Shown here: piece after piece, positions 1 through 64,000 of the stretch
Layout: the number at the start of each line of letters is the position of its first letter
How positions within the stretch are numbered: the first letter of the stretch is position 1
Origin: Collinsella aerofaciens
Lineage (GTDB): Bacteria; Actinomycetota; Coriobacteriia; Coriobacteriales; Coriobacteriaceae
Assembly (NCBI RefSeq): GCF_963360655.1
Contig: NZ_OY725712.1
Location: 868,001-932,000, forward strand
DNA: 64,000 nucleotides
Direction of reading: 5' to 3'
The notes under the pieces: model-generated
Databases searched by the model: none
Seen by the model: the letters and a program-made list of their open reading frames with translations, nothing else
Told to the model about the DNA's origin: nothing
Translations under genes and position numbers: made by a program

Positions 1-791
1 GCGCACATGCCCGCCGGCATCGCCGCGACCATATGCGCAGACATGCGAGCCTGCGACGTCTTAACATCCAGGCGGCGCTTGAGCTCAATGCGCTCCCCCA
101 CCATGCTCGACGCCTCGGACAGTAAGTCGGCAAGCGGAGCACCGGTGCGCTGAGACACCTTAAGCGCCAAGGTCACAAGCGAAAGGCCGGGGGCGTCGAT
201 GCGCACGAGCAAGTCATCGAGCGCGTCGGTCGCCGAGATGCCGCAATCGATCGCCGCCGCTACCCGCAAAAACTCGGTATGCACCGGTTCTTGCGCATGA
301 GCGCCCACAAAGCGCATGCCCTGGGCCAGCGAATGTCCCGAGGCAAGCGACATGGAAAGTGCGGTAAACGCCTCGGGCATGGCCTCTTCTGCATCGTGTT
401 GCTCGCGCCGGCTCTCAAAGCCATCCCGAGCGGCGCCAGCGGCAATCGGAGCAACAAGTCCCAAGGCAAACCCGAGGGGCGATAACGACACCATCGTTAG
501 CAAAACGCAGCAGACACCGCTCGATAGCAGCAGAAACGCCAAACGCCCCGAAGCATCTTCGATCACGAGGCCAAGGCGACGCGCCGGAGCCAGCGATGCC
601 CACGAACGGGCAATCTTTTTCAGCAGATCGTTTTCCACCAACTCACGCGGCAGCTTCTCTGCCACCGTCTCGAACGCCTGACGCGCCAGCTCCGCCGGCG
701 GCACCTGCGGCACACGAGGTTCCGCCCCGCACGCCGTCGCGACAGAAAACCCTGCCAAACCCCCTACGACGAGGGGCACAGCGACCTCCAT
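1..791 (-). CDS. tadB: TadB-like Flp pilus inner-membrane protein (T2SSF family), 3' end beyond window
   Basis: The minus-strand frame is open from an ATG at 791 to the window edge (263 codons, no stop), so the C-terminus is missing. It begins [10 protein letters not shown], has hydrophobic segments near residues 1-20 and 85-115, and then a cytoplasmic T2SSF-type region with AMPEAFTALSMSLASGHSL and a helix around LVTLALKVSQRTGAPLADL, typical of TadB/GspF inner-membrane platform proteins. The start is set by a strong GAGGAGG about 7 nt upstream and overlaps the end of tadA by 28 nt, so translational coupling is likely. The neighbours (TadA ATPase, TadZ, CpaB) fix the role as the membrane platform of a Tad/Flp pilus. 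TadC would be expected next, outside the window. Family assignment is confident; TadB versus TadC is from gene order. Confidence 0.8.
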   Translation of the reverse strand, partial: MEVAVPLVVGGLAGFSVATACGAEPRVPQVPPAELARQAFETVAEKLPRELVENDLLKKIARSWASLAPARRLGLVIEDASGRLAFLLLSSGVCCVLLTMVSLSPLGFALGLVAPIAAGAARDGFESRREQHDAEEAMPEAFTALSMSLASGHSLAQGMRFVGAHAQEPVHTEFLRVAAAIDCGISATDALDDLLVRIDAPGLSLVTLALKVSQRTGAPLADLLSEASSMVGERIELKRRLDVKTSQARMSAHMVAAMPAGMC

Positions 792-2092
792 TCGTCCACC
801 TCCTCTTGTGTGAGCGTCCCCGACCGCAGGCCTTCTGCGATAAACGGCGGCTCGCGGTCAAGCGTCCAGGTGCGCTCGGCGGCATCGAAAGTCACATAGC
901 GCTCGAGCTCTACGCCGCCCGACGCGGCGCGACGCACCCCCGAATACGAGGAGACGAAGCGCCTGCCATCGGCGTGGCGCTCGGACATCACGATGCCGTC
1001 GAGCGCCATGGCAATCTGCTCTTCGATGAGCTCGCTCGGCAGATCGATGCCATAACGTGCAAGCAACGTCAGACGCACCACGGTCTCCTGCTCGGAACCC
1101 GCATGAAGCGTGGTGAGCGACCCGTCGTGGCCCGTGTTCATGGCCTGCAACATGTCGCAGCACTCGGCACCGCGCACCTCGCCCACCACGATGCGGTCGG
1201 GGCGCATGCGCAGGGCATTGGTCACCAGGTCGCGGATCGTCACCGCGCCCTCGCCCTCAATTGAAGCCTCGCGCGCCTCTAGACGCACCACGTGCGGATG
1301 ATGCGCAAACTTGAGCTCGGCAGAGTCCTCGATCGTCACGATGCGCTCGCCGGTGGAAATCTCACATGACAACGCGTTGAGCAGGGTGGTCTTACCAGAT
1401 CCCGTGCCTCCCGCAACCGCCAGGTCCTGTCGCAGCGACACCGCGCACGACAACAGCTGCGCATACCAAAGCGGCAGCGACCCCAGCCCCACAAGCTCGT
1501 CCAGCGAGCAGATGCGGTCCGAGAACTTTCGGATGGTGAGAATCGGTCCGTCAATCGCCACAGGCGGAATCACCGCGTTGACGCGATAGCCCGTTTTGAG
1601 GCGGGCGTTGACGATGGGGCTGCGCTCGTCGATACGGCGGCCAAGTGGCGAGATGATGCGGTCGATAAGCACACGGATCTGTTCATCATCCTCAAACGCA
1701 TGCTCGATGGGGTGCAAGACGCCGCCGCGTTCAAAGAAAGCCGAGCGGCAGCCGTTGATCATGATCTCGGTAACGGTGTCGTCCTCGATGAGCGGCTGCA
1801 ACGGCCCCAGGCCCACTACGTCATCCAAAATCTCGTCGATGATGGTCTCGCGCTCGGTCGTCGCGAGATCGGTCGGTTCCTCAACATTGAGCGCCGCCTC
1901 CACCGCGGGACGCAATTCCGAGCGGGCAAGTGCCGGGTCGATATAGGCGCTGATACGCGCCACTTCGTCGTAACCCATGCGGTCCATCACGGCGCACTTG
2001 GTGCGTCGTTTCACCGCGCGGCGACGCCCCGCATCTACAGGCGCTGCCCCCGCTGCAGCGCCGGCAGCCTTAATCCTCGTTTGCAGGCTCAT
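764..2092 (-). CDS. tadA: TadA/CpaF secretion ATPase of Tad pilus
   Basis: This 442-residue hexameric ATPase powers Flp pilin assembly at the inner membrane. Visible motifs are Walker [10 protein letters not shown] (residues 228-236), an Asp-box-like EDSAEL (about 255), Walker B in RIVVGEVRG (about 300) and the His box [12 protein letters not shown] (about 321-332), all as expected for the TadA/VirB11/GspE family. The N-terminal 40 residues are basic and Ala-rich and probably disordered. The ATG overlaps the tadZ stop by 4 nt (ATGA), and its 3' end overlaps tadB, so the genes form one translationally coupled operon read on the minus strand. Length is normal for the family. Confidence 0.95.
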
Positions 2093-3741
2093 CGCTGATC
2101 ACCCTCGCGCGACCAGGGAAGGCGGATACGCGGGCGTTCGGTGCGCGTTGCACGGTCGGCGACCATATCGCTCCAAGGGCCGACGGCGCACCCCAGTTCC
2201 ACGAGCATCTCGCGCGTGGCCTCGCGCACGCTGGTCGCAAAAGCGCTGGTCTGCCCCACTGCCTCATCAGCGCGCCCAAACGCCATGAGCGCGGCGAGAT
2301 CCTGCCCGCCATCGGCGATACGAATCTTGGAGCTCAGCGCACAGGCAATCTCAAAGCGCATGGCGACGTCCTCGTCTGCCCCGCGCGCACCGAACCGGTT
2401 GAACACGGCGCTCATGCGCGTGCGCGGCACACCTACTCGACTTGCCAGTTCAATGACGCGCGACGCCGATGTCGCGGACGACACCGCAGCATCGCCAACG
2501 ATCAGGCAGCGGTCGCTCGCCGCCACCGCAGCCGCCACGGCGTCGCCCCAAAAGACCGAGGTATCGATAAAGACTACGTCGGATTCGCGACGCAAAACAT
2601 CAAGCAGTAGCTCCACCGGACGTGCCATGAGCTCGGCTTGCTCGGGCGCCGCAACGGGACCCCAGAGCGTAACGCCTGGCGCCACGCGCATCGATGTGGC
2701 TACGATATCCGGCTCGGTGAGCGCGCCCGCCGCCGCCGGCTCGATAAGTGCCGCCATATCGCGCGGAGCATCGACGCCTAACAAGTCGTAAAGGTTTCCA
2801 AACATCAGGTCCAGGTCGAGCACGGCGGCACGCAAGCCCAACAGCGACGATGTGTGTGCCATGGTGGCAACGATCGTCGACTTGCCGCAACCGCCCGAAC
2901 CCGAAATGGCGCAGATGACCGGAGCTCGATGCTGCGGAGCGGCAGCGTCTGCCGGCGGCATCGGAGGCGGCGGGGCGGGCGTCGGCGACAGCGTCCCCGT
3001 CTCCCCCGCCGCAACCACACGCTGCGTCCAAGCCGGCATGGCAGCTTGTTCGGTCTGCAAGGCAGGCTCGTTCTGTGCAATCTGCTCATGCTGCATCAGC
3101 GACAACTCGCCGCACCCGGCAAAGCCCTCAACTTCGTCGAGTTCATCCGCCAGATTCACGCCGTGCACGTATCCCATATCTACAGCCGGGGAGTCGCCAG
3201 CATGCTGTGCCGGCCCTCCAGCGTCATCGTATACAAGGGGGTTCCGGGGGCGCCGACCATGCTCGGCTTCCGCTTTTCCATAATCATCAACACGCGGGCC
3301 TCTTGTAGCGCGAGGCGCCCCGGGTTCCCTATCAACAAAAGCATCGGGCTCAATCGTCATGCGCCGATCGGAATCAACCGCTCCCTCGCCCGCGCGCCCG
3401 TTGCCGCATATACTGTGCGCAGCGATGACCTCGGTCGCCCCCGCGCGAAACAGTCCCTCGATATCCGACGGATCGAGCGCTTCTATCAACACGACCACGC
3501 GACTCACGCGGCCTTCGGCCGTCAGGCGCGCAACAGTCTTGCGCACATCTTCGATATCAAACAGAGACGCCGCGATGATGGCAGCCCCGCGGCGCGACGG
3601 AAACGCCCGCGCCATGGAAACCAGCCCGTCCAGGTCACCCACGCGAAGCACCTGTGCACCCGCATCACGGCCCTCGACTTCCTGCTGCAACAGCCCGTAA
3701 TCGCCGCACGCGCAGCACGCAAGCCAGATCGCCTTCATCAC
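2089..3741 (-). CDS. tadZ: TadZ/CpaE-like pilus localisation ATPase
   Basis: A 550-residue protein with three parts. Residues 1 to about 120 resemble an atypical receiver domain. Residues about 125-270 form an acidic, Pro- and Gln-rich linker. The C-terminal MinD/ParA-type ATPase domain carries a deviant Walker A GSGGCGKST at 281-289 and a switch region around VFIDTSVFWGDAV. TadZ/CpaE proteins position the Tad machine at the cell surface. It sits between cpaB (4-nt overlap upstream) and tadA (4-nt overlap downstream). The linker is longer than in many TadZ proteins, which is a visible peculiarity without known meaning. Family is confident from the domain order and context. Confidence 0.88.
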   Translation of the reverse strand: MMKAIWLACCACGDYGLLQQEVEGRDAGAQVLRVGDLDGLVSMARAFPSRRGAAIIAASLFDIEDVRKTVARLTAEGRVSRVVVLIEALDPSDIEGLFRAGATEVIAAHSICGNGRAGEGAVDSDRRMTIEPDAFVDREPGAPRATRGPRVDDYGKAEAEHGRRPRNPLVYDDAGGPAQHAGDSPAVDMGYVHGVNLADELDEVEGFAGCGELSLMQHEQIAQNEPALQTEQAAMPAWTQRVVAAGETGTLSPTPAPPPPMPPADAAAPQHRAPVICAISGSGGCGKSTIVATMAHTSSLLGLRAAVLDLDLMFGNLYDLLGVDAPRDMAALIEPAAAGALTEPDIVATSMRVAPGVTLWGPVAAPEQAELMARPVELLLDVLRRESDVVFIDTSVFWGDAVAAAVAASDRCLIVGDAAVSSATSASRVIELASRVGVPRTRMSAVFNRFGARGADEDVAMRFEIACALSSKIRIADGGQDLAALMAFGRADEAVGQTSAFATSVREATREMLVELGCAVGPWSDMVADRATRTERPRIRLPWSREGDQR

Positions 3742-4397
3742 TCGTCGCCTCCGCTCTTTTTGCCGCGCGCCGTGGCGGGAATCGTCAAGCTGACCGTTCC
3801 CTTGCCCGAGGCTCCCAGCAGTTCCTTGACGTCTTCGGGGTCAGCCGCCAGCGTCACCCATTCGATCTTGCCCTCGCGCGTGGCACCGGAATTCTCACTG
3901 GTATCGATCACGTGCGCGCCGCACAGTCGATCGGTTACGCCATCTTTTTGCACGTACACGTCCACATAGCTGCCCACGCCCGTGGCACCGCCGACCGAGT
4001 GCTCGGCATCGACCGCCACCGAAACGGCGACCTTGCCCTTAGGCACCTCGAGCTTGTGGCTCTCGGCCTTGGTGTAGACATTGCAGATCACGGCGTTTTT
4101 GGGAATACGTGAAGTCGTCACGTCGCCGCGTACCTGGCGCAGCTCGGTCGCCGCGTCACGCGGCAGCAAACTCGTCAGCCATTCCTGGGTTATGACATTG
4201 GTCTCATCGAGGGTCTCGCCCACATCGATATCGCGCGCCGCGACGCATACCTCGACGCGATCGCCACCGTACTTGGCCAAGGTCTCAGCCTGGACCTGTT
4301 CGGCTTGCGAGCGGATCGACGAGCCGTAAACCATGCAGAGCAGAGCAGCGAGCACGCCCGCGACCAGACTGATGGCGATGCGCTTGCTCTTGTTCAC
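3738..4397 (-). CDS. cpaB: CpaB/RcpC-like Flp pilus assembly protein (SAF domain)
   Basis: The protein begins VNKSKRIAISLV with one N-terminal membrane segment (AISLVAGVLAALLCMVYG), followed by an SAF-type domain (VCVAARDIDVGETLDETNVI) and an RcpC/CpaB C-terminal domain. In Tad systems this periplasmic or cell-wall protein supports pilus assembly. I chose the GTG at 4397 because AGGAG lies 5 nt upstream. An ATG at 4412 would be the first in-frame alternative but sits inside that Shine-Dalgarno. The stop overlaps the tadZ ATG. It is the first gene of the visible Tad operon, with a 250-nt upstream region holding a TTTGGTCAGC inverted repeat. Confidence 0.85.
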   Translation of the reverse strand: MNKSKRIAISLVAGVLAALLCMVYGSSIRSQAEQVQAETLAKYGGDRVEVCVAARDIDVGETLDETNVITQEWLTSLLPRDAATELRQVRGDVTTSRIPKNAVICNVYTKAESHKLEVPKGKVAVSVAVDAEHSVGGATGVGSYVDVYVQKDGVTDRLCGAHVIDTSENSGATREGKIEWVTLAADPEDVKELLGASGKGTVSLTIPATARGKKSGGDE

Positions 4398-4507
4398 GGC
4401 CGCTCCTCTCATGGCAGTGCCGGGCGAATGCCCGTACCACCATTGTCTGGGTGGTCAGAGTGCAAAGCGGCGCAATCGCGATCTTGGTTTTCGATGTCAA
4501 ACCAATC

Positions 4508-4559
4508 GCTGACCAAAAGCTGACCAGCCCGTCAAGCTCGTGGCAAGGTTTTGGTCAGC
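4508..4559. promoter_or_regulatory. Inverted repeat GCTGACCAAAA / TTTTGGTCAGC upstream of tad operon
   Basis: Arms 4508-4518 and 4549-4559 are perfectly complementary over 11 bp with 30 nt between. A further GCTGACCA lies just inside the left arm. The position, 110-160 nt upstream of the cpaB start, suits a regulator site for the pilus operon. The related half-site CATTTGGTCAG occurs twice upstream of the gene starting at 43180. The regulator is unknown. Confidence 0.4.
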
Positions 4560-4596
4560 ACGTCAGCAAACTGCATGTTTCGAGGCTTTTCCGCAG

Positions 4597-4633
4597 CAAA
4601 AAAGCCGTCTCCCGAACAGTTGGGAGACGGCTG
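4597..4633 (-). terminator. Rho-independent terminator of rsgA
   Basis: Arms AGCCGTCTCCC (4603-4613) and GGGAGACGGCT (4622-4632) enclose an 8-nt loop. On the minus strand the hairpin is followed by six Ts (4603-4598). It lies just downstream of the rsgA stop. Confidence 0.85.
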
Positions 4634-4649
4634 TCATAGGAAAAATCAA

Positions 4650-5834
4650 TTACAGATGGACATCGGGATCGAGCATTTGAGCGCTCACGCGCATGGATGA
4701 CGCCAGGTTTTGGAACGTTTCCAGACGCAGGCTGTCGATCTGCCCGGCGTCCTCGGCCTCGCGAACGGCGCAGCCCGGCTCATGGGTATGCGTGCAATCG
4801 CCAAACCGGCACGCGTGCGATGCCTCGACAATCTCGGGGAAGGCGCACGCCAGACCCCGCTCGTGACCCACGAGCGGTAGGCTGCGCAGGCCCGGGGCAT
4901 CGGCGATCACGCCGGCGTCGCCCGGCAGCGCCACCATCACGCGCGCGACGGTAGTGTGACGGCCCTGGTCGTCGCGTTCGCGCACACCGCCGGTCGCCAA
5001 CGTATCGTGGCCCAGCAGTGCATTGAGCAGCGTCGACTTGCCGGCACCCGACTCGCCCAGAATCATGGCGCAGCTCCCGGCAGGCACGCAGGCACGGACC
5101 TCGTCCAGGCCGCGGCCCTCGGCAGAAGACGTCACGATCACGCGCACGTCCGGGCCCACTAGGCGGCGCACGCGGTCCAGATCGCGCTCGAGCTCCTCGG
5201 CATCGCAGCGGTCAGCTTTGGTGAGCACCACCACCGGCTCGGCATCGCAGTCGAGCGCCAACACCAGCGAGCGCGCCACGCGGTCGAGCAGCACCTCACC
5301 GGCACCGAGCGCCTGCACGATTAGCACGCTATCCACGTTGGAGCAGAGCACCTGGCGCTCTCCACGGGCACGGCCGCGCCAACGCTCAAAGCTCGTACGG
5401 CGTGGCAGCACGCACTCAATCACGCCCATATCGTGCCCGGGAGCGCGGCGCACCGCCACACGGTCGCCCACGGCAGGCAGCAGGACCTCGTCCTCGCCGC
5501 GCGACTTGGCAAACCCCACGGCATGCTCGGCGCGGAAGGCGTCATCGGCAGTCGCCACCAGCGGAAACCCGCGATCCAAGCGCACCACGGCGCCAAGCTG
5601 CATCTGCTCGGGCTCCTCGGCATGTGCGCAAAAGTCGTCAAATGCCGCCTGCTGAGCTTCATCGACCGGCAGGTCATCGAACGCCGGAACATCCTGCAGC
5701 GCGTCGAGTCCCGGCACGTTTGCCAGCAGCTCCTCGGCTGATGCGGGGGCCTCGGTCGCAAGCTTCCGACGACGATCGCGCTTAGCCCGCGCCCCCGTCG
5801 TCTTTTTCTTCGCTTTAGCCTTAGCCTTGCCCAC
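4650..5834 (-). CDS. rsgA: Ribosome small subunit-dependent GTPase A
   Basis: RsgA is a circularly permuted GTPase that assists 30S maturation. The order of motifs shows the permutation: G4 (VVLTKADRC) comes before G1 (GESGAGKST) and G3 (DAPG). The C-terminal zinc motif CRFGDCTHTHEPGC follows. An OB-fold precedes the GTPase domain, and the first about 25 residues are a Lys-rich tail (VGKAKAKAKKK). The start chosen is GTG 5834, which has GGGAGG 5 nt upstream; a longer frame to 6101 reads through a terminator hairpin and lacks conserved sequence. It appears monocistronic, flanked by terminators on both sides. Confidence 0.92.
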   Translation of the reverse strand: MGKAKAKAKKKTTGARAKRDRRRKLATEAPASAEELLANVPGLDALQDVPAFDDLPVDEAQQAAFDDFCAHAEEPEQMQLGAVVRLDRGFPLVATADDAFRAEHAVGFAKSRGEDEVLLPAVGDRVAVRRAPGHDMGVIECVLPRRTSFERWRGRARGERQVLCSNVDSVLIVQALGAGEVLLDRVARSLVLALDCDAEPVVVLTKADRCDAEELERDLDRVRRLVGPDVRVIVTSSAEGRGLDEVRACVPAGSCAMILGESGAGKSTLLNALLGHDTLATGGVRERDDQGRHTTVARVMVALPGDAGVIADAPGLRSLPLVGHERGLACAFPEIVEASHACRFGDCTHTHEPGCAVREAEDAGQIDSLRLETFQNLASSMRVSAQMLDPDVHL

Positions 5835-5887
5835 AAGCGCCTCCCAGCACCATAAATCACAACTGAGCAGGTATTTTAAATCAAAAA

Positions 5888-5916
5888 GAGCTGGCCGGGC
5901 AAAGCCCGACCAGCTC
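5888..5916 (-). terminator. Terminator downstream of P-type ATPase
   Basis: GAGCTGGCCGGGC (5888-5900) pairs with GCCCGACCAGCTC (5904-5916) across an AAA loop with one mismatch. On the minus strand it runs into TTTTTGATTT. It ends the transcript of the ATPase gene that stops at 6082. Confidence 0.75.
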
Positions 5917-5975
5917 ACAAACTTTCCCTCAGCCCTTTTCATCCGCACGGGAGAAAAGCCAGCAAGGATACCGCA

Positions 5976-6070
5976 GGGCCCGCCCGCCGGGAGGGGTTTC
6001 CTAAGGGCACATCCCGCAGCCGCAAAGCGGCGAGGACGTGCCCGTGGAAACCCCGCAGGCGGTCGGGCCC
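5976..6070. repeat. 95-nt multi-part stem-loop after the P-type ATPase gene
   Basis: Nested complementary arms run inwards: GGGCCCG/CGGGCCC (5976-5982 with 6064-6070), CCGCC/GGCGG, GGGGTTTCC/GGAAACCCC (5993-6001 with 6046-6054), GGGCAC/GTGCCC (6005-6010 with 6038-6043) and an apical GCCGC-AAA-GCGGC. It lies between the ATPase stop and its terminator. No open frame explains it. It may be a structured 3' UTR or a dispersed palindromic repeat. Confidence 0.6.
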
Positions 6071-6081
6071 GGACAGGTACG

Positions 6082-8763
6082 TTACTCCTTCTCGACCGCA
6101 CGCATGATCGCCTTGTAGATCTCCATAAGCGGGATGATCAGGAAGGCCAGACCCAGCGCGGCAAGAACGCCCTTGAGCTCAAGCGTCACAGGGCCGAAGA
6201 ACATCTCGGCAAGCGTCGGCTGCACGGTCACGATCACCGTCAGCACCAGTGCCAGCGCGGCGGAAGCCCACAGCCACTTGTTCTGCTTCTTCATGGTGAA
6301 CAGCGACGCACGACGGCTGCGCATATTGAAGCAGTGGAAAATCTCGACCATGTTGAGCGTGATGAACGCCATCATCACGCCTTCCTCGTCGGCATTGCCG
6401 GCGATCATATCGGCGATGTGGATGTAGCCCATGTCAAAGTACACGCCCACAAAGAAGCTCGCCAGCACCAGCACGGTGATGATCAGGCCCTGGACCACGC
6501 AGTCCAGACCCATATGTCCGGCAAAGACGCCGTCCTTGGCGTTGCGCGGCTTGCGCTTCATGATGTCGCCCTCGGCATCCTCCATGCCCAGCGCGAGCGC
6601 GGGGAAGCAGTCGGTGACCAGGTTCACCCACAGCAGCTGCACCGGCTGAAAGATGGTAAAGCCGATGAGCGTGGCGATAAACACCGAGAACACCTCGGCA
6701 AGGTTGGCCGAAAGCAGGAACTGGATGACCTTGCGGATGTTGTCGTAGATGCGGCGCCCCTCTTCGCAGGCACCGATGATGGTGGCGAAGTTGTCGTCGG
6801 CAAGTACCATGTCGGCGACGTTCTTGGTGACGTCGGTACCGGTGATGCCCATGCCCACGCCGATGTCGGCGCGTTTGATGGACGGGGCGTCGTTGACGCC
6901 GTCGCCCGTCATGGCCACGATCTGGTCGCGTGACTTCCATGCCTCGACGATGCGGGTCTTGTGCTCGGGCTGGACGCGGGCGTACACGCCGTAGTCCTCG
7001 ATGTGCGCGTCGAGCTCCTCGTCGCTCATGCGATCGAGGTCGGCACCGGTGATGGCATGGCTGCGATCGGTGACGATGCCCAGCTGCTTGGCGATGGCCA
7101 CGGCGGTGTCGATGTGGTCGCCCGTAATCATGACGGTGCGGATACCGGCGTCGTGCGCCTCGCGGATGGCGTCGGCGACCTCGGGGCGGACCGGGTCAAT
7201 CATGCCGGACAGGCCGCAGAAGACCAGGTCATGCTCGAGCGCGGCGGGGCTGCAGTCGGCCGGGACCTCGGTGTAGGTGCGGCTCGCCAGCGCCAGCACG
7301 CGCAGGGCCTCGTCGGCCATGGCCTTGTTGGCGGCCACGAGCTCGGCGCGACGCTCCTCGGTCAGGGGGACAACCTTGTCGCCCTCGTAGATATGGGTAC
7401 ACAGGCCGATCACCACGTCGGGCGCGCCCTTGGTGTACTGCTCGTACTCGCCGTCCAGGGTCTCGACGACCACGGACATCATCTTGCGGCCCGAGTCAAA
7501 CGGGGCCTCGCCCACGCGCGGATGCTCGGCAGTCAGGCCAGTGAGCCCCGCCTTGCCGGCATCGTTGACGAGCGCACACTCGGTCGGCTCACCCACAGCC
7601 TCGCCCAGTTCCTCGTCCCACTGGGCGTCGGAGCACAGAGCCATGCCGGCCAGGAACTTCTCCTTAGGCGCAGCGAGCTCGTGCTTGACGACGGTCATCT
7701 TGTTCTGGGTGAGGGTACCGGTCTTGTCGGAGCAGATGGTCTGTGTGCAGCCAAGGGTCTCGACGGCGGAAAGCTTGCGGATGATTGCCTGGCGCTTGGC
7801 CATCTTGGTCACGCCAAGCGACAGCACGATGGTCACGACGGCGACCAGGCCCTCGGGGATGGCAGCGACGGCGAGCGAGACGGCGACCATAAAGGTATCG
7901 AGCAAGGCTGTCGGGTCGGTGAGGACGTTGCCCACGCCGTGACGGATGATGTCGACGCCAAAGATGACGACGCAGATGACGATAACCATGATGGTAAGGA
8001 TGCGGCTGAGCTCGGCGAGCTTCACCTGCAGCGGCGTGAGCTCTTCCTTGGCCTCGGCCAGGGCGCCGGCGATCTTGCCCATCTCGGTGTTCATACCGGT
8101 GCCGACCACGACGGCGCGACCGCGGCCGTATACCACGGTGGAACCCATGTAGCACATGTTCTTGCGGTCGCCGAGCGGCACGTCGTCGATGCCGGCGGCG
8201 AGCTCAATGACGTTGGCATGCTTCTCGACGGGCACGGACTCGCCGGTAAGGGCGGCCTCCTCGATCTTCATCGTGGCGCTCTCGAGCACACGGCAGTCGG
8301 CCGGGACGGAGTCGCCCGCCTCGAGCATGATCACATCGCCGGGCACGAGCTCGGCGCTCGGCAGGTGCACGAGCTTGCCGTCGCGCAGCACCTTGGACTG
8401 CGCCGCGCTCATCTCCTGCAGGGCCTCGAGGGCCTCCTCGCTTTTAGCCTCCTGAACCACGCCCAGCACCGAGTTGACGATAACGACGAACATGATGATG
8501 GCGACATCGGCAAAGTCCGCCTCGCCCTTGACCATGCCCGTGAGCGCGCTGATGACGGCGGCAACGATCAGCATGATAACCATGGGGTCGGCCATCTGCT
8601 CAAAGAAGCGCTTCCACAACGGCGTCTTCTCGGCTTCCTCGAGCTTGTTAGGGCCTGTCTTGGCGAGGCGCGACGACGCCTCGTCGTTGCTCAGGCCGAG
8701 GTTCTCATCGACACCTTGGTCGCTGAGTACCTCCGCCGCGGCGGACAGGTATTCCTTTTGCAT
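6082..8763 (-). CDS. P2-type cation-transporting ATPase (probably Ca2+ exporter)
   Basis: An 893-residue P-type ATPase with the complete catalytic set: TGES in the A domain (EEAALTGESVPVEK), PEGL in transmembrane helix 4 (VAAIPEGLVAVV), phosphorylation site ICSDKTGTLTQNK, and hinge TGDGVNDAPSIK. PEGL plus the N-terminal cation-ATPase domain places it with SERCA/PMCA-like exporters (for example listerial LMCA1); Mn2+ as an additional substrate cannot be excluded. It is expected to export Ca2+ from the cytoplasm. The ATG has AGGAGGGG upstream, and that Shine-Dalgarno sits in a predicted leader stem (8774-8827). Single-gene unit with terminator at 5888-5916. Confidence 0.9.
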   Translation of the reverse strand: MQKEYLSAAAEVLSDQGVDENLGLSNDEASSRLAKTGPNKLEEAEKTPLWKRFFEQMADPMVIMLIVAAVISALTGMVKGEADFADVAIIMFVVIVNSVLGVVQEAKSEEALEALQEMSAAQSKVLRDGKLVHLPSAELVPGDVIMLEAGDSVPADCRVLESATMKIEEAALTGESVPVEKHANVIELAAGIDDVPLGDRKNMCYMGSTVVYGRGRAVVVGTGMNTEMGKIAGALAEAKEELTPLQVKLAELSRILTIMVIVICVVIFGVDIIRHGVGNVLTDPTALLDTFMVAVSLAVAAIPEGLVAVVTIVLSLGVTKMAKRQAIIRKLSAVETLGCTQTICSDKTGTLTQNKMTVVKHELAAPKEKFLAGMALCSDAQWDEELGEAVGEPTECALVNDAGKAGLTGLTAEHPRVGEAPFDSGRKMMSVVVETLDGEYEQYTKGAPDVVIGLCTHIYEGDKVVPLTEERRAELVAANKAMADEALRVLALASRTYTEVPADCSPAALEHDLVFCGLSGMIDPVRPEVADAIREAHDAGIRTVMITGDHIDTAVAIAKQLGIVTDRSHAITGADLDRMSDEELDAHIEDYGVYARVQPEHKTRIVEAWKSRDQIVAMTGDGVNDAPSIKRADIGVGMGITGTDVTKNVADMVLADDNFATIIGACEEGRRIYDNIRKVIQFLLSANLAEVFSVFIATLIGFTIFQPVQLLWVNLVTDCFPALALGMEDAEGDIMKRKPRNAKDGVFAGHMGLDCVVQGLIITVLVLASFFVGVYFDMGYIHIADMIAGNADEEGVMMAFITLNMVEIFHCFNMRSRRASLFTMKKQNKWLWASAALALVLTVIVTVQPTLAEMFFGPVTLELKGVLAALGLAFLIIPLMEIYKAIMRAVEKE

Positions 8764-8773
8764 ATAGAGTCCC

Positions 8774-8827
8774 CTCCTGGGATTCGGGCCACTCAGCAGA
8801 TTGATGCCCGATCATAATTCCCAGGAG
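8774..8827 (-). promoter_or_regulatory. Leader stem-loop that would sequester the ATPase ribosome binding site
   Basis: CTCCTGGGA (8774-8782) and TCCCAGGAG (8819-8827) are perfectly complementary, and inside them TCGGGC (8784-8789) pairs with GCCCGA (8806-8811). On the minus strand the 3' arm TCCCAGGAG contains the AGGAG of the ATPase Shine-Dalgarno. The fold could therefore control translation. No known riboswitch consensus was recognised. Confidence 0.45.
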
Positions 8828-9111
8828 AAGGGCAAGGGCTCATCAAGGCTGCCGTGCTGAGCGGCAGTTGATAGTGGGGCTATGGTACCCCAAAGCGGCG
8901 CGTCTAGCCAAAACATTCCAATTGGAAACACGGCTCGAGTGCAACGATGCAGACCGTGTGATGCTCAACATTGATAAAACGTTTTTTCTTCGGTGCATCA
9001 TCAAACTGAAATATCGCCCAGATAGCAGCGGTCAGAACGGTTGGTAAAGATTTTTCATATACCGTTTTTACCGCAAAAAATGAACTTCTAATTCGGCATA
9101 CGGTCGATTTT
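8828..9111. other. Intergenic region between divergent ATPase and pyk
   Basis: AT-rich DNA relative to its neighbours, holding the upstream promoter regions of the two divergent genes. A 75-codon minus frame at 8904-9131 lacks a ribosome binding site and has no recognisable domain, so it was not called. Nothing else is evident here. Confidence 0.5.
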
Positions 9112-9142
9112 TTGAGGTATTCGGTCGGCATTTCGTTATAAT
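9112..9142 (+). promoter_or_regulatory. Candidate promoter of pyk
   Basis: A consensus TATAAT (9137-9142) lies 64 nt upstream of the pyk ATG. The best -35 is a weak TTGAGG (9112-9117) with a 19-nt spacer. The -10 is convincing; the -35 is not. Confidence 0.5.
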
Positions 9143-9205
9143 CATCTCAGTTTAATTTCTTATGGTTTATCTATCAGCGCAAGACGATGTCAGATGGAGG
9201 TCTGA

Positions 9206-10666
9206 ATGTACAAGCGCACCAAGATTGTATGCACCATGGGTCCCGCCTGCGATAGCGACGAGACCATCCGCGAGATGATCAAGGCGGGCATGAACGTCGC
9301 CCGTTTTAACTTCTCGCACGGATCCTACGACGAGCACCACGGTCGCATCGAGCGCGTCCGTCGTATTTCCAAGGAGCTCGGCATGCCCGTCGGCATCCTG
9401 CTCGACACCAAGGGCCCCGAGGTCCGCACCGGCCTTTTGGTCGACGGCAAGAAGGTTGCCGTCAAGACCGGCGACAAGATCGTCGTCACCGCTCAGCCCA
9501 CGTCCGAAGATTTCCACGGCACCTCTGAGCACATCTCCCTCGACTACCTGGCTCTGCCCTCCGAGGTCGAGAAGGGCTCCCTTATCCTGATCGATGACGG
9601 TCTGGTTGCCCTCGAGGTCGAGTCCGTCGACGGCCAGGACATGACCTGCGTCGTTAAGAACGACGGCCTGATCGGCGAGCGCAAGGGCGTCAACATGCCC
9701 AACGTCAACATCTCGCTGCCCGCCATCACCGAGCGCGATCGTCAGGACATCCTCTTTGGCCTGACCGAGAACATCGACTACATCGCCGCTTCCTTCATCC
9801 GTGACGGCGAGTCCGTCCGCGGCATCCGCGAGCTTTGCCGCGAGAACGGCGGCGAGCACGTGACGATCTTCCCGAAGATCGAGTGCGCCCTGGGCGTCGA
9901 GAACTTCGACGAGATTCTCGAGGCTTCCGACGGCATCATGGTCGCCCGTGGCGACCTGGGCATCGAGATCAAGCCCGAGCTCGTTCCGCACATCCAGAAG
10001 GAGATCATCGCCAAGTGCAACGCGGCCTACAAGCCCGTTATCACCGCTACGCAGATGCTCGACTCCATGCAGCAGAACCCGCGCCCGACGCGCGCCGAGG
10101 TTGCCGACGTTGCTAACGCCATCTACGACGGCACCGACGCCGTTATGCTCTCTGGCGAGTCCGCTGCCGGTAAGTACCCGGTCGAGGCCGTTAAGATGCA
10201 GGCCAGCATTGCTCTCGAGACTGAGAAGTACCTCCCGGCTCACGCTCCGCTCGAGGTTCCGGCTGACGCTCACGGCACCCGCGTCGTCAACAACGTTGTG
10301 GGTATGTCCGCTGTGAACATGGCTACCACCGTTGGCGCCAAGTGCATCACCGTGCCGACGACCACCGGTCGTACCGCTCGCCTGATCTCGCACTTCCGTC
10401 CCAACATGCCGATCTGCGCGTTCTCCCGCCACGAGTGGGCCGTCCAGCAGATGATTATGTACTGGGGCGTTATCCCGCACCAGGCCGAGATCACCCAGGG
10501 CACCGTCAACGGCACGATCGTCAAGGCGATCGAGACCGCTAAGGAGCTCGGCTACGTCGAGACTGGCGACCTGACCGTCGCTACCGCCGGCGATCCCCGC
10601 ATGAGCGTCCAGCTCGAGGACAAGGTCTCCTCGACCAACGTCGCTTACGTCGCTCAGGTGCGCTAA
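9206..10666 (+). CDS. pyk: Pyruvate kinase
   Basis: Pyruvate kinase makes ATP and pyruvate from phosphoenolpyruvate and ADP in the last step of glycolysis. The 486-residue protein shows the N-terminal TKIVCTMGPACDS, the catalytic region IFPKIECALGVENFDEI with MVARGDLGIEI, and TATQMLDSM. Length fits the short bacterial form without an extra PEP-utiliser domain. A GGAGGT Shine-Dalgarno precedes ATG 9206. Codon use is strongly biased (GCC/CTG/GAG with many GTC), consistent with high expression. It stands alone, with an upstream TATAAT and a strong terminator. Confidence 0.97.
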   Translation: MYKRTKIVCTMGPACDSDETIREMIKAGMNVARFNFSHGSYDEHHGRIERVRRISKELGMPVGILLDTKGPEVRTGLLVDGKKVAVKTGDKIVVTAQPTSEDFHGTSEHISLDYLALPSEVEKGSLILIDDGLVALEVESVDGQDMTCVVKNDGLIGERKGVNMPNVNISLPAITERDRQDILFGLTENIDYIAASFIRDGESVRGIRELCRENGGEHVTIFPKIECALGVENFDEILEASDGIMVARGDLGIEIKPELVPHIQKEIIAKCNAAYKPVITATQMLDSMQQNPRPTRAEVADVANAIYDGTDAVMLSGESAAGKYPVEAVKMQASIALETEKYLPAHAPLEVPADAHGTRVVNNVVGMSAVNMATTVGAKCITVPTTTGRTARLISHFRPNMPICAFSRHEWAVQQMIMYWGVIPHQAEITQGTVNGTIVKAIETAKELGYVETGDLTVATAGDPRMSVQLEDKVSSTNVAYVAQVR

Positions 10667-10694
10667 ATCGCACTTGCAAGCAGACTTGCATTGC

Positions 10695-10733
10695 AAAGGG
10701 CCCGGAAGGCTTCGCCTTCCGGGCCCTTTTTCT
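10695..10733 (+). terminator. Terminator of pyk
   Basis: AAAGGGCCCGGAAGG (10695-10709) and CCTTCCGGGCCCTTT (10715-10729) form a perfect 15-bp stem around CTTCG, followed by a T-run. It lies 28 nt after the pyk stop. Confidence 0.95.
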
Positions 10734-10910
10734 GTGCGCTAAAGCCGGGGCACGGCAAAACACGCGCCCATTTCTTTACCAAAAGCGCGAAATCCGCCCT
10801 TCAAGGCCCAGAACTAGGACTCCTGGCTCCAAAAGTGTTCGCCCGGCGGCAAACCCACACCCCGTGCAGAGCTGCTATATCGTTTTAGCAAGGTCAAGAT
10901 CAGCCACGTT

Positions 10911-11038
10911 TTCGGAAGTATGCGGCAAATTCTGAGACCTCCGAGCACACCCCGTTTTTTCGCAACAAAATGCCTGATAAACTAGCCTCAAAAGCCAGGT
11001 CTGCTCACAGGGTTCAGATTTTGCCGCATACTTCCGAA
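10911..11038. repeat. 128-bp inverted-repeat element (25-bp arms)
   Basis: The left arm starts TTCGGAAGTATGCGGCAAAT at 10911, and the right arm (11014-11038) is its reverse complement over 25 positions with one mismatch. The 78-bp centre contains CCGTTTTTTCG and has no open frame. It lies between the pyk terminator and the next gene. The stretch 10734-10910 shows no gene or other clear feature. Confidence 0.7.
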
Positions 11039-11091
11039 TTGACGCTGGCACTCCTTAATCCATAGGCACGCTTTTCAGCCAGGAGGGCATC

Positions 11092-12165
11092 GTGGATCTG
11101 ACGCTATGCGGCCAAACTGCTTTTAACTATCACCGCATCCCGCCGCAAATACTGGGTCTTTACCCTGCCATTAGCCTTGGCAATATGGATCGCAGATGTT
11201 GCGGCCTCAGAAGTCATGCGGTTGTAAAAGACCTGCTTCACGCACCGCTTCACAGGCTTGTATTCACCCGGGCACAATCCGGGTCGCGAAGCCTGTTTAA
11301 ATCGCATCTCCTGACCCAAGAGCCACCTCCTGGGTCGTTTAGGCAGACTGAGCATGGATTTGATGTCACGTCGCCCGAGTTTACGCTGCTCAACCTTGCT
11401 GCGAAGGTCTCACGCAACCAGTTACTCATGGCTTGCTACGAGATGTGCGGCTCCTTTGCAGTGTTTAAGCCCTGCGAGCGAACGCAGCAACAACTCGATG
11501 AATCTATTTCGCTTAAGCTCATTCCACCCAACTGCGGCTGGGAGCGAGTTAACGACACCAAGGGCAATGACACCAACCTGTGGAAGCGCCAACCGCTCCT
11601 CAGCGCGGCGGATATTGCCGCGTTCGCTAAGCAGGCCGCAGGCCTGCGCGGCGTTAAGCAGCTCCGCTGGGCGGCCGAGCACATGACGGGGCAGACCGCC
11701 TCGCCTTTCGAAGTCCAAACATCCATACTCGTCTCACTCCCCCGTGACGAGGGCGGCCTGGGTATCGGCATCACCAACAACGTGCGCATCCCACTCAGCG
11801 ACGCCGCGCGCTCGCTGTATGACAAAACCTGCTGCTACGCCGATATCCTCATCGAGAGCGCCACCGACAGCATGGGCGTCATTTTGGAATGCCAAGGCCG
11901 CTCCGCCCACGATGGCGAAGCCGCAAGCCTCTCCGATGCCGAACGCACCACCGCGCTCACCAGCATGGGCTACGATGTCATACAAATTACCTACGACCAG
12001 ATCAAGGACAAGAAGAGCTTTAACAACATCGCCGAGCTCATTCATAAAAAGGCGGGGCTCCCCTACATCCCAAAGACCGATCAGGAACGTACCGCTGAAA
12101 ATGCCCTGCGACGGGAGCTGTTGGTCGATTGGGTTGAACTGTTCACCGTTAAGCCGGCCGGCTAG
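11092..12165 (+). CDS. Hypothetical protein with a restriction-nuclease-like (DUF559-type) C-terminal domain
   Basis: A 357-residue protein starting at GTG 11092 with GGAGGG 6 nt upstream. The N-terminal half (RLVFTRAQSGSR, FDVTSPEFTLLNLA) resembles the middle region of AbiEi-like or DUF559 proteins. The C-terminal half has a pattern that fits a PD-(D/E)XK/Vsr-like fold: SPFEVQTSILVSLP, then D and E-x-Q residues in YADILIES...VILECQG, then ERTTALTSMGYDVIQITYDQI. No function is known to me. The 3' end overlaps the convergent phospholipase-like gene by 4 nt. It might be a solitary nuclease or an antitoxin-type protein. The call of a real gene is firm, the fold is moderate. Confidence 0.7.
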   Translation: MDLTLCGQTAFNYHRIPPQILGLYPAISLGNMDRRCCGLRSHAVVKDLLHAPLHRLVFTRAQSGSRSLFKSHLLTQEPPPGSFRQTEHGFDVTSPEFTLLNLAAKVSRNQLLMACYEMCGSFAVFKPCERTQQQLDESISLKLIPPNCGWERVNDTKGNDTNLWKRQPLLSAADIAAFAKQAAGLRGVKQLRWAAEHMTGQTASPFEVQTSILVSLPRDEGGLGIGITNNVRIPLSDAARSLYDKTCCYADILIESATDSMGVILECQGRSAHDGEAASLSDAERTTALTSMGYDVIQITYDQIKDKKSFNNIAELIHKKAGLPYIPKTDQERTAENALRRELLVDWVELFTVKPAG

Positions 12166-13010
12166 CAGCTAGCGATCAGGGGGACTGCGGGAATGTCAGA
12201 AGCGGCAACGCGAGCCGCAAATCCTGCCTCGGTCAGCTCGATGACCTCGGTAAACGTTGCATCGAAAAACTCCTCGGTTAGCAGGCGATACGGCGGATGA
12301 TCGGGCTCGCCGGGGTTTTCGCGCACGATCTCGTGCATAACGCCGATGGTCTTGAGCACATACTCCTTATGGATGGGATACTGCCCAAAACGTGCCGCAG
12401 CGGTATACAGGCGATCGGTCGCGCGCGGAATCGAAACAATGCCGAGCGTCTTGCCAAACCAGTCAAAGTCGCCTTGCTTTTTAATGCGGAATTCCTCGCA
12501 CGGCTTGCCGCCGTGCGCCTCCAGGTACTGATTCACGCGTGTATTCCATACGGTATCGGCCACCAGATGCGACCAGACACCCAGTGTCAAATCAAGCAAC
12601 GACTGCGCCACGTCCTCGGACGCAAGCGAGAACTCACGAGCGCTGGGACCGACAACCGGCTCGGCATCCTTGTAGCGCTGGGGATAGTGCACGCGGTTCA
12701 GTCGCTCGCGTTCCTCGATAATCGAGGTCGCCGCGGCTGGCGCACCGGTGGGCGAACTTTTAAGCAACGGTGCCACATAGGTATCCCAGAACTCATGCTC
12801 ACGAGGCTTAGGGATAGGCTCGGGCTTTGCAAAGTGCGTAATGCGGTACGGGATGGGATCGGCGATGCCAGGGACCATATAGCCCACGAAGATATCCGGA
12901 ACCACGCAGCCAAACAAAAAGGCATTGCGGTCGCGCACGCTATTGGCAAGCGCACCAGTGCGCTCCAGCAAACGCTCCGTCTGAGCGATATGAATGTTCC
13001 AGCTTGGCAT
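12162..13010 (-). CDS. Zinc-dependent phospholipase C family protein
   Basis: The protein begins MPSWNIHIAQTERLL and carries His/Asp-rich segments (FLFGCVVPDIFVGYM, YRITHFAK, LGVWSHLVADTVWN) matching the Zn_dep_PLPC family, in which His and Asp side chains bind zinc and hydrolyse phospholipid-type substrates. No signal peptide is visible, so the cellular location is uncertain. I chose ATG 13010 (GGGGGTGG upstream) rather than the in-frame ATG at 13022, which has no Shine-Dalgarno. The gene converges on the preceding gene with shared stop bases CTAG. Many coriobacterial genomes carry such a gene; the substrate is not known. Confidence 0.75.
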   Translation of the reverse strand: MPSWNIHIAQTERLLERTGALANSVRDRNAFLFGCVVPDIFVGYMVPGIADPIPYRITHFAKPEPIPKPREHEFWDTYVAPLLKSSPTGAPAAATSIIEERERLNRVHYPQRYKDAEPVVGPSAREFSLASEDVAQSLLDLTLGVWSHLVADTVWNTRVNQYLEAHGGKPCEEFRIKKQGDFDWFGKTLGIVSIPRATDRLYTAAARFGQYPIHKEYVLKTIGVMHEIVRENPGEPDHPPYRLLTEEFFDATFTEVIELTEAGFAARVAASDIPAVPLIASC

Positions 13011-13090
13011 AGCCACCCCCATAAAAAACCTGGATAACTATACCATCACGGCAAAGCCGCGCGGACGGCTACGCACGCTCTACGCAGCAA

Positions 13091-13861
13091 CTAGTCCGTA
13101 GCACCGTTTTCAGTTCCATACGACGACGAAGACGCCTCGACCACATGGTGATATCGATCGATATAGATTGCACGGGCACCCAGGCGTCGCACCAAATCCT
13201 GGTGATGCGTGCTCATCAAGACCGTCTTACCCGCCGCGACGTAGGCCAGCAAGAAGTTGACCACGATGTCGCATGAATCCTCGTCGAGCCCATTGGTGGG
13301 CTCATCGAGCACCAGGATATCCGGGTTCATCGACACCACCGCAGCCAGCGCAACGCGCTTCTTTTGCCCGCCCGAGAGCTGATAGGGAGAGACGTCGACA
13401 AGGTCGGCAACCTGGAACAGCTCCATGGCATCGCGCACGCGGCGCTCGAGCTCGTCTGCCGGCAGCCCCATCTGCGCGGGACCAAAAGCAACTTCCTCGC
13501 CCACCGTAGCGCAGAACAGCTGGGCGTCGGCATTCTGGAACACAAAGCCCACGCGCTGATGAAAACGCTGAGCGGCCGCAGAATCCTTTAGAAACGCCGC
13601 ATCGACCGCATGCCCGTCGAACAGGTACGCACCCGCGTCCGCAAGCTCAAGGCCGTTGATAAGACGCATAATCGTCGTCTTGCCGCAGCCGTTAGGACCA
13701 AGCAGAGCAACGAGCTCTCCACGGTTCACCTGCAATGAAACGCCATCGACCACCGTATGACCCGCATAGGAAAACACCACGTCGCGAAACTCGATGAGCG
13801 GCGTGACCTCGGCGCCGGCAGCACCGCTCGCACCCATCGCGTTATTCGTATCGTTTGCCAA
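13091..13861 (-). CDS. cbiO: ECF/CbiO-type nickel or cobalt ABC transporter ATPase
   Basis: A 256-residue ABC ATPase with Walker A GPNGCGKTT, Q-loop region VGFVFQNADAQLF, signature YQLSGGQKKRVALA, Walker B ILVLDEPTNGLD and the H-switch STHHQD. The FQN-D-Q-LF Q-loop is typical of ECF A-components. It is the third gene of a cbiM-cbiQ-cbiO set on the minus strand, 44 nt after cbiQ, and energises metal uptake. Expected to form a homodimer on CbiQ. A short Ser-rich tail follows the ABC domain. Confidence 0.9.
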   Translation of the reverse strand: MANDTNNAMGASGAAGAEVTPLIEFRDVVFSYAGHTVVDGVSLQVNRGELVALLGPNGCGKTTIMRLINGLELADAGAYLFDGHAVDAAFLKDSAAAQRFHQRVGFVFQNADAQLFCATVGEEVAFGPAQMGLPADELERRVRDAMELFQVADLVDVSPYQLSGGQKKRVALAAVVSMNPDILVLDEPTNGLDEDSCDIVVNFLLAYVAAGKTVLMSTHHQDLVRRLGARAIYIDRYHHVVEASSSSYGTENGATD

Positions 13862-13905
13862 AACGTCGCCCTTCCCTACTCACATCAACGGTTCGACCGT
13901 CCGCG

Positions 13906-14742
13906 CTACAGCACCGCGCACAACACGGCGAGCAACGCCACAACGGCCGCGTAAACCGCATCGTGCCAGCCAAAGCCGCTCCGTGCAAGCGCCGGATACA
14001 CGCCGGCGAAGCCGCGACACAGCATGGCCTCGTCCATCGCGCGGCTGCATTCCATCGCCTTGATAAACGTCATGCCCATGATACCCGCCAGCGAATCGGT
14101 GCGCGAAAAACCCGCAGGCGCGGAACCGACGCTGCGCAGCATGACCGATTCGCACAGATCGTGCGCCGTGCGTCCCAGCACCTCAATATGCTTGAGCGCC
14201 ATATCAAACGTAAAGATAACCTCGTCGGGCAGGTGCAGCATTTTGAGCGCCGCCGACATGCGGCTCCAGGTGAGCGTCCACGAAACACCCAGCACCAGCG
14301 ACACATTAATAAACGTCTTGAGCGCGATCTTGAGCATGGCGCCCGCGGCAGAAGTGTCCAGCAGCAAGGCGAGCAGTACCAGAACCACCGCGAGCCCTGC
14401 AGCGCCAAGCGCCGGCACAAAGGTTGCCCGCAGCCCGCGTACGGGGCGCACGGCAACGAGCACCAGCGCGATAGCCGCCATCAACATGAGGTACAGAGGG
14501 CTCTGCGTCAGACACACGCACAGGACGCAAACGAACATCCCCACCAGGCGCACCGGAGCCGAAACGCAAGAAAGGGCGCGGTCGACCATCGACCCGCCCT
14601 CGTGCGCGCCTCCACCCAGGCGAACCCGCTCAAGCAGGCTCGCCAGGTGCAGGACATTCTTTTGCATCACACGATGCCGAGCCCCCACGGGCTCATATCG
14701 CTCCTCGGCCGCAAGCCAGCTAGGCAGCTCGGCTATTGCCAT
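13906..14742 (-). CDS. cbiQ: ECF transporter transmembrane protein CbiQ/EcfT
   Basis: Begins MAIAELPSWLAAEERYEP and contains five or so hydrophobic helices (for example LVGMFVCVLCVCL, LYLMLMAAIALVLVAV, AAGLAVVLVLLALLL), plus the characteristic cytoplasmic coupling segments near ECSRAMDEAMLCRGFAG, where an Ala-Arg-Gly-like motif contacts the ATPase (here CRG). It scaffolds CbiM and CbiO. ATG 14742 is preferred because AAGGAAA lies 9 nt upstream; a GTG at 14748 is the alternative. It overlaps the cbiM 3' end by 23 nt, so it is translationally coupled. Confidence 0.87.
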   Translation of the reverse strand: MAIAELPSWLAAEERYEPVGARHRVMQKNVLHLASLLERVRLGGGAHEGGSMVDRALSCVSAPVRLVGMFVCVLCVCLTQSPLYLMLMAAIALVLVAVRPVRGLRATFVPALGAAGLAVVLVLLALLLDTSAAGAMLKIALKTFINVSLVLGVSWTLTWSRMSAALKMLHLPDEVIFTFDMALKHIEVLGRTAHDLCESVMLRSVGSAPAGFSRTDSLAGIMGMTFIKAMECSRAMDEAMLCRGFAGVYPALARSGFGWHDAVYAAVVALLAVLCAVL

Positions 14743-15805
14743 GAGCACCGCTTTCCTTAACCGTCAGCGAGATCAGGCGGAATGCGATGGTGAGCACCGC
14801 CACGCCAATCACGCCGGACAGGATATACATGGCAGCCTGACCGGCAAAGTCAAGGCCCTGCTCCTCGGAATAGGCCTGCAGATAATCGCCCGTGGGCAGG
14901 ACATCGGCAAAGGTCGGAGTATCGAGGCCAACCGAAGTCTGCAGACTGTCGTCACCAGCCTCCTGAACGGCGGTCGCGGCGCCCTCGGCGTCCCACTCGC
15001 CCCATGCGTCACCCGTGGCCAGCAGGCCCAGCGGCGTGGCCACGACAAGCACGGCGACCAGGATGAGCGTGGGGACCAGCGAGGTCTTCTTGGCGGCTGC
15101 GCCCTCGGCAGTAAGCTGTCCATCGGCGGCTTCGGGGCCGACGATAACGCCCGGCGCCGTCTTCTTGATAAAGCCGTAGATCGCGGCAGTCGCCACGCCC
15201 TCGACCACACCGGCTACCAGCATGTGCGGAATCAACATGGCCGGAATGGAAACAGACAGCGGGAAGGGGCAGTATAGCGGGGCACCCGAGGCGTTGGTGA
15301 AGAGCATCGGCTGAATGCCGAACTCGATGGCAGCGCACAGGGCAGCCACGCACAAGCCGATCCAGCCGCTCACGATGGCAGAAACCGAAGTGCCCCAGCT
15401 CTTGTCGTGCAGGCGGCCGTTGAGCGCACGGAACACGATGGCTGCCACAAACGGCAGCACAAATGCCATGTTAAAGCAGTTGGCTCCAAAGGACAGGATG
15501 CCGCCGTCGCCAAACAGCAGCGCCTGCAGTGCCAGTGCGACCGAAACCGCAATGGCCGCGGCCTCGGGGCCCAGCAGCAGCGCGATGAGTGCACCGCCGA
15601 CGGCGTGACCCGTGGTGCCGCCGGGCAGCGGCACGTTAAACATCATGAGCAAGAAGGAGAACGCAGCGCAGATGCCCAGGAAAGCCATGTGCTCGCGATC
15701 GAGCGTGGCGCGTACCTTTTTGATGCAATGGACCCAAACGGGCACCATCGCCACCGCCATAACGGCATCGGTCTGCGGGGACAGGTAGTTATCTGGAATG
15801 TGCAT
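14720..15805 (-). CDS. cbiM: Nickel/cobalt ECF substrate-binding membrane protein CbiM fused to CbiN/PDGLE-type tail
   Basis: A 361-residue protein beginning MHIPDNYLSP. In this family Met1 and His2 coordinate the metal, so the ATG must be the start. Residues 1-240 form the CbiM/NikM core with PGGTTGHAVGGAL and the conserved FGDGGILSFGANCFNMA. After a linker, residues about 260-350 add two more membrane segments flanking an extracytoplasmic loop, as in NikN/PDGLE-type components. The fusion means the operon needs no separate cbiN. The NikR-like operator upstream favours nickel as the substrate, which is inference. Confidence 0.9.
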   Translation of the reverse strand: MHIPDNYLSPQTDAVMAVAMVPVWVHCIKKVRATLDREHMAFLGICAAFSFLLMMFNVPLPGGTTGHAVGGALIALLLGPEAAAIAVSVALALQALLFGDGGILSFGANCFNMAFVLPFVAAIVFRALNGRLHDKSWGTSVSAIVSGWIGLCVAALCAAIEFGIQPMLFTNASGAPLYCPFPLSVSIPAMLIPHMLVAGVVEGVATAAIYGFIKKTAPGVIVGPEAADGQLTAEGAAAKKTSLVPTLILVAVLVVATPLGLLATGDAWGEWDAEGAATAVQEAGDDSLQTSVGLDTPTFADVLPTGDYLQAYSEEQGLDFAGQAAMYILSGVIGVAVLTIAFRLISLTVKESGAHGNSRAA

Positions 15806-15862
15806 ATACGCCTCCCGGTTATCGACGCACAGAATTGCAACGCCGCTTGAATCACCTTGTCA

Positions 15863-15890
15863 GTGTTACGCATTGTCAGATTCGTAACAC
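15863..15890 (-). promoter_or_regulatory. Candidate NikR operator upstream of cbiMQO
   Basis: GTGTTAC (15863-15869) and GTAACAC (15884-15890) form a perfect inverted repeat with a 14-nt spacer. This matches the GTGTTAC-N13/14-GTAACAC pattern I recall for NikR in some bacterial groups. It lies just downstream of a candidate -10 and 58 nt before cbiM, a repressor position. Confidence 0.55.
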
Positions 15891-15900
15891 GCCGCGGGCT

Positions 15901-15929
15901 ATCATAGCAAAACGGCGCACTGCCGACAA
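15901..15929 (-). promoter_or_regulatory. Candidate promoter of cbiMQO
   Basis: On the minus strand TTGTCG (15929-15924) and TATGAT (15906-15901) are 17 nt apart. The operator at 15863-15890 would start near +4. The -35 lies in the loop of the pheST terminator. Confidence 0.45.
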
Positions 15930-15942
15930 AGCAGCACGCCGT
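15908..15942 (-). terminator. Candidate terminator of pheST
   Basis: ACGGCGCACTGC (15912-15923) pairs with GCAGCACGCCGT (15931-15942), with G-U pairs, and the minus-strand transcript then reads TTTTGC. It is about 110 nt after the pheT stop. Confidence 0.5.
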
Positions 15943-16050
15943 TATGTAATGCGCGTGTCATATATGAAGGCTCAACGGTGCCTTATACCGAAAACAGCAG
16001 TCACGTAAGACTCGGCGGCAGCCGACGCTGGTCTATATCCGGCGCAGGAC

Positions 16051-18504
16051 CTAGCCGCGGACCTCGCCGTTTACGCCCTTGCACACCTTGGTGACGATCT
16101 TCTGGTGCGCCTTTTCGACCTCTTCGCTGGTGAGCGTGTGGTCGTCGGAGCGATACGTAAGCGCAAAGGCCATGGATTTCTTGCCCTTGCCGATGCGGAC
16201 CGGATCGCGGTAGACATCGAACAGGCGCACGCCCTCGAGCAGCTTGCCGCCGGCACTCGTAATACGACGCTCAAGATCCTCGCAGGTCACAGTGTTGTCA
16301 ACCACGATAGCGAGGTCGTGCTCAACGGCCGGGTACTGCGAGAACTCACGGTAGTTCTCCTGGTTGCGGGCGCCCTTGATCAGCTTATCCAAGTCGAGCT
16401 CAAAGGCGACGACGACCTCGTCAATGCCCATAGCCTCGCGCGCCTCGGGGTGGATCTCGCCGACCCAACCCAGCACGGTGCCGCCGGACAGGACCTCGGC
16501 AGCACGACCCGGCTGCAGGAAGGCATAGCCCTCGCCCTCGACGGGACGGAAGCGAACCTTCTCGATGCGCAGCTGGGCGAGCAGCTCCTCGACGATGCCC
16601 TTGCCAACGAAGAAACGCAGCTTGCGGTACTTCATGCTCCAAGACTGCTCGCTCCACTGGCCCGAGAGCACGCCCGCGACGGACTTGGTCTCCTTGGGCA
16701 GGCTGGCGTTCTCGCGGCCATGGAACAGGCTGCCGACCTCGTACAGGTGTACGTTGGGCGTACCGTGCGCCTCGTTATAGGCAACGGACTGCAGCAGACC
16801 CGGCAGCAGCGAGCGGCGCATCTCGGTCTGCTCGGCCACCAGCGGGTTCATGAGCACCACGGGGCAGCCGCGGCCCTCGGTGGACATGCCGATCTTCTCC
16901 AGGTCGCCCGGAGCGGCAAAGCCAAAGGTCGTGGTCTCGTTGAGGCCGCAGGCGCGCAGGATCTCGCCGACCTTGCGGGTGAGCTTCTGCTCGCGAGTCA
17001 GGCCGCCGATGTGGTTCTTGGCAGCCGGAATGGTCGCCGTGACGCGACCCATGCCCCACAGGCGCAGAACCTCCTCGATCAGGTCGATCTCACGCGGCAG
17101 GTCGGGACGGAAGCTCGGCGGCGTGACCATAAAGTCCTCGCCGTCGCGCTCGACGGTGCAGCCCAGGCGGGTGAGCGAGCGCTCGATAAAGTCGGGCTCG
17201 ATGTCGGCACCGCAGATGGCGTGCACGCGGGCCAGGCGCAGCTTAATGCTGTCGATGGTCTTGGGCGCGGGGAAAACGTCGACATAGCCGGGAGCAACCT
17301 CGCCGCCGGCGATCTCCTCGATCAGCGCGCAGGTAACGTTGGCGACATCCACGCAGCCGGTCTCGTCGACCTGGCGCTCAAAGCGAATGGAGGCGTCGGA
17401 GATCAGCGAAAGGTCGCGGCTGGTGTGCGAGGTGCGGCCGGCATTGAAGCAGGCGCTCTCGACCATCACGTCAACGGTATCGTCCTCGATCTCGGAATCC
17501 ATGCCACCCATAACACCGGCCAACGCCACGGGGCGCTCGCCGTCGGTGATGAGGCCCATGCCGGCGTCAAGCGTGCGCTCCTCGCCGTCGAGCGTCGTGA
17601 ACTTCTCGTCCTGCTGGGCGGCGCGAACCACCACACGACGGTGGCCATCGCGCTCGGCAAAGGTGTCCAGGTCAAAGGCGTGCAGCGGCTGACCGGTGAG
17701 CATCATCACATAGTTGGTGATGTCGACGATGTTGTTGTGCGGGCGCACGCCCAAGGCGTTAAGGCGCTTGACCATCCAGTCGGGCGACGGGCCGACCTTG
17801 ACGTTGCGCACGATGCGGGCAACGTAGCGGTCGCACAGGCCCTCGTCGGCAATCTCGACCGAAAGCTCGTCGTCGGTCGCGCGGCCGGTCTCGGCCTTGA
17901 TGGCGGGCAGCTCAACGTGGAAATCGCGGTCGAAGATGGCGCCGGTCTCGCGGGCCATGCCGATCATGGACAGGCAATCGGGACGGTTGGGCGTGATCTC
18001 GCAGTCGAGCACGGTGTCGCTCGAGCCCACGTACTCGGCAAACGGCATGCCGCAGGGCGTATCCTCGGGCAGGATCATGATGCCGGAGTGGTCGCCGCCC
18101 AAGCCGAGCTCGCGCGCGGAGCAGTTCATGCCCATGGACACGACGCCGCGAAGCTTGCTCTTCTTGATCTTGACGCCGCCGGGCAGGACAGCGCCGATCA
18201 TGGCCGCGACGATGTGGTCACCGGCCTCGAAGTTCTGCGCGCCGCAGACGATCTGCAGCGGAGCGGGGTTGCCGTCGGCGTCGAGGTTCTTGTCACCCAC
18301 GTCGACCGAGCACACATACATGTGGTCGCTATCGGGGTGCGGGGTCTTGGTGAGCACCTGGGCGGTCACCACGTGGTCGAAGGACTCGCCCACGGTGTCG
18401 ATCGCCTCGACCTCGGTGCCGGTACGGATATATTCGTCCGAAAGGGTCTTGGGATCCTCCGGAATATCGATCATGGTCTTGAGCCAGTCGTAAGAAACAC
18501 GCAT
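16051..18504 (-). CDS. pheT: Phenylalanine-tRNA ligase beta subunit
   Basis: The 817-residue beta subunit of the alpha2-beta2 synthetase, which charges tRNA-Phe. It starts MRVSYDWLKTMIDIPE with AAAGGAG upstream. Domains in order: an EMAP-like tRNA-binding domain (about 40-150, VVTAQVLTKTPHPDSDHM), the B3/B4 editing domain (about 210-390, PHNNIVDITNYVM), B5, the catalytic-like core, and the C-terminal FDX-ACB anticodon-binding domain (YPAVEHDLAIVVDNTV...). Length is as usual. It lies downstream of pheS, separated by an unusually large 184-nt gap containing a stem-loop. Confidence 0.97.
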   Translation of the reverse strand: MRVSYDWLKTMIDIPEDPKTLSDEYIRTGTEVEAIDTVGESFDHVVTAQVLTKTPHPDSDHMYVCSVDVGDKNLDADGNPAPLQIVCGAQNFEAGDHIVAAMIGAVLPGGVKIKKSKLRGVVSMGMNCSARELGLGGDHSGIMILPEDTPCGMPFAEYVGSSDTVLDCEITPNRPDCLSMIGMARETGAIFDRDFHVELPAIKAETGRATDDELSVEIADEGLCDRYVARIVRNVKVGPSPDWMVKRLNALGVRPHNNIVDITNYVMMLTGQPLHAFDLDTFAERDGHRRVVVRAAQQDEKFTTLDGEERTLDAGMGLITDGERPVALAGVMGGMDSEIEDDTVDVMVESACFNAGRTSHTSRDLSLISDASIRFERQVDETGCVDVANVTCALIEEIAGGEVAPGYVDVFPAPKTIDSIKLRLARVHAICGADIEPDFIERSLTRLGCTVERDGEDFMVTPPSFRPDLPREIDLIEEVLRLWGMGRVTATIPAAKNHIGGLTREQKLTRKVGEILRACGLNETTTFGFAAPGDLEKIGMSTEGRGCPVVLMNPLVAEQTEMRRSLLPGLLQSVAYNEAHGTPNVHLYEVGSLFHGRENASLPKETKSVAGVLSGQWSEQSWSMKYRKLRFFVGKGIVEELLAQLRIEKVRFRPVEGEGYAFLQPGRAAEVLSGGTVLGWVGEIHPEAREAMGIDEVVVAFELDLDKLIKGARNQENYREFSQYPAVEHDLAIVVDNTVTCEDLERRITSAGGKLLEGVRLFDVYRDPVRIGKGKKSMAFALTYRSDDHTLTSEEVEKAHQKIVTKVCKGVNGEVRG

Positions 18505-18584
18505 CTAGCTCTCCTTTCATACTGAAAGCCTGCGAAGAGATGCAGGTGGAAACTTCAACTTTGTGAACATTCCTTACAAAGCGA

Positions 18585-18686
18585 GGGTTGTCCAAGTGCG
18601 GCAGATCGGCCCGAAAGAGGAGCGCCGCGTACTTTGGTACGCAAGCGACGAATGAGCGCCGAGGTGTCGTGCTTGGGCAAGCCGCA
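18585..18686. repeat. Stem-loop element in the pheS-pheT gap
   Basis: CCAAGTGCG near 18592 pairs (with G-U wobbles) with CGTGCTTGG near 18670. An apical GCGTAC-TTTG-GTACGC hairpin sits inside, with an unpaired Arg/purine-rich interior containing CGAAAGAGGAG. It lies directly after the pheS stop. It resembles a dispersed structured element rather than a simple terminator, because pheT continues downstream. Confidence 0.5.
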
Positions 18687-18688
18687 GC

Positions 18689-19765
18689 CTAGAACTGATT
18701 CAAGAAGCGCATATCACCCGTCATGAGAGTTCTGAGGTCGGGCAGGTCGTAGCGCAGTGCCGCGACGCGCTCGGCGCCAATACCAAAGGCGAAGCCGGTG
18801 TACTTCTCGGGGTCGATGCCACAGTTGATCAGGACGTTGGGGTCGACCATGCCGCAGCCCAGAATCTCGATCCAGCCGCTGTGCTTGCAGAAGTTGCAGC
18901 CCTTGCCGCCGCACACGTGGCAGCTCACGTCCACCTCGCAGGAAGGCTCGGTGAAGGGGAAGAAGTGCGGGCGATAGCGCGTCTTGCGATCCTCACCAAA
19001 CATGCACTTAACAAAGTAGTCGAGCGTGCCCTTAAGATCGCCAAAGGTGATACCCTCGTCGACGACCAGGCCTTCGATCTGGTTGAACTGCGGCAGGTGG
19101 CAGGCGTCGGCCGTGTCGGGACGATAGACGGTGCCCGGGCAGATCATGTAGATGGGCGGCTTTTGCGACTCCATGGTGTGGATCTGCACGCCCGAGGTCT
19201 GGGTGCGCAGCAGCACGTCGGACTCGCCGTGAGCGTGAGCCTCGGGATGCGCAACGCTGCCGGGGTTGTTGTCGACCACATAGAACGTGTCGCGAGCCGA
19301 GCGGCTCGGGTGATCCATGGGCGCGTTGAGCGCGGTGAAGTTGTAGTAGGAGGTATCGACCATGGGGCCGGACTCGACGGTGTAGCCGATGCCGCAGAAG
19401 ATGTCCTCGGCCTCCTCGATGATCTGCTTGATCAGGTGCTGGTGACCGATCTGCGGACGGATACCCGGCAGCGTGATGTCGACGGCCTCGTGCTCGAGTG
19501 CGTGCTTGAGGGCGGCGGCCTTCATCTCGGTGGTGCGCTCGTCGAGCATGCCCTCGATCAGCTGGCGCATCTCGTTGGCGCGTTTGCCCATCATGGGACG
19601 ATCCTCGGGGGCGAGCTTGCCCATCATGCGCATCAGGCCGGTGATGCGGCCCTTGCGGCCGAGCAGCTCAACGCGCGCGGCCTCGAGCTTGGCGGCGTCG
19701 TCGGCACCGGCGACGAGCTCCTTGGCCTCTTCCTCGAGTTTGACCAGATCATCAATCAGACTCAT
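18689..19765 (-). CDS. pheS: Phenylalanine-tRNA ligase alpha subunit
   Basis: The 358-residue catalytic alpha subunit of PheRS. After an N-terminal coiled-coil that grips tRNA (EEEAKELVAGADDAAKLEAARVELLGRKG), the class II core shows motif 2-like YRPDTADACHLPQFNQIEG and motif 3-like FAFGIGAERVAALRY. An inserted CHVCGGKGCNFCKHSGW cysteine cluster in the core suggests a bound zinc, which is found in some bacterial PheS. The start is ATG 19765 (MSLIDDLVK); a longer frame to 19948 would run back through the T-box terminator. Expression is governed by the T-box leader upstream. Confidence 0.96.
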   Translation of the reverse strand: MSLIDDLVKLEEEAKELVAGADDAAKLEAARVELLGRKGRITGLMRMMGKLAPEDRPMMGKRANEMRQLIEGMLDERTTEMKAAALKHALEHEAVDITLPGIRPQIGHQHLIKQIIEEAEDIFCGIGYTVESGPMVDTSYYNFTALNAPMDHPSRSARDTFYVVDNNPGSVAHPEAHAHGESDVLLRTQTSGVQIHTMESQKPPIYMICPGTVYRPDTADACHLPQFNQIEGLVVDEGITFGDLKGTLDYFVKCMFGEDRKTRYRPHFFPFTEPSCEVDVSCHVCGGKGCNFCKHSGWIEILGCGMVDPNVLINCGIDPEKYTGFAFGIGAERVAALRYDLPDLRTLMTGDMRFLNQF

Positions 19766-19849
19766 GTCTTCCCTTTCGTCTCTCGCGCTTTCCGCCTGCC
19801 GGGACGACTGTCGCCGTCTGGCACTGCGAAAACGCGGCCCGGTTCGGTA

Positions 19850-20110
19850 ACAAAAAACCGCCCTCGGGCATGTGCATTGCCCAAGGACGGTTGAATTCCG
19901 CGGTACCACCTTGTTTGACCCGGCGGATGTCTGGCCCGCCGTGCCCACTCTGCGCCTCTTGTCGCGAGGCTCACGGCTTCCCTACTGGGGCTTTGCTGCC
20001 ACTGGCCGCGCGCCCGTTGAGGTCGCTGCTCGGGAGTGAACGCTTGGCCCTTGCCACCGCAGGAAGGCTTGCAGCCCATGACCTTCCCTCTCTCGCCGGC
20101 GACGCGGCGG
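19850..20110 (-). promoter_or_regulatory. T-box riboswitch (Phe) in the pheS leader
   Basis: On the minus strand the leader contains the canonical T-box AAGGTGGTACCGCG (19912-19899). It is followed by a terminator hairpin (19890-19858) whose 5' arm CCGTCC overlaps the antiterminator, then a T-run at 19857-19852. The upstream Stem I region (about 20110-20000) includes AGAGAGGGAAGG and a candidate UUC specifier in GCGTTCACTCC near 20037, and AGTAGGGAAG near 19985. Uncharged tRNA-Phe would stabilise the antiterminator and switch on pheST. The specifier assignment is by eye. Confidence 0.9.
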
Positions 20111-20269
20111 GCAAAACCCTCTCCGTCAACGCATTGGGCTATAGGATAACACATTTCGCGAGCGCATCGCCGCGTTCCGTTTTGTTCGCGCTGGGTACAA
20201 GGCAAGTAGCTGTGCAAACTGGCCGTGCACCCGCCTGCGGCGCTCGGCCTGCGAGATTAAGGATATGGT

Positions 20270-21844
20270 ATGGGAAAGAAGTACGATAAGAAGGCCAAGC
20301 CCGCAGCGGGCAAGACGCCCAAAGGCATGAAGGTCGATAAGGCCGTCAAAAAATTCCGCAAGCTCGAGGGCAAGCTGTGGACCCGCGAGTACCTGCTCAA
20401 GATTGCCGAGTTTGACGGCGCGACCATTGCTCCCGCCAACGGTGCCGCCGCCCGTGCCGACGCCATGGGCACCCTTGCCGGCGAGCACCATAAGCTCCTG
20501 ACCAGCGAAAAGTCTGTCGAACTTGTACGTTCGCTGGCACGCGAGACCGTCACCGGCGGAAAGATCGACGACCCGCAGCTGCTTGACGAGATTCGCGTGC
20601 TCGGCCGCGACCAGCGCGAGGCAAGCGTCATCCCCACCGAGGAGGCCGAGGCCTGGACCAGGCTCACCTGCGAGGCCGACGCCGTGTGGCACAAGGCCAA
20701 AGCGGCCAACGACTGGGCGAGCTTTGAGCCCTATGTGGACAAAATCGTCAGCCAGCTCAAGCATCAGGCCGAGCTCATGGACCCCAAGCGCGACCCATAC
20801 GACGTGTGGCTCGACCAGTACGAGCGCGGCCTTTCCACCGAGAGCTTCGATGCGTTTTGCGACGAGGTTAAGGCCACGGTCGTGCCGCTCGTGCACGCCA
20901 TCGGCGAGCGCGGCCAGCAGCCCGCTGCAGACTTTTTGCACGCCCGCGTGCCCGAGGCCGCCCAGCGCGCCATGAGCTTCGATCTGATGAAGCTTGTCGG
21001 CCTGGACCTGGACGACACCACGCTTGCCTTTACCGAGCATCCGTTTAGCGAGGGCTTCTCGGTGGGCGACGCGCGCATCGCCACGCACATCTACGAGGAC
21101 GATTGCATCTCCAACGTCTACAGCATCATCCACGAGGCCGGCCACGCCATGTACGAGCTGGGCGTGAACCCCGCCTACGCGCGCACGTGCCTGGAGGGCG
21201 GCACCTCCATGGGCATCCACGAGAGCCAGAGCCGCTTTTTCGAGAACACCGTGGGCCGCAGCCGCGCCTTTATGGGACCGCTGCTCGAGGTGCTGCGCCG
21301 CCACGCGCCCGAGGTCTACGGCAACGTGGACGAGGACACGCTCTACCGCGCCGTGAACATCGCTCAGCCGTCGCTGATCCGTACCGAGGCCGACGAGCTC
21401 ACCTACCCGCTGCATATCATGGTGCGTTACGAGATTGAGCGCATGCTGTTTGCCGGCGAGGCCACGGCCAAGGACATCCCCGCGCTTTGGAATCGCTTTA
21501 TGGACGAGTACCTGGGCATTCCCGTTCCCGACGACACACGCGGCTGCCTGCAAGATACGCACTGGAGCGGCGGCTCGTTTGGCTACTTCCCCACGTATGC
21601 GCTGGGTAGCGCCTACGATGCCATGTTTGTGCCGGCCATGTGCCGCGACGGCGTCGACCTTACCGGCGCCTGCGCGAGCGGCGACCTGACACCCGTCCGC
21701 GCCTGGCTGGGCGAGCACATTTGGCAGTGGGGCCGCGCCAAGGACGCGCCGGAGCTCATCAAGGGCGCGTGCGGCATGGCGTTCGATGCCCGCTACTACT
21801 GCAGCTACCTGCAGGACAAGTTCACCACGCTCTACGAGCTGTAA
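20270..21844 (+). CDS. Carboxypeptidase M32 (Taq family)
   Basis: A 524-residue cytoplasmic metallocarboxypeptidase. The zinc motif HEAGH occurs in SIIHEAGHAMYELG, and the third ligand follows in GIHESQSRFFEN. The family signatures HPFSEGFSVGDARIATH and SLIRTEADELTYPLHIMVRYEIE are present, as is GYFPTYALGSAYDA near the end. It removes C-terminal residues from peptides. The first about 25 residues are a Lys-rich extension (MGKKYDKKAKPAAGK) beyond the usual start. AAGGA lies 7 nt before the ATG. Divergent from pheS and convergent with glmM. Confidence 0.94.
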   Translation: MGKKYDKKAKPAAGKTPKGMKVDKAVKKFRKLEGKLWTREYLLKIAEFDGATIAPANGAAARADAMGTLAGEHHKLLTSEKSVELVRSLARETVTGGKIDDPQLLDEIRVLGRDQREASVIPTEEAEAWTRLTCEADAVWHKAKAANDWASFEPYVDKIVSQLKHQAELMDPKRDPYDVWLDQYERGLSTESFDAFCDEVKATVVPLVHAIGERGQQPAADFLHARVPEAAQRAMSFDLMKLVGLDLDDTTLAFTEHPFSEGFSVGDARIATHIYEDDCISNVYSIIHEAGHAMYELGVNPAYARTCLEGGTSMGIHESQSRFFENTVGRSRAFMGPLLEVLRRHAPEVYGNVDEDTLYRAVNIAQPSLIRTEADELTYPLHIMVRYEIERMLFAGEATAKDIPALWNRFMDEYLGIPVPDDTRGCLQDTHWSGGSFGYFPTYALGSAYDAMFVPAMCRDGVDLTGACASGDLTPVRAWLGEHIWQWGRAKDAPELIKGACGMAFDARYYCSYLQDKFTTLYEL

Positions 21845-21866
21845 GGCATAACCGACACGTCAACGC

Positions 21867-21908
21867 AAAGGGGACGCCGCGGAACCAATCCGCGGCGCCC
21901 CCTTTCCA
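21867..21908 (+). terminator. Bidirectional terminator between M32 peptidase and glmM
   Basis: AAAGGGGACGCCGCGG (21867-21882) pairs with CCGCGGCGCCCCCTTT (21890-21905) around AACCAAT with one mismatch. A/T-rich ends on both sides let it serve either strand. Confidence 0.75.
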
Positions 21909-21910
21909 CC

Positions 21911-21939
21911 TAGTTGTTTAAGAACGTCCCCAATGACTA
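21911..21939. repeat. Partial copy of the AACGTCCCCAA repeat
   Basis: TAGTTGTTTAAGAACGTCCC followed by CAATGACTA matches one end of the longer repeats at 50035-50114 and 58589-58652. It abuts the glmM 3' end. Confidence 0.6.
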
Positions 21940-21941
21940 CC

Positions 21942-23273
21942 TTACAGAGCCTCGAGCGCGTTGGCGATGCGCTTCATGGCGGCATCGGCGGATGCTTGGT
22001 CGGGCGCCTCGGCCAGCACGCGGATAACCGACTCGGTTCCGCTCTTGCGCACGAGCACGCGGCCCTCGCCTGCCAGCGCAACCTCGGCCTCGGCGATGGC
22101 GTTCTGCACGCCCATGTTCTCGAGCGCGGCGTCCTTGTCCGCCACGCGCACGGCCACCTGCGCCTGCGGCAGCAGCTTGCACGGAGCCGTGAGCTGCGAG
22201 AGCGTCTCGCGCTCGGCACGAATCACTTCCATCACGCGCAGCGAGGTCATAATGCCGTCGCCCGTGCGCTCGATATCGCCAAAGATCGTATGGCCCGTCT
22301 GCTCGCCGCCCAGGCTGTAGCCGCCCTCGCGCATCTTGGCATACACGTGACGGTCGCCCACGCCGCTGGTCACGGCGCTCAGACCGGCAAGCTCCAACGA
22401 CTTGATCAGGCCAAAGTTGCTGGCAATCGTCGGCACCACGGTACCGCCCGAAAGGCGACCGTGCTTGTTCAGATACACGCCGCACACGTACAGGATCTGG
22501 TCGCCGTCTACCACGCGACCGCGCTCATCCACGGCCAGGCAGCGGTCGGCATCGCCATCGTAGGCAAAACCCACGTCCAGGCCCTGCTCCACCACATGGC
22601 GCTGCAGACGCTCCATATGCGTGGAGCCGCAGTCGACGTTGATGTTAAAGCCATCGGGCGCGGCATTGATCACGCGCACGTCGGCACCGAGCGCGTCAAA
22701 CACCGGCTTGGCCACCGAGGAAGCCGAGCCGTTGGCGCAGTCGATACCGATCTTGACGCCCTGCAGCGAAAAGTTCGCACTTGCAATGAGCGAAGCAATG
22801 TAGCGGTTGCGGCCCTGCATGTAGTCCACCGTGGCACCGATGTGGTTGCCCGTGGCCAACGGAACTTCGCTCTTGCCATCGATGTAGTCCTCGATGAGCT
22901 CCAGTACGTCCTCGTCCATCTTAAAACCGTCGCTATTGACGAGCTTAATGCCGTTATCGCAAAACGGGTTGTGGCTCGCGCTGATCATGATGCCGCAATC
23001 GAAGCAGCCCTCCACGGTCTGATGCGCCACGCCCGGCGTCGGGATCACGTGCAGCATATAGGCGTCCGCACCGCTCGCGACCAGACCGCTCACCAGCGCC
23101 GCCTCGAACATATAACTCGAGCGACGTGTGTCCTTGCCCACGATAACGCGCGCCTTGCGCTCGCGGTTGGCGCCGTAATACCAGCCCACAAAACGGCCAA
23201 TCTTATAAGCGTGCTCTACCGTCAGCCCAACGTTGGCCTCGCCGCGAAAGCCGTCGGTGCCAAAGTACTTCAT
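21942..23273 (-). CDS. glmM: Phosphoglucosamine mutase
   Basis: GlmM interconverts glucosamine-6-phosphate and glucosamine-1-phosphate for peptidoglycan and UDP-GlcNAc synthesis. The 443-residue protein starts MKYFGTDGFRGEAN and has the active-site phosphoserine loop IMISASHNPF, the Mg2+ loop AYDGDADRC, the substrate loop SLGGEQTGH and the phosphate-binding RKSGTES. AAGGAG precedes the ATG. It is monocistronic, between a terminator and the convergent M32 gene. Its presence next to several SIS-domain sugar-phosphate genes further along is not obviously functional linkage. Confidence 0.96.
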   Translation of the reverse strand: MKYFGTDGFRGEANVGLTVEHAYKIGRFVGWYYGANRERKARVIVGKDTRRSSYMFEAALVSGLVASGADAYMLHVIPTPGVAHQTVEGCFDCGIMISASHNPFCDNGIKLVNSDGFKMDEDVLELIEDYIDGKSEVPLATGNHIGATVDYMQGRNRYIASLIASANFSLQGVKIGIDCANGSASSVAKPVFDALGADVRVINAAPDGFNINVDCGSTHMERLQRHVVEQGLDVGFAYDGDADRCLAVDERGRVVDGDQILYVCGVYLNKHGRLSGGTVVPTIASNFGLIKSLELAGLSAVTSGVGDRHVYAKMREGGYSLGGEQTGHTIFGDIERTGDGIMTSLRVMEVIRAERETLSQLTAPCKLLPQAQVAVRVADKDAALENMGVQNAIAEAEVALAGEGRVLVRKSGTESVIRVLAEAPDQASADAAMKRIANALEAL

Positions 23274-23285
23274 GCGCTCTCCTTA

Positions 23286-23319
23286 CAAAATAGGGGCGAA
23301 CAGATTGCCTGTCCGCCCC
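23286..23319 (-). terminator. Terminator of DUF4012 gene
   Basis: GGGGCGAACAG (23293-23303) pairs with CTGTCCGCCCC (23309-23319) with one mismatch, followed on the minus strand by TATTTTG. Confidence 0.65.
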
Positions 23320-23356
23320 AAAATGGTACTCGATTATCTGCGCTACCAGAAAAACC

Positions 23357-25669
23357 CTACGCCGACGCGCTGTCGCGAGCCGCCTGGCATGTAGGAGTCT
23401 GACGCAGCGTAAGCGGCTTGTCCCCCGCCTCGGCCGACGTGGTCAGCGTATACGTGATCGTCGTCGTCTCGCCAGCATGCAGGTCAACGGTGCCCGAATA
23501 GAAGGGGATTCCATGCCACGTAGCGGCGCCGAGACCAAACTGGGTGCCCTCGACGGTCAGATCAGTAATGTTGCCGCCCGTCGGGGCAAACAGTGAGACA
23601 TTCAGACGCTCGTCGTCACGCGCGGCATCGGGTGCGCTCGCCGCAACGTAGTCGGGCAGCTTGCCAGCCTCCTCCTGCGTCATGATGTTCGTCAGGGTAA
23701 CGGTGATGCGATAGGAGCACGTGCCGTCACCGTTCTTGATGCCCTGGCCAATCTGCGTATCAGCGTTCAGGTACCAGTCGAGCTTGGAGAAGCTCAGGTT
23801 GTTAAAGTAAACGCCGGCAACAGGATCGGCACTCGGGTCATCCGGATTGGGCAGCGAAGCGTCAATGCCCGTCTCTTTGATGGCATTCTGCTCATCATCG
23901 TTTCTCATCCACGCGATCAGGCGGCCCTCTTCGGCACCGCGCTCAACGGCGCTGACAAGCTTCGTAACATCGACATCGCCGATACCGCCAAGGATCTTGT
24001 CGAAGGCAGCGCTGGCGACGGATGCAAAGATGCCGTCCGACTCCTCGACCGGATAGTTCCAGTACACATCGTGCATGAGGACCTTTGCGGCGTTGGTGCC
24101 GTCGACAACCGTTCCGTCGGGCAGCGAGACATTACCGACCAGGCCCAGCAGATACTGCAGGAACACCGGGTCGATACCGATGACGCCATCAACGTCCTGT
24201 CCATACTGGGACTTCCACAGCGCGGCGACACGCTGCGAGTTGCGGGGCCAATCAGGCGAATAGGTATTGCCCGAGTTGTACAGGTTACTGTGGTTGCCGA
24301 ACAGCGCCTCATCCTCTTCGTCGACGCTCTCGACTGCCTCATCCTCGCTGAGTCCAATGCGGGGAACAAACTCGCCAATCGACATCTGGCCGTCGGTGAC
24401 CGAAATCAGACCCTGCGAACCGCCAAAGCCGCCGCAGGCACGAATCTCGACGTTGTTCATGGCGTACATAAGGTAATTGCGCGTCTGGCCGTTGGCGCCG
24501 AGCATCTGGGGAAGGACGGGGGCAACCTTCTCCGCCGCGTCAACCGCGCCGTTGAGGGTGGCAAAGCCGTCCTTGGCCTTATCGACCAGCTCGGTCACCT
24601 GGGAAATATGAGTATCGCCAATGCCCTGGACCTTCTCGTTGACGCTCTTGAACACCTTCGAGCTGCTGGAAAGCGAATCGGCGACCGCCTGCAGCGCGGA
24701 CACGTTAATCATGCCGTCCTGGAACAGCTTGCCGGGCGTAGCCTGCGAAAGGTTATCGGCCATGGGAACCAGCGCATCGCTCGAGACATCGGACAGGGCG
24801 TCAATCATGGTGCGGGCCGCATTGATATCGCTGCCATACACCGGGATAAACGAAGCCGCCGCCCACAGCGGGCTCGAGGTCTCCGCCTTCATGCTGTTGC
24901 AGAGCTCATCGATCTTCTTCGCGTCGTCAGGCAGCGTCGAAAAATCGCCCGACGTGACCTTGTCCTTAAGGCCACCGACGATCTCGACAGCCTCCTTCGC
25001 TTCGCTCTTTACGGTCTTTGCCGAGTTAAGCAGCATAAAGCCGCTTGCGCCAAGCGCAACGAGAAGCACCGCGACTACAGCGGCAATAATGGCGCCGGTG
25101 TGACGCTTTTTGTGCTCGCCCTTGCGATGGCGATGACGGACCAGACCGTCAGAGGTCGAACTCGACGAAGCGTCGCTACCGTAGTTCAAGCCAAAATCGT
25201 AATAATCTTCCTTGGAACCCGAGCCCGCAAACTCGGCACCGCTATCATCCAGGCGGGCGAACGTGCCAGTCTCGGAGGCGCCGGTGTAAATCGTGCCAAG
25301 GTTACCCGTAAGCCCCGCGCCACCGGCAGAGGGAGTATTGTTGGCGGCCTTGCCGGCATTAACGTTGCCGGCGGCATTCGCGGCGTTGGCAGCATCTGCG
25401 TTGTTCGCGGGTACCGAAGGAGCCCCGCTCGGCTGCGACGTGGAGGTTGCACCGCCCGCAAAGACATTCCCTCTTGCACGGCCGGTCTTTTTTGCCTTTT
25501 GAGACTGCTCGTACAGAGCGGTAAACATCGCTGTCTCGCCCGGGGACACGCGCTTACCGGAACCGCCCTGTCCAGCGCCGCCCGGCGTGCCGGCCTTACC
25601 AGCCCCGTTCGGACGCGGCGGAACTGCAGGGCGACCGCTATCGCTGCCCTTAAAGTGATTACCAGCCAT
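23357..25669 (-). CDS. DUF4012 domain-containing membrane protein
   Basis: A 770-residue protein. Residues 1 to about 180 are low complexity, rich in Gly, Ala, Asn and Pro (NNADAANAANAAGN), and then acidic. A basic stretch (RHRHRKGEHKKRHTG) precedes one transmembrane helix (AIIAAVVAVLLVALGASGFMLL, about 200-222). The rest is a large outside domain of DUF4012 type (RACGGFGGSQGLISV, DVDGVIGIDPVFLQYLLGLVG). The topology is cytoplasmic tail, one helix, and extracellular domain. Function is unknown; in actinobacteria DUF4012 proteins often accompany cell-envelope polysaccharide genes. ATG 25669 has GAGGA 8 nt upstream. Confidence 0.82.
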   Translation of the reverse strand: MAGNHFKGSDSGRPAVPPRPNGAGKAGTPGGAGQGGSGKRVSPGETAMFTALYEQSQKAKKTGRARGNVFAGGATSTSQPSGAPSVPANNADAANAANAAGNVNAGKAANNTPSAGGAGLTGNLGTIYTGASETGTFARLDDSGAEFAGSGSKEDYYDFGLNYGSDASSSSTSDGLVRHRHRKGEHKKRHTGAIIAAVVAVLLVALGASGFMLLNSAKTVKSEAKEAVEIVGGLKDKVTSGDFSTLPDDAKKIDELCNSMKAETSSPLWAAASFIPVYGSDINAARTMIDALSDVSSDALVPMADNLSQATPGKLFQDGMINVSALQAVADSLSSSSKVFKSVNEKVQGIGDTHISQVTELVDKAKDGFATLNGAVDAAEKVAPVLPQMLGANGQTRNYLMYAMNNVEIRACGGFGGSQGLISVTDGQMSIGEFVPRIGLSEDEAVESVDEEDEALFGNHSNLYNSGNTYSPDWPRNSQRVAALWKSQYGQDVDGVIGIDPVFLQYLLGLVGNVSLPDGTVVDGTNAAKVLMHDVYWNYPVEESDGIFASVASAAFDKILGGIGDVDVTKLVSAVERGAEEGRLIAWMRNDDEQNAIKETGIDASLPNPDDPSADPVAGVYFNNLSFSKLDWYLNADTQIGQGIKNGDGTCSYRITVTLTNIMTQEEAGKLPDYVAASAPDAARDDERLNVSLFAPTGGNITDLTVEGTQFGLGAATWHGIPFYSGTVDLHAGETTTITYTLTTSAEAGDKPLTLRQTPTCQAARDSASA

Positions 25670-25818
25670 AAAGAAATCCTCGCAATTGAGTCGCAATGAA
25701 AAAGTCCATAACGTTACTAGTTTATGGCATTTTGAGCATCGACAGCTAAACTCCAGACACGGACATCAATTGGCGAAAATGCGGCACAACACCTTTTCCG
25801 TCTTGGCGGCGGCGCCAG

Positions 25819-26841
25819 CTACACCGTGAGGAACATCATCACGATGATCATGGCAAAGCCGATAAGGTCGGTCGGCAAAAACACCGTGCCCAGCATAACG
25901 GCACTCGTGATGGTCGCCGAGACCGGCTCCACGGTTCCGATGAGGCTTGCGCGGACCGAGCCAATGTCCTTAACGCCCTGCATATAGAGCATGTAGGCAA
26001 AAAACGAACCGATGACCACGAACACCGCGAGCGCCTCGATACCGGCAACATCGAGCGCCGGCATATGCGCCCAAGGGCGAACGAAAGCACACGAAACGAT
26101 GCCCGCCGTGAGCATAGCCGAACCCGTAACGATGGGGCTGCCGTATTCGGGCAGAATCTTGGCGGGAATCACCGCCATACAGGTGGCGCTGACCGCACAC
26201 ATAAGGCCCGCAACCAGGCCGAGCGGCGAGATGCTCAGGCTGGTGGGGTCACCGCCGGTAGCGATTAAAAAGGTGCCGCCGAGGGCCAGACCAATGCCGA
26301 TCGCCTCGCGAGCGCGCGGCATGCGGCGATCGACCATGCAGGTATATCCCATGATGATGACCAGCTGCAGGCACTGGAGCACCGTCGCGGTTCCGGCATT
26401 GGTCAGGCGCACGGCCGAAAGATAACAAAACTGGTTAAAGAGCAGGCCAAAGGCGGTAAAGAGCAACAGCTGCTTGCGGTCGGCCGGCGTGGTCCAGAGC
26501 TTGACCAGACGCTCGCGATCGCGCGTGACAATCACAGCCATAAAGAGCAGGCCGGCGAGAATCTGGCGCACACTCATAAGCCACAGGGTATCAACGTGAT
26601 AGGTATCGAACAGGAAGCTCGCGCTGGTACCCGAAAAACCCCAAAACGAACCACCCACCAGCGTGGCCAGAACGCCCGTAATCATCTTGCGCGTCGACGC
26701 ACTGTTCAGGCGGTCGCGCCATGCACGGCGGGTACTGCGGCTGAGCTCGTCAGTGCCCTCGGGCACATCAATGTTCGATATATCGGTCATCGGCACCGAA
26801 GCCCCTGCGCCTTCGACCTGCTCGACACACTCTTTGCTCAT
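25819..26841 (-). CDS. EamA/DMT family permease (first copy)
   Basis: A 340-residue protein with ten predicted hydrophobic helices in two EamA repeats (first from ITGVLATLVGGSFWGFSGTSASFLF, second from LGLVAGLMCAVSATCMAVIP). It is a drug/metabolite transporter-type exporter or importer with unknown substrate. The start MSKECVEQ at 26841 has GGGGAG upstream; the longer frame to 27048 is not supported. The hydrophilic N-terminus of about 60 residues is longer than typical. It shares family with 57348-58430 but not its putative operator. Confidence 0.83.
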   Translation of the reverse strand: MSKECVEQVEGAGASVPMTDISNIDVPEGTDELSRSTRRAWRDRLNSASTRKMITGVLATLVGGSFWGFSGTSASFLFDTYHVDTLWLMSVRQILAGLLFMAVIVTRDRERLVKLWTTPADRKQLLLFTAFGLLFNQFCYLSAVRLTNAGTATVLQCLQLVIIMGYTCMVDRRMPRAREAIGIGLALGGTFLIATGGDPTSLSISPLGLVAGLMCAVSATCMAVIPAKILPEYGSPIVTGSAMLTAGIVSCAFVRPWAHMPALDVAGIEALAVFVVIGSFFAYMLYMQGVKDIGSVRASLIGTVEPVSATITSAVMLGTVFLPTDLIGFAMIIVMMFLTV

Positions 26842-27072
26842 TCCACTCCCCCGAAACAGTCTGGAAGCAATTCGGCTTACCTTACCACGGCAAAGGCACC
26901 AGCTGGAGGCTTGTCCGTTTATCGGTAGGACAATTCCGCAGACGTCTTTCCATAGCTCGATACCACAATGGGCTTGCATTATGCGACAGCCAAATCGCGG
27001 CAGCAGGCTCTTTTGAAATGGATATAACAAAGCCCCCGAATTCCACAATGTAAGCGATTTTTAAAAATGTTC

Positions 27073-27101
27073 TTGCCACCGAGTTCAGGCTCCGTTATAT
27101 T
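27073..27101 (+). promoter_or_regulatory. Promoter of tRNA-Val
   Basis: TTGCCA (27073-27078) and TATATT (27096-27101) are separated by 17 nt, 29 nt before the tRNA 5' end. Confidence 0.7.
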
Positions 27102-27130
27102 ATCCCTTGCGCGCTTGCGCACCCTTGATC

Positions 27131-27205
27131 GGGCGTTTAGCTCAGGGGGAGAGCGCTTCCCTGACACGGAAGAGGTCAGAAGTTCAAATCTTCTAACGCC
27201 CACCA
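27131..27205 (+). tRNA. tRNA-Val (anticodon GAC)
   Basis: A 75-nt cloverleaf: acceptor GGGCGTT with AACGCCC, D arm GCTC-loop-GAGC, anticodon arm CTTCC-CTGACAC-GGAAG with anticodon GAC, T arm AGAAG-TTCAAAT-CTTCT, discriminator A and encoded CCA. It reads GUC and GUU valine codons. Confidence 0.97.
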
Positions 27206-27213
27206 AATGTTCG

Positions 27214-27249
27214 CAGCTCAGAGACTATGTCTCTGAGCTGTTTTGTTTT
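27214..27249 (+). terminator. Terminator of tRNA-Val
   Basis: CAGCTCAGAGA (27214-27224) and TCTCTGAGCTG (27230-27240) form a perfect stem, followed by TTTTGTTTT. Confidence 0.9.
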
Positions 27250-27446
27250 ATGTCGCCAAATCCGCTGGCAGCTCCAACCGCCCAAGCAACCACCCTGCCC
27301 ATGCACAAAACCGCGTCAATAGCCACCGAGGCCGAGACCAACGCGTCTCGAACCCATCCGAGCCGCAACTTCTCGACAAAACGCCGCGATGTCTGCGCCC
27401 TGCGGTATCCTTGAGCCACTTGCACCTGCAGCACCAAGGAGCCGCC

Positions 27447-28133
27447 ATGCGCACCGAGCTCGATGTCCCCTTTTCGCACAAAGAAGAAGCCAAGGCGCTG
27501 GGCGCCAAATGGGACCGGACCAAGAAGATCTGGTATGTACCCAGCGGCGTCAACCCCGAGCCCTTTGCCGAGTGGCTGCCCGGTGTTGACCGATCCGACC
27601 CCTCAGCGCCGTATATATATCTAGTACTGGGCAAGCGCGAGTGCTGGAAGTGTCACAAAGAGACCTCGGTCGCGGCCTTCGGCATTCCCTATCGAACCGA
27701 TAACGACGAGAGCATCGCCATCGCGCACGCGCCCAACGAAGCCAGGTACATTGCCATCGACACGGCCAACGCCAACGCACTCGCCATCGTGCCCGCTCTT
27801 GGCTGCGTGCCGGGCGAGATCCGCGACTACCTTCATAAGCGCTGCGGCTACAAGCCCGTAGGCGCGCGAGCCTCCAAAGCCCCGTCGCTCGGCAACACGT
27901 GCACCAGTTGCGACGCGCTGCAAGGCAGTCGCTATCTGTTCGAGGAGCCCTCGTCCCCGTTTGCCCTCACTGCCATCAACAAGCTGCCGGCACTGGAGTT
28001 TATACGCGTCGAAGTTGCCGGCGTCTTTGGCGTCCCGGCCACGCGTACCAATTTTGACCAGGCGCTCTTTACCTGGGCACGCGACCATCACGCCGAGTTC
28101 CACAAGCAGCTCGGTGAGGGGATTTATTTGTAG
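27447..28133 (+). CDS. DUF5710-domain protein with cysteine pairs
   Basis: A 228-residue protein. The N-terminal LDVPFSHKEEAKALGAKWDRTKKIWYVP is the DUF5710 motif, found near replication- and mobilisation-associated proteins and elsewhere, with unknown function. Two Cys pairs (CWKC, about residue 62, and CTSC, about 153) could bind a metal. ATG 27447 has AAGGAGC upstream; the longer frame to 27243 begins inside the tRNA terminator tail and was rejected. No partner gene is evident. It starts a short accessory stretch after tRNA-Val. Confidence 0.75.
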   Translation: MRTELDVPFSHKEEAKALGAKWDRTKKIWYVPSGVNPEPFAEWLPGVDRSDPSAPYIYLVLGKRECWKCHKETSVAAFGIPYRTDNDESIAIAHAPNEARYIAIDTANANALAIVPALGCVPGEIRDYLHKRCGYKPVGARASKAPSLGNTCTSCDALQGSRYLFEEPSSPFALTAINKLPALEFIRVEVAGVFGVPATRTNFDQALFTWARDHHAEFHKQLGEGIYL

Positions 28134-28170
28134 AGGCAAAAGACACTCACAGCCAACTCCTCCGCATCAC

Positions 28171-28455
28171 CTATCCCTCGTCGCCGGCGTCGTACACGAT
28201 ATCGAGGCCACAAACAGGGCATTTCTCCGGATACACCGGCATATGAACGCCTGTCCGTTTTCTCACTTCGTCGCTGAGTCTGTCGCGCGCATCGATAAAC
28301 CGAATGTCGAGACACGGTATTTGAGAGCCGCAGCAAGGGCAGGTGACGACAAACGACCCGCAATCAACCTCTACGCTCGGAAACATATTGTTGTCTATAA
28401 GGGCACACGGCAGTTTTCCGTACTTCCCCATCGCAATATCGCCTCGCCAGCTCAT
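28171..28455 (-). CDS. Small Zn-ribbon-like hypothetical protein
   Basis: A 94-residue protein beginning MSWRGDIAMGKYGKL, with GAGAGGGGAG upstream of ATG 28455. Two cysteine pairs, CPCC (about residue 38) and CPVC (about 82), are spaced like a zinc ribbon. No further domain is recognised. It sits between convergent DUF5710 and the upstream HNH gene on the same strand, about 120 nt apart. A longer in-frame start at 28527 lacks a ribosome binding site. Confidence 0.6.
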   Translation of the reverse strand: MSWRGDIAMGKYGKLPCALIDNNMFPSVEVDCGSFVVTCPCCGSQIPCLDIRFIDARDRLSDEVRKRTGVHMPVYPEKCPVCGLDIVYDAGDEG

Positions 28456-28577
28456 ACACGCTCCCCTCTCGCTATACAAATCAGGAAGAGCATGCACCGG
28501 CGGGCGGGCGCGAGATTGCATCGCCACGCGATCCGATCAAACAACACGATCGTCAAAGAATGCCAAAGCCAAATACG

Positions 28578-29660
28578 CTAATACGGCAGAAGCCCCGCCT
28601 TTTCACGCTTCTTTTCCGAGCGATCGAACTCAATGCGATGGGCCTCAAGAAACACCGTATCGGGTCGCCACTGACGCTCATTCGGCTGCCTTAGCGTCGC
28701 ACCCGCAAAGGAAGCGTAGTCGGTCTTATCCAGCAGGTACGATCCGCACAGCCGATATTCGCCGCAAACAGGCTCAAACGAAATCAGGTGAGCATCAAAT
28801 AGGGAATGAAGATCGCGCCGAAGCAGAATACCGTTGCTGGCAACCTGCGATTTGGGTCCCGAGTAATTCTCGATATGTGCAGCCTCCAGAGCTTCGCTGA
28901 CGCCGCAGTCCGACACCGCGCAACGGCCATCATAGGCGGCAACGAGCTGCTTGCGGAACCATTGCTGCCCCAATCGCTCGCGCCTTAACGCATAGCGGAC
29001 CTTTTCGTCGTCGGTCACACCCTGTCCGGCAAACTCAATATCGACGGGTATGTGCTTCAGATAACTCATGTCGGGCGCAAAACGAGGGTCCGGTCCGCCT
29101 TTATGAACAGGACCGTGCAGAACAAACCATCCGTTTTCGGGCTCGAACCGCTCAACAAACGCAAGGCCGAGCACCTTATAGCCCACCTCGGTTGCAAATA
29201 TGACTCCGACTGGGACGCCACATTCCATGCAGTTGAGCATTTTACGGTTGTAATTCTGGTCTCGAGAACCAACGGCGCCTGGCGCTTGGACCGAATACTT
29301 AATGACCCACGTACCGTCATCCAAATAGAGCGGAGGCACATCGGTGTAGAAGCTCTTTTTAGAGTTATGGACCGAAAGCGCAAAGATCTTATTGGGATCT
29401 TGCTTCACCCGATCCTGGCCCGGCCAGAAGATCCCTGAATCCCGCGTTACGGGAAAGAAGTCCGAGCCAATTCTCAAACGGTACTGATACTGAGGGCTAT
29501 CTTCCTTGGTGTGGTGCGGAAGGCTGGTCCAAACGCCGCCGCGCTGTTCCTCACCCAGAAACCACTCCCATGCCTCAACGTATTCGGAAGGCACGAGACT
29601 GCAGGCGCGGTCATAGCTTGGTCCATCCATCAACGGAACAGCAAGGTCAATGTCGTTCAT
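28578..29660 (-). CDS. HNH endonuclease with an unassigned N-terminal domain
   Basis: A 360-residue protein. Its C-terminal third is an HNH_2-type nuclease: FRKQLVAAYDGRCAVSDCG, AAHIENYSGPK, and SNGILLRRDLHSLFDAHLISF. The N-terminal about 220 residues (VHNSKKSFYTDVPPLYLDDG, MLNCMECGVPVGVIFATEVG) are a separate domain that I cannot name. By architecture it could recognise modified DNA, as in type IV restriction enzymes with an N-terminal reader and a C-terminal HNH, but that is inference. ATG 29660 has AGGTG 6 nt upstream; GTG 29669 is the alternative. No methyltransferase is nearby. Confidence 0.75.
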   Translation of the reverse strand: MNDIDLAVPLMDGPSYDRACSLVPSEYVEAWEWFLGEEQRGGVWTSLPHHTKEDSPQYQYRLRIGSDFFPVTRDSGIFWPGQDRVKQDPNKIFALSVHNSKKSFYTDVPPLYLDDGTWVIKYSVQAPGAVGSRDQNYNRKMLNCMECGVPVGVIFATEVGYKVLGLAFVERFEPENGWFVLHGPVHKGGPDPRFAPDMSYLKHIPVDIEFAGQGVTDDEKVRYALRRERLGQQWFRKQLVAAYDGRCAVSDCGVSEALEAAHIENYSGPKSQVASNGILLRRDLHSLFDAHLISFEPVCGEYRLCGSYLLDKTDYASFAGATLRQPNERQWRPDTVFLEAHRIEFDRSEKKREKAGLLPY

Positions 29661-29875
29661 CGCCAGCACCTACAACCATACGAACGCGAGTCATGCCCCT
29701 CAATAATATGGCCGAGAGTCAATTATTACGAGATCTCATTCCGCGATCGGCACATCGTTGATGCTCTCGGTTTGCCGCTGGCGTGCTTGTACCCCGCTAC
29801 CCCACTTCCCTGTATACTGATGTAGCACGTGTTTCATCCGGGCTTGTTGGGCCGGGTCGTTCATGGGAGGTTCTT

Positions 29876-30367
29876 GTGGCTGTTTCGAATCCGCCCAAGG
29901 GAAGCGTTTCTTCTTCGTCCATCAAGCCGGTTACGCGCAAGGCCGTGCGTTGCCAGCGCGAGGTCGCTTGGCTTGTCACGCAGGCGGCGGGCAGGCTTGT
30001 GGCGACCACTCAGGACGTCAATGCGCCTACGCCGAGCTTTGTGTTAGCGGCGGCGCTGGATTTTGTGCGCCAATTGGAGCTTGCCGCGCAGGATGCCAAC
30101 GGCCACCTCGACTACCAGAACGTTATGGCGCCCGACCTGCAAACGTTCTGTCACATGGCCAAGTTGCCTGCCGCGCCCAATGCGCTTTCGGACGCAGGCT
30201 ACATGTTTACGCTCTCGGGCGCGGACCTTATCCGCGACATCTATGCATACTGCAGCGAGCTCGCCGAGCGCCACGTCTTTGACGCGGCAGAAGTCAAACC
30301 GGGAAATGTCATCAAGCTGGTTCTCAGGCTGTTCCTGATAGACGGGTTCGGGGCCATGCCGGCGTAA
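29876..30367 (+). CDS. Hypothetical helical protein
   Basis: A 163-residue protein starting at GTG 29876 with GGGAGG 5 nt upstream. After a Ser/Pro-rich first 25 residues it looks entirely helical (REVAWLVTQAAGRLVATTQD, SFVLAAALDFVRQLELAAQD). There are no membrane segments, cysteines or known motifs that I recognise. A TATACT lies about 60 nt upstream at 29814. It diverges from the HNH gene and converges on the AlbA_2 gene. Function is unknown. Confidence 0.6.
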   Translation: MAVSNPPKGSVSSSSIKPVTRKAVRCQREVAWLVTQAAGRLVATTQDVNAPTPSFVLAAALDFVRQLELAAQDANGHLDYQNVMAPDLQTFCHMAKLPAAPNALSDAGYMFTLSGADLIRDIYAYCSELAERHVFDAAEVKPGNVIKLVLRLFLIDGFGAMPA

Positions 30368-30467
30368 GCCGAGTCTTTAGCATCACCGTCGACTGGGCAA
30401 CAACCGCTTTACCTTAATGGACGCCAATCGAGGGTCGATTATTGGGTCGCCTCGTCCGCTAACGCAT

Positions 30468-31934
30468 TTATTCCACGCGCTCCAACAGTCGGTACTTGCG
30501 GTTGCGGCTCGTCGCCGACGCCGTAGGTTCAAGCTCGCCCTGTGCGATGAGCGCATTGACGCGTACCCTAACCTGGGAGACGGTGAGTCCCGTGCATTCT
30601 GCCAGTTCACGTGTTCCCAGTTCGCCGTTGCGCTTGAGTGCCGCCACGATTAAGTCCCCGCCATGATCGATTTGCTCAACCTTCGCTCGGTAGAGGACAA
30701 CCTTAAACCGGTCGAAACCCGGGCAAAACAATGGCTCGGCCAGACCTTGCGCGCGCATGGCATCGATCATCATCGGGATGCCCGAGCCATTTCCCTCAGC
30801 CGGCGAGCCTGCGCCATCCGGCAGTGGAACAATCGACATGAGCTTCACAAGCGTCGCATTGCGACATCGGGAGCTGCCGTCAAACAGGTTCTCGCGAGTC
30901 TTTCCTCCGTATAGGCCGCCGGGGTTCGTCACCTCGATACGGTCATCAAAGACGTCAACAGCGATCGACTGCCCACAGAACCGATCTCCGTATTCTCGGT
31001 GGATTACGGCGTTGGCGATTGCCTCGCGCAGGACCTCCTCGGGAATCTCCAGCGAGTCGACACGCGAGACGCCTTGGATCGTCGAGGTTCGCCGCAAATT
31101 CTTAGCGACTGCCGCGACGGCATCCGAGATCATTTCGCCCAACGTTCCCTCGCAGATCGTACGGTCCATGAACCTCAACGACCCCGCCGCGCCCTTCTGC
31201 GTTCCGGCATAGACCGCCACATCGATAAAGAGCTTGGGATAGAACTGCTGAGGATAGGCACCCGCGGCCAGGAGCCCGGCCTTAGTAACATTGCCCTGGG
31301 AGTCGAGGAAATTCAGGCGCTCCAGCTTCGTTTTCTTGTCCGGCGCGCCGCGCATTGCACGGGGTGTCAGCGAGAAAGCACGCTCTATCGTGCGGTCGAC
31401 CAGGGCCTCGTCAAGATCGCCTGCGACCGCGCCGGGTACTGCATCGCGATCACTGGGGCTCGTCCGTTCATACGATGACAAGGACAGGACCTCAGTCGAC
31501 GAAAGCGGGACATCTTTGTCATCGATGCGTTTGTAGCTGCCGCCTTGAGCGCCCCGCTCTATGACATAACAAGGCTTGCTCGACGGGTCGAGCTCCTCAA
31601 TCGCGATGACCAGAACCACGGTGCCCTGAAGCTCCACGCGTTCAATGGTGTATTTGGGCGGATTGGCCAGTTTTCCGCGGCCGCCGGCATCACCCATGCC
31701 CGCTACGAATTGGTTGAGCACCTTCTCGGTCTCAAAGTTCTCGACCGGGATAAAGCCCGCGCGCTCGCTCACGCCGAGCACGATAATTCCGCCAGCGGTA
31801 TTCGCGAATGCACTAACCGTTTCCCATACGTCGCGGGAAAGCGTCGTGGCGCTCTCCTTGACCTCGACGTTAAGATCGTCCGAGCCCATGCGCCTTAAAG
31901 ACTCGAGCAGACCGGTCAGCTCGTTTTCGTTCAT
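30468..31934 (-). CDS. AlbA_2/ATP-dependent helicase-like transcriptional regulator
   Basis: A 488-residue protein. The N-terminal AlbA_2 (Schlafen-like) domain shows VEVKESATTL and VSAFANTAGGIIVLGV. The C-terminal region has a GHKL-type fold: EVLREAIANAVIHREY, VDVFDDRIEVTNPGGL and GSGIPMMIDAMR. A winged-helix tail follows (NGELGTRELAECTGLTVSQV). Such proteins are annotated as putative DNA-binding or ATP-dependent regulators; some act in phage defence or stress, but no role is proven here. ATG 31934 has AAAGGA 7 nt upstream. Its 5' region holds an array of TATCTCTC repeats, so autoregulation is likely. Confidence 0.8.
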   Translation of the reverse strand: MNENELTGLLESLRRMGSDDLNVEVKESATTLSRDVWETVSAFANTAGGIIVLGVSERAGFIPVENFETEKVLNQFVAGMGDAGGRGKLANPPKYTIERVELQGTVVLVIAIEELDPSSKPCYVIERGAQGGSYKRIDDKDVPLSSTEVLSLSSYERTSPSDRDAVPGAVAGDLDEALVDRTIERAFSLTPRAMRGAPDKKTKLERLNFLDSQGNVTKAGLLAAGAYPQQFYPKLFIDVAVYAGTQKGAAGSLRFMDRTICEGTLGEMISDAVAAVAKNLRRTSTIQGVSRVDSLEIPEEVLREAIANAVIHREYGDRFCGQSIAVDVFDDRIEVTNPGGLYGGKTRENLFDGSSRCRNATLVKLMSIVPLPDGAGSPAEGNGSGIPMMIDAMRAQGLAEPLFCPGFDRFKVVLYRAKVEQIDHGGDLIVAALKRNGELGTRELAECTGLTVSQVRVRVNALIAQGELEPTASATSRNRKYRLLERVE

Positions 31935-31986
31935 CTGCACGTCCTTTCGCTCGGCCCGGCGGAGAATGCCGCGAATAGATTTCCTT

Positions 31987-32229
31987 CGTCTCTCAGTTAT
32001 CTCTCGTAATTATCTCTCATCTTACTGCTATCTCTCATATTAGAGATAAGTGAGAGATGAAAGAAAAGATGTCTGCCATCTGTTTCATTTAAACATGTTT
32101 TTACTGGTAGAACAATCAGTATTGAGACAATACCATGATTGCTTGTCTCTTTGCTGCTCAGTTATCTCTCATATTTATCTCTCGTCTCTCAGTTATCTCT
32201 CATATTAGTGACGAATGAGAGACGAGATA
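31987..32229. repeat. Array of TATCTCTC[A/G]T repeats upstream of the AlbA_2 gene
   Basis: At least six copies of TATCTCTC followed by A or G occur in two clusters (31987-32060 and 32161-32229), some inverted (GTGAGAGATG at 32050, ATGAGAGACG at 32215). A 19-nt segment CGTCTCTCAGTTATCTCTC is identical at 31987 and 32183. The region is AT-rich compared with its surroundings. It resembles a cooperative operator array. The rest of 31935-32284 shows no gene. Confidence 0.7.
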
Positions 32230-32284
32230 TACGTGGGTGATGGACGAGCGTTGATTTTTGGACGGTCGGAAAATCCCTCAAACA

Positions 32285-32319
32285 AAAAACGGGGCCGGCC
32301 TTACGCCGAACCCCGTTTT
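32285..32319 (-). terminator. Terminator of first PTS operon
   Basis: AAAACGGGGCCGGC (32286-32299) pairs with GCCGAACCCCGTTTT (32305-32319), and on the minus strand a TTTTTTG tail follows. It lies 46 nt after the IID stop. Confidence 0.85.
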
Positions 32320-32364
32320 CAAACGGTCAGTTAGTTATCCAACGCGCGAGCATAGCAGTCAACA

Positions 32365-33213
32365 TTACGCCGCCGCGAACACTCCCAAGCCCGTTCCGAT
32401 GATGCAGATCGCGAAGATGCCAATAATAATCCAAATGGTCTTGACACCCTTTTTGTACAGGGCAACGCAAGCGAACGTTGCCAGCAAGGGCAGCAGACCG
32501 GGGAAGATCGAATCGAACAGATCCTGCAGGACAATCTCCGAACCACCCACGTCAAAGGTCAAAGCAGTGGACAGCGAGACCTGTGCCGCAATCATGGCGC
32601 CGATAACGGTCATTCCGAGGACACCGGCAGCATGCGTCATGCGAGACATAAGGTTGTTCTCTTCGGACTGCTGCAGGAACTTGGTTCCCAGGTCGTATCC
32701 CAGATGGGCGGCGACGATACGCGTTGCAAAGTTAATCACGGAGTAGATGAGCGCGTACACGATGGGGCCGAGCGGGTTGCCCGTCGACGCGATGCCGATA
32801 CCAATGCCGGCGGCGACCACGCGGAACGTACCCCAGTAGAACGAATCGCCAATGCCGGAAAGCGGTCCCATGAGGCCGACCTTCATGGCGTTAATCGAGG
32901 ACGTGTCGAAGTTCTTATCGGCAGCCGCCTGCTCTTCCATCGAAACCGTAAGGCCGGCTACAAACGGAAGCACATGAGGCGTGATGTTAAAGAACTCGGT
33001 ATGGCGATCAAGCGCCGCATAGTAATCGTCGTCGTTGGGATAGATCTTTCGCAGGGGCTTCTGAATGGTGTACATGAAGCCCATTGCCATCATCTTGTCG
33101 TACGACTGCGAGCACTGGCTCGTAAACTGGCGAAGGAACATGCTCCGATACATATCGGGGCTCATAATCGCGTCCTTCTTGGCCTCTTTGAGGTCGGTGT
33201 TCTGGGTAGCCAT
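32365..33213 (-). CDS. Mannose-family PTS IID component (PTS 1)
   Basis: A 282-residue EIID protein of the mannose/fructose/sorbose family. It contains the family landmarks QCSQSYDKMMAMGFMY, FVAGLTVSMEEQ and MGPLSGIGDSFYWGTFR, and a C-terminal membrane helix (IWIIIGIFAICIIGTGLGVFAA). With IIC it forms the transmembrane channel. Its ATG overlaps the IIC stop by one base (TAATG). It is the last gene of the SIS-IIC-IID part of the operon and is followed by a strong terminator. Confidence 0.93.
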   Translation of the reverse strand: MATQNTDLKEAKKDAIMSPDMYRSMFLRQFTSQCSQSYDKMMAMGFMYTIQKPLRKIYPNDDDYYAALDRHTEFFNITPHVLPFVAGLTVSMEEQAAADKNFDTSSINAMKVGLMGPLSGIGDSFYWGTFRVVAAGIGIGIASTGNPLGPIVYALIYSVINFATRIVAAHLGYDLGTKFLQQSEENNLMSRMTHAAGVLGMTVIGAMIAAQVSLSTALTFDVGGSEIVLQDLFDSIFPGLLPLLATFACVALYKKGVKTIWIIIGIFAICIIGTGLGVFAAA

Positions 33214-33995
33214 TAGAAGTCCTCCTCTTCATCTGCAGCAACCGTCTGCGGACCGGACGAGCCCTCGCGGAAGGCCAGGAGCAGTGCGACGCAAATGGCA
33301 GCTGCGGCGACGCCGATAACGTCCATCTTGAGGTAAATGACCATAATGAATCCCAGGAACAGCCAAGGAAGCAGCTTGTTATCGCCCATGGTCCTAATAA
33401 GAAGTGCGAAGCCGATGCAGACCATGACGCCGGATGCAACGTTGAGGCCGTCCATCACAAACTGCGGAATCGCGTTGAGCGCATTGTTGATGAGGTCGGC
33501 ACCAAAGAACAGCGAGCAAAACACCAGCAGTGCAGACGGAATGCCAATCGACAGCGGCACGACGGTCAGATGGTACAGGTTCGCCTTGGCAAGATCGCGA
33601 TTTGCCAGAGCGGTCTCAATCTTCTTGCAGGCAAAGGCACCCGGAACGGCGTAGCAGAAGTTGCGCCACACCTGAAGGAAGACGGAGACGGGAAGGGCGA
33701 GTGCGACGGCAGTTGCCGTGCCCGTACCCGTAATGACGGCAAACGCGCAGCCAAGCACGCCGGAAGCATAGACCTCGGGAGGAACCGCCGCACCGACCAT
33801 AATGGCGCCCATGAACATGGACTCCAAAGCAGCGCCGACGATAACGCCCTGCTGGACATCGCCAAGGATCAAGCCAACGAACAGGCTCGTAAACAGCGGA
33901 CGACCAAGCATCGTAATGCCAAATAATTGCTCGTCCATGGACGCAATAAATGCGACCAGTGCAACTAGAAGATACTGGACAACCATTTCGATCAA
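33213..33995 (-). CDS. Mannose-family PTS IIC component (PTS 1)
   Basis: A 260-residue polytopic EIIC. It begins MIEMVVQYLLVALVAFIASM and has the conserved RPLFTSLFVGLILGDVQQGVIVGAALESMFMGAIMVGAAVP-type helices with AAVPPEVYASG. The acidic tail (DEEEDF) is a common end for this family. It receives the sugar that IIB phosphorylates during transport. It follows the SIS gene by about 72 nt and overlaps IID by one base. Confidence 0.93.
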   Translation of the reverse strand: MIEMVVQYLLVALVAFIASMDEQLFGITMLGRPLFTSLFVGLILGDVQQGVIVGAALESMFMGAIMVGAAVPPEVYASGVLGCAFAVITGTGTATAVALALPVSVFLQVWRNFCYAVPGAFACKKIETALANRDLAKANLYHLTVVPLSIGIPSALLVFCSLFFGADLINNALNAIPQFVMDGLNVASGVMVCIGFALLIRTMGDNKLLPWLFLGFIMVIYLKMDVIGVAAAAICVALLLAFREGSSGPQTVAADEEEDF

Positions 33996-34067
33996 CCCCA
34001 GAAACAGGTCTGCAGGCGAGGCATTCTGCGCAGCTCGCCTGCAGACAACCGCAGCAATTTGAGAGGA

Positions 34068-35102
34068 TTAGTAGTTCATCTGGTGATAGTAACGACGCGT
34101 GGTGAGCGGGTGGTTACGGACGTGCTCGAGATGGCAGCTCAGACGCTCGGTGATGGTGTAGGTGACCATCGGGGAGACGATCTTGCGAAACTCGGGGTCG
34201 CTGAACGGCAGCTCGACCTCGGCGGTGTCGAACTTGTTCACGCGGACATGGACGCCCTTCTCGTCAGCGAGCATGTGAGTGAAGTTGTCCACGCGGTCCA
34301 TGAGCTTACGGGTGTCGTCCTCGCCGTAGAGCATGATGAGGCTCGTGCCCTCCTCGCACAGCTCGATGGTGCCGTGGAAGAACTCGGCGGCGTGGATGGA
34401 CTTGGTCTTGATCCACTGCATCTCCTCGAGAATGCACATAGCGTAGTCGTAGGCCTCACCCCAGAGCATGCCGGAACCAATCACCATGTGGTAGTCGGTG
34501 TCTTTGAAGTCCTCGGCCATGGCGGCGCAGCGCTCGTCCTGAGCGTCCTTGGCCTTGATGAGGTACGGAGCGATGTTGCCGAACTCCTCCATGAAGGTGT
34601 CGTACTTGGGGAAGGCGCCGGCGTTCTTGAGGAAGCGGGCGACCAGCGTAATCTGGTAGGTGTAGATGGCCTCGCACAGGACGTCGTCCTCGGCGAAGCT
34701 GAAGAACTTGTAATCGGCGTACTCAGTGGCCGGGGTGTTGTCGTTGGAGACATACATCAGCGTGCGGGCGCCCTGCTCCTGGCAGAACTTGGCGGCCTCG
34801 ATGATCTCGGGGGTGGTGCCGGTACGGGTGGAGAAGACGCAGACCGAGTCCTTGTTGAAGGTCTTGGGCGGGCATGCGAGGAACTCAGCGGCAATCTCGC
34901 AGTGGACGTCGACGTCGGCCGTGGTGGTCTCGACCCAATACTTCATCGGGAGCGTGTGGGCCCAGGTGCCGCCGCAGCCGATGAAGAAGATGTTGGAATA
35001 ACCCTGCTCGCAGACCTTGTCCACGGCAGCCTCAATCTGAGGACGGAGAGCGAGGGCATCGCTCACAACCTTCTCGTAACGAGGCTCATCGAAATTGAAC
35101 AT
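34068..35102 (-). CDS. FrlB-like SIS-domain deglycase/isomerase (SIS 1)
   Basis: A 344-residue protein with two SIS domains. The phosphosugar loop IFFIGCGGTW and the serine/threonine loop FSTRTGTTPEI are visible. The catalytic region reads HAAEFFHGTIEL, with the Glu and His expected of FrlB/FraB deglycases. The C-terminus (HPLTTRRYYHQMNY) is shared with the other SIS proteins here. Proposed role: cleave the 6-phosphorylated glycated amine made by PTS 1. The substrate is not shown by sequence. A promoter (35153-35180) precedes it, and GGAG lies before the ATG. Confidence 0.85.
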   Translation of the reverse strand: MFNFDEPRYEKVVSDALALRPQIEAAVDKVCEQGYSNIFFIGCGGTWAHTLPMKYWVETTTADVDVHCEIAAEFLACPPKTFNKDSVCVFSTRTGTTPEIIEAAKFCQEQGARTLMYVSNDNTPATEYADYKFFSFAEDDVLCEAIYTYQITLVARFLKNAGAFPKYDTFMEEFGNIAPYLIKAKDAQDERCAAMAEDFKDTDYHMVIGSGMLWGEAYDYAMCILEEMQWIKTKSIHAAEFFHGTIELCEEGTSLIMLYGEDDTRKLMDRVDNFTHMLADEKGVHVRVNKFDTAEVELPFSDPEFRKIVSPMVTYTITERLSCHLEHVRNHPLTTRRYYHQMNY

Positions 35103-35152
35103 CCCTTACTCCTAACTCACTTGGATGAACCCTTCATTCATCCCATGACGTT

Positions 35153-35180
35153 ATAATACTTTATATAACTAACTATGCAA
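35153..35180 (-). promoter_or_regulatory. Candidate internal promoter for SIS1-IIC-IID
   Basis: On the minus strand TTGCAT (35180-35175) and TATTAT (35158-35153) lie 16 nt apart, just downstream of the IIB terminator. Confidence 0.55.
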
Positions 35181-35210
35181 GAACTATTTCAGATTTTTTT
35201 GATTTTTCTT

Positions 35211-35247
35211 TAATAAAAAGCCCGCCGATCAAATGATCGACGGGCTT
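35211..35247 (-). terminator. Terminator between IIB and SIS 1
   Basis: AAGCCCGCCGATC (35218-35230) pairs with GATCGACGGGCTT (35235-35247) around AAAT, with TTTTTATTA following on the minus strand. It splits the PTS 1 cluster into two transcripts or attenuates the distal part. Confidence 0.8.
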
Positions 35248-35296
35248 AAGAAAGGAGGACCTGATTAATAAATGCCAGACAATGGCATGTTTCCAG

Positions 35297-35770
35297 CTAG
35301 AAAACGTCCTTGGCAAATACCTTTGAGTCATTGGGGACCTGACGGATTTCGATAACCACGCCATCGTTGACAAGCTCTTGGATATGCTCGGCATCGGTTT
35401 CGGTCGCAAAGATCGCGGGGGTCGGATGAAGCGTGGTCTCGGGAGACTTTCGAGTTCCGCCCAAATTGATCTCCTTGATGTCTTTGCAACCCTTAGCAAG
35501 GCGATAGGCATCCTCGATCGTCTCGACAATGATAAACAGCGAATACTTGTCGGTGACGCCGCTGTTGAGCGCCTCGATAGCAGCGTCAACATCCTTGATG
35601 ACGAGTTTAACGCCGCTGGGGCGGGCGAGCCTCAAAGCGGCTTTTCTCATATCGTCTTTTGCCACGGCGTCGCTGGCACACAGGATGCAATCGACGTCCA
35701 GCGCATGTGTCCAAGACATGGCGACCTGGCCGTGAATCAATCGGTAATCAACTCTCGTAAGCTTAATCAT
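35297..35770 (-). CDS. Mannose-family PTS IIB component (PTS 1)
   Basis: A 157-residue EIIB. The phosphorylated histidine is in RVDYRLIHGQVAMSW (His13 counting from MIKL). The family loop KEINLGGTRKS is present. GGAG lies 9 nt before the ATG at 35770; a second ATG at 35779 is too close to it. It transfers phosphate from IIA to the sugar passing through IIC/IID. It follows IIA by 71 nt and is followed by a terminator. Confidence 0.93.
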   Translation of the reverse strand: MIKLTRVDYRLIHGQVAMSWTHALDVDCILCASDAVAKDDMRKAALRLARPSGVKLVIKDVDAAIEALNSGVTDKYSLFIIVETIEDAYRLAKGCKDIKEINLGGTRKSPETTLHPTPAIFATETDAEHIQELVNDGVVIEIRQVPNDSKVFAKDVF

Positions 35771-35841
35771 CGTAATCATCTCCGCACGTAATAAAGGTAA
35801 TGACAGGCGTGGCCCTTAGCTAGGGCTCGAACCAGAACTAA

Positions 35842-36261
35842 CTAGAACTCTTCTTCTTCGACATCGGCAAGCATGTCCGCCGCCTCACAAAGCATGATAA
35901 ACGAACGTGATCCCTCGACCGCGGCTTTGGCCTTGTCCGCATCCAGGGAGTCCAGCTGTGTAGCCATTTCCACCAGCAGCGGCAAGTTCATTCCGGTGAT
36001 CAACGTAAACGATCCGGCGGTCTGCCTCTGAATGAATTCGTTGTTTACAGAGCCACCAAAGATGTCAGTCACGACAAACCAAGAGTCGGCAGGGTCCCTC
36101 GTCTCCATCCAAGCATCGATAAGCGCTGCGACATCCCTCGTGTCGTCATCGATATAGGCGCACAGGCACTCGATTCGGTCGTTAGTGCCCATCAGAATCT
36201 CCAGAGAGCTTTTCATGCCTTGGGCGAGATAACCATGACTCGCTAGCAATATCTTATTCAT
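35842..36261 (-). CDS. Mannose-family PTS IIA component (PTS 1)
   Basis: A 139-residue EIIA starting MNKILLASHGYLAQGM. His9 is the phosphate acceptor from HPr. The conserved FVVTDIFGGSVNNEF and LITGMNLPLLVEM are present. First gene of the IIA-IIB transcript, with GGAG just before the ATG and a GntR-type operator candidate 25-35 nt upstream. Unlike PTS 2, IIA and IIB are separate proteins. Confidence 0.93.
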   Translation of the reverse strand: MNKILLASHGYLAQGMKSSLEILMGTNDRIECLCAYIDDDTRDVAALIDAWMETRDPADSWFVVTDIFGGSVNNEFIQRQTAGSFTLITGMNLPLLVEMATQLDSLDADKAKAAVEGSRSFIMLCEAADMLADVEEEEF

Positions 36262-36285
36262 AGTTCTCCAATACCAATAGGACGT

Positions 36286-36295
36286 ACTATATTGT
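36286..36295. promoter_or_regulatory. Candidate GntR1 operator before IIA
   Basis: ACTATATTGT lies 25 nt upstream of the IIA start and is shared, with one inserted base, by 37146-37156 upstream of the gntR gene itself. The site overlaps the AT-rich promoter region of the operon. Confidence 0.35.
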
Positions 36296-36396
36296 CATAA
36301 CAAAGTATATTAGCAATCTACCCTACGCGGTGTGTCTATTTTCCAAATCCGCGAACGGTAGCAATTGGTCGGTAAATCGACCAATCTATCTCTAAT

Positions 36397-37101
36397 TTAC
36401 AAGTAGAACTTCAGTCGCTCGGTGCAGTACACCTGACGGGAGATGAAAAGCGGCTCGCCGCTTGGAGCATAACGTCTATCGACAAACAGAAGCAGCGGAG
36501 AGTCCAGCTCCACGTTAAGGTATGCCGCCTCGAGCTCGCTCGCATAGCAGACCTCGAGCGTACGCGTGTTGGGGCCCATCTTGATCCCCTGGCGATCGAG
36601 TACCGCCATCAGCGAATCCTCGAGGGATTCATGCTCCAAAAAAGAAAGCGCAGCAGAATAGCTATTGGTTTCCAGCATCGTGGGCTTGTCATCCACAAGG
36701 CGCAGACGACGACTACGCAATACCTTTTGGGTATCGTCTACGCCCAGGAACTTCGCGTCTCGCAGGCTTGGGAAGTCCCAGCCCATTGCGAGAACCCTGG
36801 TAGACGCCTGTTTTCCCGCAAGCTGGCACGAATGGGTAAAGCTCTCACGGTCGTCCGCGGCATACATCTGTGTGTCCGACGAAACGAACGTGCCCTTGCC
36901 GCGGGCCCTCTCAACAAGCCCAGCATCTTCCATTTCTTTAATTGCGGAGCGAACCGTTATTCGGCTCACGCCAAATTGCTCGATGAGCTCCGCCTCGGTC
37001 GGAAGCTTATCTCCCGGGCGGTACGTGCCGTTGGCGATCGAATCAGAGAGCGCACGGACAATCTGTTTGTACAGGGGGATAACGCTATTTGCTTCAACCA
37101 T
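36397..37101 (-). CDS. GntR/HutC family regulator of PTS 1 cluster (GntR1)
   Basis: A 234-residue regulator. The N-terminal GntR winged helix (IPLYKQIVRALSDSIANGTY, GVSRITVRSAIKEMEDAGLV, GKGTF) is followed by a UTRA effector domain (residues about 90-230), which in this family binds phosphosugars. It lies directly upstream of IIA on the same strand and probably represses the cluster until the phosphorylated substrate accumulates. Start: ATG 37101 has AAAGG 10 nt upstream; ATG 37110 is too close to it. An inverted ATTGGTCG/CGACCAAT pair follows its stop at 36364-36385. Confidence 0.9.
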   Translation of the reverse strand: MVEANSVIPLYKQIVRALSDSIANGTYRPGDKLPTEAELIEQFGVSRITVRSAIKEMEDAGLVERARGKGTFVSSDTQMYAADDRESFTHSCQLAGKQASTRVLAMGWDFPSLRDAKFLGVDDTQKVLRSRRLRLVDDKPTMLETNSYSAALSFLEHESLEDSLMAVLDRQGIKMGPNTRTLEVCYASELEAAYLNVELDSPLLLFVDRRYAPSGEPLFISRQVYCTERLKFYL

Positions 37102-37145
37102 ATCAACCATACCTTTGCAAGGAATCAGCAGCTTATAGATAGATG

Positions 37146-37156
37146 ACTTATATTGT
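37146..37156. promoter_or_regulatory. Candidate GntR1 operator before its own gene
   Basis: ACTTATATTGT lies about 45 nt upstream of the gntR start and resembles ACTATATTGT before IIA. It would allow autoregulation. Confidence 0.35.
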
Positions 37157-37381
37157 ATTAGAACTTTTTAGGAGTCCATATATTTCCTAAATGATTCGGT
37201 AAACGGGGTGTTATTTCACTTTAGCGGGGTGCAGCGGCTACCAGCGGCATTCGTTATCAACCTAGCTAGGCTAGTCCACCCACATCGTCTTCAGTTCGCC
37301 GCAGAGCCGCGGCCCCATATGGGTATACTCTCGGGGATTCGACTCGATTCGCCCCCGCTGGGGCGTCAAAGGAGACTGCAT

Positions 37382-40300
37382 ATGCCCACCACCTCAACCG
37401 ACCCGCGCGCCGCTGCTGCCGCGCTGCTGGTGCCCGGTACCACCTGCCACGGTTTTGCCGTCGAGCGCTGCGAGACCGTGCCCGAGCTCGACTCGGACGC
37501 CTACGTGCTGCGCCACACTGCCTCGGGCGCTCGCCTGCTGTACCTGGCGTGCGACGACGAAAACAAGGCCTTTGCCATTGGCTTTAAGACGCCGCCGGCC
37601 GATTCCACCGGCGTGTTCCATATTCTTGAGCACTCGGTGCTGTGCGGATCGGCCAAGTTCCCCGTCAAGGAGCCATTTGTCGACCTAATCAAGAGCTCCA
37701 TGCAGACGTTCCTCAACGCCATGACCTACCCCGACAAAACCATCTACCCCGTTGCCACCACCAACGAGCAGGACCTGTACAACCTGATGGACGTGTACCT
37801 TGACGCGGTGTTCAACCCGGCCATCTATACCAAGCCCACCATTTTTGAGCAGGAGGGCTGGCACTACGAGCTGGACCTGCCAGAGGGCGCCGAGAGCGAG
37901 GGCGACGGCAGCGCCGCCAGCCTGCGCGAGGGCACGCTGCGTTATAACGGCGTGGTGTTCAACGAGATGAAGGGTGCGCTGTCCGACCCCATGAGCGTGC
38001 TGGACGACGCCGTCAACGCCGCGCTCTATCCCGACACCGCCTATGCGCACGAAAGCGGCGGCGACCCGCGCGCGATTCCCGCGCTCACCTACGAGCAGTT
38101 CCTGAACACGCACGCGCGCCACTACAATCCTTCCAACTCCTACATCACGCTCTACGGCGACCTGGACGTGGACCGCGCCCTGGCCTTTTTGGACGAGCGC
38201 TATCTGTCGCAGCCGAGTGCCGCAAGTCGGCGCATGGACGCAGCCGTTGCCGCCGGCGAGGACCCGTCCACGCTGGCGCCCAATCCGCTGGATGCGCAGA
38301 CGCCCGTGACCTGCGAGTATAAGCGTGTCGAGATGGCCACCACGCCCGAGAACGCCCTGGTGGGCCTGGGCCTGGTGCTGGGCAGCGCGCTCGACCGCAA
38401 GCGCACAATCGCGGCGGACATCCTGTTCGAGGCACTGCTGGGCTCCAACGAGGCACCAGTTAAGAAGGCCATTCTGGCCGCCGGCCTGGGCGGCAACGTG
38501 GTGAGCTACACCGCGGCCGAGAGCCTGCAGCCCTACGAGCTCATCATGCTGCAGAACGCGCAGCCCGGCGTGGCGCGCGAGCTGCGTCGCGTATTCCAGG
38601 ACGCCTGCCGCGACCTGTGCGAGCACGGCGTTCCGCGCGAGCGCCTGGAAGCTATCATCAGCAGCAACGAATACGACCTGCGCCAGCGCGACTATGGCAT
38701 CGCCGATGGCGTGGCCATTGCGTGCGACGCGCTGAGCACTTGGCTCTACGATGACGACGCCGCGACGCTGGCGCTCAAGTACGGCCCGGTGTACGAGGAG
38801 CTGCGTGGCGAGCTGGACGGCAGCTACTTTGAGGACCTTCTGCGCGAGCTCGTGCTCCAGAACGATCACATGGCGCTGGTCGAGTTGGTTCCGGTAGACG
38901 CTGCCGAGGGTGCGGAGAGCGCCGAAGCTGCCGAGCTGGCTACCAAGCGCGACGCCATGACCGATGCCGAGCTGGCGGACGTGGTCGAGCGCACGGCCGC
39001 GCTGCGTGCCGCGCAGGAGGCCGAGGACACGCCCGAGGACAAGGCCACGCTGCCGCGCCTGCGTGTATCCGACATTGGCGAGGCGCGTCCCGAGCCGCCG
39101 CTGGTTGTGGACACGACCGCGCCCATCCCCTGTCTGCGCCACGGCATCCCCACCAACCGCCTGGCCTACGCCATGCAGTATTTCGACCTGAGCTGCGTCG
39201 CATTTGAGGACCTGCCCTACGTGACGCTGCTCTGCCGCCTGCTCAAGCAGCTGCCCACGCGCGAGCACTCGGCCGAGGAGCTCGACAACTTGCTCGCCGG
39301 CAAGCTGGGCTTTTTAAGCTTTACGACCGAGGTCATGACGCAGCCCGACGTGGACGGCGTGCGCCCCTACCTGCTGGTGAGCGCCGGCGCCCTGTCCGAG
39401 AAGATCGACGCGCTGGCGAGCCTGCCGCGCGAGGTGTGGTCGAGCACGCTACTGGCGGATGCCGACGCCGACCGCGTTCGCGACGTGCTCACGCAGATTC
39501 GCATTGGGCTTGAGCAGGGCTTTATCAACAACGGCCACTCGGCGGCGCTGGGTCGCGCGATGAGCTACAGCTCGCCTTCGGCCGTGGTGCGCGAGCAGCT
39601 TTCGGGCGTGGACTTCTACCTGTTCCTGCGCGATCTGCTCGAGCACTTTGACGAGCGACTGGACGGCCTGCGCGCCAAGCTTGCCGAGCTGGCAGACCAC
39701 ATCTTTGTGGCCGATGGCTGCATGGCGAGCTTTACCGGCAGCGACGAGGACTTTGACGCGTACTGGGATGCCGCGGGCGACCTGGGGCTTGACGCGGGTG
39801 ACGGCGCCGATGCCGGCCGCAACGCGCTCGTGGTGCCGGAGCCGCGCGACCGTCACGAGGCTTTCGTCATCCCCAGCGACATCTGCTTTGCTGCGCGCGC
39901 GTGCGACCCGCGCCGTCTGGGCATTGACGTGACGGGCGCCTGGGCGGTTGCCGCCAACGCGCTCTCCTACGACTACCTGTGGAACGAGATCCGCGTGAAG
40001 GGCGGTGCGTACGGATGCGGATTCCGCGCGGCCGGCGAGCGCCAGACGGCGTTCTACACCTACCGCGACCCGGCGGTCGATCCTTCGATTGAGCGCATGG
40101 AACGCGCGGGCGCATGGCTCGGCAGCTTTGAGCCCGACGAGGCCGCCTTCGAGGGCTTTATCGTGAGCTGCGTGAGCGGCATGGACGCGCCCGTGAAGCC
40201 GTACGCGCTCACCAAGCGCCGCAATACGACCTACCTGGCTGGGCTCGATCCGCACGCGCGCGAGGAGCGCCGCGCCCAGATGCTCGCGGCCACGCCCGCT

Positions 40301-40426
40301 GAGCTTCGCTCGCTCGGCGCCGATGTGACGCGTATTGCGGCCGTCGCACCCACCTGCGTCTTTGGCGGCCGCGACGTCATCGCCAAGAGCAACGCCGGCT
40401 TTAACGTCATCGACCTGCTGGGCTAA
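37382..40426 (+). CDS. M16C family zinc metallopeptidase (presequence protease-like)
   Basis: A 1014-residue peptidase of the insulinase superfamily, M16C (PreP/Cym1) type. The inverted zinc motif is HILEH in GVFHILEHSVLCGS. Further ligands and the family pattern FLNAMTYPDKTIYPVATTNEQDL follow. The protein is a double-domain clam-shell; the C-terminal half carries the R/Y motif region (VKGGAYGCGFRA). It degrades unstructured peptides, probably in the cytoplasm, as no signal peptide is visible. ATG 37382 has AAGGAG upstream. Long antisense open frames across it are shadows of its GC3 bias. It is monocistronic with a terminator. Confidence 0.93.
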   Translation: MPTTSTDPRAAAAALLVPGTTCHGFAVERCETVPELDSDAYVLRHTASGARLLYLACDDENKAFAIGFKTPPADSTGVFHILEHSVLCGSAKFPVKEPFVDLIKSSMQTFLNAMTYPDKTIYPVATTNEQDLYNLMDVYLDAVFNPAIYTKPTIFEQEGWHYELDLPEGAESEGDGSAASLREGTLRYNGVVFNEMKGALSDPMSVLDDAVNAALYPDTAYAHESGGDPRAIPALTYEQFLNTHARHYNPSNSYITLYGDLDVDRALAFLDERYLSQPSAASRRMDAAVAAGEDPSTLAPNPLDAQTPVTCEYKRVEMATTPENALVGLGLVLGSALDRKRTIAADILFEALLGSNEAPVKKAILAAGLGGNVVSYTAAESLQPYELIMLQNAQPGVARELRRVFQDACRDLCEHGVPRERLEAIISSNEYDLRQRDYGIADGVAIACDALSTWLYDDDAATLALKYGPVYEELRGELDGSYFEDLLRELVLQNDHMALVELVPVDAAEGAESAEAAELATKRDAMTDAELADVVERTAALRAAQEAEDTPEDKATLPRLRVSDIGEARPEPPLVVDTTAPIPCLRHGIPTNRLAYAMQYFDLSCVAFEDLPYVTLLCRLLKQLPTREHSAEELDNLLAGKLGFLSFTTEVMTQPDVDGVRPYLLVSAGALSEKIDALASLPREVWSSTLLADADADRVRDVLTQIRIGLEQGFINNGHSAALGRAMSYSSPSAVVREQLSGVDFYLFLRDLLEHFDERLDGLRAKLAELADHIFVADGCMASFTGSDEDFDAYWDAAGDLGLDAGDGADAGRNALVVPEPRDRHEAFVIPSDICFAARACDPRRLGIDVTGAWAVAANALSYDYLWNEIRVKGGAYGCGFRAAGERQTAFYTYRDPAVDPSIERMERAGAWLGSFEPDEAAFEGFIVSCVSGMDAPVKPYALTKRRNTTYLAGLDPHAREERRAQMLAATPAELRSLGADVTRIAAVAPTCVFGGRDVIAKSNAGFNVIDLLG

Positions 40427-40430
40427 CACA

Positions 40431-40474
40431 CAAAGGTAGATTTTTGGGACATGCCTGAAAATCTACCTTTTCTT
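40431..40474 (+). terminator. Terminator of M16C peptidase gene
   Basis: AAAGGTAGATTTT and AAAATCTACCTTT pair around a loop, followed by TCTTTTG. It begins 8 nt after the stop. Confidence 0.8.
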
Positions 40475-40526
40475 TTGCCGCGGACCGGGCAGGCGGCCCG
40501 ACTTCGGCCCGCCCCGTCCCACCAGT

Positions 40527-40589
40527 TTTGTCTCGATCTGTAACAGCTAGGCCCATTTATGTCGAGTTACTGTTACAGATCGAGACAAA
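40527..40589. repeat. Perfect 20-bp inverted repeat element
   Basis: TTTGTCTCGATCTGTAACAG (40527-40546) is exactly reverse-complemented at 40570-40589, with 23 nt between. No gene is present in 40427-40750 apart from this, the terminator, a CAAAGGGGACAGGTGTCTTTG hairpin near 40627 and the hicAB promoter. Confidence 0.75.
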
Positions 40590-40661
40590 CCGCCGCAGAC
40601 ATCCGCCCTTCAGCAAAAACCACCGCAAAGGGGACAGGTGTCTTTGTGTTGATTCGAACAC

Positions 40662-40690
40662 TTGTTCTATACGTACACATGTTCTATAGT
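40662..40690 (+). promoter_or_regulatory. Promoter of hicAB
   Basis: TTGTTC (40662-40667) and TATAGT (40685-40690) with a 17-nt spacer. The repeated TGTTCTAT inside it may also be a protein-binding site. Confidence 0.55.
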
Positions 40691-40715
40691 AGGGATGCTT
40701 GCATCGGACTTAAAT

Positions 40716-40736
40716 TGCAACTAGGATATAGTTGCA
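40716..40736 (+). promoter_or_regulatory. Candidate HicB operator
   Basis: TGCAACTA (40716-40723) and TAGTTGCA (40729-40736) form a perfect 8-bp inverted repeat, 15 nt before the hicA start and downstream of the promoter. HicAB systems are generally autoregulated at such sites. Confidence 0.5.
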
Positions 40737-40750
40737 GAATGTGAGGCGGG

Positions 40751-41014
40751 ATGACTCGGACCGATAAACTCATCGCCCAACTGCTTAGCTGCCCCTCGAC
40801 GTATCGGCATACCGATTTTTTAAAAGTCATGGCTTCATATGGCTTTGAAATGGACAACAAAGGCAAGGCATCCGGATCGCGCGTTCGCTTCTACAGGCCA
40901 TCAGATGGCAGGATGTTCGTAATGCACGCGCCGCACCCATCTGACGAATTGACAGCGGGGACCATTCGAAACATCGTTCGATTTCTGCAAGATGTCGGAG
41001 GTAGTCATGAGTAA
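40751..41014 (+). CDS. hicA: HicA family toxin
   Basis: An 87-residue protein with the HicA dsRBD-like fold: TDFLKVMASYGFEM, GSRVRFYRPSDG, and MHAPHPSDELTAGTIRNIVRFL. HicA toxins cleave mRNA using a conserved histidine in a GSH-type motif; here the corresponding segment reads ASGSRVRF, so that His appears to be Arg. The gene is followed by hicB with an 8-nt overlap. GAGGCGGG precedes the ATG. Lower GC than neighbours suggests acquisition. Confidence 0.8.
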   Translation: MTRTDKLIAQLLSCPSTYRHTDFLKVMASYGFEMDNKGKASGSRVRFYRPSDGRMFVMHAPHPSDELTAGTIRNIVRFLQDVGGSHE

Positions 41015-41336
41015 CGTTTTGGCATACAAGGGTTATTTCGCCCCAGTCGAGTTCGATGCCGAACAGCATGTGCTAACAGGTATGGTCACCGGCATTAGGG
41101 ACGCAATCGTATTTGAAGGCTCCACGGTTAAAGAAGTGGAGCAATGCTTCCATGACGCCGTCGACGATTACCTTGAGCTTTGCGCCGAGAAAGGCAAGGA
41201 ACCCGAGCGGGCTTTTAAGGGCTCGTTCAACGTAAGAACGGGCTCTGAGCTCCACAAGCAAGCGGCGCTGGCAGCGGCAAAGAAGGGTGAGTCACTCAAT
41301 AAGTTTGTGACTGAAGCAATCGCTGCGGCGTTATAG
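41007..41336 (+). CDS. hicB: HicB family antitoxin
   Basis: A 109-residue protein starting MSNVLAYKGYFAPVEF. It has the HicB N-terminal fold (FDAEQHVLTGMVTGIRDAIVFEG) and a C-terminal ribbon-helix-helix-like DNA-binding segment (SELHKQAALAAAKKGESLNKFV). It should neutralise HicA and repress the operon. GGAGG lies 6 nt before ATG 41007, inside the hicA 3' end; the longer start at 40992 has no such site. Confidence 0.87.
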   Translation: MSNVLAYKGYFAPVEFDAEQHVLTGMVTGIRDAIVFEGSTVKEVEQCFHDAVDDYLELCAEKGKEPERAFKGSFNVRTGSELHKQAALAAAKKGESLNKFVTEAIAAAL

Positions 41337-41413
41337 CATTAACGCACAGGCCCAAACAACCACAAAGGGCGCAGTTCACAGGCATATTTGCGGTGACTTT
41401 ACTGCCCATATCG

Positions 41414-41463
41414 CGTTTGCCCAGATAAAAGCTGCCAAAATAAACCTGTCCCTTTTTGGTAGG
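41414..41463 (-). repeat. Dispersed CCTACCAAAAAGGGACAGG repeat, copy 1
   Basis: On the minus strand it reads CCTACCAAAAAGGGACAGGT, continues to TTATTTTGGCAG and then TTTTATCTGGGCAAACG. The same 50-bp unit occurs at 51101-51149 and, shortened, at 53236-53276. Its core is an imperfect hairpin. It ends 20 nt before the next gene. Confidence 0.7.
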
Positions 41464-41482
41464 TTTGGGAGATGAGACTGGG

Positions 41483-42079
41483 ATGGATAAGGCTGAGTTG
41501 CGGCGGGCAGTGATTGCTCGGCGCAATGCTATTGATTTGGATGTGCGGGCGGCAAAGTCTGCTGTTGTATGCGCGCGGCTTGTTGAGTTGTTGGGGCGCT
41601 TGGATGCCGCGGCGCTGCACACCGTTGCCGTCTATGCCGCGATGGGTTCCGAGGTCGACCCAGCCGCGTTTGCCGCTGCGGCCGCCAAACGCGGCTGGCG
41701 CGTGGCCTATCCGTGCATGTTCTCGGCAACAGACGCCATGGCTTGTGGCCAGCGCATGTGCATGCGGGCAGTCTCTGCCGGCGATGCGTCCGAAGCCCCG
41801 TTTATCGCCCACCCTACGCGGGCCTTCGCGGCTACGGATATCGACAGCGACCACTTCCCCATCGTGCCCGCCGCCGAGCTCGACATGGTTGTCGTGCCGC
41901 TCGTGGCTTTCGACCGCGCCGGCGCGCGCCTGGGCTACGGCGGCGGCTGCTATGATCGCTACCTGCCCACGCTCTCGCCCACATGCCAAATCGTCGGCAT
42001 CGCCTTTGACGAGCAGTGTGTCGACCACGTTCCCACCGACGCCCACGACCTGCCGCTACCCCATATCATCAGCGCCTGA
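41483..42079 (+). CDS. 5-formyltetrahydrofolate cyclo-ligase
   Basis: A 198-residue enzyme that converts 5-formyl-THF to 5,10-methenyl-THF using ATP. The N-terminal basic segment MDKAELRRAVIARRNAI and the C-terminal signature LGYGGGCYDRYLPTL, where phosphate and folate bind, are both present. The length is typical. ATG 41483 gives the standard N-terminus; an upstream in-frame ATG at 41456 lies inside a dispersed repeat. Confidence 0.92.
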   Translation: MDKAELRRAVIARRNAIDLDVRAAKSAVVCARLVELLGRLDAAALHTVAVYAAMGSEVDPAAFAAAAAKRGWRVAYPCMFSATDAMACGQRMCMRAVSAGDASEAPFIAHPTRAFAATDIDSDHFPIVPAAELDMVVVPLVAFDRAGARLGYGGGCYDRYLPTLSPTCQIVGIAFDEQCVDHVPTDAHDLPLPHIISA

Positions 42080-42103
42080 TCGCCGCTGTATCGCACCCGC
42101 AAG

Positions 42104-42195
42104 ATGAGCGTGGAAAATCTCCCACTTTGAGCCCCCTTACGAGCCAAAAGTGGGAGATTATCCACGCTCGTGTGTCCGGATTTCCACGCTCGTGC
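42104..42195. repeat. GAGCGTGGATAATCTCCCAC palindromic repeat, copy 1
   Basis: GAGCGTGGAAAATCTCCCAC (from 42106) is mirrored by GTGGGAGATTATCCACGCTC (42150-42169), with a third CCACGCTCG at 42184-42192. A second copy in the same orientation is at 43477-43574, on the other side of the gene between them. Confidence 0.75.
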
Positions 42196-42217
42196 GGCTC
42201 AACGTCCTGCAACCGCC

Positions 42218-43180
42218 TCAACACGCACGCGGCACGCCGGCAACTTTGAGTTTGCGATCGAGCTTTGTCGGATCCCTTAGATCATCCCAGCACAAGCGCA
42301 CGATCTTGCAGCTATCAAGCAGCGAAAGCCTCGACTCGCGCTGGCGCTCATCAAACTGCGCCTTCGCGAGCTTGCCCTCCTCCGCCGCCTTCTCGCTTTT
42401 AACGAATCCGTCGAACTCCCCGATAATCAGCCGGTCGCCCACACGCCACAAGTAGTCAACGCGATACGGCCGCCCCGGCTCAACCGGGTCGAACAGCTCA
42501 ACTTGCAGCTCCGGCGTCTGCCAGCCGCGCTCGATCATCAGGGCGCGCGCCTTGGACTCGCCGCCGCTTTCTGACAGGCCATCGGCATACCGCGCAACAC
42601 TTCGCGCCGTCACAACACCGCGACGATTTAAGCCAAGCTTGTTGATTGCCTCAACGAGATGCTCCTTCGACAACAGCTGCTCATGAAGCGCCGAGTCCGC
42701 AATGATCAGTCCCTCGACAAACGACGCATCGACCAGGCAATCCGTAATCGTTTGATCGATATCGGTCACGGCAATATCCATCTGGATTGCCCGTGTTTGA
42801 CGAGCATAACGATGGCGAATCACCTGAGAGCCGGGCGTCGTCGATTGCGCCGGCGCCGCGGCGATATGGATGTGCGTCAAATTGGCATGCGAAACCGAAA
42901 GGCAATAGATAACAGCCGCCGTATAGGAGCAAAACGTCCAGTCAGGATGCTTTTGCGCAAGGGCCCGCACCCGATGCAGATAACGCTGCCGAAACTTGAG
43001 CTCGGACCAATAATCCGGACGCGCATACAGCCCCGGCATGACCGCTTCGAGACTTCCCGCCTCCGCCCGCCGCTGAATCTGCTTTGCCTCCGCCGCCGTG
43101 CGCGCGTACACGCAGCTCATCTGCTGTTCGCATGCTTTAATGTGACTTGCAAGCCTTTGATTCGCCGTCATGTTTCCCAT
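42218..43180 (-). CDS. AbiEi-like/nuclease-fold hypothetical protein
   Basis: A 320-residue protein starting MGNMTANQRL at ATG 43180, with GGGAGG upstream. The N-terminal half has an AbiEi-antitoxin-like winged helix (VMPGLYARPDYWSELKF) and a following domain (FCSYTAAVIYCLSV, IHIAAAPAQSTTPG). The C-terminal half (GGESKARALMIERGWQTPEL, YRVDYLWRVGDRLIIGEFDG) fits a DUF559/Vsr-like restriction-nuclease fold with D-E-x-D residues. I cannot assign a function. No toxin partner lies next to it. It is flanked by two copies of a palindromic repeat and preceded by two CATTTGGTCAG direct repeats. It resembles 11092-12165 in architecture. Confidence 0.7.
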   Translation of the reverse strand: MGNMTANQRLASHIKACEQQMSCVYARTAAEAKQIQRRAEAGSLEAVMPGLYARPDYWSELKFRQRYLHRVRALAQKHPDWTFCSYTAAVIYCLSVSHANLTHIHIAAAPAQSTTPGSQVIRHRYARQTRAIQMDIAVTDIDQTITDCLVDASFVEGLIIADSALHEQLLSKEHLVEAINKLGLNRRGVVTARSVARYADGLSESGGESKARALMIERGWQTPELQVELFDPVEPGRPYRVDYLWRVGDRLIIGEFDGFVKSEKAAEEGKLAKAQFDERQRESRLSLLDSCKIVRLCWDDLRDPTKLDRKLKVAGVPRAC

Positions 43181-43236
43181 GTCGCCTCCCAACTCTTGGT
43201 ACGGCGCAAACGTACCAGACGGTTTCATGCGAAGTC

Positions 43237-43271
43237 TGACCAAATGCTGTCCAGGCGCTGACCAAATGCTT
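43237..43271 (-). promoter_or_regulatory. Direct repeat of CATTTGGTCAG upstream of the nuclease-fold gene
   Basis: On the minus strand AGCATTTGGTCAG occurs twice within 35 nt, 60-90 nt before the start. The same TTTGGTCAG core is in the tad operon upstream inverted repeat. The rest of 43181-43476 shows no gene. Confidence 0.35.
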
Positions 43272-43476
43272 GACGGCTTTGGACGTTTTAGACTGATGAC
43301 TTATATCTGCAGGTAGGGTGGTTGTCGAGAGGTCCCCGTCTCCATAATTTGGCGCCTTGGTCCATCGGATTATCAGAAAGAAAAACCCGTCGAGATTCAA
43401 GACCACGCCAAATGCGACTTTGCCTCTGCACGCACCGTCTCTTAGCCGAGCCATCGGCATCTACATGCCTAAAAAA

Positions 43477-43574
43477 TGAGCGTGGATAATCTCCCGTTTT
43501 GAGCCTAGTTTCAAGCCAAAAGTGGGAGATTATCCACGCTCGATTTGTAAACGTCCGAAAATCCACGCTCGTCA
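43477..43574. repeat. GAGCGTGGATAATCTCCCAC palindromic repeat, copy 2
   Basis: GAGCGTGGATAATCTCCCG is mirrored by GTGGGAGATTATCCACGCTC near 43521-43541, followed by a third CCACGCTCG at 43563-43571, as in copy 1. Confidence 0.75.
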
Positions 43575-43613
43575 TGCCGTGAGCACAGCCACAGTCGCAG
43601 CCACGGCCGCAGC

Positions 43614-44540
43614 CTAGTGCTCCTCGCCGGCGCGGGCCAGGTCGTAGGGCGTGGTCTGGTAGACGTAGTAGTTGAGCCAGTTGGTGTAGAACAGCTGAGC
43701 CTGGCTGCGCCAGACGTTGCGCGGCTCGGCAGTGGGGTCGTCACCTGGGAAGTAATGCGCCGGCACCTCCGGGTTGAGTCCGCGCTTCACGTCACGCTCG
43801 TACTCCAGACGCAGCGTGTCGGTATCGTACTCGGGATGGCCAAAGACAAAGAAGCGGCGGCTGTCGGTCGACTTGACGATGTACAGGCCCACCTCGTCGG
43901 ACACGGCCACGACCTCGAGCTGCGGCTCGGCCTCCACGTCCTCGCGGCGCACATCGGTGTTGCGCGAATGCACGGCATAGAAACGGTCGTCGAAGCCGCG
44001 GACCAGCGGGCTTTGCGGCTTCACCAGATAATGCTCGAACACGCCGCTCGCCTTTGCCGGCAGGTCGTGCTTCTGGATACCGTAATGATGGTACAGGCCG
44101 GCCTGTGCGCCCCAACAAATGTGCAGCGTAGAGTGCACGTGCGTGGTGGACCAATCCATAATCTGGCAGAGCTCGGGCCAATAGTCGACCTCTTCGAACG
44201 GCATCTGCTCCACCGGCGCGCCCGTGATGATCAGGCCGTCATAGTGGATGTCGCGGATGTCGTCGAACGTGCGGTAGAACGTCTCCAGGTGGCCGGCGCT
44301 TACGTGCGTGGCCTCGTGCGTCTTGGTGCGCAGCAGGTCCACCTCCACCTGCAGCGGCGTGTTGGAGAGCTTGCGCATGATCTGCGTCTCGGTGGCGATC
44401 TTGGTGGGCATGAGGTTGAGGATGAGCACGCGCAGCGGACGGATGTCCTGGTGCAGCGCGCGGTACTCGGTCATGACAAAGATGTTCTCGCTCTCGAGCT
44501 GCGCGGCGGCAGGGAGGGCGTCGGGAATGCGAATGGGCAT
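43614..44540 (-). CDS. metA: Homoserine O-acyltransferase (probably acetyl-CoA specific)
   Basis: A 308-residue MetA-family enzyme acylating homoserine for methionine synthesis. Catalytic Cys142 is in [15 protein letters not shown], and His235/Glu237 in VFGHPEYD. The acyl-CoA specificity position 111 is Glu ([15 protein letters not shown]), which in characterised MetA proteins indicates acetyl-CoA rather than succinyl-CoA. The name may thus be metAA in newer usage. GGAG precedes the ATG. It is apparently monocistronic and divergent from the dehydrogenase gene. No SAM or other known riboswitch was seen in the leader. Confidence 0.95.
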
Positions 44541-44751
44541 GGATGCTCCTTACGAGTCAGTTGCAGCTATGGTACAACGACCGGCCCCATCCGCGCGAGC
44601 GCATCGCCCAGCGATGCCGTCAGCGGCCCAAATCACTCCAAAAGTAGAGATTAAGGCATGTCCCAAAAATCTGCGGCGCTTTAGTCTAGCAAAGTGGTGG
44701 CAGGACGTTACAATGGTTCGACGCGAAAAACTCGGCCGAAAGGATACGTAT

Positions 44752-45729
44752 ATGTACCAGACGCGTAAGATCGGTGTGGTCGGCCAGGGCCACGTAGGAG
44801 CACATGTCGCCAACAGCCTGCTTATGCAGGGCATTGCCGATGAGCTGTACCTGTGCGATATCAACGAGGCCAAGGTGACGTCCGAGGTCCAGGACCTGCG
44901 CGACTCCCTTTCGTTTGTCCCGTACAATACCAAAATCGTCAACTGCTACGACCACTACGAGGAGCTGGCCTGCTGCGACGTCATCGTCAACGCCGCCGGC
45001 AAGGTCGCGCTGGCCGCCGGCAACCGCGACGGCGAGCTGTTCTTTACCACCGATGCCGCCCGCACCTTTGCCAAGCGCATCGTCGACGCCGGCTTTGACG
45101 GCATCTTCGTGAGCATCTCCAACCCCTGCGACGTCGTGTGCACCGAGTTGTGGCACCTGACCGGCTACGATCCCAAGAAGATCATCGGCTCGGGCTGCGG
45201 CCTGGATTCCGCCCGCCTGCGCACCGAGATCTCCAAGAAGGTCGGCGTGAGCCCCAAGTCCATCGACGCCTACATGATCGGCGAGCACGGCTTTAGCCAG
45301 CTGGCCGCCTTTAAGGCCGCGACCATCGCCGGCAAGAGCCTCAACGAGCTTCAGGCCGAAAACCCCGACAAGTACGCCTTCGACCACATGGAGGTCGAGG
45401 AGCTCGCGCGCAAGGGCGGCTATGTGACCTACCAAGGCAAGCAGTGCACCGAGTACGCCGTCGCCAACTCCGCCGCGCGCGTCTGCGCCGCCGTGCTGCA
45501 CAACGAGCACGCCGTGCTTTCCGCCTCCACGCTCATGACCGGCCAGTATGGCGAGGAGGGCATCTTCACATCCCTGCCGTGCGTGATCGGCGCCGAGGGC
45601 GTCGAGGAGGTCTACACGCTCGACCTGTCCGAGTACGAGCTCGAGGGCTTCCACAAGAGCTGCCAGCACATCCGCGACAACATTGCCCAGCTCGACTGGT
45701 GGGACGCCGAGGCCTACGACGCAAAGTAG
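44752..45729 (+). CDS. L-lactate / L-2-hydroxyacid dehydrogenase (LDH/MDH superfamily)
   Basis: A 325-residue NAD-dependent dehydrogenase. It has the Rossmann loop GVVGQGHVGAHVA, SNPCDVV, the LDSARLR substrate arginine (Arg155) and catalytic GEHG (His179). The mobile specificity loop reads AAGKVALAAGNRDGELF instead of the usual LDH form with a Gln, so the substrate may be a larger 2-oxoacid, as in L-2-hydroxyisocaproate dehydrogenase. ATG 44752 has AAGGA 8 nt upstream; a longer frame upstream was rejected. A strong terminator follows. It would reoxidise NADH during fermentation. Confidence 0.88.
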   Translation: MYQTRKIGVVGQGHVGAHVANSLLMQGIADELYLCDINEAKVTSEVQDLRDSLSFVPYNTKIVNCYDHYEELACCDVIVNAAGKVALAAGNRDGELFFTTDAARTFAKRIVDAGFDGIFVSISNPCDVVCTELWHLTGYDPKKIIGSGCGLDSARLRTEISKKVGVSPKSIDAYMIGEHGFSQLAAFKAATIAGKSLNELQAENPDKYAFDHMEVEELARKGGYVTYQGKQCTEYAVANSAARVCAAVLHNEHAVLSASTLMTGQYGEEGIFTSLPCVIGAEGVEEVYTLDLSEYELEGFHKSCQHIRDNIAQLDWWDAEAYDAK

Positions 45730-45772
45730 GCCGCTGGCTGCCGCAACCTTGCGAATCTAAGCGCGATACCAA

Positions 45773-45813
45773 GCGGGCCGCGCCGGAAATCCCCGGCGCG
45801 GCCCGCCTTTTTG
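45773..45813 (+). terminator. Terminator of the dehydrogenase gene
   Basis: GCGGGCCGCGCCGG (45773-45786) pairs with CCGGCGCGGCCCGC (45793-45806) perfectly, followed by CTTTTTG. Confidence 0.93.
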
Positions 45814-45837
45814 ACTCACGCAGTGCCCTTGCGAATC

Positions 45838-46017
45838 GAAGGTGAATACTTCTCCGCGAAGTGAACGAGCAAAAACGAGCCCCCGAAGCATCGACACTTT
45901 TCAGACGCCGCTTCCTGCGGTTTCGCCAAGTTTTTCCTGCAGTTTTGGCGTCAAAAAGTGTGGATGCTTCGGGGGTCCAAAATAGGTCGTTCACTTCGCG
46001 GAAAAGTATTCACCTTC
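45838..46017. repeat. 180-bp nested palindromic element
   Basis: Outer arms of 31 bp (45838-45868 and 45987-46017) begin GAAGGTGAATACTT and end AAGTATTCACCTTC, with a second inner pair CCCCCGAAGCATC / GATGCTTCGGGGG near 45880 and 45963. No frame with coding character fits. It resembles a non-autonomous mobile or MITE-like element, but no target duplication was identified. It occupies most of the 45730-46108 gap. Confidence 0.7.
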
Positions 46018-46056
46018 GTTTTCGCGCAGACACGAATCCGGCCGCCACAACGCAAA

Positions 46057-46085
46057 ACGGGGCCTGCGCGCAGCGCAGACCCCGT
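46057..46085 (-). terminator. Terminator of SIS 2 gene
   Basis: ACGGGGCCTGCGC (46057-46069) pairs with GCGCAGACCCCGT (46073-46085) with one mismatch, then TTTTGCG on the minus strand. Confidence 0.75.
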
Positions 46086-46108
46086 CGTGAGAGGCTATTC
46101 CCGGTATA

Positions 46109-47077
46109 TTAGTACTGCTCGATGCCCATGTAGCGACGAACCTCGGGGCTGTGGTCGAAGACCTTGCCGCGGGCGGCGCGCAGCTCGCAGCTCATGTTGT
46201 AGAAGAAGATCGGCTCCAGGTACGAACGCACGCTGGCAGGTACCTCGCCCACGCCGTACTCGAGCGCGTCGAGCACCATGATCGTGTCGGTGTGCGTGTT
46301 GAGGAACGCAAGAGCGCGCTCCTCCATGGGGCGGCACTCGCCCGCGCCAAGCTGCACAAAGTAGAACACGCCGGGCTCGGTGGCTTCGAACGGGCCGTGG
46401 AAGTACTCGCCGGAGTGGATGTAGCAGCAGTGCTGCCACTGCATCTCCATGAGCGAGCAGATGGCCATGGCGTAGGTCTGGCTAAAGTTGGGTCCGGAGC
46501 CCAGGATATAGAAGAACTTGTGCTGCTGGCAGAGCTCGGCAAAGCGGGCGCCCAGCTCGGCGTTGACCTTCTCGCGGGCGGCGGGCAGCAGCGCATCCAT
46601 CTGCTTGAGGCCCTCGTACATGTCGGCGAGTGCCTCGTAGCCTTCCTGCTGGTCGAGCAGCTCGGCGGCGATCAGAGCGCCGATGCCCTGCGGCACCTCG
46701 GCCTGCGGCACGCCCTCGCCCCACGGGTAGACCCAGGTGATCCACTTGCCGTTGTCAATCTTGGAGCCCTCGCAGTCGGTCATGGCGACGACCTCGGCGC
46801 CGGCAGCCAACGCCATCTCGCAGCCATCGACGACCTCTTGCGTGTTGCCGCTGTGGCTGCAGGCAATAACGAGCGACTTCGGCCCTAGGCTCTTGGGGGC
46901 CATCAGGCAAAACTCGCGTGCCGTGTAGACCGTCGAGGTGAACGTGGTGGCCTCGCGCTTGAGCAGCTCGTTGGCCGGCATCAGGTCGATCATCGAACCG
47001 CCACAGGCGATCCAAAAGACGTTCTCAATCTTGCCCTTGCGCTCGATGATTTCCTGAATCAGATCGTGTGCGTTCAT
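46109..47077 (-). CDS. FrlB-like SIS-domain deglycase/isomerase (SIS 2)
   Basis: A 322-residue double-SIS protein (VFWIACGGSMIDLMP, IACSHSGNTQEVVDG), with the catalytic-region motif HSGEYFHGPFEA that contains the Glu and His of FrlB/FraB-type enzymes. The C-terminus ends RRYMGIEQY. It has no PTS of its own and probably acts on a phosphorylated product delivered by another transporter such as PTS 2. It is downstream of gntR2 on the same strand, with two TTCTATGTTGT sites between them. Confidence 0.84.
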   Translation of the reverse strand: MNAHDLIQEIIERKGKIENVFWIACGGSMIDLMPANELLKREATTFTSTVYTAREFCLMAPKSLGPKSLVIACSHSGNTQEVVDGCEMALAAGAEVVAMTDCEGSKIDNGKWITWVYPWGEGVPQAEVPQGIGALIAAELLDQQEGYEALADMYEGLKQMDALLPAAREKVNAELGARFAELCQQHKFFYILGSGPNFSQTYAMAICSLMEMQWQHCCYIHSGEYFHGPFEATEPGVFYFVQLGAGECRPMEERALAFLNTHTDTIMVLDALEYGVGEVPASVRSYLEPIFFYNMSCELRAARGKVFDHSPEVRRYMGIEQY

Positions 47078-47134
47078 CCTGATGCTCCTCCTTGTGCGGC
47101 GGTTTTGAGCGACGGCAGCTCGTACCTGCTGTCG

Positions 47135-47150
47135 TTCTATGTTGTCCTAT
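47135..47150. promoter_or_regulatory. Candidate GntR2 operator, proximal
   Basis: TTCTATGTTGTCCTAT lies about 60 nt upstream of the SIS 2 start. The other copy (47197-47212) differs at one base. On the minus strand TATAAA near 47151 may be the SIS 2 -10 and is bracketed by the two sites. Confidence 0.45.
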
Positions 47151-47196
47151 TTATAACACGTGCAACAACGCCCGTGAAGTCATCTTAGCAAATTTG

Positions 47197-47212
47197 TTCT
47201 ATGTTGTTCTAT
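47197..47212. promoter_or_regulatory. Candidate GntR2 operator, distal
   Basis: TTCTATGTTGTTCTAT lies just after the gntR2 stop and repeats the site at 47135. The two sites are 62 nt apart, about six helical turns. Confidence 0.45.
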
Positions 47213-47221
47213 CTGTGGACG

Positions 47222-47977
47222 TTAGATGTCGAACACGTAGCGCGAGCCCACGATCTTTTGGCGGCCGAGCAGCAAGGGGCGCTCGTCCTCATCGGTAAAG
47301 TACGCCTCCATATAGAAGAGCGGCTCACCGACCGGCACCTCCAACAGCGGGGCCGCCTGAGCATCGGCAAGCGCAATCTCCACGGTGCAGGGGTCGGACT
47401 TGAGCGGCGCGCGACCCGAATGCTCGGCAACGAGCGCAAAGATGGAATTGTCCGTGAGGTCCTTGTCGGCAAGCGTCTGCAGATAGGGATGGTCGGCGAG
47501 CACAAAGGCGTTGTTCTCAAGCATGACAGGGATGCCGTCGGCTGTGCGCACGCGTTCGACCACGATAAGCTCGCAGCCGGGCTCCGCGCCAAAGAACGCC
47601 GCATCCTCGTGCGTCGCCGCGACCACCGTGCGCGACACCAGACGCGCACCCGGCACCATGTCGTTGGCAGCACAACCCTCAGTAAAGCTCTGGACGTCAC
47701 CCTTCTGGCGAATCTTGCGCTTGAGCTTGGGAGCGCACACAAAGGTACCCCTCCCCTGCTGGCGGTTGAGATACCCCACGCGCGACAGCTCCTCGATGGC
47801 ACGGCGCACGGTGACGCGCCCCACGCCGTAGGACTTCGCGAGCTCCATCTCGGAAGGAATGCGCGAGCCGGCAGCGTACACGCCGCGCGCGATCTCGCCC
47901 TTTAGGTCGTCCATGACCTGCTGGTACAGCGGCACGGCGGACACGTCAGTACGGTCGGTCTTGCTATCGAAAGCCAT
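47222..47977 (-). CDS. GntR/HutC family regulator (GntR2)
   Basis: A 251-residue protein: GntR winged helix (VPLYQQVMDDLKGEIARGVY, GVGRVTVRRAIEELSRVGYL, QGRGTFV) and UTRA domain (from about 90). It lies 2 nt after the recQ stop, so it may be co-transcribed with recQ, and directly upstream of SIS 2, which it probably regulates. Its closest relative by eye is GntR3. GGGATGGGG precedes the ATG. Confidence 0.9.
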   Translation of the reverse strand: MAFDSKTDRTDVSAVPLYQQVMDDLKGEIARGVYAAGSRIPSEMELAKSYGVGRVTVRRAIEELSRVGYLNRQQGRGTFVCAPKLKRKIRQKGDVQSFTEGCAANDMVPGARLVSRTVVAATHEDAAFFGAEPGCELIVVERVRTADGIPVMLENNAFVLADHPYLQTLADKDLTDNSIFALVAEHSGRAPLKSDPCTVEIALADAQAAPLLEVPVGEPLFYMEAYFTDEDERPLLLGRQKIVGSRYVFDI

Positions 47978-47979
47978 CG

Positions 47980-49959
47980 TTATGCCCCATCCCGCGCATG
48001 CTCGGACTCAAACTCTTCAATCGCCGTCATAAACTGCTCGCCAAAGGCGTCGGCTTTTTTCTCGCCAATGCCGTTAACCTGGATCAGCTCGTCGCGTGTC
48101 TGCGGGCGCAGGCGGCACAGGCCGCGCAGGGCCTTGTCGGAGAAGACCATATACGGCGCCATCTCCAGCTCCGTCGAGATCTCCTTGCGGAGGGCGCGCA
48201 GGCGCTCGAACAGCTCGGCATCGTCACCCACGCGCGGGCGCTGATCCAGCTCGGCCTCCTCGCGCAGCAGATCAACCGCACGGCGGGCGCGGGCCGAGGC
48301 CTTGCGCTTGGACGCGCGACGTTTAACGGTAAAGGCGAACGCCTCGTCCTCGACCTCGATGGCACGCGGGCCCAGCCCCACGACCGGGTACTGCCCCTGC
48401 GAGGTGGCCAAGTAACCGCGGCCGCACAGCTGGCCGATGATGTCCTTGATGCGCCCGACCGATTCGCCCGACAGCTCACCGTAGCCGCGGTCCTCGTCCA
48501 GATGCATCTGGCGAATGCGCTCGGTGTTGCCGCCGTGAAGCACATCGGCGATCAGCGACTTGCCAAAGCGCATGGGACGCGCGGCCACATAGCGCACAGC
48601 GGCGCGGGCCATATCGGTGACGTCCTCGACCTCGAACTGCGTAAGGCAGTTGCTGCAGTTGCCGCAGCCCTCGGCGTCGTCTGCGGTGCCGCCCGCAGCA
48701 GCCGCAACCGCATGCTCGGCCGCGGCTTCGTCGCCAAAGTAGCGCAGCATGTATTCGCGCAGGCAGCCGGTGGTATTGCAGTAGCCCTCCATCTGGCTGA
48801 GCAGGCGATAACGGTTCTGGAGCGCCCACGCGCGCTGCTCGTCGTCAAGCGCCTCGTCGGCCGCATCGCCGCGGTCGATCAAAAAGCGGCGCATGCGAAA
48901 ATCGTTACCGTTCCACAGCAAGTGACAGCTGGCCGGATCGCCATCGCGGCCAGCGCGGCCTGCCTCTTGGTAGTACGCCTCGATGCTCTCGGGCACGTTG
49001 TTGTGAATCACATAGCGCACGTTGGGCTTGTCGATACCCATGCCAAAGGCGTTGGTGGCAACCATCACCTGAATGTCGTCGTCGATAAAGGCACGCTGAC
49101 TCTGGCGGCGGGCATCGTTGCCCATGCCGGCATGGTAGCGGCCCACGCGAATGCCGCTGGGGCCCAGTGCCTCGGCAAGCTCGCCTGCCAGCGCGTCGAC
49201 CGTCTTGCGGGTCGAGCAATACACGATGCCGCTCTCACTCGAATGCGCGATCACATAGTCGCGCACCCACGCGATCTTGGCCTTGTCGCCCATCTCTTCG
49301 CAACCGAAGTAGAGGTTCTTGCGGTCGAAGCCCGTCACCACGGTCGCCGGGTTTTGCAGGCCGAGCATTTGCTGGATATCGGCGCGTACACGCTCGGTCG
49401 CCGTGGCGGTAAAGGCCGCCACGATGGGGCGCCGCGGCAGCGAATCGATAAACTCACGAATCTGCAGGTAAGCGGGACGGAAATCCTGGCCCCACTGGCT
49501 CACGCAGTGAGCCTCGTCAATGGCCACGAGTGGCACGCCTATGCCGCCTTCGGCCGCGGCTTCCTGCGCAAAGGCTAAAAAGCGCGGCTCGAGCAGACGC
49601 TCGGGTGCCACGTACATAAGCTGATAACGGCCCTCGCGCGCCCGCTTGAGCACGGTATTTTGCTGAGCCGGGGTAAGACTGGAGTTGAGATAACTGGGGC
49701 GCGCACCCGCCGCGAGCAACGCACGGGTCTGGTCTTCCATAAGCGACAGCAGCGGACTCACCACAAAGGTGATGCCGGGCAGCATGAGCGCGGGCACCTG
49801 GTAGCAAATGGACTTGCCGGCGCCCGTGGGCATAACACCCAGCGCATCGCGACCGGCAAGGATCGCATCGACCATGCGGTCCTGCCCCGGGCGAAACGAG
49901 GTGTAGCCAAAATAGGCGCCGAGCGTGTCGAGCGCCATCTGCTGCATGCTATCGGTCAT
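47980..49959 (-). CDS. recQ: ATP-dependent DNA helicase RecQ
   Basis: A 659-residue RecQ with 3'-5' helicase activity in recombination repair. It has the RecQ helicase core with Walker A MPTGAGKSICYQVPA, DEAH box AIDEAHCVSQWGQDF, motif IV-VI (GIVYCSTRKTV, YYQEAGRAGRDG), a zinc-binding RQC domain (CNTTGCLREYMLRYFG, CGNCSNC) and a C-terminal HRDC domain (VFSDKALRGLCRLRPQTRDEL). The domain set is complete. TTAGGA lies before the ATG. A 2-nt gap to gntR2 downstream. Confidence 0.95.
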   Translation of the reverse strand: MTDSMQQMALDTLGAYFGYTSFRPGQDRMVDAILAGRDALGVMPTGAGKSICYQVPALMLPGITFVVSPLLSLMEDQTRALLAAGARPSYLNSSLTPAQQNTVLKRAREGRYQLMYVAPERLLEPRFLAFAQEAAAEGGIGVPLVAIDEAHCVSQWGQDFRPAYLQIREFIDSLPRRPIVAAFTATATERVRADIQQMLGLQNPATVVTGFDRKNLYFGCEEMGDKAKIAWVRDYVIAHSSESGIVYCSTRKTVDALAGELAEALGPSGIRVGRYHAGMGNDARRQSQRAFIDDDIQVMVATNAFGMGIDKPNVRYVIHNNVPESIEAYYQEAGRAGRDGDPASCHLLWNGNDFRMRRFLIDRGDAADEALDDEQRAWALQNRYRLLSQMEGYCNTTGCLREYMLRYFGDEAAAEHAVAAAAGGTADDAEGCGNCSNCLTQFEVEDVTDMARAAVRYVAARPMRFGKSLIADVLHGGNTERIRQMHLDEDRGYGELSGESVGRIKDIIGQLCGRGYLATSQGQYPVVGLGPRAIEVEDEAFAFTVKRRASKRKASARARRAVDLLREEAELDQRPRVGDDAELFERLRALRKEISTELEMAPYMVFSDKALRGLCRLRPQTRDELIQVNGIGEKKADAFGEQFMTAIEEFESEHARDGA

Positions 49960-50034
49960 GGTTTCCTAACGTCAGAATCATCTGCCGCCGATTATACGCC
50001 GCCACGCGGACAGCAGCACACGGCCGCCGCCCAG

Positions 50035-50114
50035 ACTAGTCGTTTAAGAACGCCCCCAACGGCTAAGGAGTGTCCCCAGGTGCCGGCAGAAAAGGAACGT
50101 CCCCAAGTGCCGGC
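50035..50114. repeat. AACGTCCCCAA / GTGCCGGC dispersed repeat, copy 1
   Basis: ACTAGTCGTTTAAGAACGCC, then GGAGTGTCCCC, TGCCGGCAGAAAAGGAACGT and CCCCAAGTGCCGGC. A second copy is at 58589-58652 and part of it at 21911-21939. Both full copies lie beside the structured element copies. Confidence 0.7.
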
Positions 50115-50149
50115 CCGGCAACGCCGATGTTTTGGCGCGGACAGCGAAA

Positions 50150-50287
50150 GCCCGCCAGAGCGAGCAAGGTGCCTTGAAACGAGGCGGCATTGACCTTCTG
50201 GTCATGCCGCCGAAGTTGAAAGGCAGATTGCCGCTCTGGCGGGCTTGCAGCGTCGAGCCGTTACGCGGTTTGGTAAAACCGCGTAAC
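50150..50287. ncRNA. Conserved structured RNA element, copy 1
   Basis: On the plus strand: P1 GCCCGCCAGAGCG (50150-50162) with CGCTCTGGCGGGC (50232-50244); P2 GCCTT (50171-50175) with AAGGC (50220-50224); P3 GGCGGCAT-T-GACC (50183-50195), loop TTCT, GGTCATGCCGCC (50200-50211). The joining segments GCAAGGT, GAAACGA, GAAGTTGA and AGATTG are identical in copy 2, while P1, P2 and P3 base pairs differ and still match. A perfect hairpin GTTACGCGGTTT/AAACCGCGTAAC (50260-50287) ends it, directly after the gntR3 stop. Strand of action is unknown. Confidence 0.7.
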
Positions 50288-51007
50288 TTACATGACCATA
50301 ACGTAGCGCGATCCCACGTAGTACTGCTTACCCATCAGGACCGGCTCGCCATTGGGGCCGATAAAGCCGGCACGCAGGTTGAGCAGTGGATCGTGCGGAG
50401 CGATGCCCAGCTCGGCCGCCTGCTCGGTATTGGCACGAACGGCCTCGACCGTGCGGTAGCCAACCGAGACAATCGGCGTTCCGCCAACACGCTCGACCTC
50501 GGAAAAAATCGACTTGTCCTCAAGATCGGCCGTCAACAGCTCACGGTAGGCGTCAAACGGCACAAAGATGTTCTCCTCAAAAATGGGCTCGCCGTCGGCC
50601 GTACGCACGCGCTTGATGTGCAGCAGCAGCGCGTCCTTCTGCAGGCCAAAGAACTCCATCTCGTTTTGACGTGCCGGCACAATCTGGCGATCGACCACAT
50701 GTGCGCCCGCCTTCATGCCATTATCGGCACACAGCGCGGTAAACGTCTGCAGCGTCGAAGCGTGGAACTGGCGGTTGATGTGCGGCGTGGAGACAAAGGT
50801 GCCACGGCCCTGCTGCTTAACCAGGTAGCCATCGGAGCACAGCTCCTCGACGGCGCGGCGCACCGTAATGCGGCTCACGTCGTACTGCTCGGCTAGCTCA
50901 AGCTCGGACGGAATACGCTCCTTGGGTGCATAAACACCTTTCTCGATCGCATCCTTGATTTCGTCGTAAATCTGCTGGTAAAGCGGTGCATTTTTGGGCG
51001 CAGGCAT
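50288..51007 (-). CDS. GntR/HutC family regulator (GntR3)
   Basis: A 239-residue regulator: GntR winged helix (APLYQQIYDEIKDAIEKGVY, DVSRITVRRAVEELCSDGYL, QGRGTFV) and UTRA domain ending KQYYVGSRYVMVM. An ACGTTATA-type motif in its own promoter region is shared with the PTS 2 operon and the second EamA gene, so it probably controls these and itself. Its stop is followed at once by the structured RNA element. It is the nearest regulator to PTS 2, separated by YitT and HAD genes. Confidence 0.9.
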   Translation of the reverse strand: MPAPKNAPLYQQIYDEIKDAIEKGVYAPKERIPSELELAEQYDVSRITVRRAVEELCSDGYLVKQQGRGTFVSTPHINRQFHASTLQTFTALCADNGMKAGAHVVDRQIVPARQNEMEFFGLQKDALLLHIKRVRTADGEPIFEENIFVPFDAYRELLTADLEDKSIFSEVERVGGTPIVSVGYRTVEAVRANTEQAAELGIAPHDPLLNLRAGFIGPNGEPVLMGKQYYVGSRYVMVM

Positions 51008-51048
51008 ATCTAATCACTCTTATCGAAATATCGAAATAACTAATACGT

Positions 51049-51067
51049 ATATAACGTCTAGTTTCAT
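51049..51067. promoter_or_regulatory. Candidate GntR3 operator before gntR3
   Basis: On the plus strand ATATAACGTCTAGTTTCAT; on the minus strand the core TAGACGTTATAT overlaps the likely -10 of gntR3. Similar sites lie at 57193-57211 and 58469-58491. Confidence 0.5.
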
Positions 51068-51100
51068 ATTACCTCATAATGATAAAACGATACACCCTCC

Positions 51101-51149
51101 CTACCAAAAAGCGACAGCTTCATTTTGGTAGGTTTTATCTGGGCAAACG
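51101..51149 (+). repeat. Dispersed CCTACCAAAAAGGGACAGG repeat, copy 2
   Basis: CTACCAAAAAGCGACAGCTT, then CATTTTGGTAGG and TTTTATCTGGGCAAACG, matches 41414-41463 in the opposite orientation. It lies between the divergent gntR3 promoter and the YitT 3' end. Confidence 0.7.
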
Positions 51150-51228
51150 AGAGCCTCTCGAAAGCAACGGGGCTTTCGGGGGGGGCTCGTTCGGATGGGT
51201 TGCGCAGGACCGGCAAAATGCCAATACC

Positions 51229-52236
51229 CTACTTGCCGTCGTCCTGCTGCAGACTGTCCTGTTCGCTGAGGCGCGCCTGCCTGCTGGCCATGCGTGCGGG
51301 CTTGTCGGGATCGGGAACGGCCGTGGGCATGGGCTCGTCGACATGACCACCCCACCAGCCGCCCACAAAGTTGAGCGTGTGGAACACATTGATCACGGCG
51401 CCGGGATCAACGTCGCACACCAGCTTGATAATGTCCTGACTCTCGTAGGTCGAGACAACGGTGTTCAGCAGGTACATCTTTTCGCGGCTATATCCGCCGA
51501 CGACCTCGGCGCAGCTAATGCCGTGCTGAAAATGGTTTACGTAGGCAGTCATGACCTCGTCTGCCTTACGCGTCGTGATCTGCAGCGTCACGCGATCGTA
51601 GCGACGATAGAAACTGTCGATGGTCTTGGTCGAAATAAACTGGAACACGATGGAATACGCCGCCTTGTCCCAGCCAAACATAAAGCCAAAGATCGCCAGG
51701 ATAAAGCAGTTGAAACCAAAGATGACGCCCCAGATGGTCTTGCCCGTGTGGTTGGAAACCCACAGCGCGATAAAGTCGGTGCCGCCGGTGGATGCGCCGG
51801 ATTTAAGTGCGATGGCAGCGCCCAGACCCGAGACCACGCCGCCAAAAATGATGAGCATGATCTTGTCGCCCAAAAATGGAGCGAAGTGAAAGACGTTGAG
51901 GAACAGCGACGAGAGCACGACCTGCATCATCGAGAAGATGACGAAGCGCTTGCTAATGCCGCTCCAGCATAGGAGCGCCACGGGGATGTTGAGCGCGAGC
52001 ATACCGAGCGAAATATCGATGTGAACGCCACCCAGCGAGGTAACGCGATCGAGCAGGACCGCAACGCCGGTAAGACCGCTCGGAAGCAGGTCGGCGGGCT
52101 GAATGAACGCCTGGATCAGGAATGTCTGGAGAACGGCGGAAATCGTGACCGCCACGGCAGTAATGGCGCGGCGGACGATGGTAAGGCGGCCGAGCACGAG
52201 CACGCGGTCCGTGAGCTGATCGATGGCGTTCGCCAC
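51229..52236 (-). CDS. YitT family membrane protein
   Basis: A 335-residue protein with five to six membrane helices in the first about 200 residues (AITAVAVTISAVLQTFLIQAF, IMLIIFGGVVSGLGAAIAL, GVIFGFNCFILAIFGFMFG), the family motif GASTGGTDFIALW, and a C-terminal DUF2179 domain (DRVTLQITTRKADEVMTAYV). The function of YitT proteins is not established. A hydrophilic tail of about 40 residues follows. Start GTG 52236 has AAAGGAG 6 nt upstream; ATG 52257 lacks one. Confidence 0.88.
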   Translation of the reverse strand: MANAIDQLTDRVLVLGRLTIVRRAITAVAVTISAVLQTFLIQAFIQPADLLPSGLTGVAVLLDRVTSLGGVHIDISLGMLALNIPVALLCWSGISKRFVIFSMMQVVLSSLFLNVFHFAPFLGDKIMLIIFGGVVSGLGAAIALKSGASTGGTDFIALWVSNHTGKTIWGVIFGFNCFILAIFGFMFGWDKAAYSIVFQFISTKTIDSFYRRYDRVTLQITTRKADEVMTAYVNHFQHGISCAEVVGGYSREKMYLLNTVVSTYESQDIIKLVCDVDPGAVINVFHTLNFVGGWWGGHVDEPMPTAVPDPDKPARMASRQARLSEQDSLQQDDGK

Positions 52237-52374
52237 GCGGGCTCCTTTCGAAGGCAAATCTGGTTGTGAGGCATGTCGGCGATTGTAGCACGGAGCATGC
52301 GGGGGCGCTTCAATTCACCCTCCCTCGACAACCAAAGCGGGACCAGCAACCCCACGACCAAAGGCCCAAATAAC

Positions 52375-52493
52375 AAGTGAGTAGACTTTACGCGACCTGC
52401 AGAGCACACCCAAAACCGCCACCCCTGTGACCTGCGGTTTTACTAGAGCAGATGCGCTTTGTGCTCGTCTTGCACCAAAAAGTCTACTCACTT
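52375..52493. repeat. 119-bp inverted-repeat element
   Basis: AAGTGAGTAGACTTT (52375-52389) is exactly reverse-complemented at 52479-52493. Inside, CAAAACCGC pairs with GCGGTTTT and GAGCACA with TGTGCTC. There is no open frame. It fills the centre of the 52237-52590 gap. Confidence 0.7.
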
Positions 52494-52590
52494 AGTCCGA
52501 ATCGAAGCCAAACGGATCCAAATAGATGACAAATTAAGCCAATCCGCAGCAAAAGACGCGTGAATCAGTGCTTCTCGCGGCGGATTGACG

Positions 52591-53220
52591 CTACAAAGCG
52601 GCCAAAATGTCGGTCAGATTATCGATAACGGCATCGGCTCGCGATTGATCGAGGTTGACACCCTCGTGCGGACGCAGCGCCAGGACGCGGGCGCCGGAGC
52701 GCTTACCAGCCTCGATGCCCAAAGGCGAATCCTCGATAACCAGGCACTCGGCAGGCTCCACCCCCAGTGCCTCCATGGCACGCAGGTAGATCTCGGGGTC
52801 GGGCTTAAACGCACTGCACTCGTGACCGCTGATGGTGTAGTCCAGCACGTCGGGGATACCGGCAATCTCCACCAGCTCGTCAATGAGCTCGCGATAGGAC
52901 GAGCTCGCGATGGCACACTTCACGCCACGCTCGTGCAGCTCGCGCATCACCGGCTCCGTCTGCTCGTTGAGCAGCTCGGCATACGGAACGGGGTGGTCCG
53001 GGCTGTAGACTTGCTTGTACTCCACGCGCAGACGCTCGCGCAGCTCAACATCGTCGGGCACCAGCGCCTCCCAAATGGCAGGCTCGTTAGACCCCGAAAG
53101 ATCGGGGATCTCGTCAAAATGGAACCCCTTCTCTTCCATAAACGCCACGCGACGACGGTTGTAGAACCACTCGGTATCGACCAGCACGCCGTCCATATCA
53201 AACAGCACTGCTTTGATCAT
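52591..53220 (-). CDS. HAD-IA family phosphatase / beta-phosphoglucomutase-like
   Basis: A 209-residue HAD hydrolase beginning MIKAVLFDMDGVLVDTEWF (motif I DMDGV), with motif II in CAIASSSYRELID, the Lys region KPDPEIYLRAMEALGV and motif III/IV in CLVIEDSPLGIEAG. The DGV/L-T-E cap type is shared by beta-phosphoglucomutase and sugar-phosphatases. Close to PTS 2 and SIS 3 on the same strand, it may dephosphorylate a sugar phosphate from that pathway, but this is inference. ATG 53220 has GGGAGGAG upstream; a longer frame through a repeat to 53352 was rejected. Confidence 0.85.
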   Translation of the reverse strand: MIKAVLFDMDGVLVDTEWFYNRRRVAFMEEKGFHFDEIPDLSGSNEPAIWEALVPDDVELRERLRVEYKQVYSPDHPVPYAELLNEQTEPVMRELHERGVKCAIASSSYRELIDELVEIAGIPDVLDYTISGHECSAFKPDPEIYLRAMEALGVEPAECLVIEDSPLGIEAGKRSGARVLALRPHEGVNLDQSRADAVIDNLTDILAAL

Positions 53221-53235
53221 ACGCATCTCCTCCCA

Positions 53236-53276
53236 CCTGCCAAAAAGGGACAGGTTTATTTTGGTAGGTTTTATCT
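53236..53276 (+). repeat. Dispersed CCTACCAAAAAGGGACAGG repeat, copy 3
   Basis: CTGCCAAAAAGGGACAGGTT followed by TATTTTGGTAGG and TTTTATCTG. A shortened copy of the unit at 41414 and 51101. Confidence 0.65.
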
Positions 53277-53317
53277 GAGGTTTTGTGGCGCGACGGATAC
53301 GCCCTCCCCAGAGCAAA

Positions 53318-53349
53318 AAAGGGGACGGGGCGCAAACCCCATCCCCTTT
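53318..53349 (-). terminator. Terminator of PTS 2 / SIS 3 operon
   Basis: AAAGGGGACGGGG (53318-53330) and CCCCATCCCCTTT (53337-53349) pair with one mismatch around CGCAAA; a T-run follows on the minus strand. Confidence 0.85.
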
Positions 53350-53380
53350 CAATCAACCCGTAAGGTTTACTTACTTGTGA

Positions 53381-54364
53381 TTAGTAGGAAAGCTTCCACA
53401 TGTAGCGACGCATGGTCAGCGGGTGCTGACGGGCCTCGGCGATCTGGTTGCCGTACTCGCGCATAACGGCGAGGTGCAGCAGCGGGTTGAAGTAGGTGAG
53501 GACGCTCGCGGGCACGGCGTCAGCCAGGCCGTAGTCCTTGGAGTCGATCAGAGCGACCTTGGCGCCCATGCGCTTAAGGAAGGTGAGGGCGCGGGCGTCC
53601 ATCGGACGGGTAGCACCGTCGGACATGAGGAAGACGTAGGGCTTACCCTCGGTGGAAACCTCGAACGGGCCGTGGAAGTACTCGCCGGTGTTGTAGGAAG
53701 CAGCGTCGATCCACTGCATCTCGGTGAACAGGAAGGCGGCGTTAGAATAAGCCATCTTCTCGGAGGCACCGGAGGCCATGAAGTAGATCATCTTGTCGTC
53801 CTTGAAGTCCTGAGCGAACTGCTTGGCCAGGCCCTTGGCGGAGTGAGCAGCGTTCTCGATCAGCTCGAAGATGTTGGTGAGGCCGGTGATCATGTCCTCG
53901 TAGTGATCATAGCCCTCGGTCTGCTGAAGGATCTCGAGAGCAAGAGCGATGGCGTAGGCGGGCTTCTCGGCCTTGGCAGCATAGTTGGCATGGAAGCCGT
54001 GAACGATGACGTGGTCGGCGTCGACGGTCAGAGCGGAGCCAGCCTTGTTGGTGAGGGAGACAACCGGGCAGTTGTGCTTCTTGGCGGTCTTGTTGGCCTC
54101 GACGGTCTCGGGCGTGGAGCCACCGAGGGAGCAGGTGATCACGAAGGTGTGCTCGTTGACCCAAGAAGGCGTGTCGTAGTTGAACTCGTTAGCGGTGAAG
54201 ATCTGAACGTTCAGCTTGTCCGTGTTGTTGGCCAGGAAGTACTTGGCGGGGTAAAGGTCGGACATGGAGGCACCGCAGCCGACGAAAGCGACGCTGTGGA
54301 TCTCGTGGTTGGACAGGACGTCAGCGACGATCTGCTTAGGGAGGTTAAGGTCGATCTCGTACAT
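53381..54364 (-). CDS. FrlB-like SIS-domain deglycase/isomerase (SIS 3)
   Basis: A 327-residue double-SIS protein (SVAFVGCGASMSDLYP, ITCSLGGSTPETVEA) with the catalytic-region motif NTGEYFHGPFEV and the C-terminal HPLTMRRYMWKLSY. Last gene of the IIAB-IIC-IID-SIS operon, after a 199-nt gap with two hairpins. It would act on the sugar-phosphate made by PTS 2. ATG 54364 is preferred (AAAGGA 9 nt before); longer starts are within the hairpin region. Confidence 0.86.
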   Translation of the reverse strand: MYEIDLNLPKQIVADVLSNHEIHSVAFVGCGASMSDLYPAKYFLANNTDKLNVQIFTANEFNYDTPSWVNEHTFVITCSLGGSTPETVEANKTAKKHNCPVVSLTNKAGSALTVDADHVIVHGFHANYAAKAEKPAYAIALALEILQQTEGYDHYEDMITGLTNIFELIENAAHSAKGLAKQFAQDFKDDKMIYFMASGASEKMAYSNAAFLFTEMQWIDAASYNTGEYFHGPFEVSTEGKPYVFLMSDGATRPMDARALTFLKRMGAKVALIDSKDYGLADAVPASVLTYFNPLLHLAVMREYGNQIAEARQHPLTMRRYMWKLSY

Positions 54365-54455
54365 CTGACACATTCCTTTCAATTTTTGCGGCGCCACATT
54401 GCCGGGCGCTCGCAGGGTTACCGTGGTTTGGGCCGAGTCGCCGGCCCGTTGAGGA

Positions 54456-54529
54456 TGCGACAAAGGGACTGTCCCATTGTCGCATTTTGGGGATGGAAGC
54501 CTGCCTGGGGTATGGGATGCCAGGCAGGC
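54456..54529 (-). repeat. Two strong hairpins between IID and SIS 3
   Basis: Hairpin 1: TGCGACAAAGGGAC (54456-54469) with GTCCCATTGTCGCA (54471-54484), one mismatch. Hairpin 2: GCCTGCCTGG (54499-54508) with CCAGGCAGGC (54520-54529), perfect. Neither has a T-run, so they are more likely processing or stability elements than terminators. Confidence 0.6.
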
Positions 54530-54563
54530 CCCCGGGGGAAAGCGGTTAGGCGCTTAGTCGCGA

Positions 54564-55397
54564 CTAAGCCAGGATGCCGACCGCGGAGAGGGCGATGCCG
54601 CCCACAATGGCGATCACGAGAAGCCAACCGGTGTTGACGTTCTTCTTGATGAGCCAGTACATAAGGCCGGTGAGGCCAAGGGAGATCATCTGGGGCATCA
54701 TGCTGTCCAGGATGTCCTGGATAACGACAGTGCCGTCAGCGAACTGCAGCGGGGTGGTGGCGCCGATGAGCGTGGCGATCATGCCGCCCACGGACATAAG
54801 ACCCACGATGCCGCAGACATACATGAGCTTCTCCATGAGGTCGCCGCCCTGAAGCTTGCTCAGGTACTCGTGGCCGCCCTGATAGCCCATCTTGGCTGCG
54901 AACCAAGTAATCAGCACGGAGGGGACGATGGAGATGAGAAGGGCCAGGATCGGGCCCATGATGGAGCCCTGCTGAGCCAGCTGAACGCCCAAGCCAAAGG
55001 CGATAACGCGGATGGTGCCCTGGAAGAAGGAGTCACCGATGCCGGAAAGCGGGCCCATAAGGGAGGTCTTGACCGCGTTAATCGAATCGGGGTTGAAGTT
55101 CTCGGGATCCTTGGCGTACTCCTCCTCCATGGAGGCGGCGAGGCCCAGGATGAAAGCGCTCGTCTGCGGGGTGCAGTTGTAGAACGCCATGTGACGGTGG
55201 TAAGCCTCTTTCTTAGCAGCAAGCTGCTTGGGGTCGGACTCGTCCGGATAGAGGCGATCGAGCGTGGGAACCATACCGTAGAGGAAGCCCATGTTCATCT
55301 GACGCTCGTAGTTCCAAGAGGCCTGGATGGCCCAGGAGCGCCAGAAGAACTGGCTGACCTTCTTGTTCAGGGACACGTCCTTGGTTGCGGTTGCCAT
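54564..55397 (-). CDS. Mannose-family PTS IID component (PTS 2)
   Basis: A 277-residue EIID starting MATATKDVSLNKK at ATG 55397, with AAGGAGG upstream. It has the family landmarks IQASWNYERQMNMGFLY, ILGLAASMEEEY and LMGPLSGIGDSFFQGTIR, and a C-terminal helix (WLLVIAIVGGIALSAVGIL). Follows IIC by 13 nt. It is about the same length as the PTS 1 IID but clearly divergent, so the two systems probably differ in substrate. Confidence 0.94.
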   Translation of the reverse strand: MATATKDVSLNKKVSQFFWRSWAIQASWNYERQMNMGFLYGMVPTLDRLYPDESDPKQLAAKKEAYHRHMAFYNCTPQTSAFILGLAASMEEEYAKDPENFNPDSINAVKTSLMGPLSGIGDSFFQGTIRVIAFGLGVQLAQQGSIMGPILALLISIVPSVLITWFAAKMGYQGGHEYLSKLQGGDLMEKLMYVCGIVGLMSVGGMIATLIGATTPLQFADGTVVIQDILDSMMPQMISLGLTGLMYWLIKKNVNTGWLLVIAIVGGIALSAVGILA

Positions 55398-55410
55398 AGT
55401 GTGTTCCTCC

Positions 55411-56205
55411 TTAGTCTTCGTCGTCTTCGAGCGGATCGTAGTCGGAATCGACACCGGCGGCTGCATGGGAACCGTTGAACTTGAAGCCCATGAAGACGAC
55501 AGCCAGGCACACACCGATCAGAGCGACCGCGATGACGGACAGGTTGAGGTAAGCGGCGAGCAGGAAACCGATGAACAGGAACGGAGTCATACCCTTCTTG
55601 ATCATCATGGTGAGCAGCAGGGCCAAGCCGTAGGCGGTCATGATCTTGGTCGAAACGTTAAGACCAGTGGACAGCCACTCGGGAACCATGTTGACGATGG
55701 CCTGAACCAGGTCGGTGCCAACAAAAACGGCGAGGAAGATCGGCAGGAAGTACATGACGGCGTACAGACCGGAGCCGGCGCAGATGTGCATACGGTAGGC
55801 GGTCTTGAACTTTCCGTTATCGATCGCGCTATCTGCCACATGGGTGAGGGCGGCGATGATGGAACGGAACACGATGCCGAGAAGCTGACCCAGGACGGCG
55901 ACCGGGATGGCGATCGTCATGGCGGTCTCGGCGGAAGCATCGGTCAGGCACGCAAAGGCAGCGGCCACGATGCCGCCCAGGACCATATCGGGCGGAACGG
56001 CGGCGCCGACCTGCACCAGGCCCATGGACACGAGCTCGACGGCGGCACCGACGGCAAGGCCGGTGGGCACATCGCCCAGCAGCAGACCGACGAGCGTAGC
56101 GCCAACGAGGGGCTGCTCGAAGTTAAGACGACCGAGCAGGCGGGAGTCCCACATGCAGAACACGCCGACGAGGCCGACGAGCACCGCACTGATGAACGTA
56201 TTCAT
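55411..56205 (-). CDS. Mannose-family PTS IIC component (PTS 2)
   Basis: A 264-residue polytopic EIIC. It begins MNTFISAVLVGLVGVFCMWD and carries the LGDVPTGLAVGAAVELVSMG and VGAAVPPDMVLGGIV region of the family. The acidic tail (DYDPLEDDED) is similar to that of PTS 1. GGAG lies before the ATG. It forms the sugar channel with IID and takes phosphate transfer from IIB. Confidence 0.94.
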   Translation of the reverse strand: MNTFISAVLVGLVGVFCMWDSRLLGRLNFEQPLVGATLVGLLLGDVPTGLAVGAAVELVSMGLVQVGAAVPPDMVLGGIVAAAFACLTDASAETAMTIAIPVAVLGQLLGIVFRSIIAALTHVADSAIDNGKFKTAYRMHICAGSGLYAVMYFLPIFLAVFVGTDLVQAIVNMVPEWLSTGLNVSTKIMTAYGLALLLTMMIKKGMTPFLFIGFLLAAYLNLSVIAVALIGVCLAVVFMGFKFNGSHAAAGVDSDYDPLEDDED

Positions 56206-56241
56206 ACCCTTCTCCTTTCAGTCAGGCAAAAGCCTGGTTGA

Positions 56242-57165
56242 TTACAGCTTGGCGTCGATGTCGACGCTCTGATACGTAGGGGTCTGCTGAACATAGAGCT
56301 TGATGCCCATGTCGAGCAGCTGATTGACGTCGGCCTTCTGGGTGGCGTCGAGAAAGACGGAGCTGTCCTTGCCGCCGACCTGATCGGCACCGTCGTGGTT
56401 GGCGGTGGCGCCCAGGTTGATGGCGTCGAGCTTGTAGCCCTGGCAGAACTGCAGCATCTCGGCAGTGTTGCCAAAGACGAACATGACGCGCTCGCCGAGG
56501 GTGTTGAGCTTGTCCATCTTGGCGAGGGCACGCTCGACGGTGAAGACGTTCAGGCGCACGCCCTGGGGCTTGGCCAGCTTGAGAGCGCCCTTCTTGATGT
56601 CATCGTTGGCGGCAGCGTTGTCGACGACGATGATGCGCTCGGCCTGAACCTTGGTGGTCCAGGTAAAGACGACCTGGCCGTGCAGCAGACGGTAGTCAAG
56701 ACGTGCGAGGACGATCTTGGCGGGACCGGAGCTGTGACGGGACGCCGTGGCCTTCTTGGCGGGGGCCGCGGCGGCCTCGACCGGTGCGTTGGGGTTGGTC
56801 AGACCGGTGCGGGCCTCGTTGATGAGGGCCGCGAGCTCGGCGCCCTTGACGGGGACGGGGCTCATAGCGAGCGTGAGCGCCAGCGGGATGTTGAAACCGC
56901 TGACAACCGTGAACTTCGTGCCGTTCTTGGAAAGCTCGACCATGCTGTTGTTGACCGAGCTGCCGAGCATATCGGTCAGCACATAGACGGTGTCGTCCGC
57001 GTTGAACGTGGCGATCATGGCGTCCACCTTGTTGGTGATGGGCTCCTTGTCGTCACGAGCAAGCGACACGACGTGGACGTTCGACACGTCGCCGAGAACC
57101 ATCTCGAGCGTGTCTTTGGCGCCTGCGGCCAGGCCGCCATGAGATGCGAGAATGATCTGATTCAT
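56242..57165 (-). CDS. Mannose-family PTS IIAB fusion (PTS 2)
   Basis: A 307-residue fusion. IIA: residues 1-120 with His9 (LASHGGLAAGAK). A Pro/Ala-rich linker at about 127-148 (APVEAAAAPAKKATASRH). IIB: residues 149-307 with His162 in LDYRLLHGQVVFTW and INLGATANHDG. First gene of the operon; the promoter -10 TATAAT (minus strand, 57197-57192) overlaps a GntR3-type motif. GGAGGAGG precedes the ATG. It receives phosphate from HPr. Confidence 0.95.
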   Translation of the reverse strand: MNQIILASHGGLAAGAKDTLEMVLGDVSNVHVVSLARDDKEPITNKVDAMIATFNADDTVYVLTDMLGSSVNNSMVELSKNGTKFTVVSGFNIPLALTLAMSPVPVKGAELAALINEARTGLTNPNAPVEAAAAPAKKATASRHSSGPAKIVLARLDYRLLHGQVVFTWTTKVQAERIIVVDNAAANDDIKKGALKLAKPQGVRLNVFTVERALAKMDKLNTLGERVMFVFGNTAEMLQFCQGYKLDAINLGATANHDGADQVGGKDSSVFLDATQKADVNQLLDMGIKLYVQQTPTYQSVDIDAKL

Positions 57166-57192
57166 CTTGCCTCCTCCTTTTCGTTATGGTCA

Positions 57193-57211
57193 TTATAACG
57201 TCTTATACGTT
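57193..57211. promoter_or_regulatory. Candidate GntR3 operator before PTS 2 operon
   Basis: TTATAACGTCTTATACGTT on the plus strand; minus core AAGACGTTATAA. It covers the likely -10 TATAAT of the PTS 2 operon. Same motif as at 51049 and 58469. Confidence 0.55.
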
Positions 57212-57347
57212 GCTTATATTGCTAATTAGTATAAAGACCGTTCGCGGGTGAAAATCGACCGTTGACGGGTTTAACGTACTTGAAACGTTGGGGCTGGGTA
57301 GGTCGGCGCTGGCTTGGCGGTGCCCGATCAAGCGCCCCACTCATCCC

Positions 57348-58430
57348 CTATCGCACGAAGTACCAGGGGCTTTCCTGCACGGTGGGCTCCAGCGCGATGC
57401 CGGTGCGCTCGCGGAACAGATCCATGTCCTGCGATTTCTCCGTCCACCACGCGTTGGGCTTAAAGGTCATGCTCTCAACGATATGGCCGACAAAGGCACT
57501 GTTGCGCAGCTTGGAGAAGTTAGTGTTCATGATCAGGATGGACGCGAGCACCAGCACGATGCCCAGGACCTTGATCGCGCCGGCGGGCTCGGCATAGATG
57601 CCAATACCGACCAGAACGGTCGCAACGGTTTCAAACGAAGCCACGACCGGCACCTTCGACGTCTCAAGATCCATCGAAAGGCCCTGCATATAGAAGATGT
57701 ACGCAAGAGCCGTCGGAATAAAGCCAAAGCCCGCGAACAGCAGAATGAGCTGCGGGGACATTGCCGCGGCCACATCGGACCACGGAGCCGAAAGCACTGC
57801 CATAAAGCATCCGCCAAAGACAAAGCCCCAAAACGTCACCGCCAGCGGATGCAGCGTCTTGGTAGCCATACGGCTAAACACAGCCAGTAGCGCACCGCAA
57901 AGCCCGGCGATCACACCCGACACGACGCCCCAAGCCGAGAAATGGAAACCGGACAGGTCGCCGCTCGTCACCGCGAGCACGCAACCCACAATGTTAAAGA
58001 CGATGGCGACGAGCTTGTTGGGGGTCACGTCCTCGCGATAAAGCACGCGGCCGAGCACGACGCCAAACACCGGCGAGGTGTAAAGCAGCACCGAGGCCGT
58101 GGACATGCCCACCTCGCCCATGCACTCGTAATAAAGCGTGTTAGCGGTAGCGAGGCCGATAATGCCAAGAAGCGCGCAGGGAACAAGCTCTTTAGGACTT
58201 GCCTTGAACAGTGCCATGGCACCCGAGGCTTTTCCCTCACGAGCACCTCCCTGGCAACCCATAAATGCCAAGACCGGAGCCATTAAGACAGCACCCGACA
58301 ACAGGCGAAAGGCCGCCATGCTCTGAGACGAAACACCCAGGGCCGATATTCCGTTAACAAAGATTCCGATGGTGCCCCACATAAGCGCGGCGATCAGCAC
58401 TAGCACATAGCCCAGATTGCTTTTCTTCAA
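57348..58430 (-). CDS. EamA/DMT family permease (second copy)
   Basis: A 360-residue protein with ten hydrophobic helices in two EamA repeats (from LGYVLVLIAALMWGTIGIFV; second from FSAWGVVSGVIAGLCGALLAV) and a hydrophilic C-terminal tail of about 70 residues. Because it shares a putative GntR3 operator with PTS 2, it might export the amine released by the SIS deglycase. This is inference. Start TTG 58430 has GAGGAGG 5 nt upstream; GTG 58466 lies inside the operator-leader and has no Shine-Dalgarno. Confidence 0.83.
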   Translation of the reverse strand: MKKSNLGYVLVLIAALMWGTIGIFVNGISALGVSSQSMAAFRLLSGAVLMAPVLAFMGCQGGAREGKASGAMALFKASPKELVPCALLGIIGLATANTLYYECMGEVGMSTASVLLYTSPVFGVVLGRVLYREDVTPNKLVAIVFNIVGCVLAVTSGDLSGFHFSAWGVVSGVIAGLCGALLAVFSRMATKTLHPLAVTFWGFVFGGCFMAVLSAPWSDVAAAMSPQLILLFAGFGFIPTALAYIFYMQGLSMDLETSKVPVVASFETVATVLVGIGIYAEPAGAIKVLGIVLVLASILIMNTNFSKLRNSAFVGHIVESMTFKPNAWWTEKSQDMDLFRERTGIALEPTVQESPWYFVR

Positions 58431-58468
58431 CGCAGCCTCCTCGGTATTGTTTCCAATATGTTTCACAC

Positions 58469-58491
58469 TACGTTATAGTCGTTATATACAT
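58469..58491. promoter_or_regulatory. Candidate GntR3 operator before second EamA gene
   Basis: CTACGTTATAG immediately followed by TCGTTATATACA; two ACGTTATA-like half sites head to tail. It is 40-60 nt before the TTG start. Same core as 51049 and 57193. Confidence 0.5.
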
Positions 58492-58554
58492 TTTTCAAGA
58501 CACAAATCGGCGAGCGGAAAAATCTGCTCCCCACATACTCATTGAGTAGTCATT

Positions 58555-58594
58555 GGGGACGCACTTAAATGACTGGTCATTCAAGTGCGTCCCC
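58555..58594. repeat. Imperfect palindrome beside repeat copy 2
   Basis: GGGGACGCACTTAAATGAC (58555-58573) pairs with GTCATTCAAGTGCGTCCCC (58576-58594), one mismatch. No T-run. Confidence 0.6.
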
Positions 58595-58652
58595 CAACGA
58601 CTAGGACTGTCCCCAACTGCCGGCAGAAAAGGAACGTTCCCAACGTCTAAGG
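58589..58652. repeat. AACGTCCCCAA / GTGCCGGC dispersed repeat, copy 2
   Basis: GTCCCCCAACGACTAGGACT, GTCCCCAACTGCCGGCAG, AAAAGGAACGTTCCCAACG matches the repeat at 50035-50114. Confidence 0.7.
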
Positions 58653-58678
58653 CGCCGCTGGTTGAGCATAAGTCAGCG

Positions 58679-58818
58679 AGCGGGCCGCATTTGAGGCAAG
58701 GTGACGTGAAACGAAAGGGCGCTGACCTTCTGGTCGCGCCCTTGAAGTTGAACGTCAGATTGTCCAAATGCGGACCGCTCAGCGTCGAGCCGTTACGCGG
58801 TTTGGTAAAACCGCGTAA
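58679..58818. ncRNA. Conserved structured RNA element, copy 2
   Basis: On the plus strand: P1 AGCGGGCCGCATTTGA (58679-58694) with TCCAAATGCGGACCGCT (58763-58779); P2 GACGT (58703-58707) with ACGTC (58752-58756); P3 AAGGGCGC-T-GACC (58715-58727), loop TTCT, GGTCGCGCCCTT (58732-58743). Joining segments GCAAGGT, GAAACGA, GAAGTTGA and AGATTG, the bulged T of P3 and the terminal ACGCGG hairpin equal those of copy 1. It follows the SIS 4 stop directly. Confidence 0.7.
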
Positions 58819-59811
58819 CTAATACTCAAGCTTCCACATGTAGCGGCGCGTCATGTAGTCCTTGTGGGTGACGGCGGAGAGCGCGCGCATATACACGTTG
58901 TTGAGGATCGGGGCAAAGATCAGGTGGTTGAAGTACTCGCTCACGCTGTCCTTGATGTCGTTGAGGCCGAGCTCCTTGGCGTCGAGCTGATAGACGCGCT
59001 CGCCACCGTACTGGTTGACGAAGCGGATGCCGCGCTCGTCGTTGCAGCGGCTGCGGCCGACGCTGATGAGCTGGAACAGCGAGGTGCGCTTGTCCAGGAT
59101 CTCGAAGGGGCCGTGGAAGAAGTCGCAGGTGTTGATGGTGCAGGAGTCGATCTGCAGCATCTCCTGCACGTTGCAGATGCTAAAGACGTAGGCGGCACCA
59201 AAGAGCGGGCCCTGGGCCATGACGTTGATGCAGGGCTTGTCGGCGTTCTGCTCGGCCCACTTGGCAGCGAGCGGACGGGTATACTCGACGGCCTTGCGAT
59301 AGATGGGGTCGACCAAGTCGAAGGCGGCCATAGCGGTCTCGTACTCGGCATAGCCCTCGGTCTGCTGCGTAAGCTCCATGGCGATCATGGTCACGACGGC
59401 GGAGTTGGTGCGGCCCATGCAGGACTCGTCGACGGCCAGGCTGTCGTACTGAATCTTGTAGTCGCAGACCTCGGTGAGGCCGGACTCGTCAACATAGATG
59501 GCGATGGTGCTGGCGCCGTGGTCCTTGGCGACCTGGGCGGCAACGATGGTCTCCTTGGTGCCGCGCATGGACACGACGACGGCCAGGGTGTTCTCGTTGA
59601 CGTAGGCCGGGGTGGCGTGCACGAACTCGTTGCTGGTGTAGCTGGAGCTCACGACCTGCGTGGCCTCGTGCTCCATAAAGTACTGGGCAGGATAGTTGCC
59701 GCCGTTGGATCCGCCGGCGCCAATCCACACGACGCGCTTGATGCCGCCCTTGTCTGCCTTGTCAGCCAAAACCTGGGAGACGACGTCCTTAACCTGTTCC
59801 TGAGTAGTCAT
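58819..59811 (-). CDS. FrlB-like SIS-domain protein (SIS 4)
   Basis: A 330-residue double-SIS protein (VVWIGAGGSNGGNYP, VVVSMRGTKETIVAA). The catalytic-region motif reads NTCDFFHGPFEI, so the Glu found in the three other SIS proteins is Asp here, while His is kept. C-terminus: MTRRYMWKLEY. It has no PTS of its own and is divergently paired with GntR4 across a region of repeated GCATACAA sites. The structured RNA element starts at its stop codon. Substrate unknown; it may act on a different glycated amine or be an isomerase. Confidence 0.84.
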   Translation of the reverse strand: MTTQEQVKDVVSQVLADKADKGGIKRVVWIGAGGSNGGNYPAQYFMEHEATQVVSSSYTSNEFVHATPAYVNENTLAVVVSMRGTKETIVAAQVAKDHGASTIAIYVDESGLTEVCDYKIQYDSLAVDESCMGRTNSAVVTMIAMELTQQTEGYAEYETAMAAFDLVDPIYRKAVEYTRPLAAKWAEQNADKPCINVMAQGPLFGAAYVFSICNVQEMLQIDSCTINTCDFFHGPFEILDKRTSLFQLISVGRSRCNDERGIRFVNQYGGERVYQLDAKELGLNDIKDSVSEYFNHLIFAPILNNVYMRALSAVTHKDYMTRRYMWKLEY

Positions 59812-59849
59812 CGTGCATCAGCCTTTCTTCTCGTTTGATGCTGTCGACG

Positions 59850-59896
59850 GCATACAAGTTACATACATGTTTTGACGATGTCGACTAGTTGTATGC
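59850..59896. promoter_or_regulatory. Candidate GntR4 operator near SIS 4
   Basis: GCATACAAGTTACATACATG (59850-59869) and an inverted TTGTATGC (59889-59896) bracket the probable SIS 4 promoter. The same GCATACAAGTTA recurs at 59989. Confidence 0.55.
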
Positions 59897-59988
59897 TATA
59901 TTTGTCTTAGAAAAATTGCTGGCATGATTCTCAGTAATCAGTTACCAGCGGTTTTGTTGTCATGTTGGATACATGCTTGGTTCGGTAA

Positions 59989-60008
59989 GCATACAAGTTA
60001 GGTACAGG
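59989..60008. promoter_or_regulatory. Candidate GntR4 operator near gntR4
   Basis: GCATACAAGTTAGGTACAGG, ending 8 nt before the gntR4 ATG. It shares 12 of its first 12 bases with 59850-59861, supporting control of both divergent genes. Confidence 0.55.
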
Positions 60009-60016
60009 TTGGTCGC

Positions 60017-60739
60017 ATGAGCACTTCGCCGAAAAGGAACTTGGCCCAATATGAGTGCTTGGCTGGCACGCTGCGCGACCGCATCGCCGCCGGCACTTAC
60101 GCACGCGGAGACAAGCTTCCGTCCGAGATGGAGCTTATGAACGAGTCTGGTCTGTCACGCAGCACCGTGCGCCATGCACTGAAGGTGCTGGTCGATGAGG
60201 GCCTGGTGCGCACCGAGCGCGGGCGCGGCGCCTTTGTGGCCGACACGCCCGAGGTGCACGAAAACAACCTGGTGTTTTCGAGCTATACCAAGCAGGTCGA
60301 AGGCCAGGGCATGAAGCCCACCACGCGCACGGTGGACTCGGGCTTTGCCAAGGCGGCGGGCAGTGTGGCCAAGTTCTTCGACGCCGCTGTGGGCAGCAAG
60401 CTCGTCAAGCTCGTCCGCCTGCGCTATCTGGACGATGTGCCGCTGTGCCTGGAGACTACCTATCTACCACCGAGCTTTGAAGCACTCATCGATCGCGATA
60501 TCAATGGTTCGCTCTACGCGACGCTGCGCCAGGAATTCCATCGCGCGCCGGCACAGGGGCACAAGACCTTTGAGGTGTGCTATGCCTCGCAAAACGAGGC
60601 GTTTTTGCTCAACGTCGAACGCGGGCAGGCGCTGATCCTGATCACCGACTACGTCTACGACACCGACGGCCGCCCGCTCCATGTCTCCAAGCGCATCCAA
60701 CGCACCGACCGCGCCAAATACACCGAGCCCATCGGCTAA
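60017..60739 (+). CDS. GntR/HutC family regulator (GntR4)
   Basis: A 240-residue protein: GntR winged helix (ECLAGTLRDRIAAGTYARGD, LSRSTVRHALKVLVDEGLVR, RGRGAFV) with UTRA domain (LVFSSYTKQVEGQGMKP...). Divergent from SIS 4, sharing operator-like GCATACAAGTTA repeats in the 205-nt gap. It probably senses the SIS 4 substrate. Operator copy 59989-60008 overlaps its ribosome-binding region, so strong autorepression is plausible. Confidence 0.9.
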   Translation: MSTSPKRNLAQYECLAGTLRDRIAAGTYARGDKLPSEMELMNESGLSRSTVRHALKVLVDEGLVRTERGRGAFVADTPEVHENNLVFSSYTKQVEGQGMKPTTRTVDSGFAKAAGSVAKFFDAAVGSKLVKLVRLRYLDDVPLCLETTYLPPSFEALIDRDINGSLYATLRQEFHRAPAQGHKTFEVCYASQNEAFLLNVERGQALILITDYVYDTDGRPLHVSKRIQRTDRAKYTEPIG

Positions 60740-60745
60740 CCTGCC

Positions 60746-60786
60746 AAAACCACCACAAAGGGGACAGGCACCTTTGTAGTAGTTTT
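60746..60786. terminator. Bidirectional terminator between gntR4 and the GNAT gene
   Basis: AAAACCACCACAAAGG pairs with CCTTTGTAGTAGTTTT with two mismatches around GGACAGGCA. A similar CAAAGGGGACAGGTGTCTTTG hairpin is at 40627. T/A runs at both ends. Confidence 0.65.
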
Positions 60787-61366
60787 AGGCGAGGAGATCG
60801 GGGAACCAGGTTGGCTTAGGTTGGTTAGGGACGCGCTCGGCTAGGACCAGCTCCATCCAACACATGTCGTACCAGCGACCGAACTTTTGGGCGCAGCGGT
60901 CAAAGGCACCCACCAGGCGATATCCCATATGGGCATGGAAATCCTGGCTGTTGTGCGTCAGATACTCGTCGTCCTTATCGTGCGGCACGGCGATGAGCGC
61001 GCACATGTTGGTGATGCCCATCGCGATCAGGCACTGCTTGAGCGCGTCGTGCAGCTTGCGACCCAGCCCGCCATGGCGCACATCGCGTGCCAGGTAGATC
61101 GATGTCTCGACCGACCAGTCGTATGCCTCGCGGCTGTTGAGTGGACTCACATAGGCATAGCCTACCGGACGCCCGTCCAGCTCCATCACCAAATACGGAT
61201 AGCGCTCGAGCGTGCGTTCGATGCGCCCGGCGAACTCCTCAACGCTCGGCACCTCGTATTCGCAGGTAATCGCCGTCTGGCGCACATACGGCTCATAGAT
61301 GGCAAGCAACGCCGGCGCGTCATCGGGCGTCGCCAGGCGAATCGTCGGCTCGGACATCTCGGTCAT
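60785..61366 (-). CDS. GNAT family N-acetyltransferase (phosphinothricin-acetyltransferase-like)
   Basis: A 193-residue acetyltransferase beginning MTEMSEPTIRLATPDDA. Acetyl-CoA-binding R-x2-G-x-G is in VRHGGLGRKLHDALK. The pattern FAGRIERTLERYPYLVMELDGRPVGYAYVSP fits the PAT/MddA branch that acetylates amino acid-like amines such as methionine sulfoximine or sulfone. The true substrate is unknown. Preceded by a weak GGG-type Shine-Dalgarno; MSEPT at 61357 is an alternative start. The threonine aldolase terminator separates it from the gene upstream. Confidence 0.85.
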   Translation of the reverse strand: MTEMSEPTIRLATPDDAPALLAIYEPYVRQTAITCEYEVPSVEEFAGRIERTLERYPYLVMELDGRPVGYAYVSPLNSREAYDWSVETSIYLARDVRHGGLGRKLHDALKQCLIAMGITNMCALIAVPHDKDDEYLTHNSQDFHAHMGYRLVGAFDRCAQKFGRWYDMCWMELVLAERVPNQPKPTWFPDLLA

Positions 61367-61394
61367 ACAACCCTTCTCCCCCAAAAGCAAAGGC

Positions 61395-61423
61395 CGCCCT
61401 GCGCCAAGCTCAGGCGCAGGGCG
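61395..61423 (-). terminator. Terminator of threonine aldolase gene
   Basis: CGCCCTGCGCC (61395-61405) and GGCGCAGGGCG (61413-61423) are perfectly complementary; CCTTTGCTTTT follows on the minus strand. Confidence 0.8.
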
Positions 61424-61444
61424 ACCCCTTGTCATTACATCAGG

Positions 61445-62470
61445 CTACAGGACAGCCGCCAGCGCGTCGATGTCCTCCTGCGTCGTGGCCCAGCTAGTGC
61501 AAAAGCGCACCACGGTGTGGGTCTCGTCGTACTTTTCCCAGTACTCAATCGAGGCATGCTCGCGAATGCGGGCCATGTCCTCGTTGGGCAGAATCACAAA
61601 CTGCTGGTTTGTGGGCGTCTCCAAGAAGAACTGGTAACCGCGCTCGTGCAGCACGCGACGAAGCGCCTGCGCGGTTTCGATCGCCTGGCGACCAATCTCA
61701 AAATACAGGCCGTCGGTAAAGAGCGCCTCAAACTGCACGCCCGTCAGGCGGCCCTTGGCCAGCAACGCACCGTGCTGCTTAATACGCGGAATGGGATGCG
61801 CCGGAGCGTGCATGCCGCAGAACACCACAGCCTCGCCGCAGAGCGCGCCGCACTTGGTGCCGCCGATGTAGAACACATCACACAGCTGTGCCAGCTCGGG
61901 CAGGGTAATATCGCACTCATCGGACGCCAGCGCATAGGCCAGGCGGGCGCCGTCCACAAACAGCGGAATCTCACGCTTCTGGCATACCGCATGAATCGCC
62001 GCGAGCTCGGCCTTGGAGTACAGCGTGCCGTACTCGGTCGACAGACTCACGTACACGGCGCCCGGGAACACCGTGTGCTCGTAGCTCTCGTTTTCGTAGA
62101 ACACCTGGATATAGTTCTCGAGGTCCTCGGCGTGCATCTTGCCCTCGTAGCCGGGGATGGTAAGCACCTTGTGGCCGCCAAACTCGATGGCGCCCGCCTC
62201 GTGGCAGGCGACGTGGCCAGTCTCGGCAGCAACGACGCCCTCGTAGGGCGCAAGCAGCATGTCGATCACCGTCGCGTTGGCCTGCGTGCCGCCCACCAGA
62301 AAAAACACGTCGGCATCGGGGGCCTGACAGGCCTCACGGATAAGCTGCTTGGCACGCTCGGTGTGCGCATCGGTACCGTAGCCGGGCTGCGGCTCCATAT
62401 TGGTGTCGACGAGCGCCTGCAGCACTGCCGGATGTGCGCCGTGGGAATAATCGTTGTTAAACGCGAGCAT
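61445..62470 (-). CDS. Low-specificity L-threonine aldolase family enzyme
   Basis: A 341-residue PLP enzyme of the beta-eliminating lyase family. It begins MLAFNNDYSHGAHPAVL. The PLP-lysine is in YIGGTKCGA, with FVDGARLAYA and HVACHEAGAIEFGG as family landmarks. It cleaves threonine or allo-threonine to glycine and acetaldehyde, or acts on related beta-hydroxy amino acids. GAGAGGA lies before the ATG. The unexpectedly short N-terminus is normal for bacterial forms. Confidence 0.9.
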   Translation of the reverse strand: MLAFNNDYSHGAHPAVLQALVDTNMEPQPGYGTDAHTERAKQLIREACQAPDADVFFLVGGTQANATVIDMLLAPYEGVVAAETGHVACHEAGAIEFGGHKVLTIPGYEGKMHAEDLENYIQVFYENESYEHTVFPGAVYVSLSTEYGTLYSKAELAAIHAVCQKREIPLFVDGARLAYALASDECDITLPELAQLCDVFYIGGTKCGALCGEAVVFCGMHAPAHPIPRIKQHGALLAKGRLTGVQFEALFTDGLYFEIGRQAIETAQALRRVLHERGYQFFLETPTNQQFVILPNEDMARIREHASIEYWEKYDETHTVVRFCTSWATTQEDIDALAAVL

Positions 62471-62515
62471 GGCAATCCTCTCTAGCCGGGCACGGGCCCG
62501 ATGATTCAAACGGGG

Positions 62516-63379
62516 CTATTGTACGCCGTTGGGATAGGCAATGCGCGCGGCAAGGCACTCAAGTGCCAGTACCAGGGCAAAACCGCAGCTCACGTCACTC
62601 AAAAAGTGCGCACCGATCACGATGCGCCCAAAGGCGACGAGCGCCGCGATCACAGCCGCCGCCCAAAAAATCACGCGGCGACGCGAAGGTTTTTCCTTAA
62701 AGGCTGCCGCGGGAAGCCCGGCGAGCATAAGGCCGATCGCCGCATGCGCCGTGTGTCCGCTCGCAAACGACTTGAACCCGTCCTTAATCACGCCGGCGGC
62801 GATATAGGCCCACTTGTCGGGGTTGCCGATCACCCACCACGGCTGAAAATTGAGCCCCGGCGTGACCTCGATCACGCGCATGCGCGGGCGCGACCATAAC
62901 GGCTTAACAATGACGTTGAGGATGATGGCCTGAGCGACCCACACGGCCAGCACCATCAACGCCCAGCGCGTAAGCTCGTCGGGCTCGGTCGTGCGCGTGA
63001 GGCGGTAGGCGATGAAGTTGGCTGCGATGACCAACGCAAACGTCAGAACCAGCTGAAACGCAATAAGCTTGCCGCCGACGCGCAGCGATCCGATAATCTC
63101 GTAGCCGACCAAACCCACGTTGATCAAAACGCCCAGCGCAGCGAGCCACTTGCTCGCCTTGGAATCGGGGCGTGCCGAGCGCACGAGCATAACGCCCGCG
63201 ATGCTCGCCGTCAGCTCGAACGGCAGCTCACCGGCCGCCTCGACAAAGCGACCGTACATGCTGCCGATGTTGAACAGCGCACTCGAGATTTGATAATCAA
63301 AGAAGCTGCCCACGCCCAGACAAAGGCCCAGGACAACCGCGATAATGGCGACATCTTTCTTATAGATGTATCCGAACAT
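62516..63379 (-). CDS. PAP2 family membrane phosphatase
   Basis: A 287-residue protein with six or so helices. Phosphatase motifs: KPLWSRPRMR (motif C1), FASGHTA (C2, SGH) and GRIVIGAHFLSDV (C3, R-x5-H-x3-D). It should remove phosphate from a lipid pyrophosphate or phosphatidic acid at the membrane face. AAGGAAAG precedes the ATG. It is 56 nt downstream of mfd, separated by a truncated copy of the structured element. Confidence 0.9.
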   Translation of the reverse strand: MFGYIYKKDVAIIAVVLGLCLGVGSFFDYQISSALFNIGSMYGRFVEAAGELPFELTASIAGVMLVRSARPDSKASKWLAALGVLINVGLVGYEIIGSLRVGGKLIAFQLVLTFALVIAANFIAYRLTRTTEPDELTRWALMVLAVWVAQAIILNVIVKPLWSRPRMRVIEVTPGLNFQPWWVIGNPDKWAYIAAGVIKDGFKSFASGHTAHAAIGLMLAGLPAAAFKEKPSRRRVIFWAAAVIAALVAFGRIVIGAHFLSDVSCGFALVLALECLAARIAYPNGVQ

Positions 63380-63393
63380 GCTTTCCTTTCGAT

Positions 63394-63437
63394 GGAGCCA
63401 GAGTGCCCAAATGGGGCGTTTGCAGCGTCGACCCGTT
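63394..63437 (-). repeat. Truncated relative of the structured RNA element
   Basis: On the minus strand, right after the mfd stop, ACGGGTCGACGCTGCAAACG leads into CATTTGGGCACTCTG, matching the ACGGCTCGACGCTG and CATTTGGACAATCTG of copy 2. The remaining two thirds are missing. Confidence 0.55.
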
Positions 63438-64000
63438 AGTCGTCGTCGCTAGCACCCAATTGCCGCAGCAGCATGAGCGCGGCCGCCACCGGGCCGGTGC
63501 CGTCGTTGGCATCGAGGCCGCGGCCCAGGCCGCTGCCCGCACCGGCGCCCGCCTTGTAGGGCACCGAGAGCTTGCGGCTCTTGGGGAAGTTCACCGCGCC
63601 ATAGCGAGTCTTAAGCTCATAGGCCACCTTCTTGGGCACGTCGACGCCCAAAAACGTGATGCGTCCGCCGCTGAGCGTGACGCTCTCGAGCCCCAGGCGC
63701 TCGCCGCGAATACGAATGCGCGCGCGATTGAACAGGTTGAGTCCCGCCAACGGCAGCTCACCATGCGCGGCCTCGGTCTCTTCCTGCACCTCGTCAATGC
63801 TCTCCAGGTCCTCGGCCGCTGCGAGCTTACGGTACACGAGCACGCGCTGGTCCACCGCCGGCAGGTACTCCTCGGACAAGAAGTAGTCGGCCGGCAGGTT
63901 AATGCCCACGCTCGCCGCCTCCACGCCGGCGTCGTCATCGCCGCGCGCCTCGGCCACGGCCTGGCCCAGCATCTGCGTAAACAGATCAAAGCCCACGCTC
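63436..64000 (-). CDS. mfd: Transcription-repair coupling factor Mfd, C-terminal part (5' end beyond window)
   Basis: The frame is open to the window edge; 188 codons are visible. SVGFDLFTQMLGQAVAEARG is the conserved transition into the Mfd C-terminal (TRCF) domain, which follows with LPADYFLSEEYLPAVDQRVLVYRKLAAAE. Mfd removes stalled RNA polymerase and recruits UvrA. A Gly/Ala-rich tail (KAGAGAGSGLGRGLDANDGT) near the end is unusual. The stop TAA runs straight into the truncated structured-element copy. Confidence 0.88.
   Translation of the reverse strand, partial: SVGFDLFTQMLGQAVAEARGDDDAGVEAASVGINLPADYFLSEEYLPAVDQRVLVYRKLAAAEDLESIDEVQEETEAAHGELPLAGLNLFNRARIRIRGERLGLESVTLSGGRITFLGVDVPKKVAYELKTRYGAVNFPKSRKLSVPYKAGAGAGSGLGRGLDANDGTGPVAAALMLLRQLGASDDD

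Follow-up and report, generated by a model that had tools for sequence, protein, structure and literature searches.

The 64,000-nucleotide stretch of the Collinsella aerofaciens genome analyzed here (the window) contains two copies of a long imperfect palindrome, one behind the gene for a GntR-UTRA regulator and the other behind the gene for a SIS-domain protein. Each copy consists of a left arm, a structured core and a second hairpin (hairpin 2); the coordinates are collected in Table 1. The stop codon of the GntR-UTRA gene (50288-50290) abuts hairpin 2 of copy 1, and that of the SIS gene overlaps hairpin 2 of copy 2 at the final base of the hairpin. Both copies had been reported in the first-pass annotation as lying after a stop codon, and both were located in the window. 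A stop codon does adjoin each of them, but the genes are on the minus strand, and the plus strand on which the annotation read the element is antisense to the abutted gene. The segments that it listed as invariant, GCAAGGT, GAAACGA, GAAGTTGA, AGATTG and GACC-TTCT-GGTC, are the same letters in the two copies, as is the bulged T; helices P1, P2 and the lower part of P3 are unlike in sequence, with pairing preserved. The predicted RNA folding energies of the two copies are about 10 standard deviations below those of dinucleotide shuffles.

Table 1. Copies of the palindromic element in the window and the genes behind which copies 1 and 2 lie (R2, covariance model).
Feature	Position	Strand	Basis
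Left arm, copy 1, GCAACGCCGATGTTTTGGCGCGGAC type	50118..50142	+	Most own-genome copies have a similar 25-base arm ahead of the core
Structured core, copy 1, subtype A	50143..50253	+	R2 120.6 bits, E 1.4e-26; fold z -10.5
Hairpin 2, copy 1, GTTACGCGGTTT-GGTA-AAACCGCGTAAC	50260..50287	+	Sequence
Host gene, copy 1: GntR-UTRA regulator	50288..51007	-	ORF; PF00392 + PF07702
Left arm, copy 2, GGTTGAGCATAAGTC type	58651..58674	+	Arm comparison, own-genome copies
Structured core, copy 2, subtype B	58675..58785	+	R2 109.8 bits, E 5.2e-24; fold z -9.8
Hairpin 2, copy 2	58792..58819	+	Same sequence as in copy 1
Host gene, copy 2: SIS-domain protein	58819..59811	-	ORF; PF01380
Third complete core, divergent, without hairpin 2	18580..18690	+	R2 55.0 bits, E 7.9e-11
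Truncated right end of element	63399..63431	+	Motif search; minus-strand stop codon at a distance of 4 bases

The core is a hairpin of ~110 nt built from P1, P2 and P3, with purine mismatch loops that are conserved and an apical loop of the form TTNN, and is flanked by GTCAGCGA and GCAGCGTCGA. In copy 1, the order is AGCGA, P1, the AGGT/AGAT loop, P2, the GA/GA loop, P3, the TTCT apical loop and GCAGCGT. Across the copies, the left arm carries a loose CAGGT...GTC pattern followed by AGCGA; the loop between P1 and P2 opposes AGGT to AGAT, sometimes with the sides exchanged; tandem GA mismatches lie between P2 and P3; and P3 has a bulged T or A and may contain a second GA/GAA loop. After GCAGCGTCGA and two or three further bases, there usually follows hairpin 2, a perfect hairpin; 0-10 nt separate its foot from the stop codon on the opposite strand, and its loop has the form GNA or GNNA in 38 of 44 cases. 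Such loops are stable in DNA.

The third core in the window sits between two minus-strand genes, pheS, whose stop codon is at 18689-18691, and pheT, which starts at 18504, and the end of pheS in another family also bears an element (L326). The locus of the truncated right end is represented in other strains by full, empty and remnant alleles. Across the genome, 11 copies match the exact motif compared to none for the reversed control pattern, and the covariance model R1 finds ~33 copies. R2 yields 47 matches, 3 of which repeat counted places on the other strand, leaving about 44 places, so that the copies are far beyond chance expectation. Each of the 16 strict hairpin-2 sites in the genome has an element next to it. 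One copy (L088) lies behind the 3' end of what we take, by eye, to be RNase P RNA.

The named relatives of the host locus come from C. aerofaciens strains and other Collinsella, and the family reaches much further. Matches to R1 are present in 31 of 43 genomes of the genus and 42 of 65 of the family, and matches to R2 in 143 of 396 sampled genomes of Coriobacteriia, representing 38 of 153 genera; nine candidates were scored per genome in the class search, and the copy numbers per genome are to be read as at least those counted. The whole layout is preserved in copies from other families. Searched against Rfam 15, the window yields only a tRNA, with the best matches at copies 1 and 2 far under the gathering threshold, which rules out a known RNA family at that threshold, and literature searches limited to open-licence papers returned no description of this palindrome family. 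The family, made up of long imperfect palindromes located directly after the stop codons of many genes and distributed class-wide, is large and had not been catalogued before. The original observation is real and understated: the proposal of a new structured family with covarying helices is borne out by the lack of an Rfam match, by strong covariation among 83 sequences and by the class-wide spread, the covariance-model search suggested in the first-pass annotation having delivered the genome and class counts given above. At five loci of other Coriobacteriaceae (L133, L134, L135, L136, L137), two tandem elements lie ~120-210 bases apart behind one gene.

In the alignment of 83 sequences (A6), which was fitted to the structure, 92.5% of the cells are paired, and in 40 of 41 pairs both partners change while remaining paired. 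The structure has a covariation score of 0.67; slid versions and shuffles score no higher than 0.10 and 0.18, respectively. The purine mismatch loops (AGGT/AGAT and GA/GA) are kept. Long DNA palindromes self-correct through template switching, and examples of such correction are found here: both strands of L194 and of L151 give matches, and the apex of L104 is inverted. Palindrome correction at the DNA level could account for part of the covariation. The compensatory changes are weaker proof of RNA function than originally assumed, and, because the alignment is fitted to the structure and the arms can be corrected by template switching, constraint is better shown by the mismatch loops than by the paired positions. 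Even single-site copies without the end modules retain these loops.

The placement of the element relative to genes is equally distinctive. For 22 of 30 copies in the C. aerofaciens genome, at most a few bases separate the hairpin foot from the stop codon of a long ORF on the opposite strand, compared to a random-position background of 5-6%. It is the right end that abuts the stop codon, with a fixed orientation to the host gene, and in copies without hairpin 2, the core itself is often at the stop codon. The hosts are mixed housekeeping genes, and several recur across genera or families, including groEL (in three families), pheS, asnS, purH, the B12-type ribonucleotide reductase, a permease, an ATP-synthase-like gene and others; beyond the proteins assigned by Pfam, these are presumptive names read from protein ends. 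By a rough count in which pairs are not independent, the same gene carries the element in 14 cross-family pairs, against about 2 expected. Several hosts look like tRNA synthetases or translation factors (pheS, tyrS, lysS, ileS, asnS and prfA, as read from the proteins). The location of copies 1 and 2 in a region of glycated-amine genes, to which the first-pass annotation had drawn attention, is a coincidence, and a glycated-amine regulon is ruled out, given that the genes ahead of the copies are unrelated housekeeping genes.

Of the cluster representatives, 97% fold better as the plus strand, the one antisense to the gene, under either RNA or DNA parameters. This would be expected if purine mismatches on that strand take the place of the pyrimidine mismatches into which they turn on the messenger strand. 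A G-T/A-C imbalance on model-fitted alignments (33:6 and 89:45) is suggestive; among anchored cluster representatives it is 27:16 (p 0.13), not significant, and a strand call from wobble imbalance was therefore rejected. No terminator-like site was found at copies 1 and 2 on either strand, and the absence of a U-tract rules out an ordinary intrinsic terminator, that is, a GC-rich hairpin followed by a T run.

Comparison of strains reveals extensive variation. At the SIS-gene locus, strains carry one of several subtypes of the element or another hairpin in its place. At the GntR locus, element sequence lies at the stop codon in all C. aerofaciens-group strains with a readable gene and downstream sequence, several of these copies being nested or truncated, and a third compared locus has empty, filled and remnant alleles. 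Filled and empty sites, the mark of mobility in MITEs of the YPAL/ERIC type, are thus both found. New copies occur at the apex or the foot of old ones, and no target duplication is evident at the one clean site, where the flanks have diverged. Given this insertion, replacement, nesting and deletion between strains, the element behaves in Collinsella as a mobile mosaic palindromic repeat, similarly to YPAL or REP. According to the first-pass annotation, a match to a transposable repeat with identical helices would speak against a structured RNA family; the element is indeed a dispersed repeat, but its helices covary between subtypes. At six strain loci (L185, L186, L188, L193, L195, L196), the element after the SIS gene is replaced by a long hairpin, GTTGCGGTG...CACCGCAAC, which also occurs elsewhere, for example, at about position 2270 of L154.

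No mobilizing gene was found in the Y1-transposase loci or in ~2 Mb of fetched loci, and lone right-end motifs in the same ~2 Mb, sought as signs of an autonomous version, are only nested copies, remnants and chance matches. Among the 30 Y1-transposase loci sampled, the sole strong element match lies beside an IS200-type gene that is inserted in a copy. With R1, all 31 element-bearing genomes of the genus have a Y1 transposase; with R2, three genomes that lack one match weakly, and the co-occurrence was dropped for that reason. RAYT-like genes are flanked by a different inverted repeat, which rules out a REP mobilized by RAYT. Carriage by phages or plasmids was likewise rejected: searches yielded no DNA similar to copy 1 in plasmids, none similar to copy 2 in phages and no strict motif in viral contigs, the matches listed for a looser 14-base pattern being taken as chance.

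Other mobile elements were encountered along the way. An IS110-family insertion sequence at L192:11147-12680 (a weak PF01548 match below the curated cut-off, in an apparently frameshifted ORF) has CT at both junctions, and the insertion recurs at one identical point, the conserved left end CGCT/GAC, in many element copies (L005, L024, L025, L027, L046, L058, L061, L065, L083, L189, L274); by analogy with insertion sequences that target REPs, this one appears to target the palindrome. At L154:1180-2130, a subtype B copy has an IS200-type transposase unit inserted in its GA-mismatch loop. A different repeat, with GTAG and GGGGACG motifs, is present in the window (58540-58640) and at L168:2258-2384 and L171:2261-2383, where it forms inverted pairs beside RAYT-like genes, and is probably the REP of the Collinsella RAYTs.

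The element resembles several known repeats. YPAL (RU-2) of Yersinia is ~168 bp long, highly folded, intergenic and recently mobile, as judged from filled and empty sites; its target adjoins or spans a dyad symmetry, and it may affect the stability of upstream transcripts (PMC2229807). The coriobacterial element is likewise palindromic, folded, mobile by filled and empty sites and located beside dyads, but its hosts are unrelated to those of YPAL, it has no evident counterpart of the 3-26 bp target duplications, it conserves structure rather than sequence across a class, and it sits at stop codons. REPs and BIMEs are dispersed palindromes, mostly downstream of genes, that are targeted by insertion sequences (PMC3733652), and E. 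coli REPs at most 15 nt from a stop codon affect translation and stall ribosomes, as summarized in a passage of PMC12306157 that cites Liang 2015. REPs, however, are 20-40 bp long and tagged by GTAG or CGTC, whereas the core here is 110 nt, and the Collinsella RAYT-like genes examined adjoin the different, GTAG-bearing repeat. CGTC does follow the core in CAGCGTCGA, with a stem and tail unlike the described CGTC REP families (PMC3733652), and tag, size and flanks rule out a REP of either class. ERIC (RU-1) is a 127-bp imperfect palindrome, co-transcribed with its neighbors and exerting an orientation-dependent effect on upstream mRNA stability (PMC2229807). It is of a similar palindromic kind but has TA termini and target duplications, and no sequence relation was seen. 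Integron attC sites also follow stop codons as imperfect hairpins and are recognized by structure more than by sequence; in the loci examined here no cassette array is seen, the orientation of the core sites (RYYYAAC/GTTRRRY in attC) does not fit by eye, and the hosts are fixed housekeeping genes. Actinobacterial tandem or U-less intrinsic terminators are stable hairpins just after the stop codon, from which the element differs in its conserved mismatch loops and flanking motifs and in its presence inside the pheS-pheT operon.

We tentatively prefer, at somewhat less than an even chance, a model in which the element is a cis-acting hairpin of mRNA 3' ends, ancient in Coriobacteriia, coupled to the stop codon and secondarily amplified. 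The hairpins would fold directly behind the stop codon as the messenger 3' end or operon spacer is made, and could then shield the upstream message against 3' exonucleases, reduce read-through into the following gene and, by analogy with the stop-proximal REPs of E. coli, slow or stall the terminating ribosome; the kept mismatch loops may be recognition or cleavage sites for a protein or nuclease. Within Collinsella, it has also been copied round the genome as a mobile mosaic repeat, as the insertion polymorphism shows. We favor this 3'-end model because of the excess of stop-codon adjacency with fixed orientation, the recurrence of the same genes in different genera and families, the element inside the pheS-pheT operon, the loops kept in single-site copies without end modules, the other hairpins that element-less alleles bear at the same place, and the ribosome stalling described for REPs in the cited passage of PMC12306157. 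Against it, the antisense plus strand folds better and its purine mismatches look like the selected motif, a U-tract is lacking, and the conserved end motifs and nested insertions speak for a mobile element. The main rival reading regards the family as selfish and non-autonomous, recognized as folded single-stranded DNA, as REPs are by RAYT transposases and integron attC sites are by structure, and inserting beside or into hairpins near gene ends, with any 3'-UTR effect a by-product. We rate this as less likely than the 3'-end model. It is consistent with the strain-to-strain insertion, replacement, nesting and truncation without evident target duplication, with ends conserved across families, with the DNA-stable loops of hairpin 2, with the better folding of the plus strand under DNA parameters too, and with the appearance of new copies at the apex or at the foot of older copies, but the mobilizing gene was not found, RAYT-like genes own different repeats, and, taken alone, it leaves the siting at stop codons, the recurrence of genes in distant families and the loop retention in single-site copies unexplained. 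The 3'-end model accounts for where the element sits, for its recurrence at the same genes and for the kept loops of old single-site copies, and the single-stranded DNA model for strand stability, conserved ends and mobility. The two are compatible if a cis element also became mobile; the original suggestions of a 3' UTR regulator, which fits the preferred model, and of a part of a mobile repeat, supported by the strain comparison, seem to be both true at once.

Other readings fare worse. It is improbable that the element is a passive palindrome, its arms kept paired by DNA self-correction and its position extragenic by weak selection, with only an optional terminator-like role for the hairpin: clear cases of correction and apex inversion exist, and deletion and truncation are frequent, yet correction would erase the mismatch loops, which persist across the class, and gene recurrence and stop-codon placement do not fit. 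Most unlikely of all is a plus-strand RNA, be it a free small RNA, as the first-pass annotation had also proposed, a riboswitch-like element or an antisense regulator. The more stable plus-strand fold, the tandem GA motifs and the UUNN apical loop are compatible with RNA, but no promoter-like site was found at copy 1 and a single weak one ~200 bases upstream of copy 2, about 44 copies are dispersed behind unrelated genes, the plus strand should not be transcribed at pheS-pheT, and the element is located 3', not 5', of genes. Finally, there is a slim chance of a class-wide, structure-specific recombination or transposition system, whose putative enzyme would read the hairpin as folded single-stranded DNA and set copies directly behind stop codons; a mobile element would then provide housekeeping genes with a common, interchangeable 3' end.

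In Proteobacteria, palindromic repeats behind genes are already well known. What differs here is that the structure, not the sequence, is conserved over a class (38 genera), keeps its mismatch loops, is locked to stop codons and accompanies the same genes in different families, which opens to testing the long-standing question whether such repeats are selfish DNA or working parts of mRNA 3' ends. The element explains part of the intergenic variability in Collinsella and Eggerthella-group genomes, and it probably shapes the ends of messenger RNAs and spreads, in Collinsella, like small mobile repeats.
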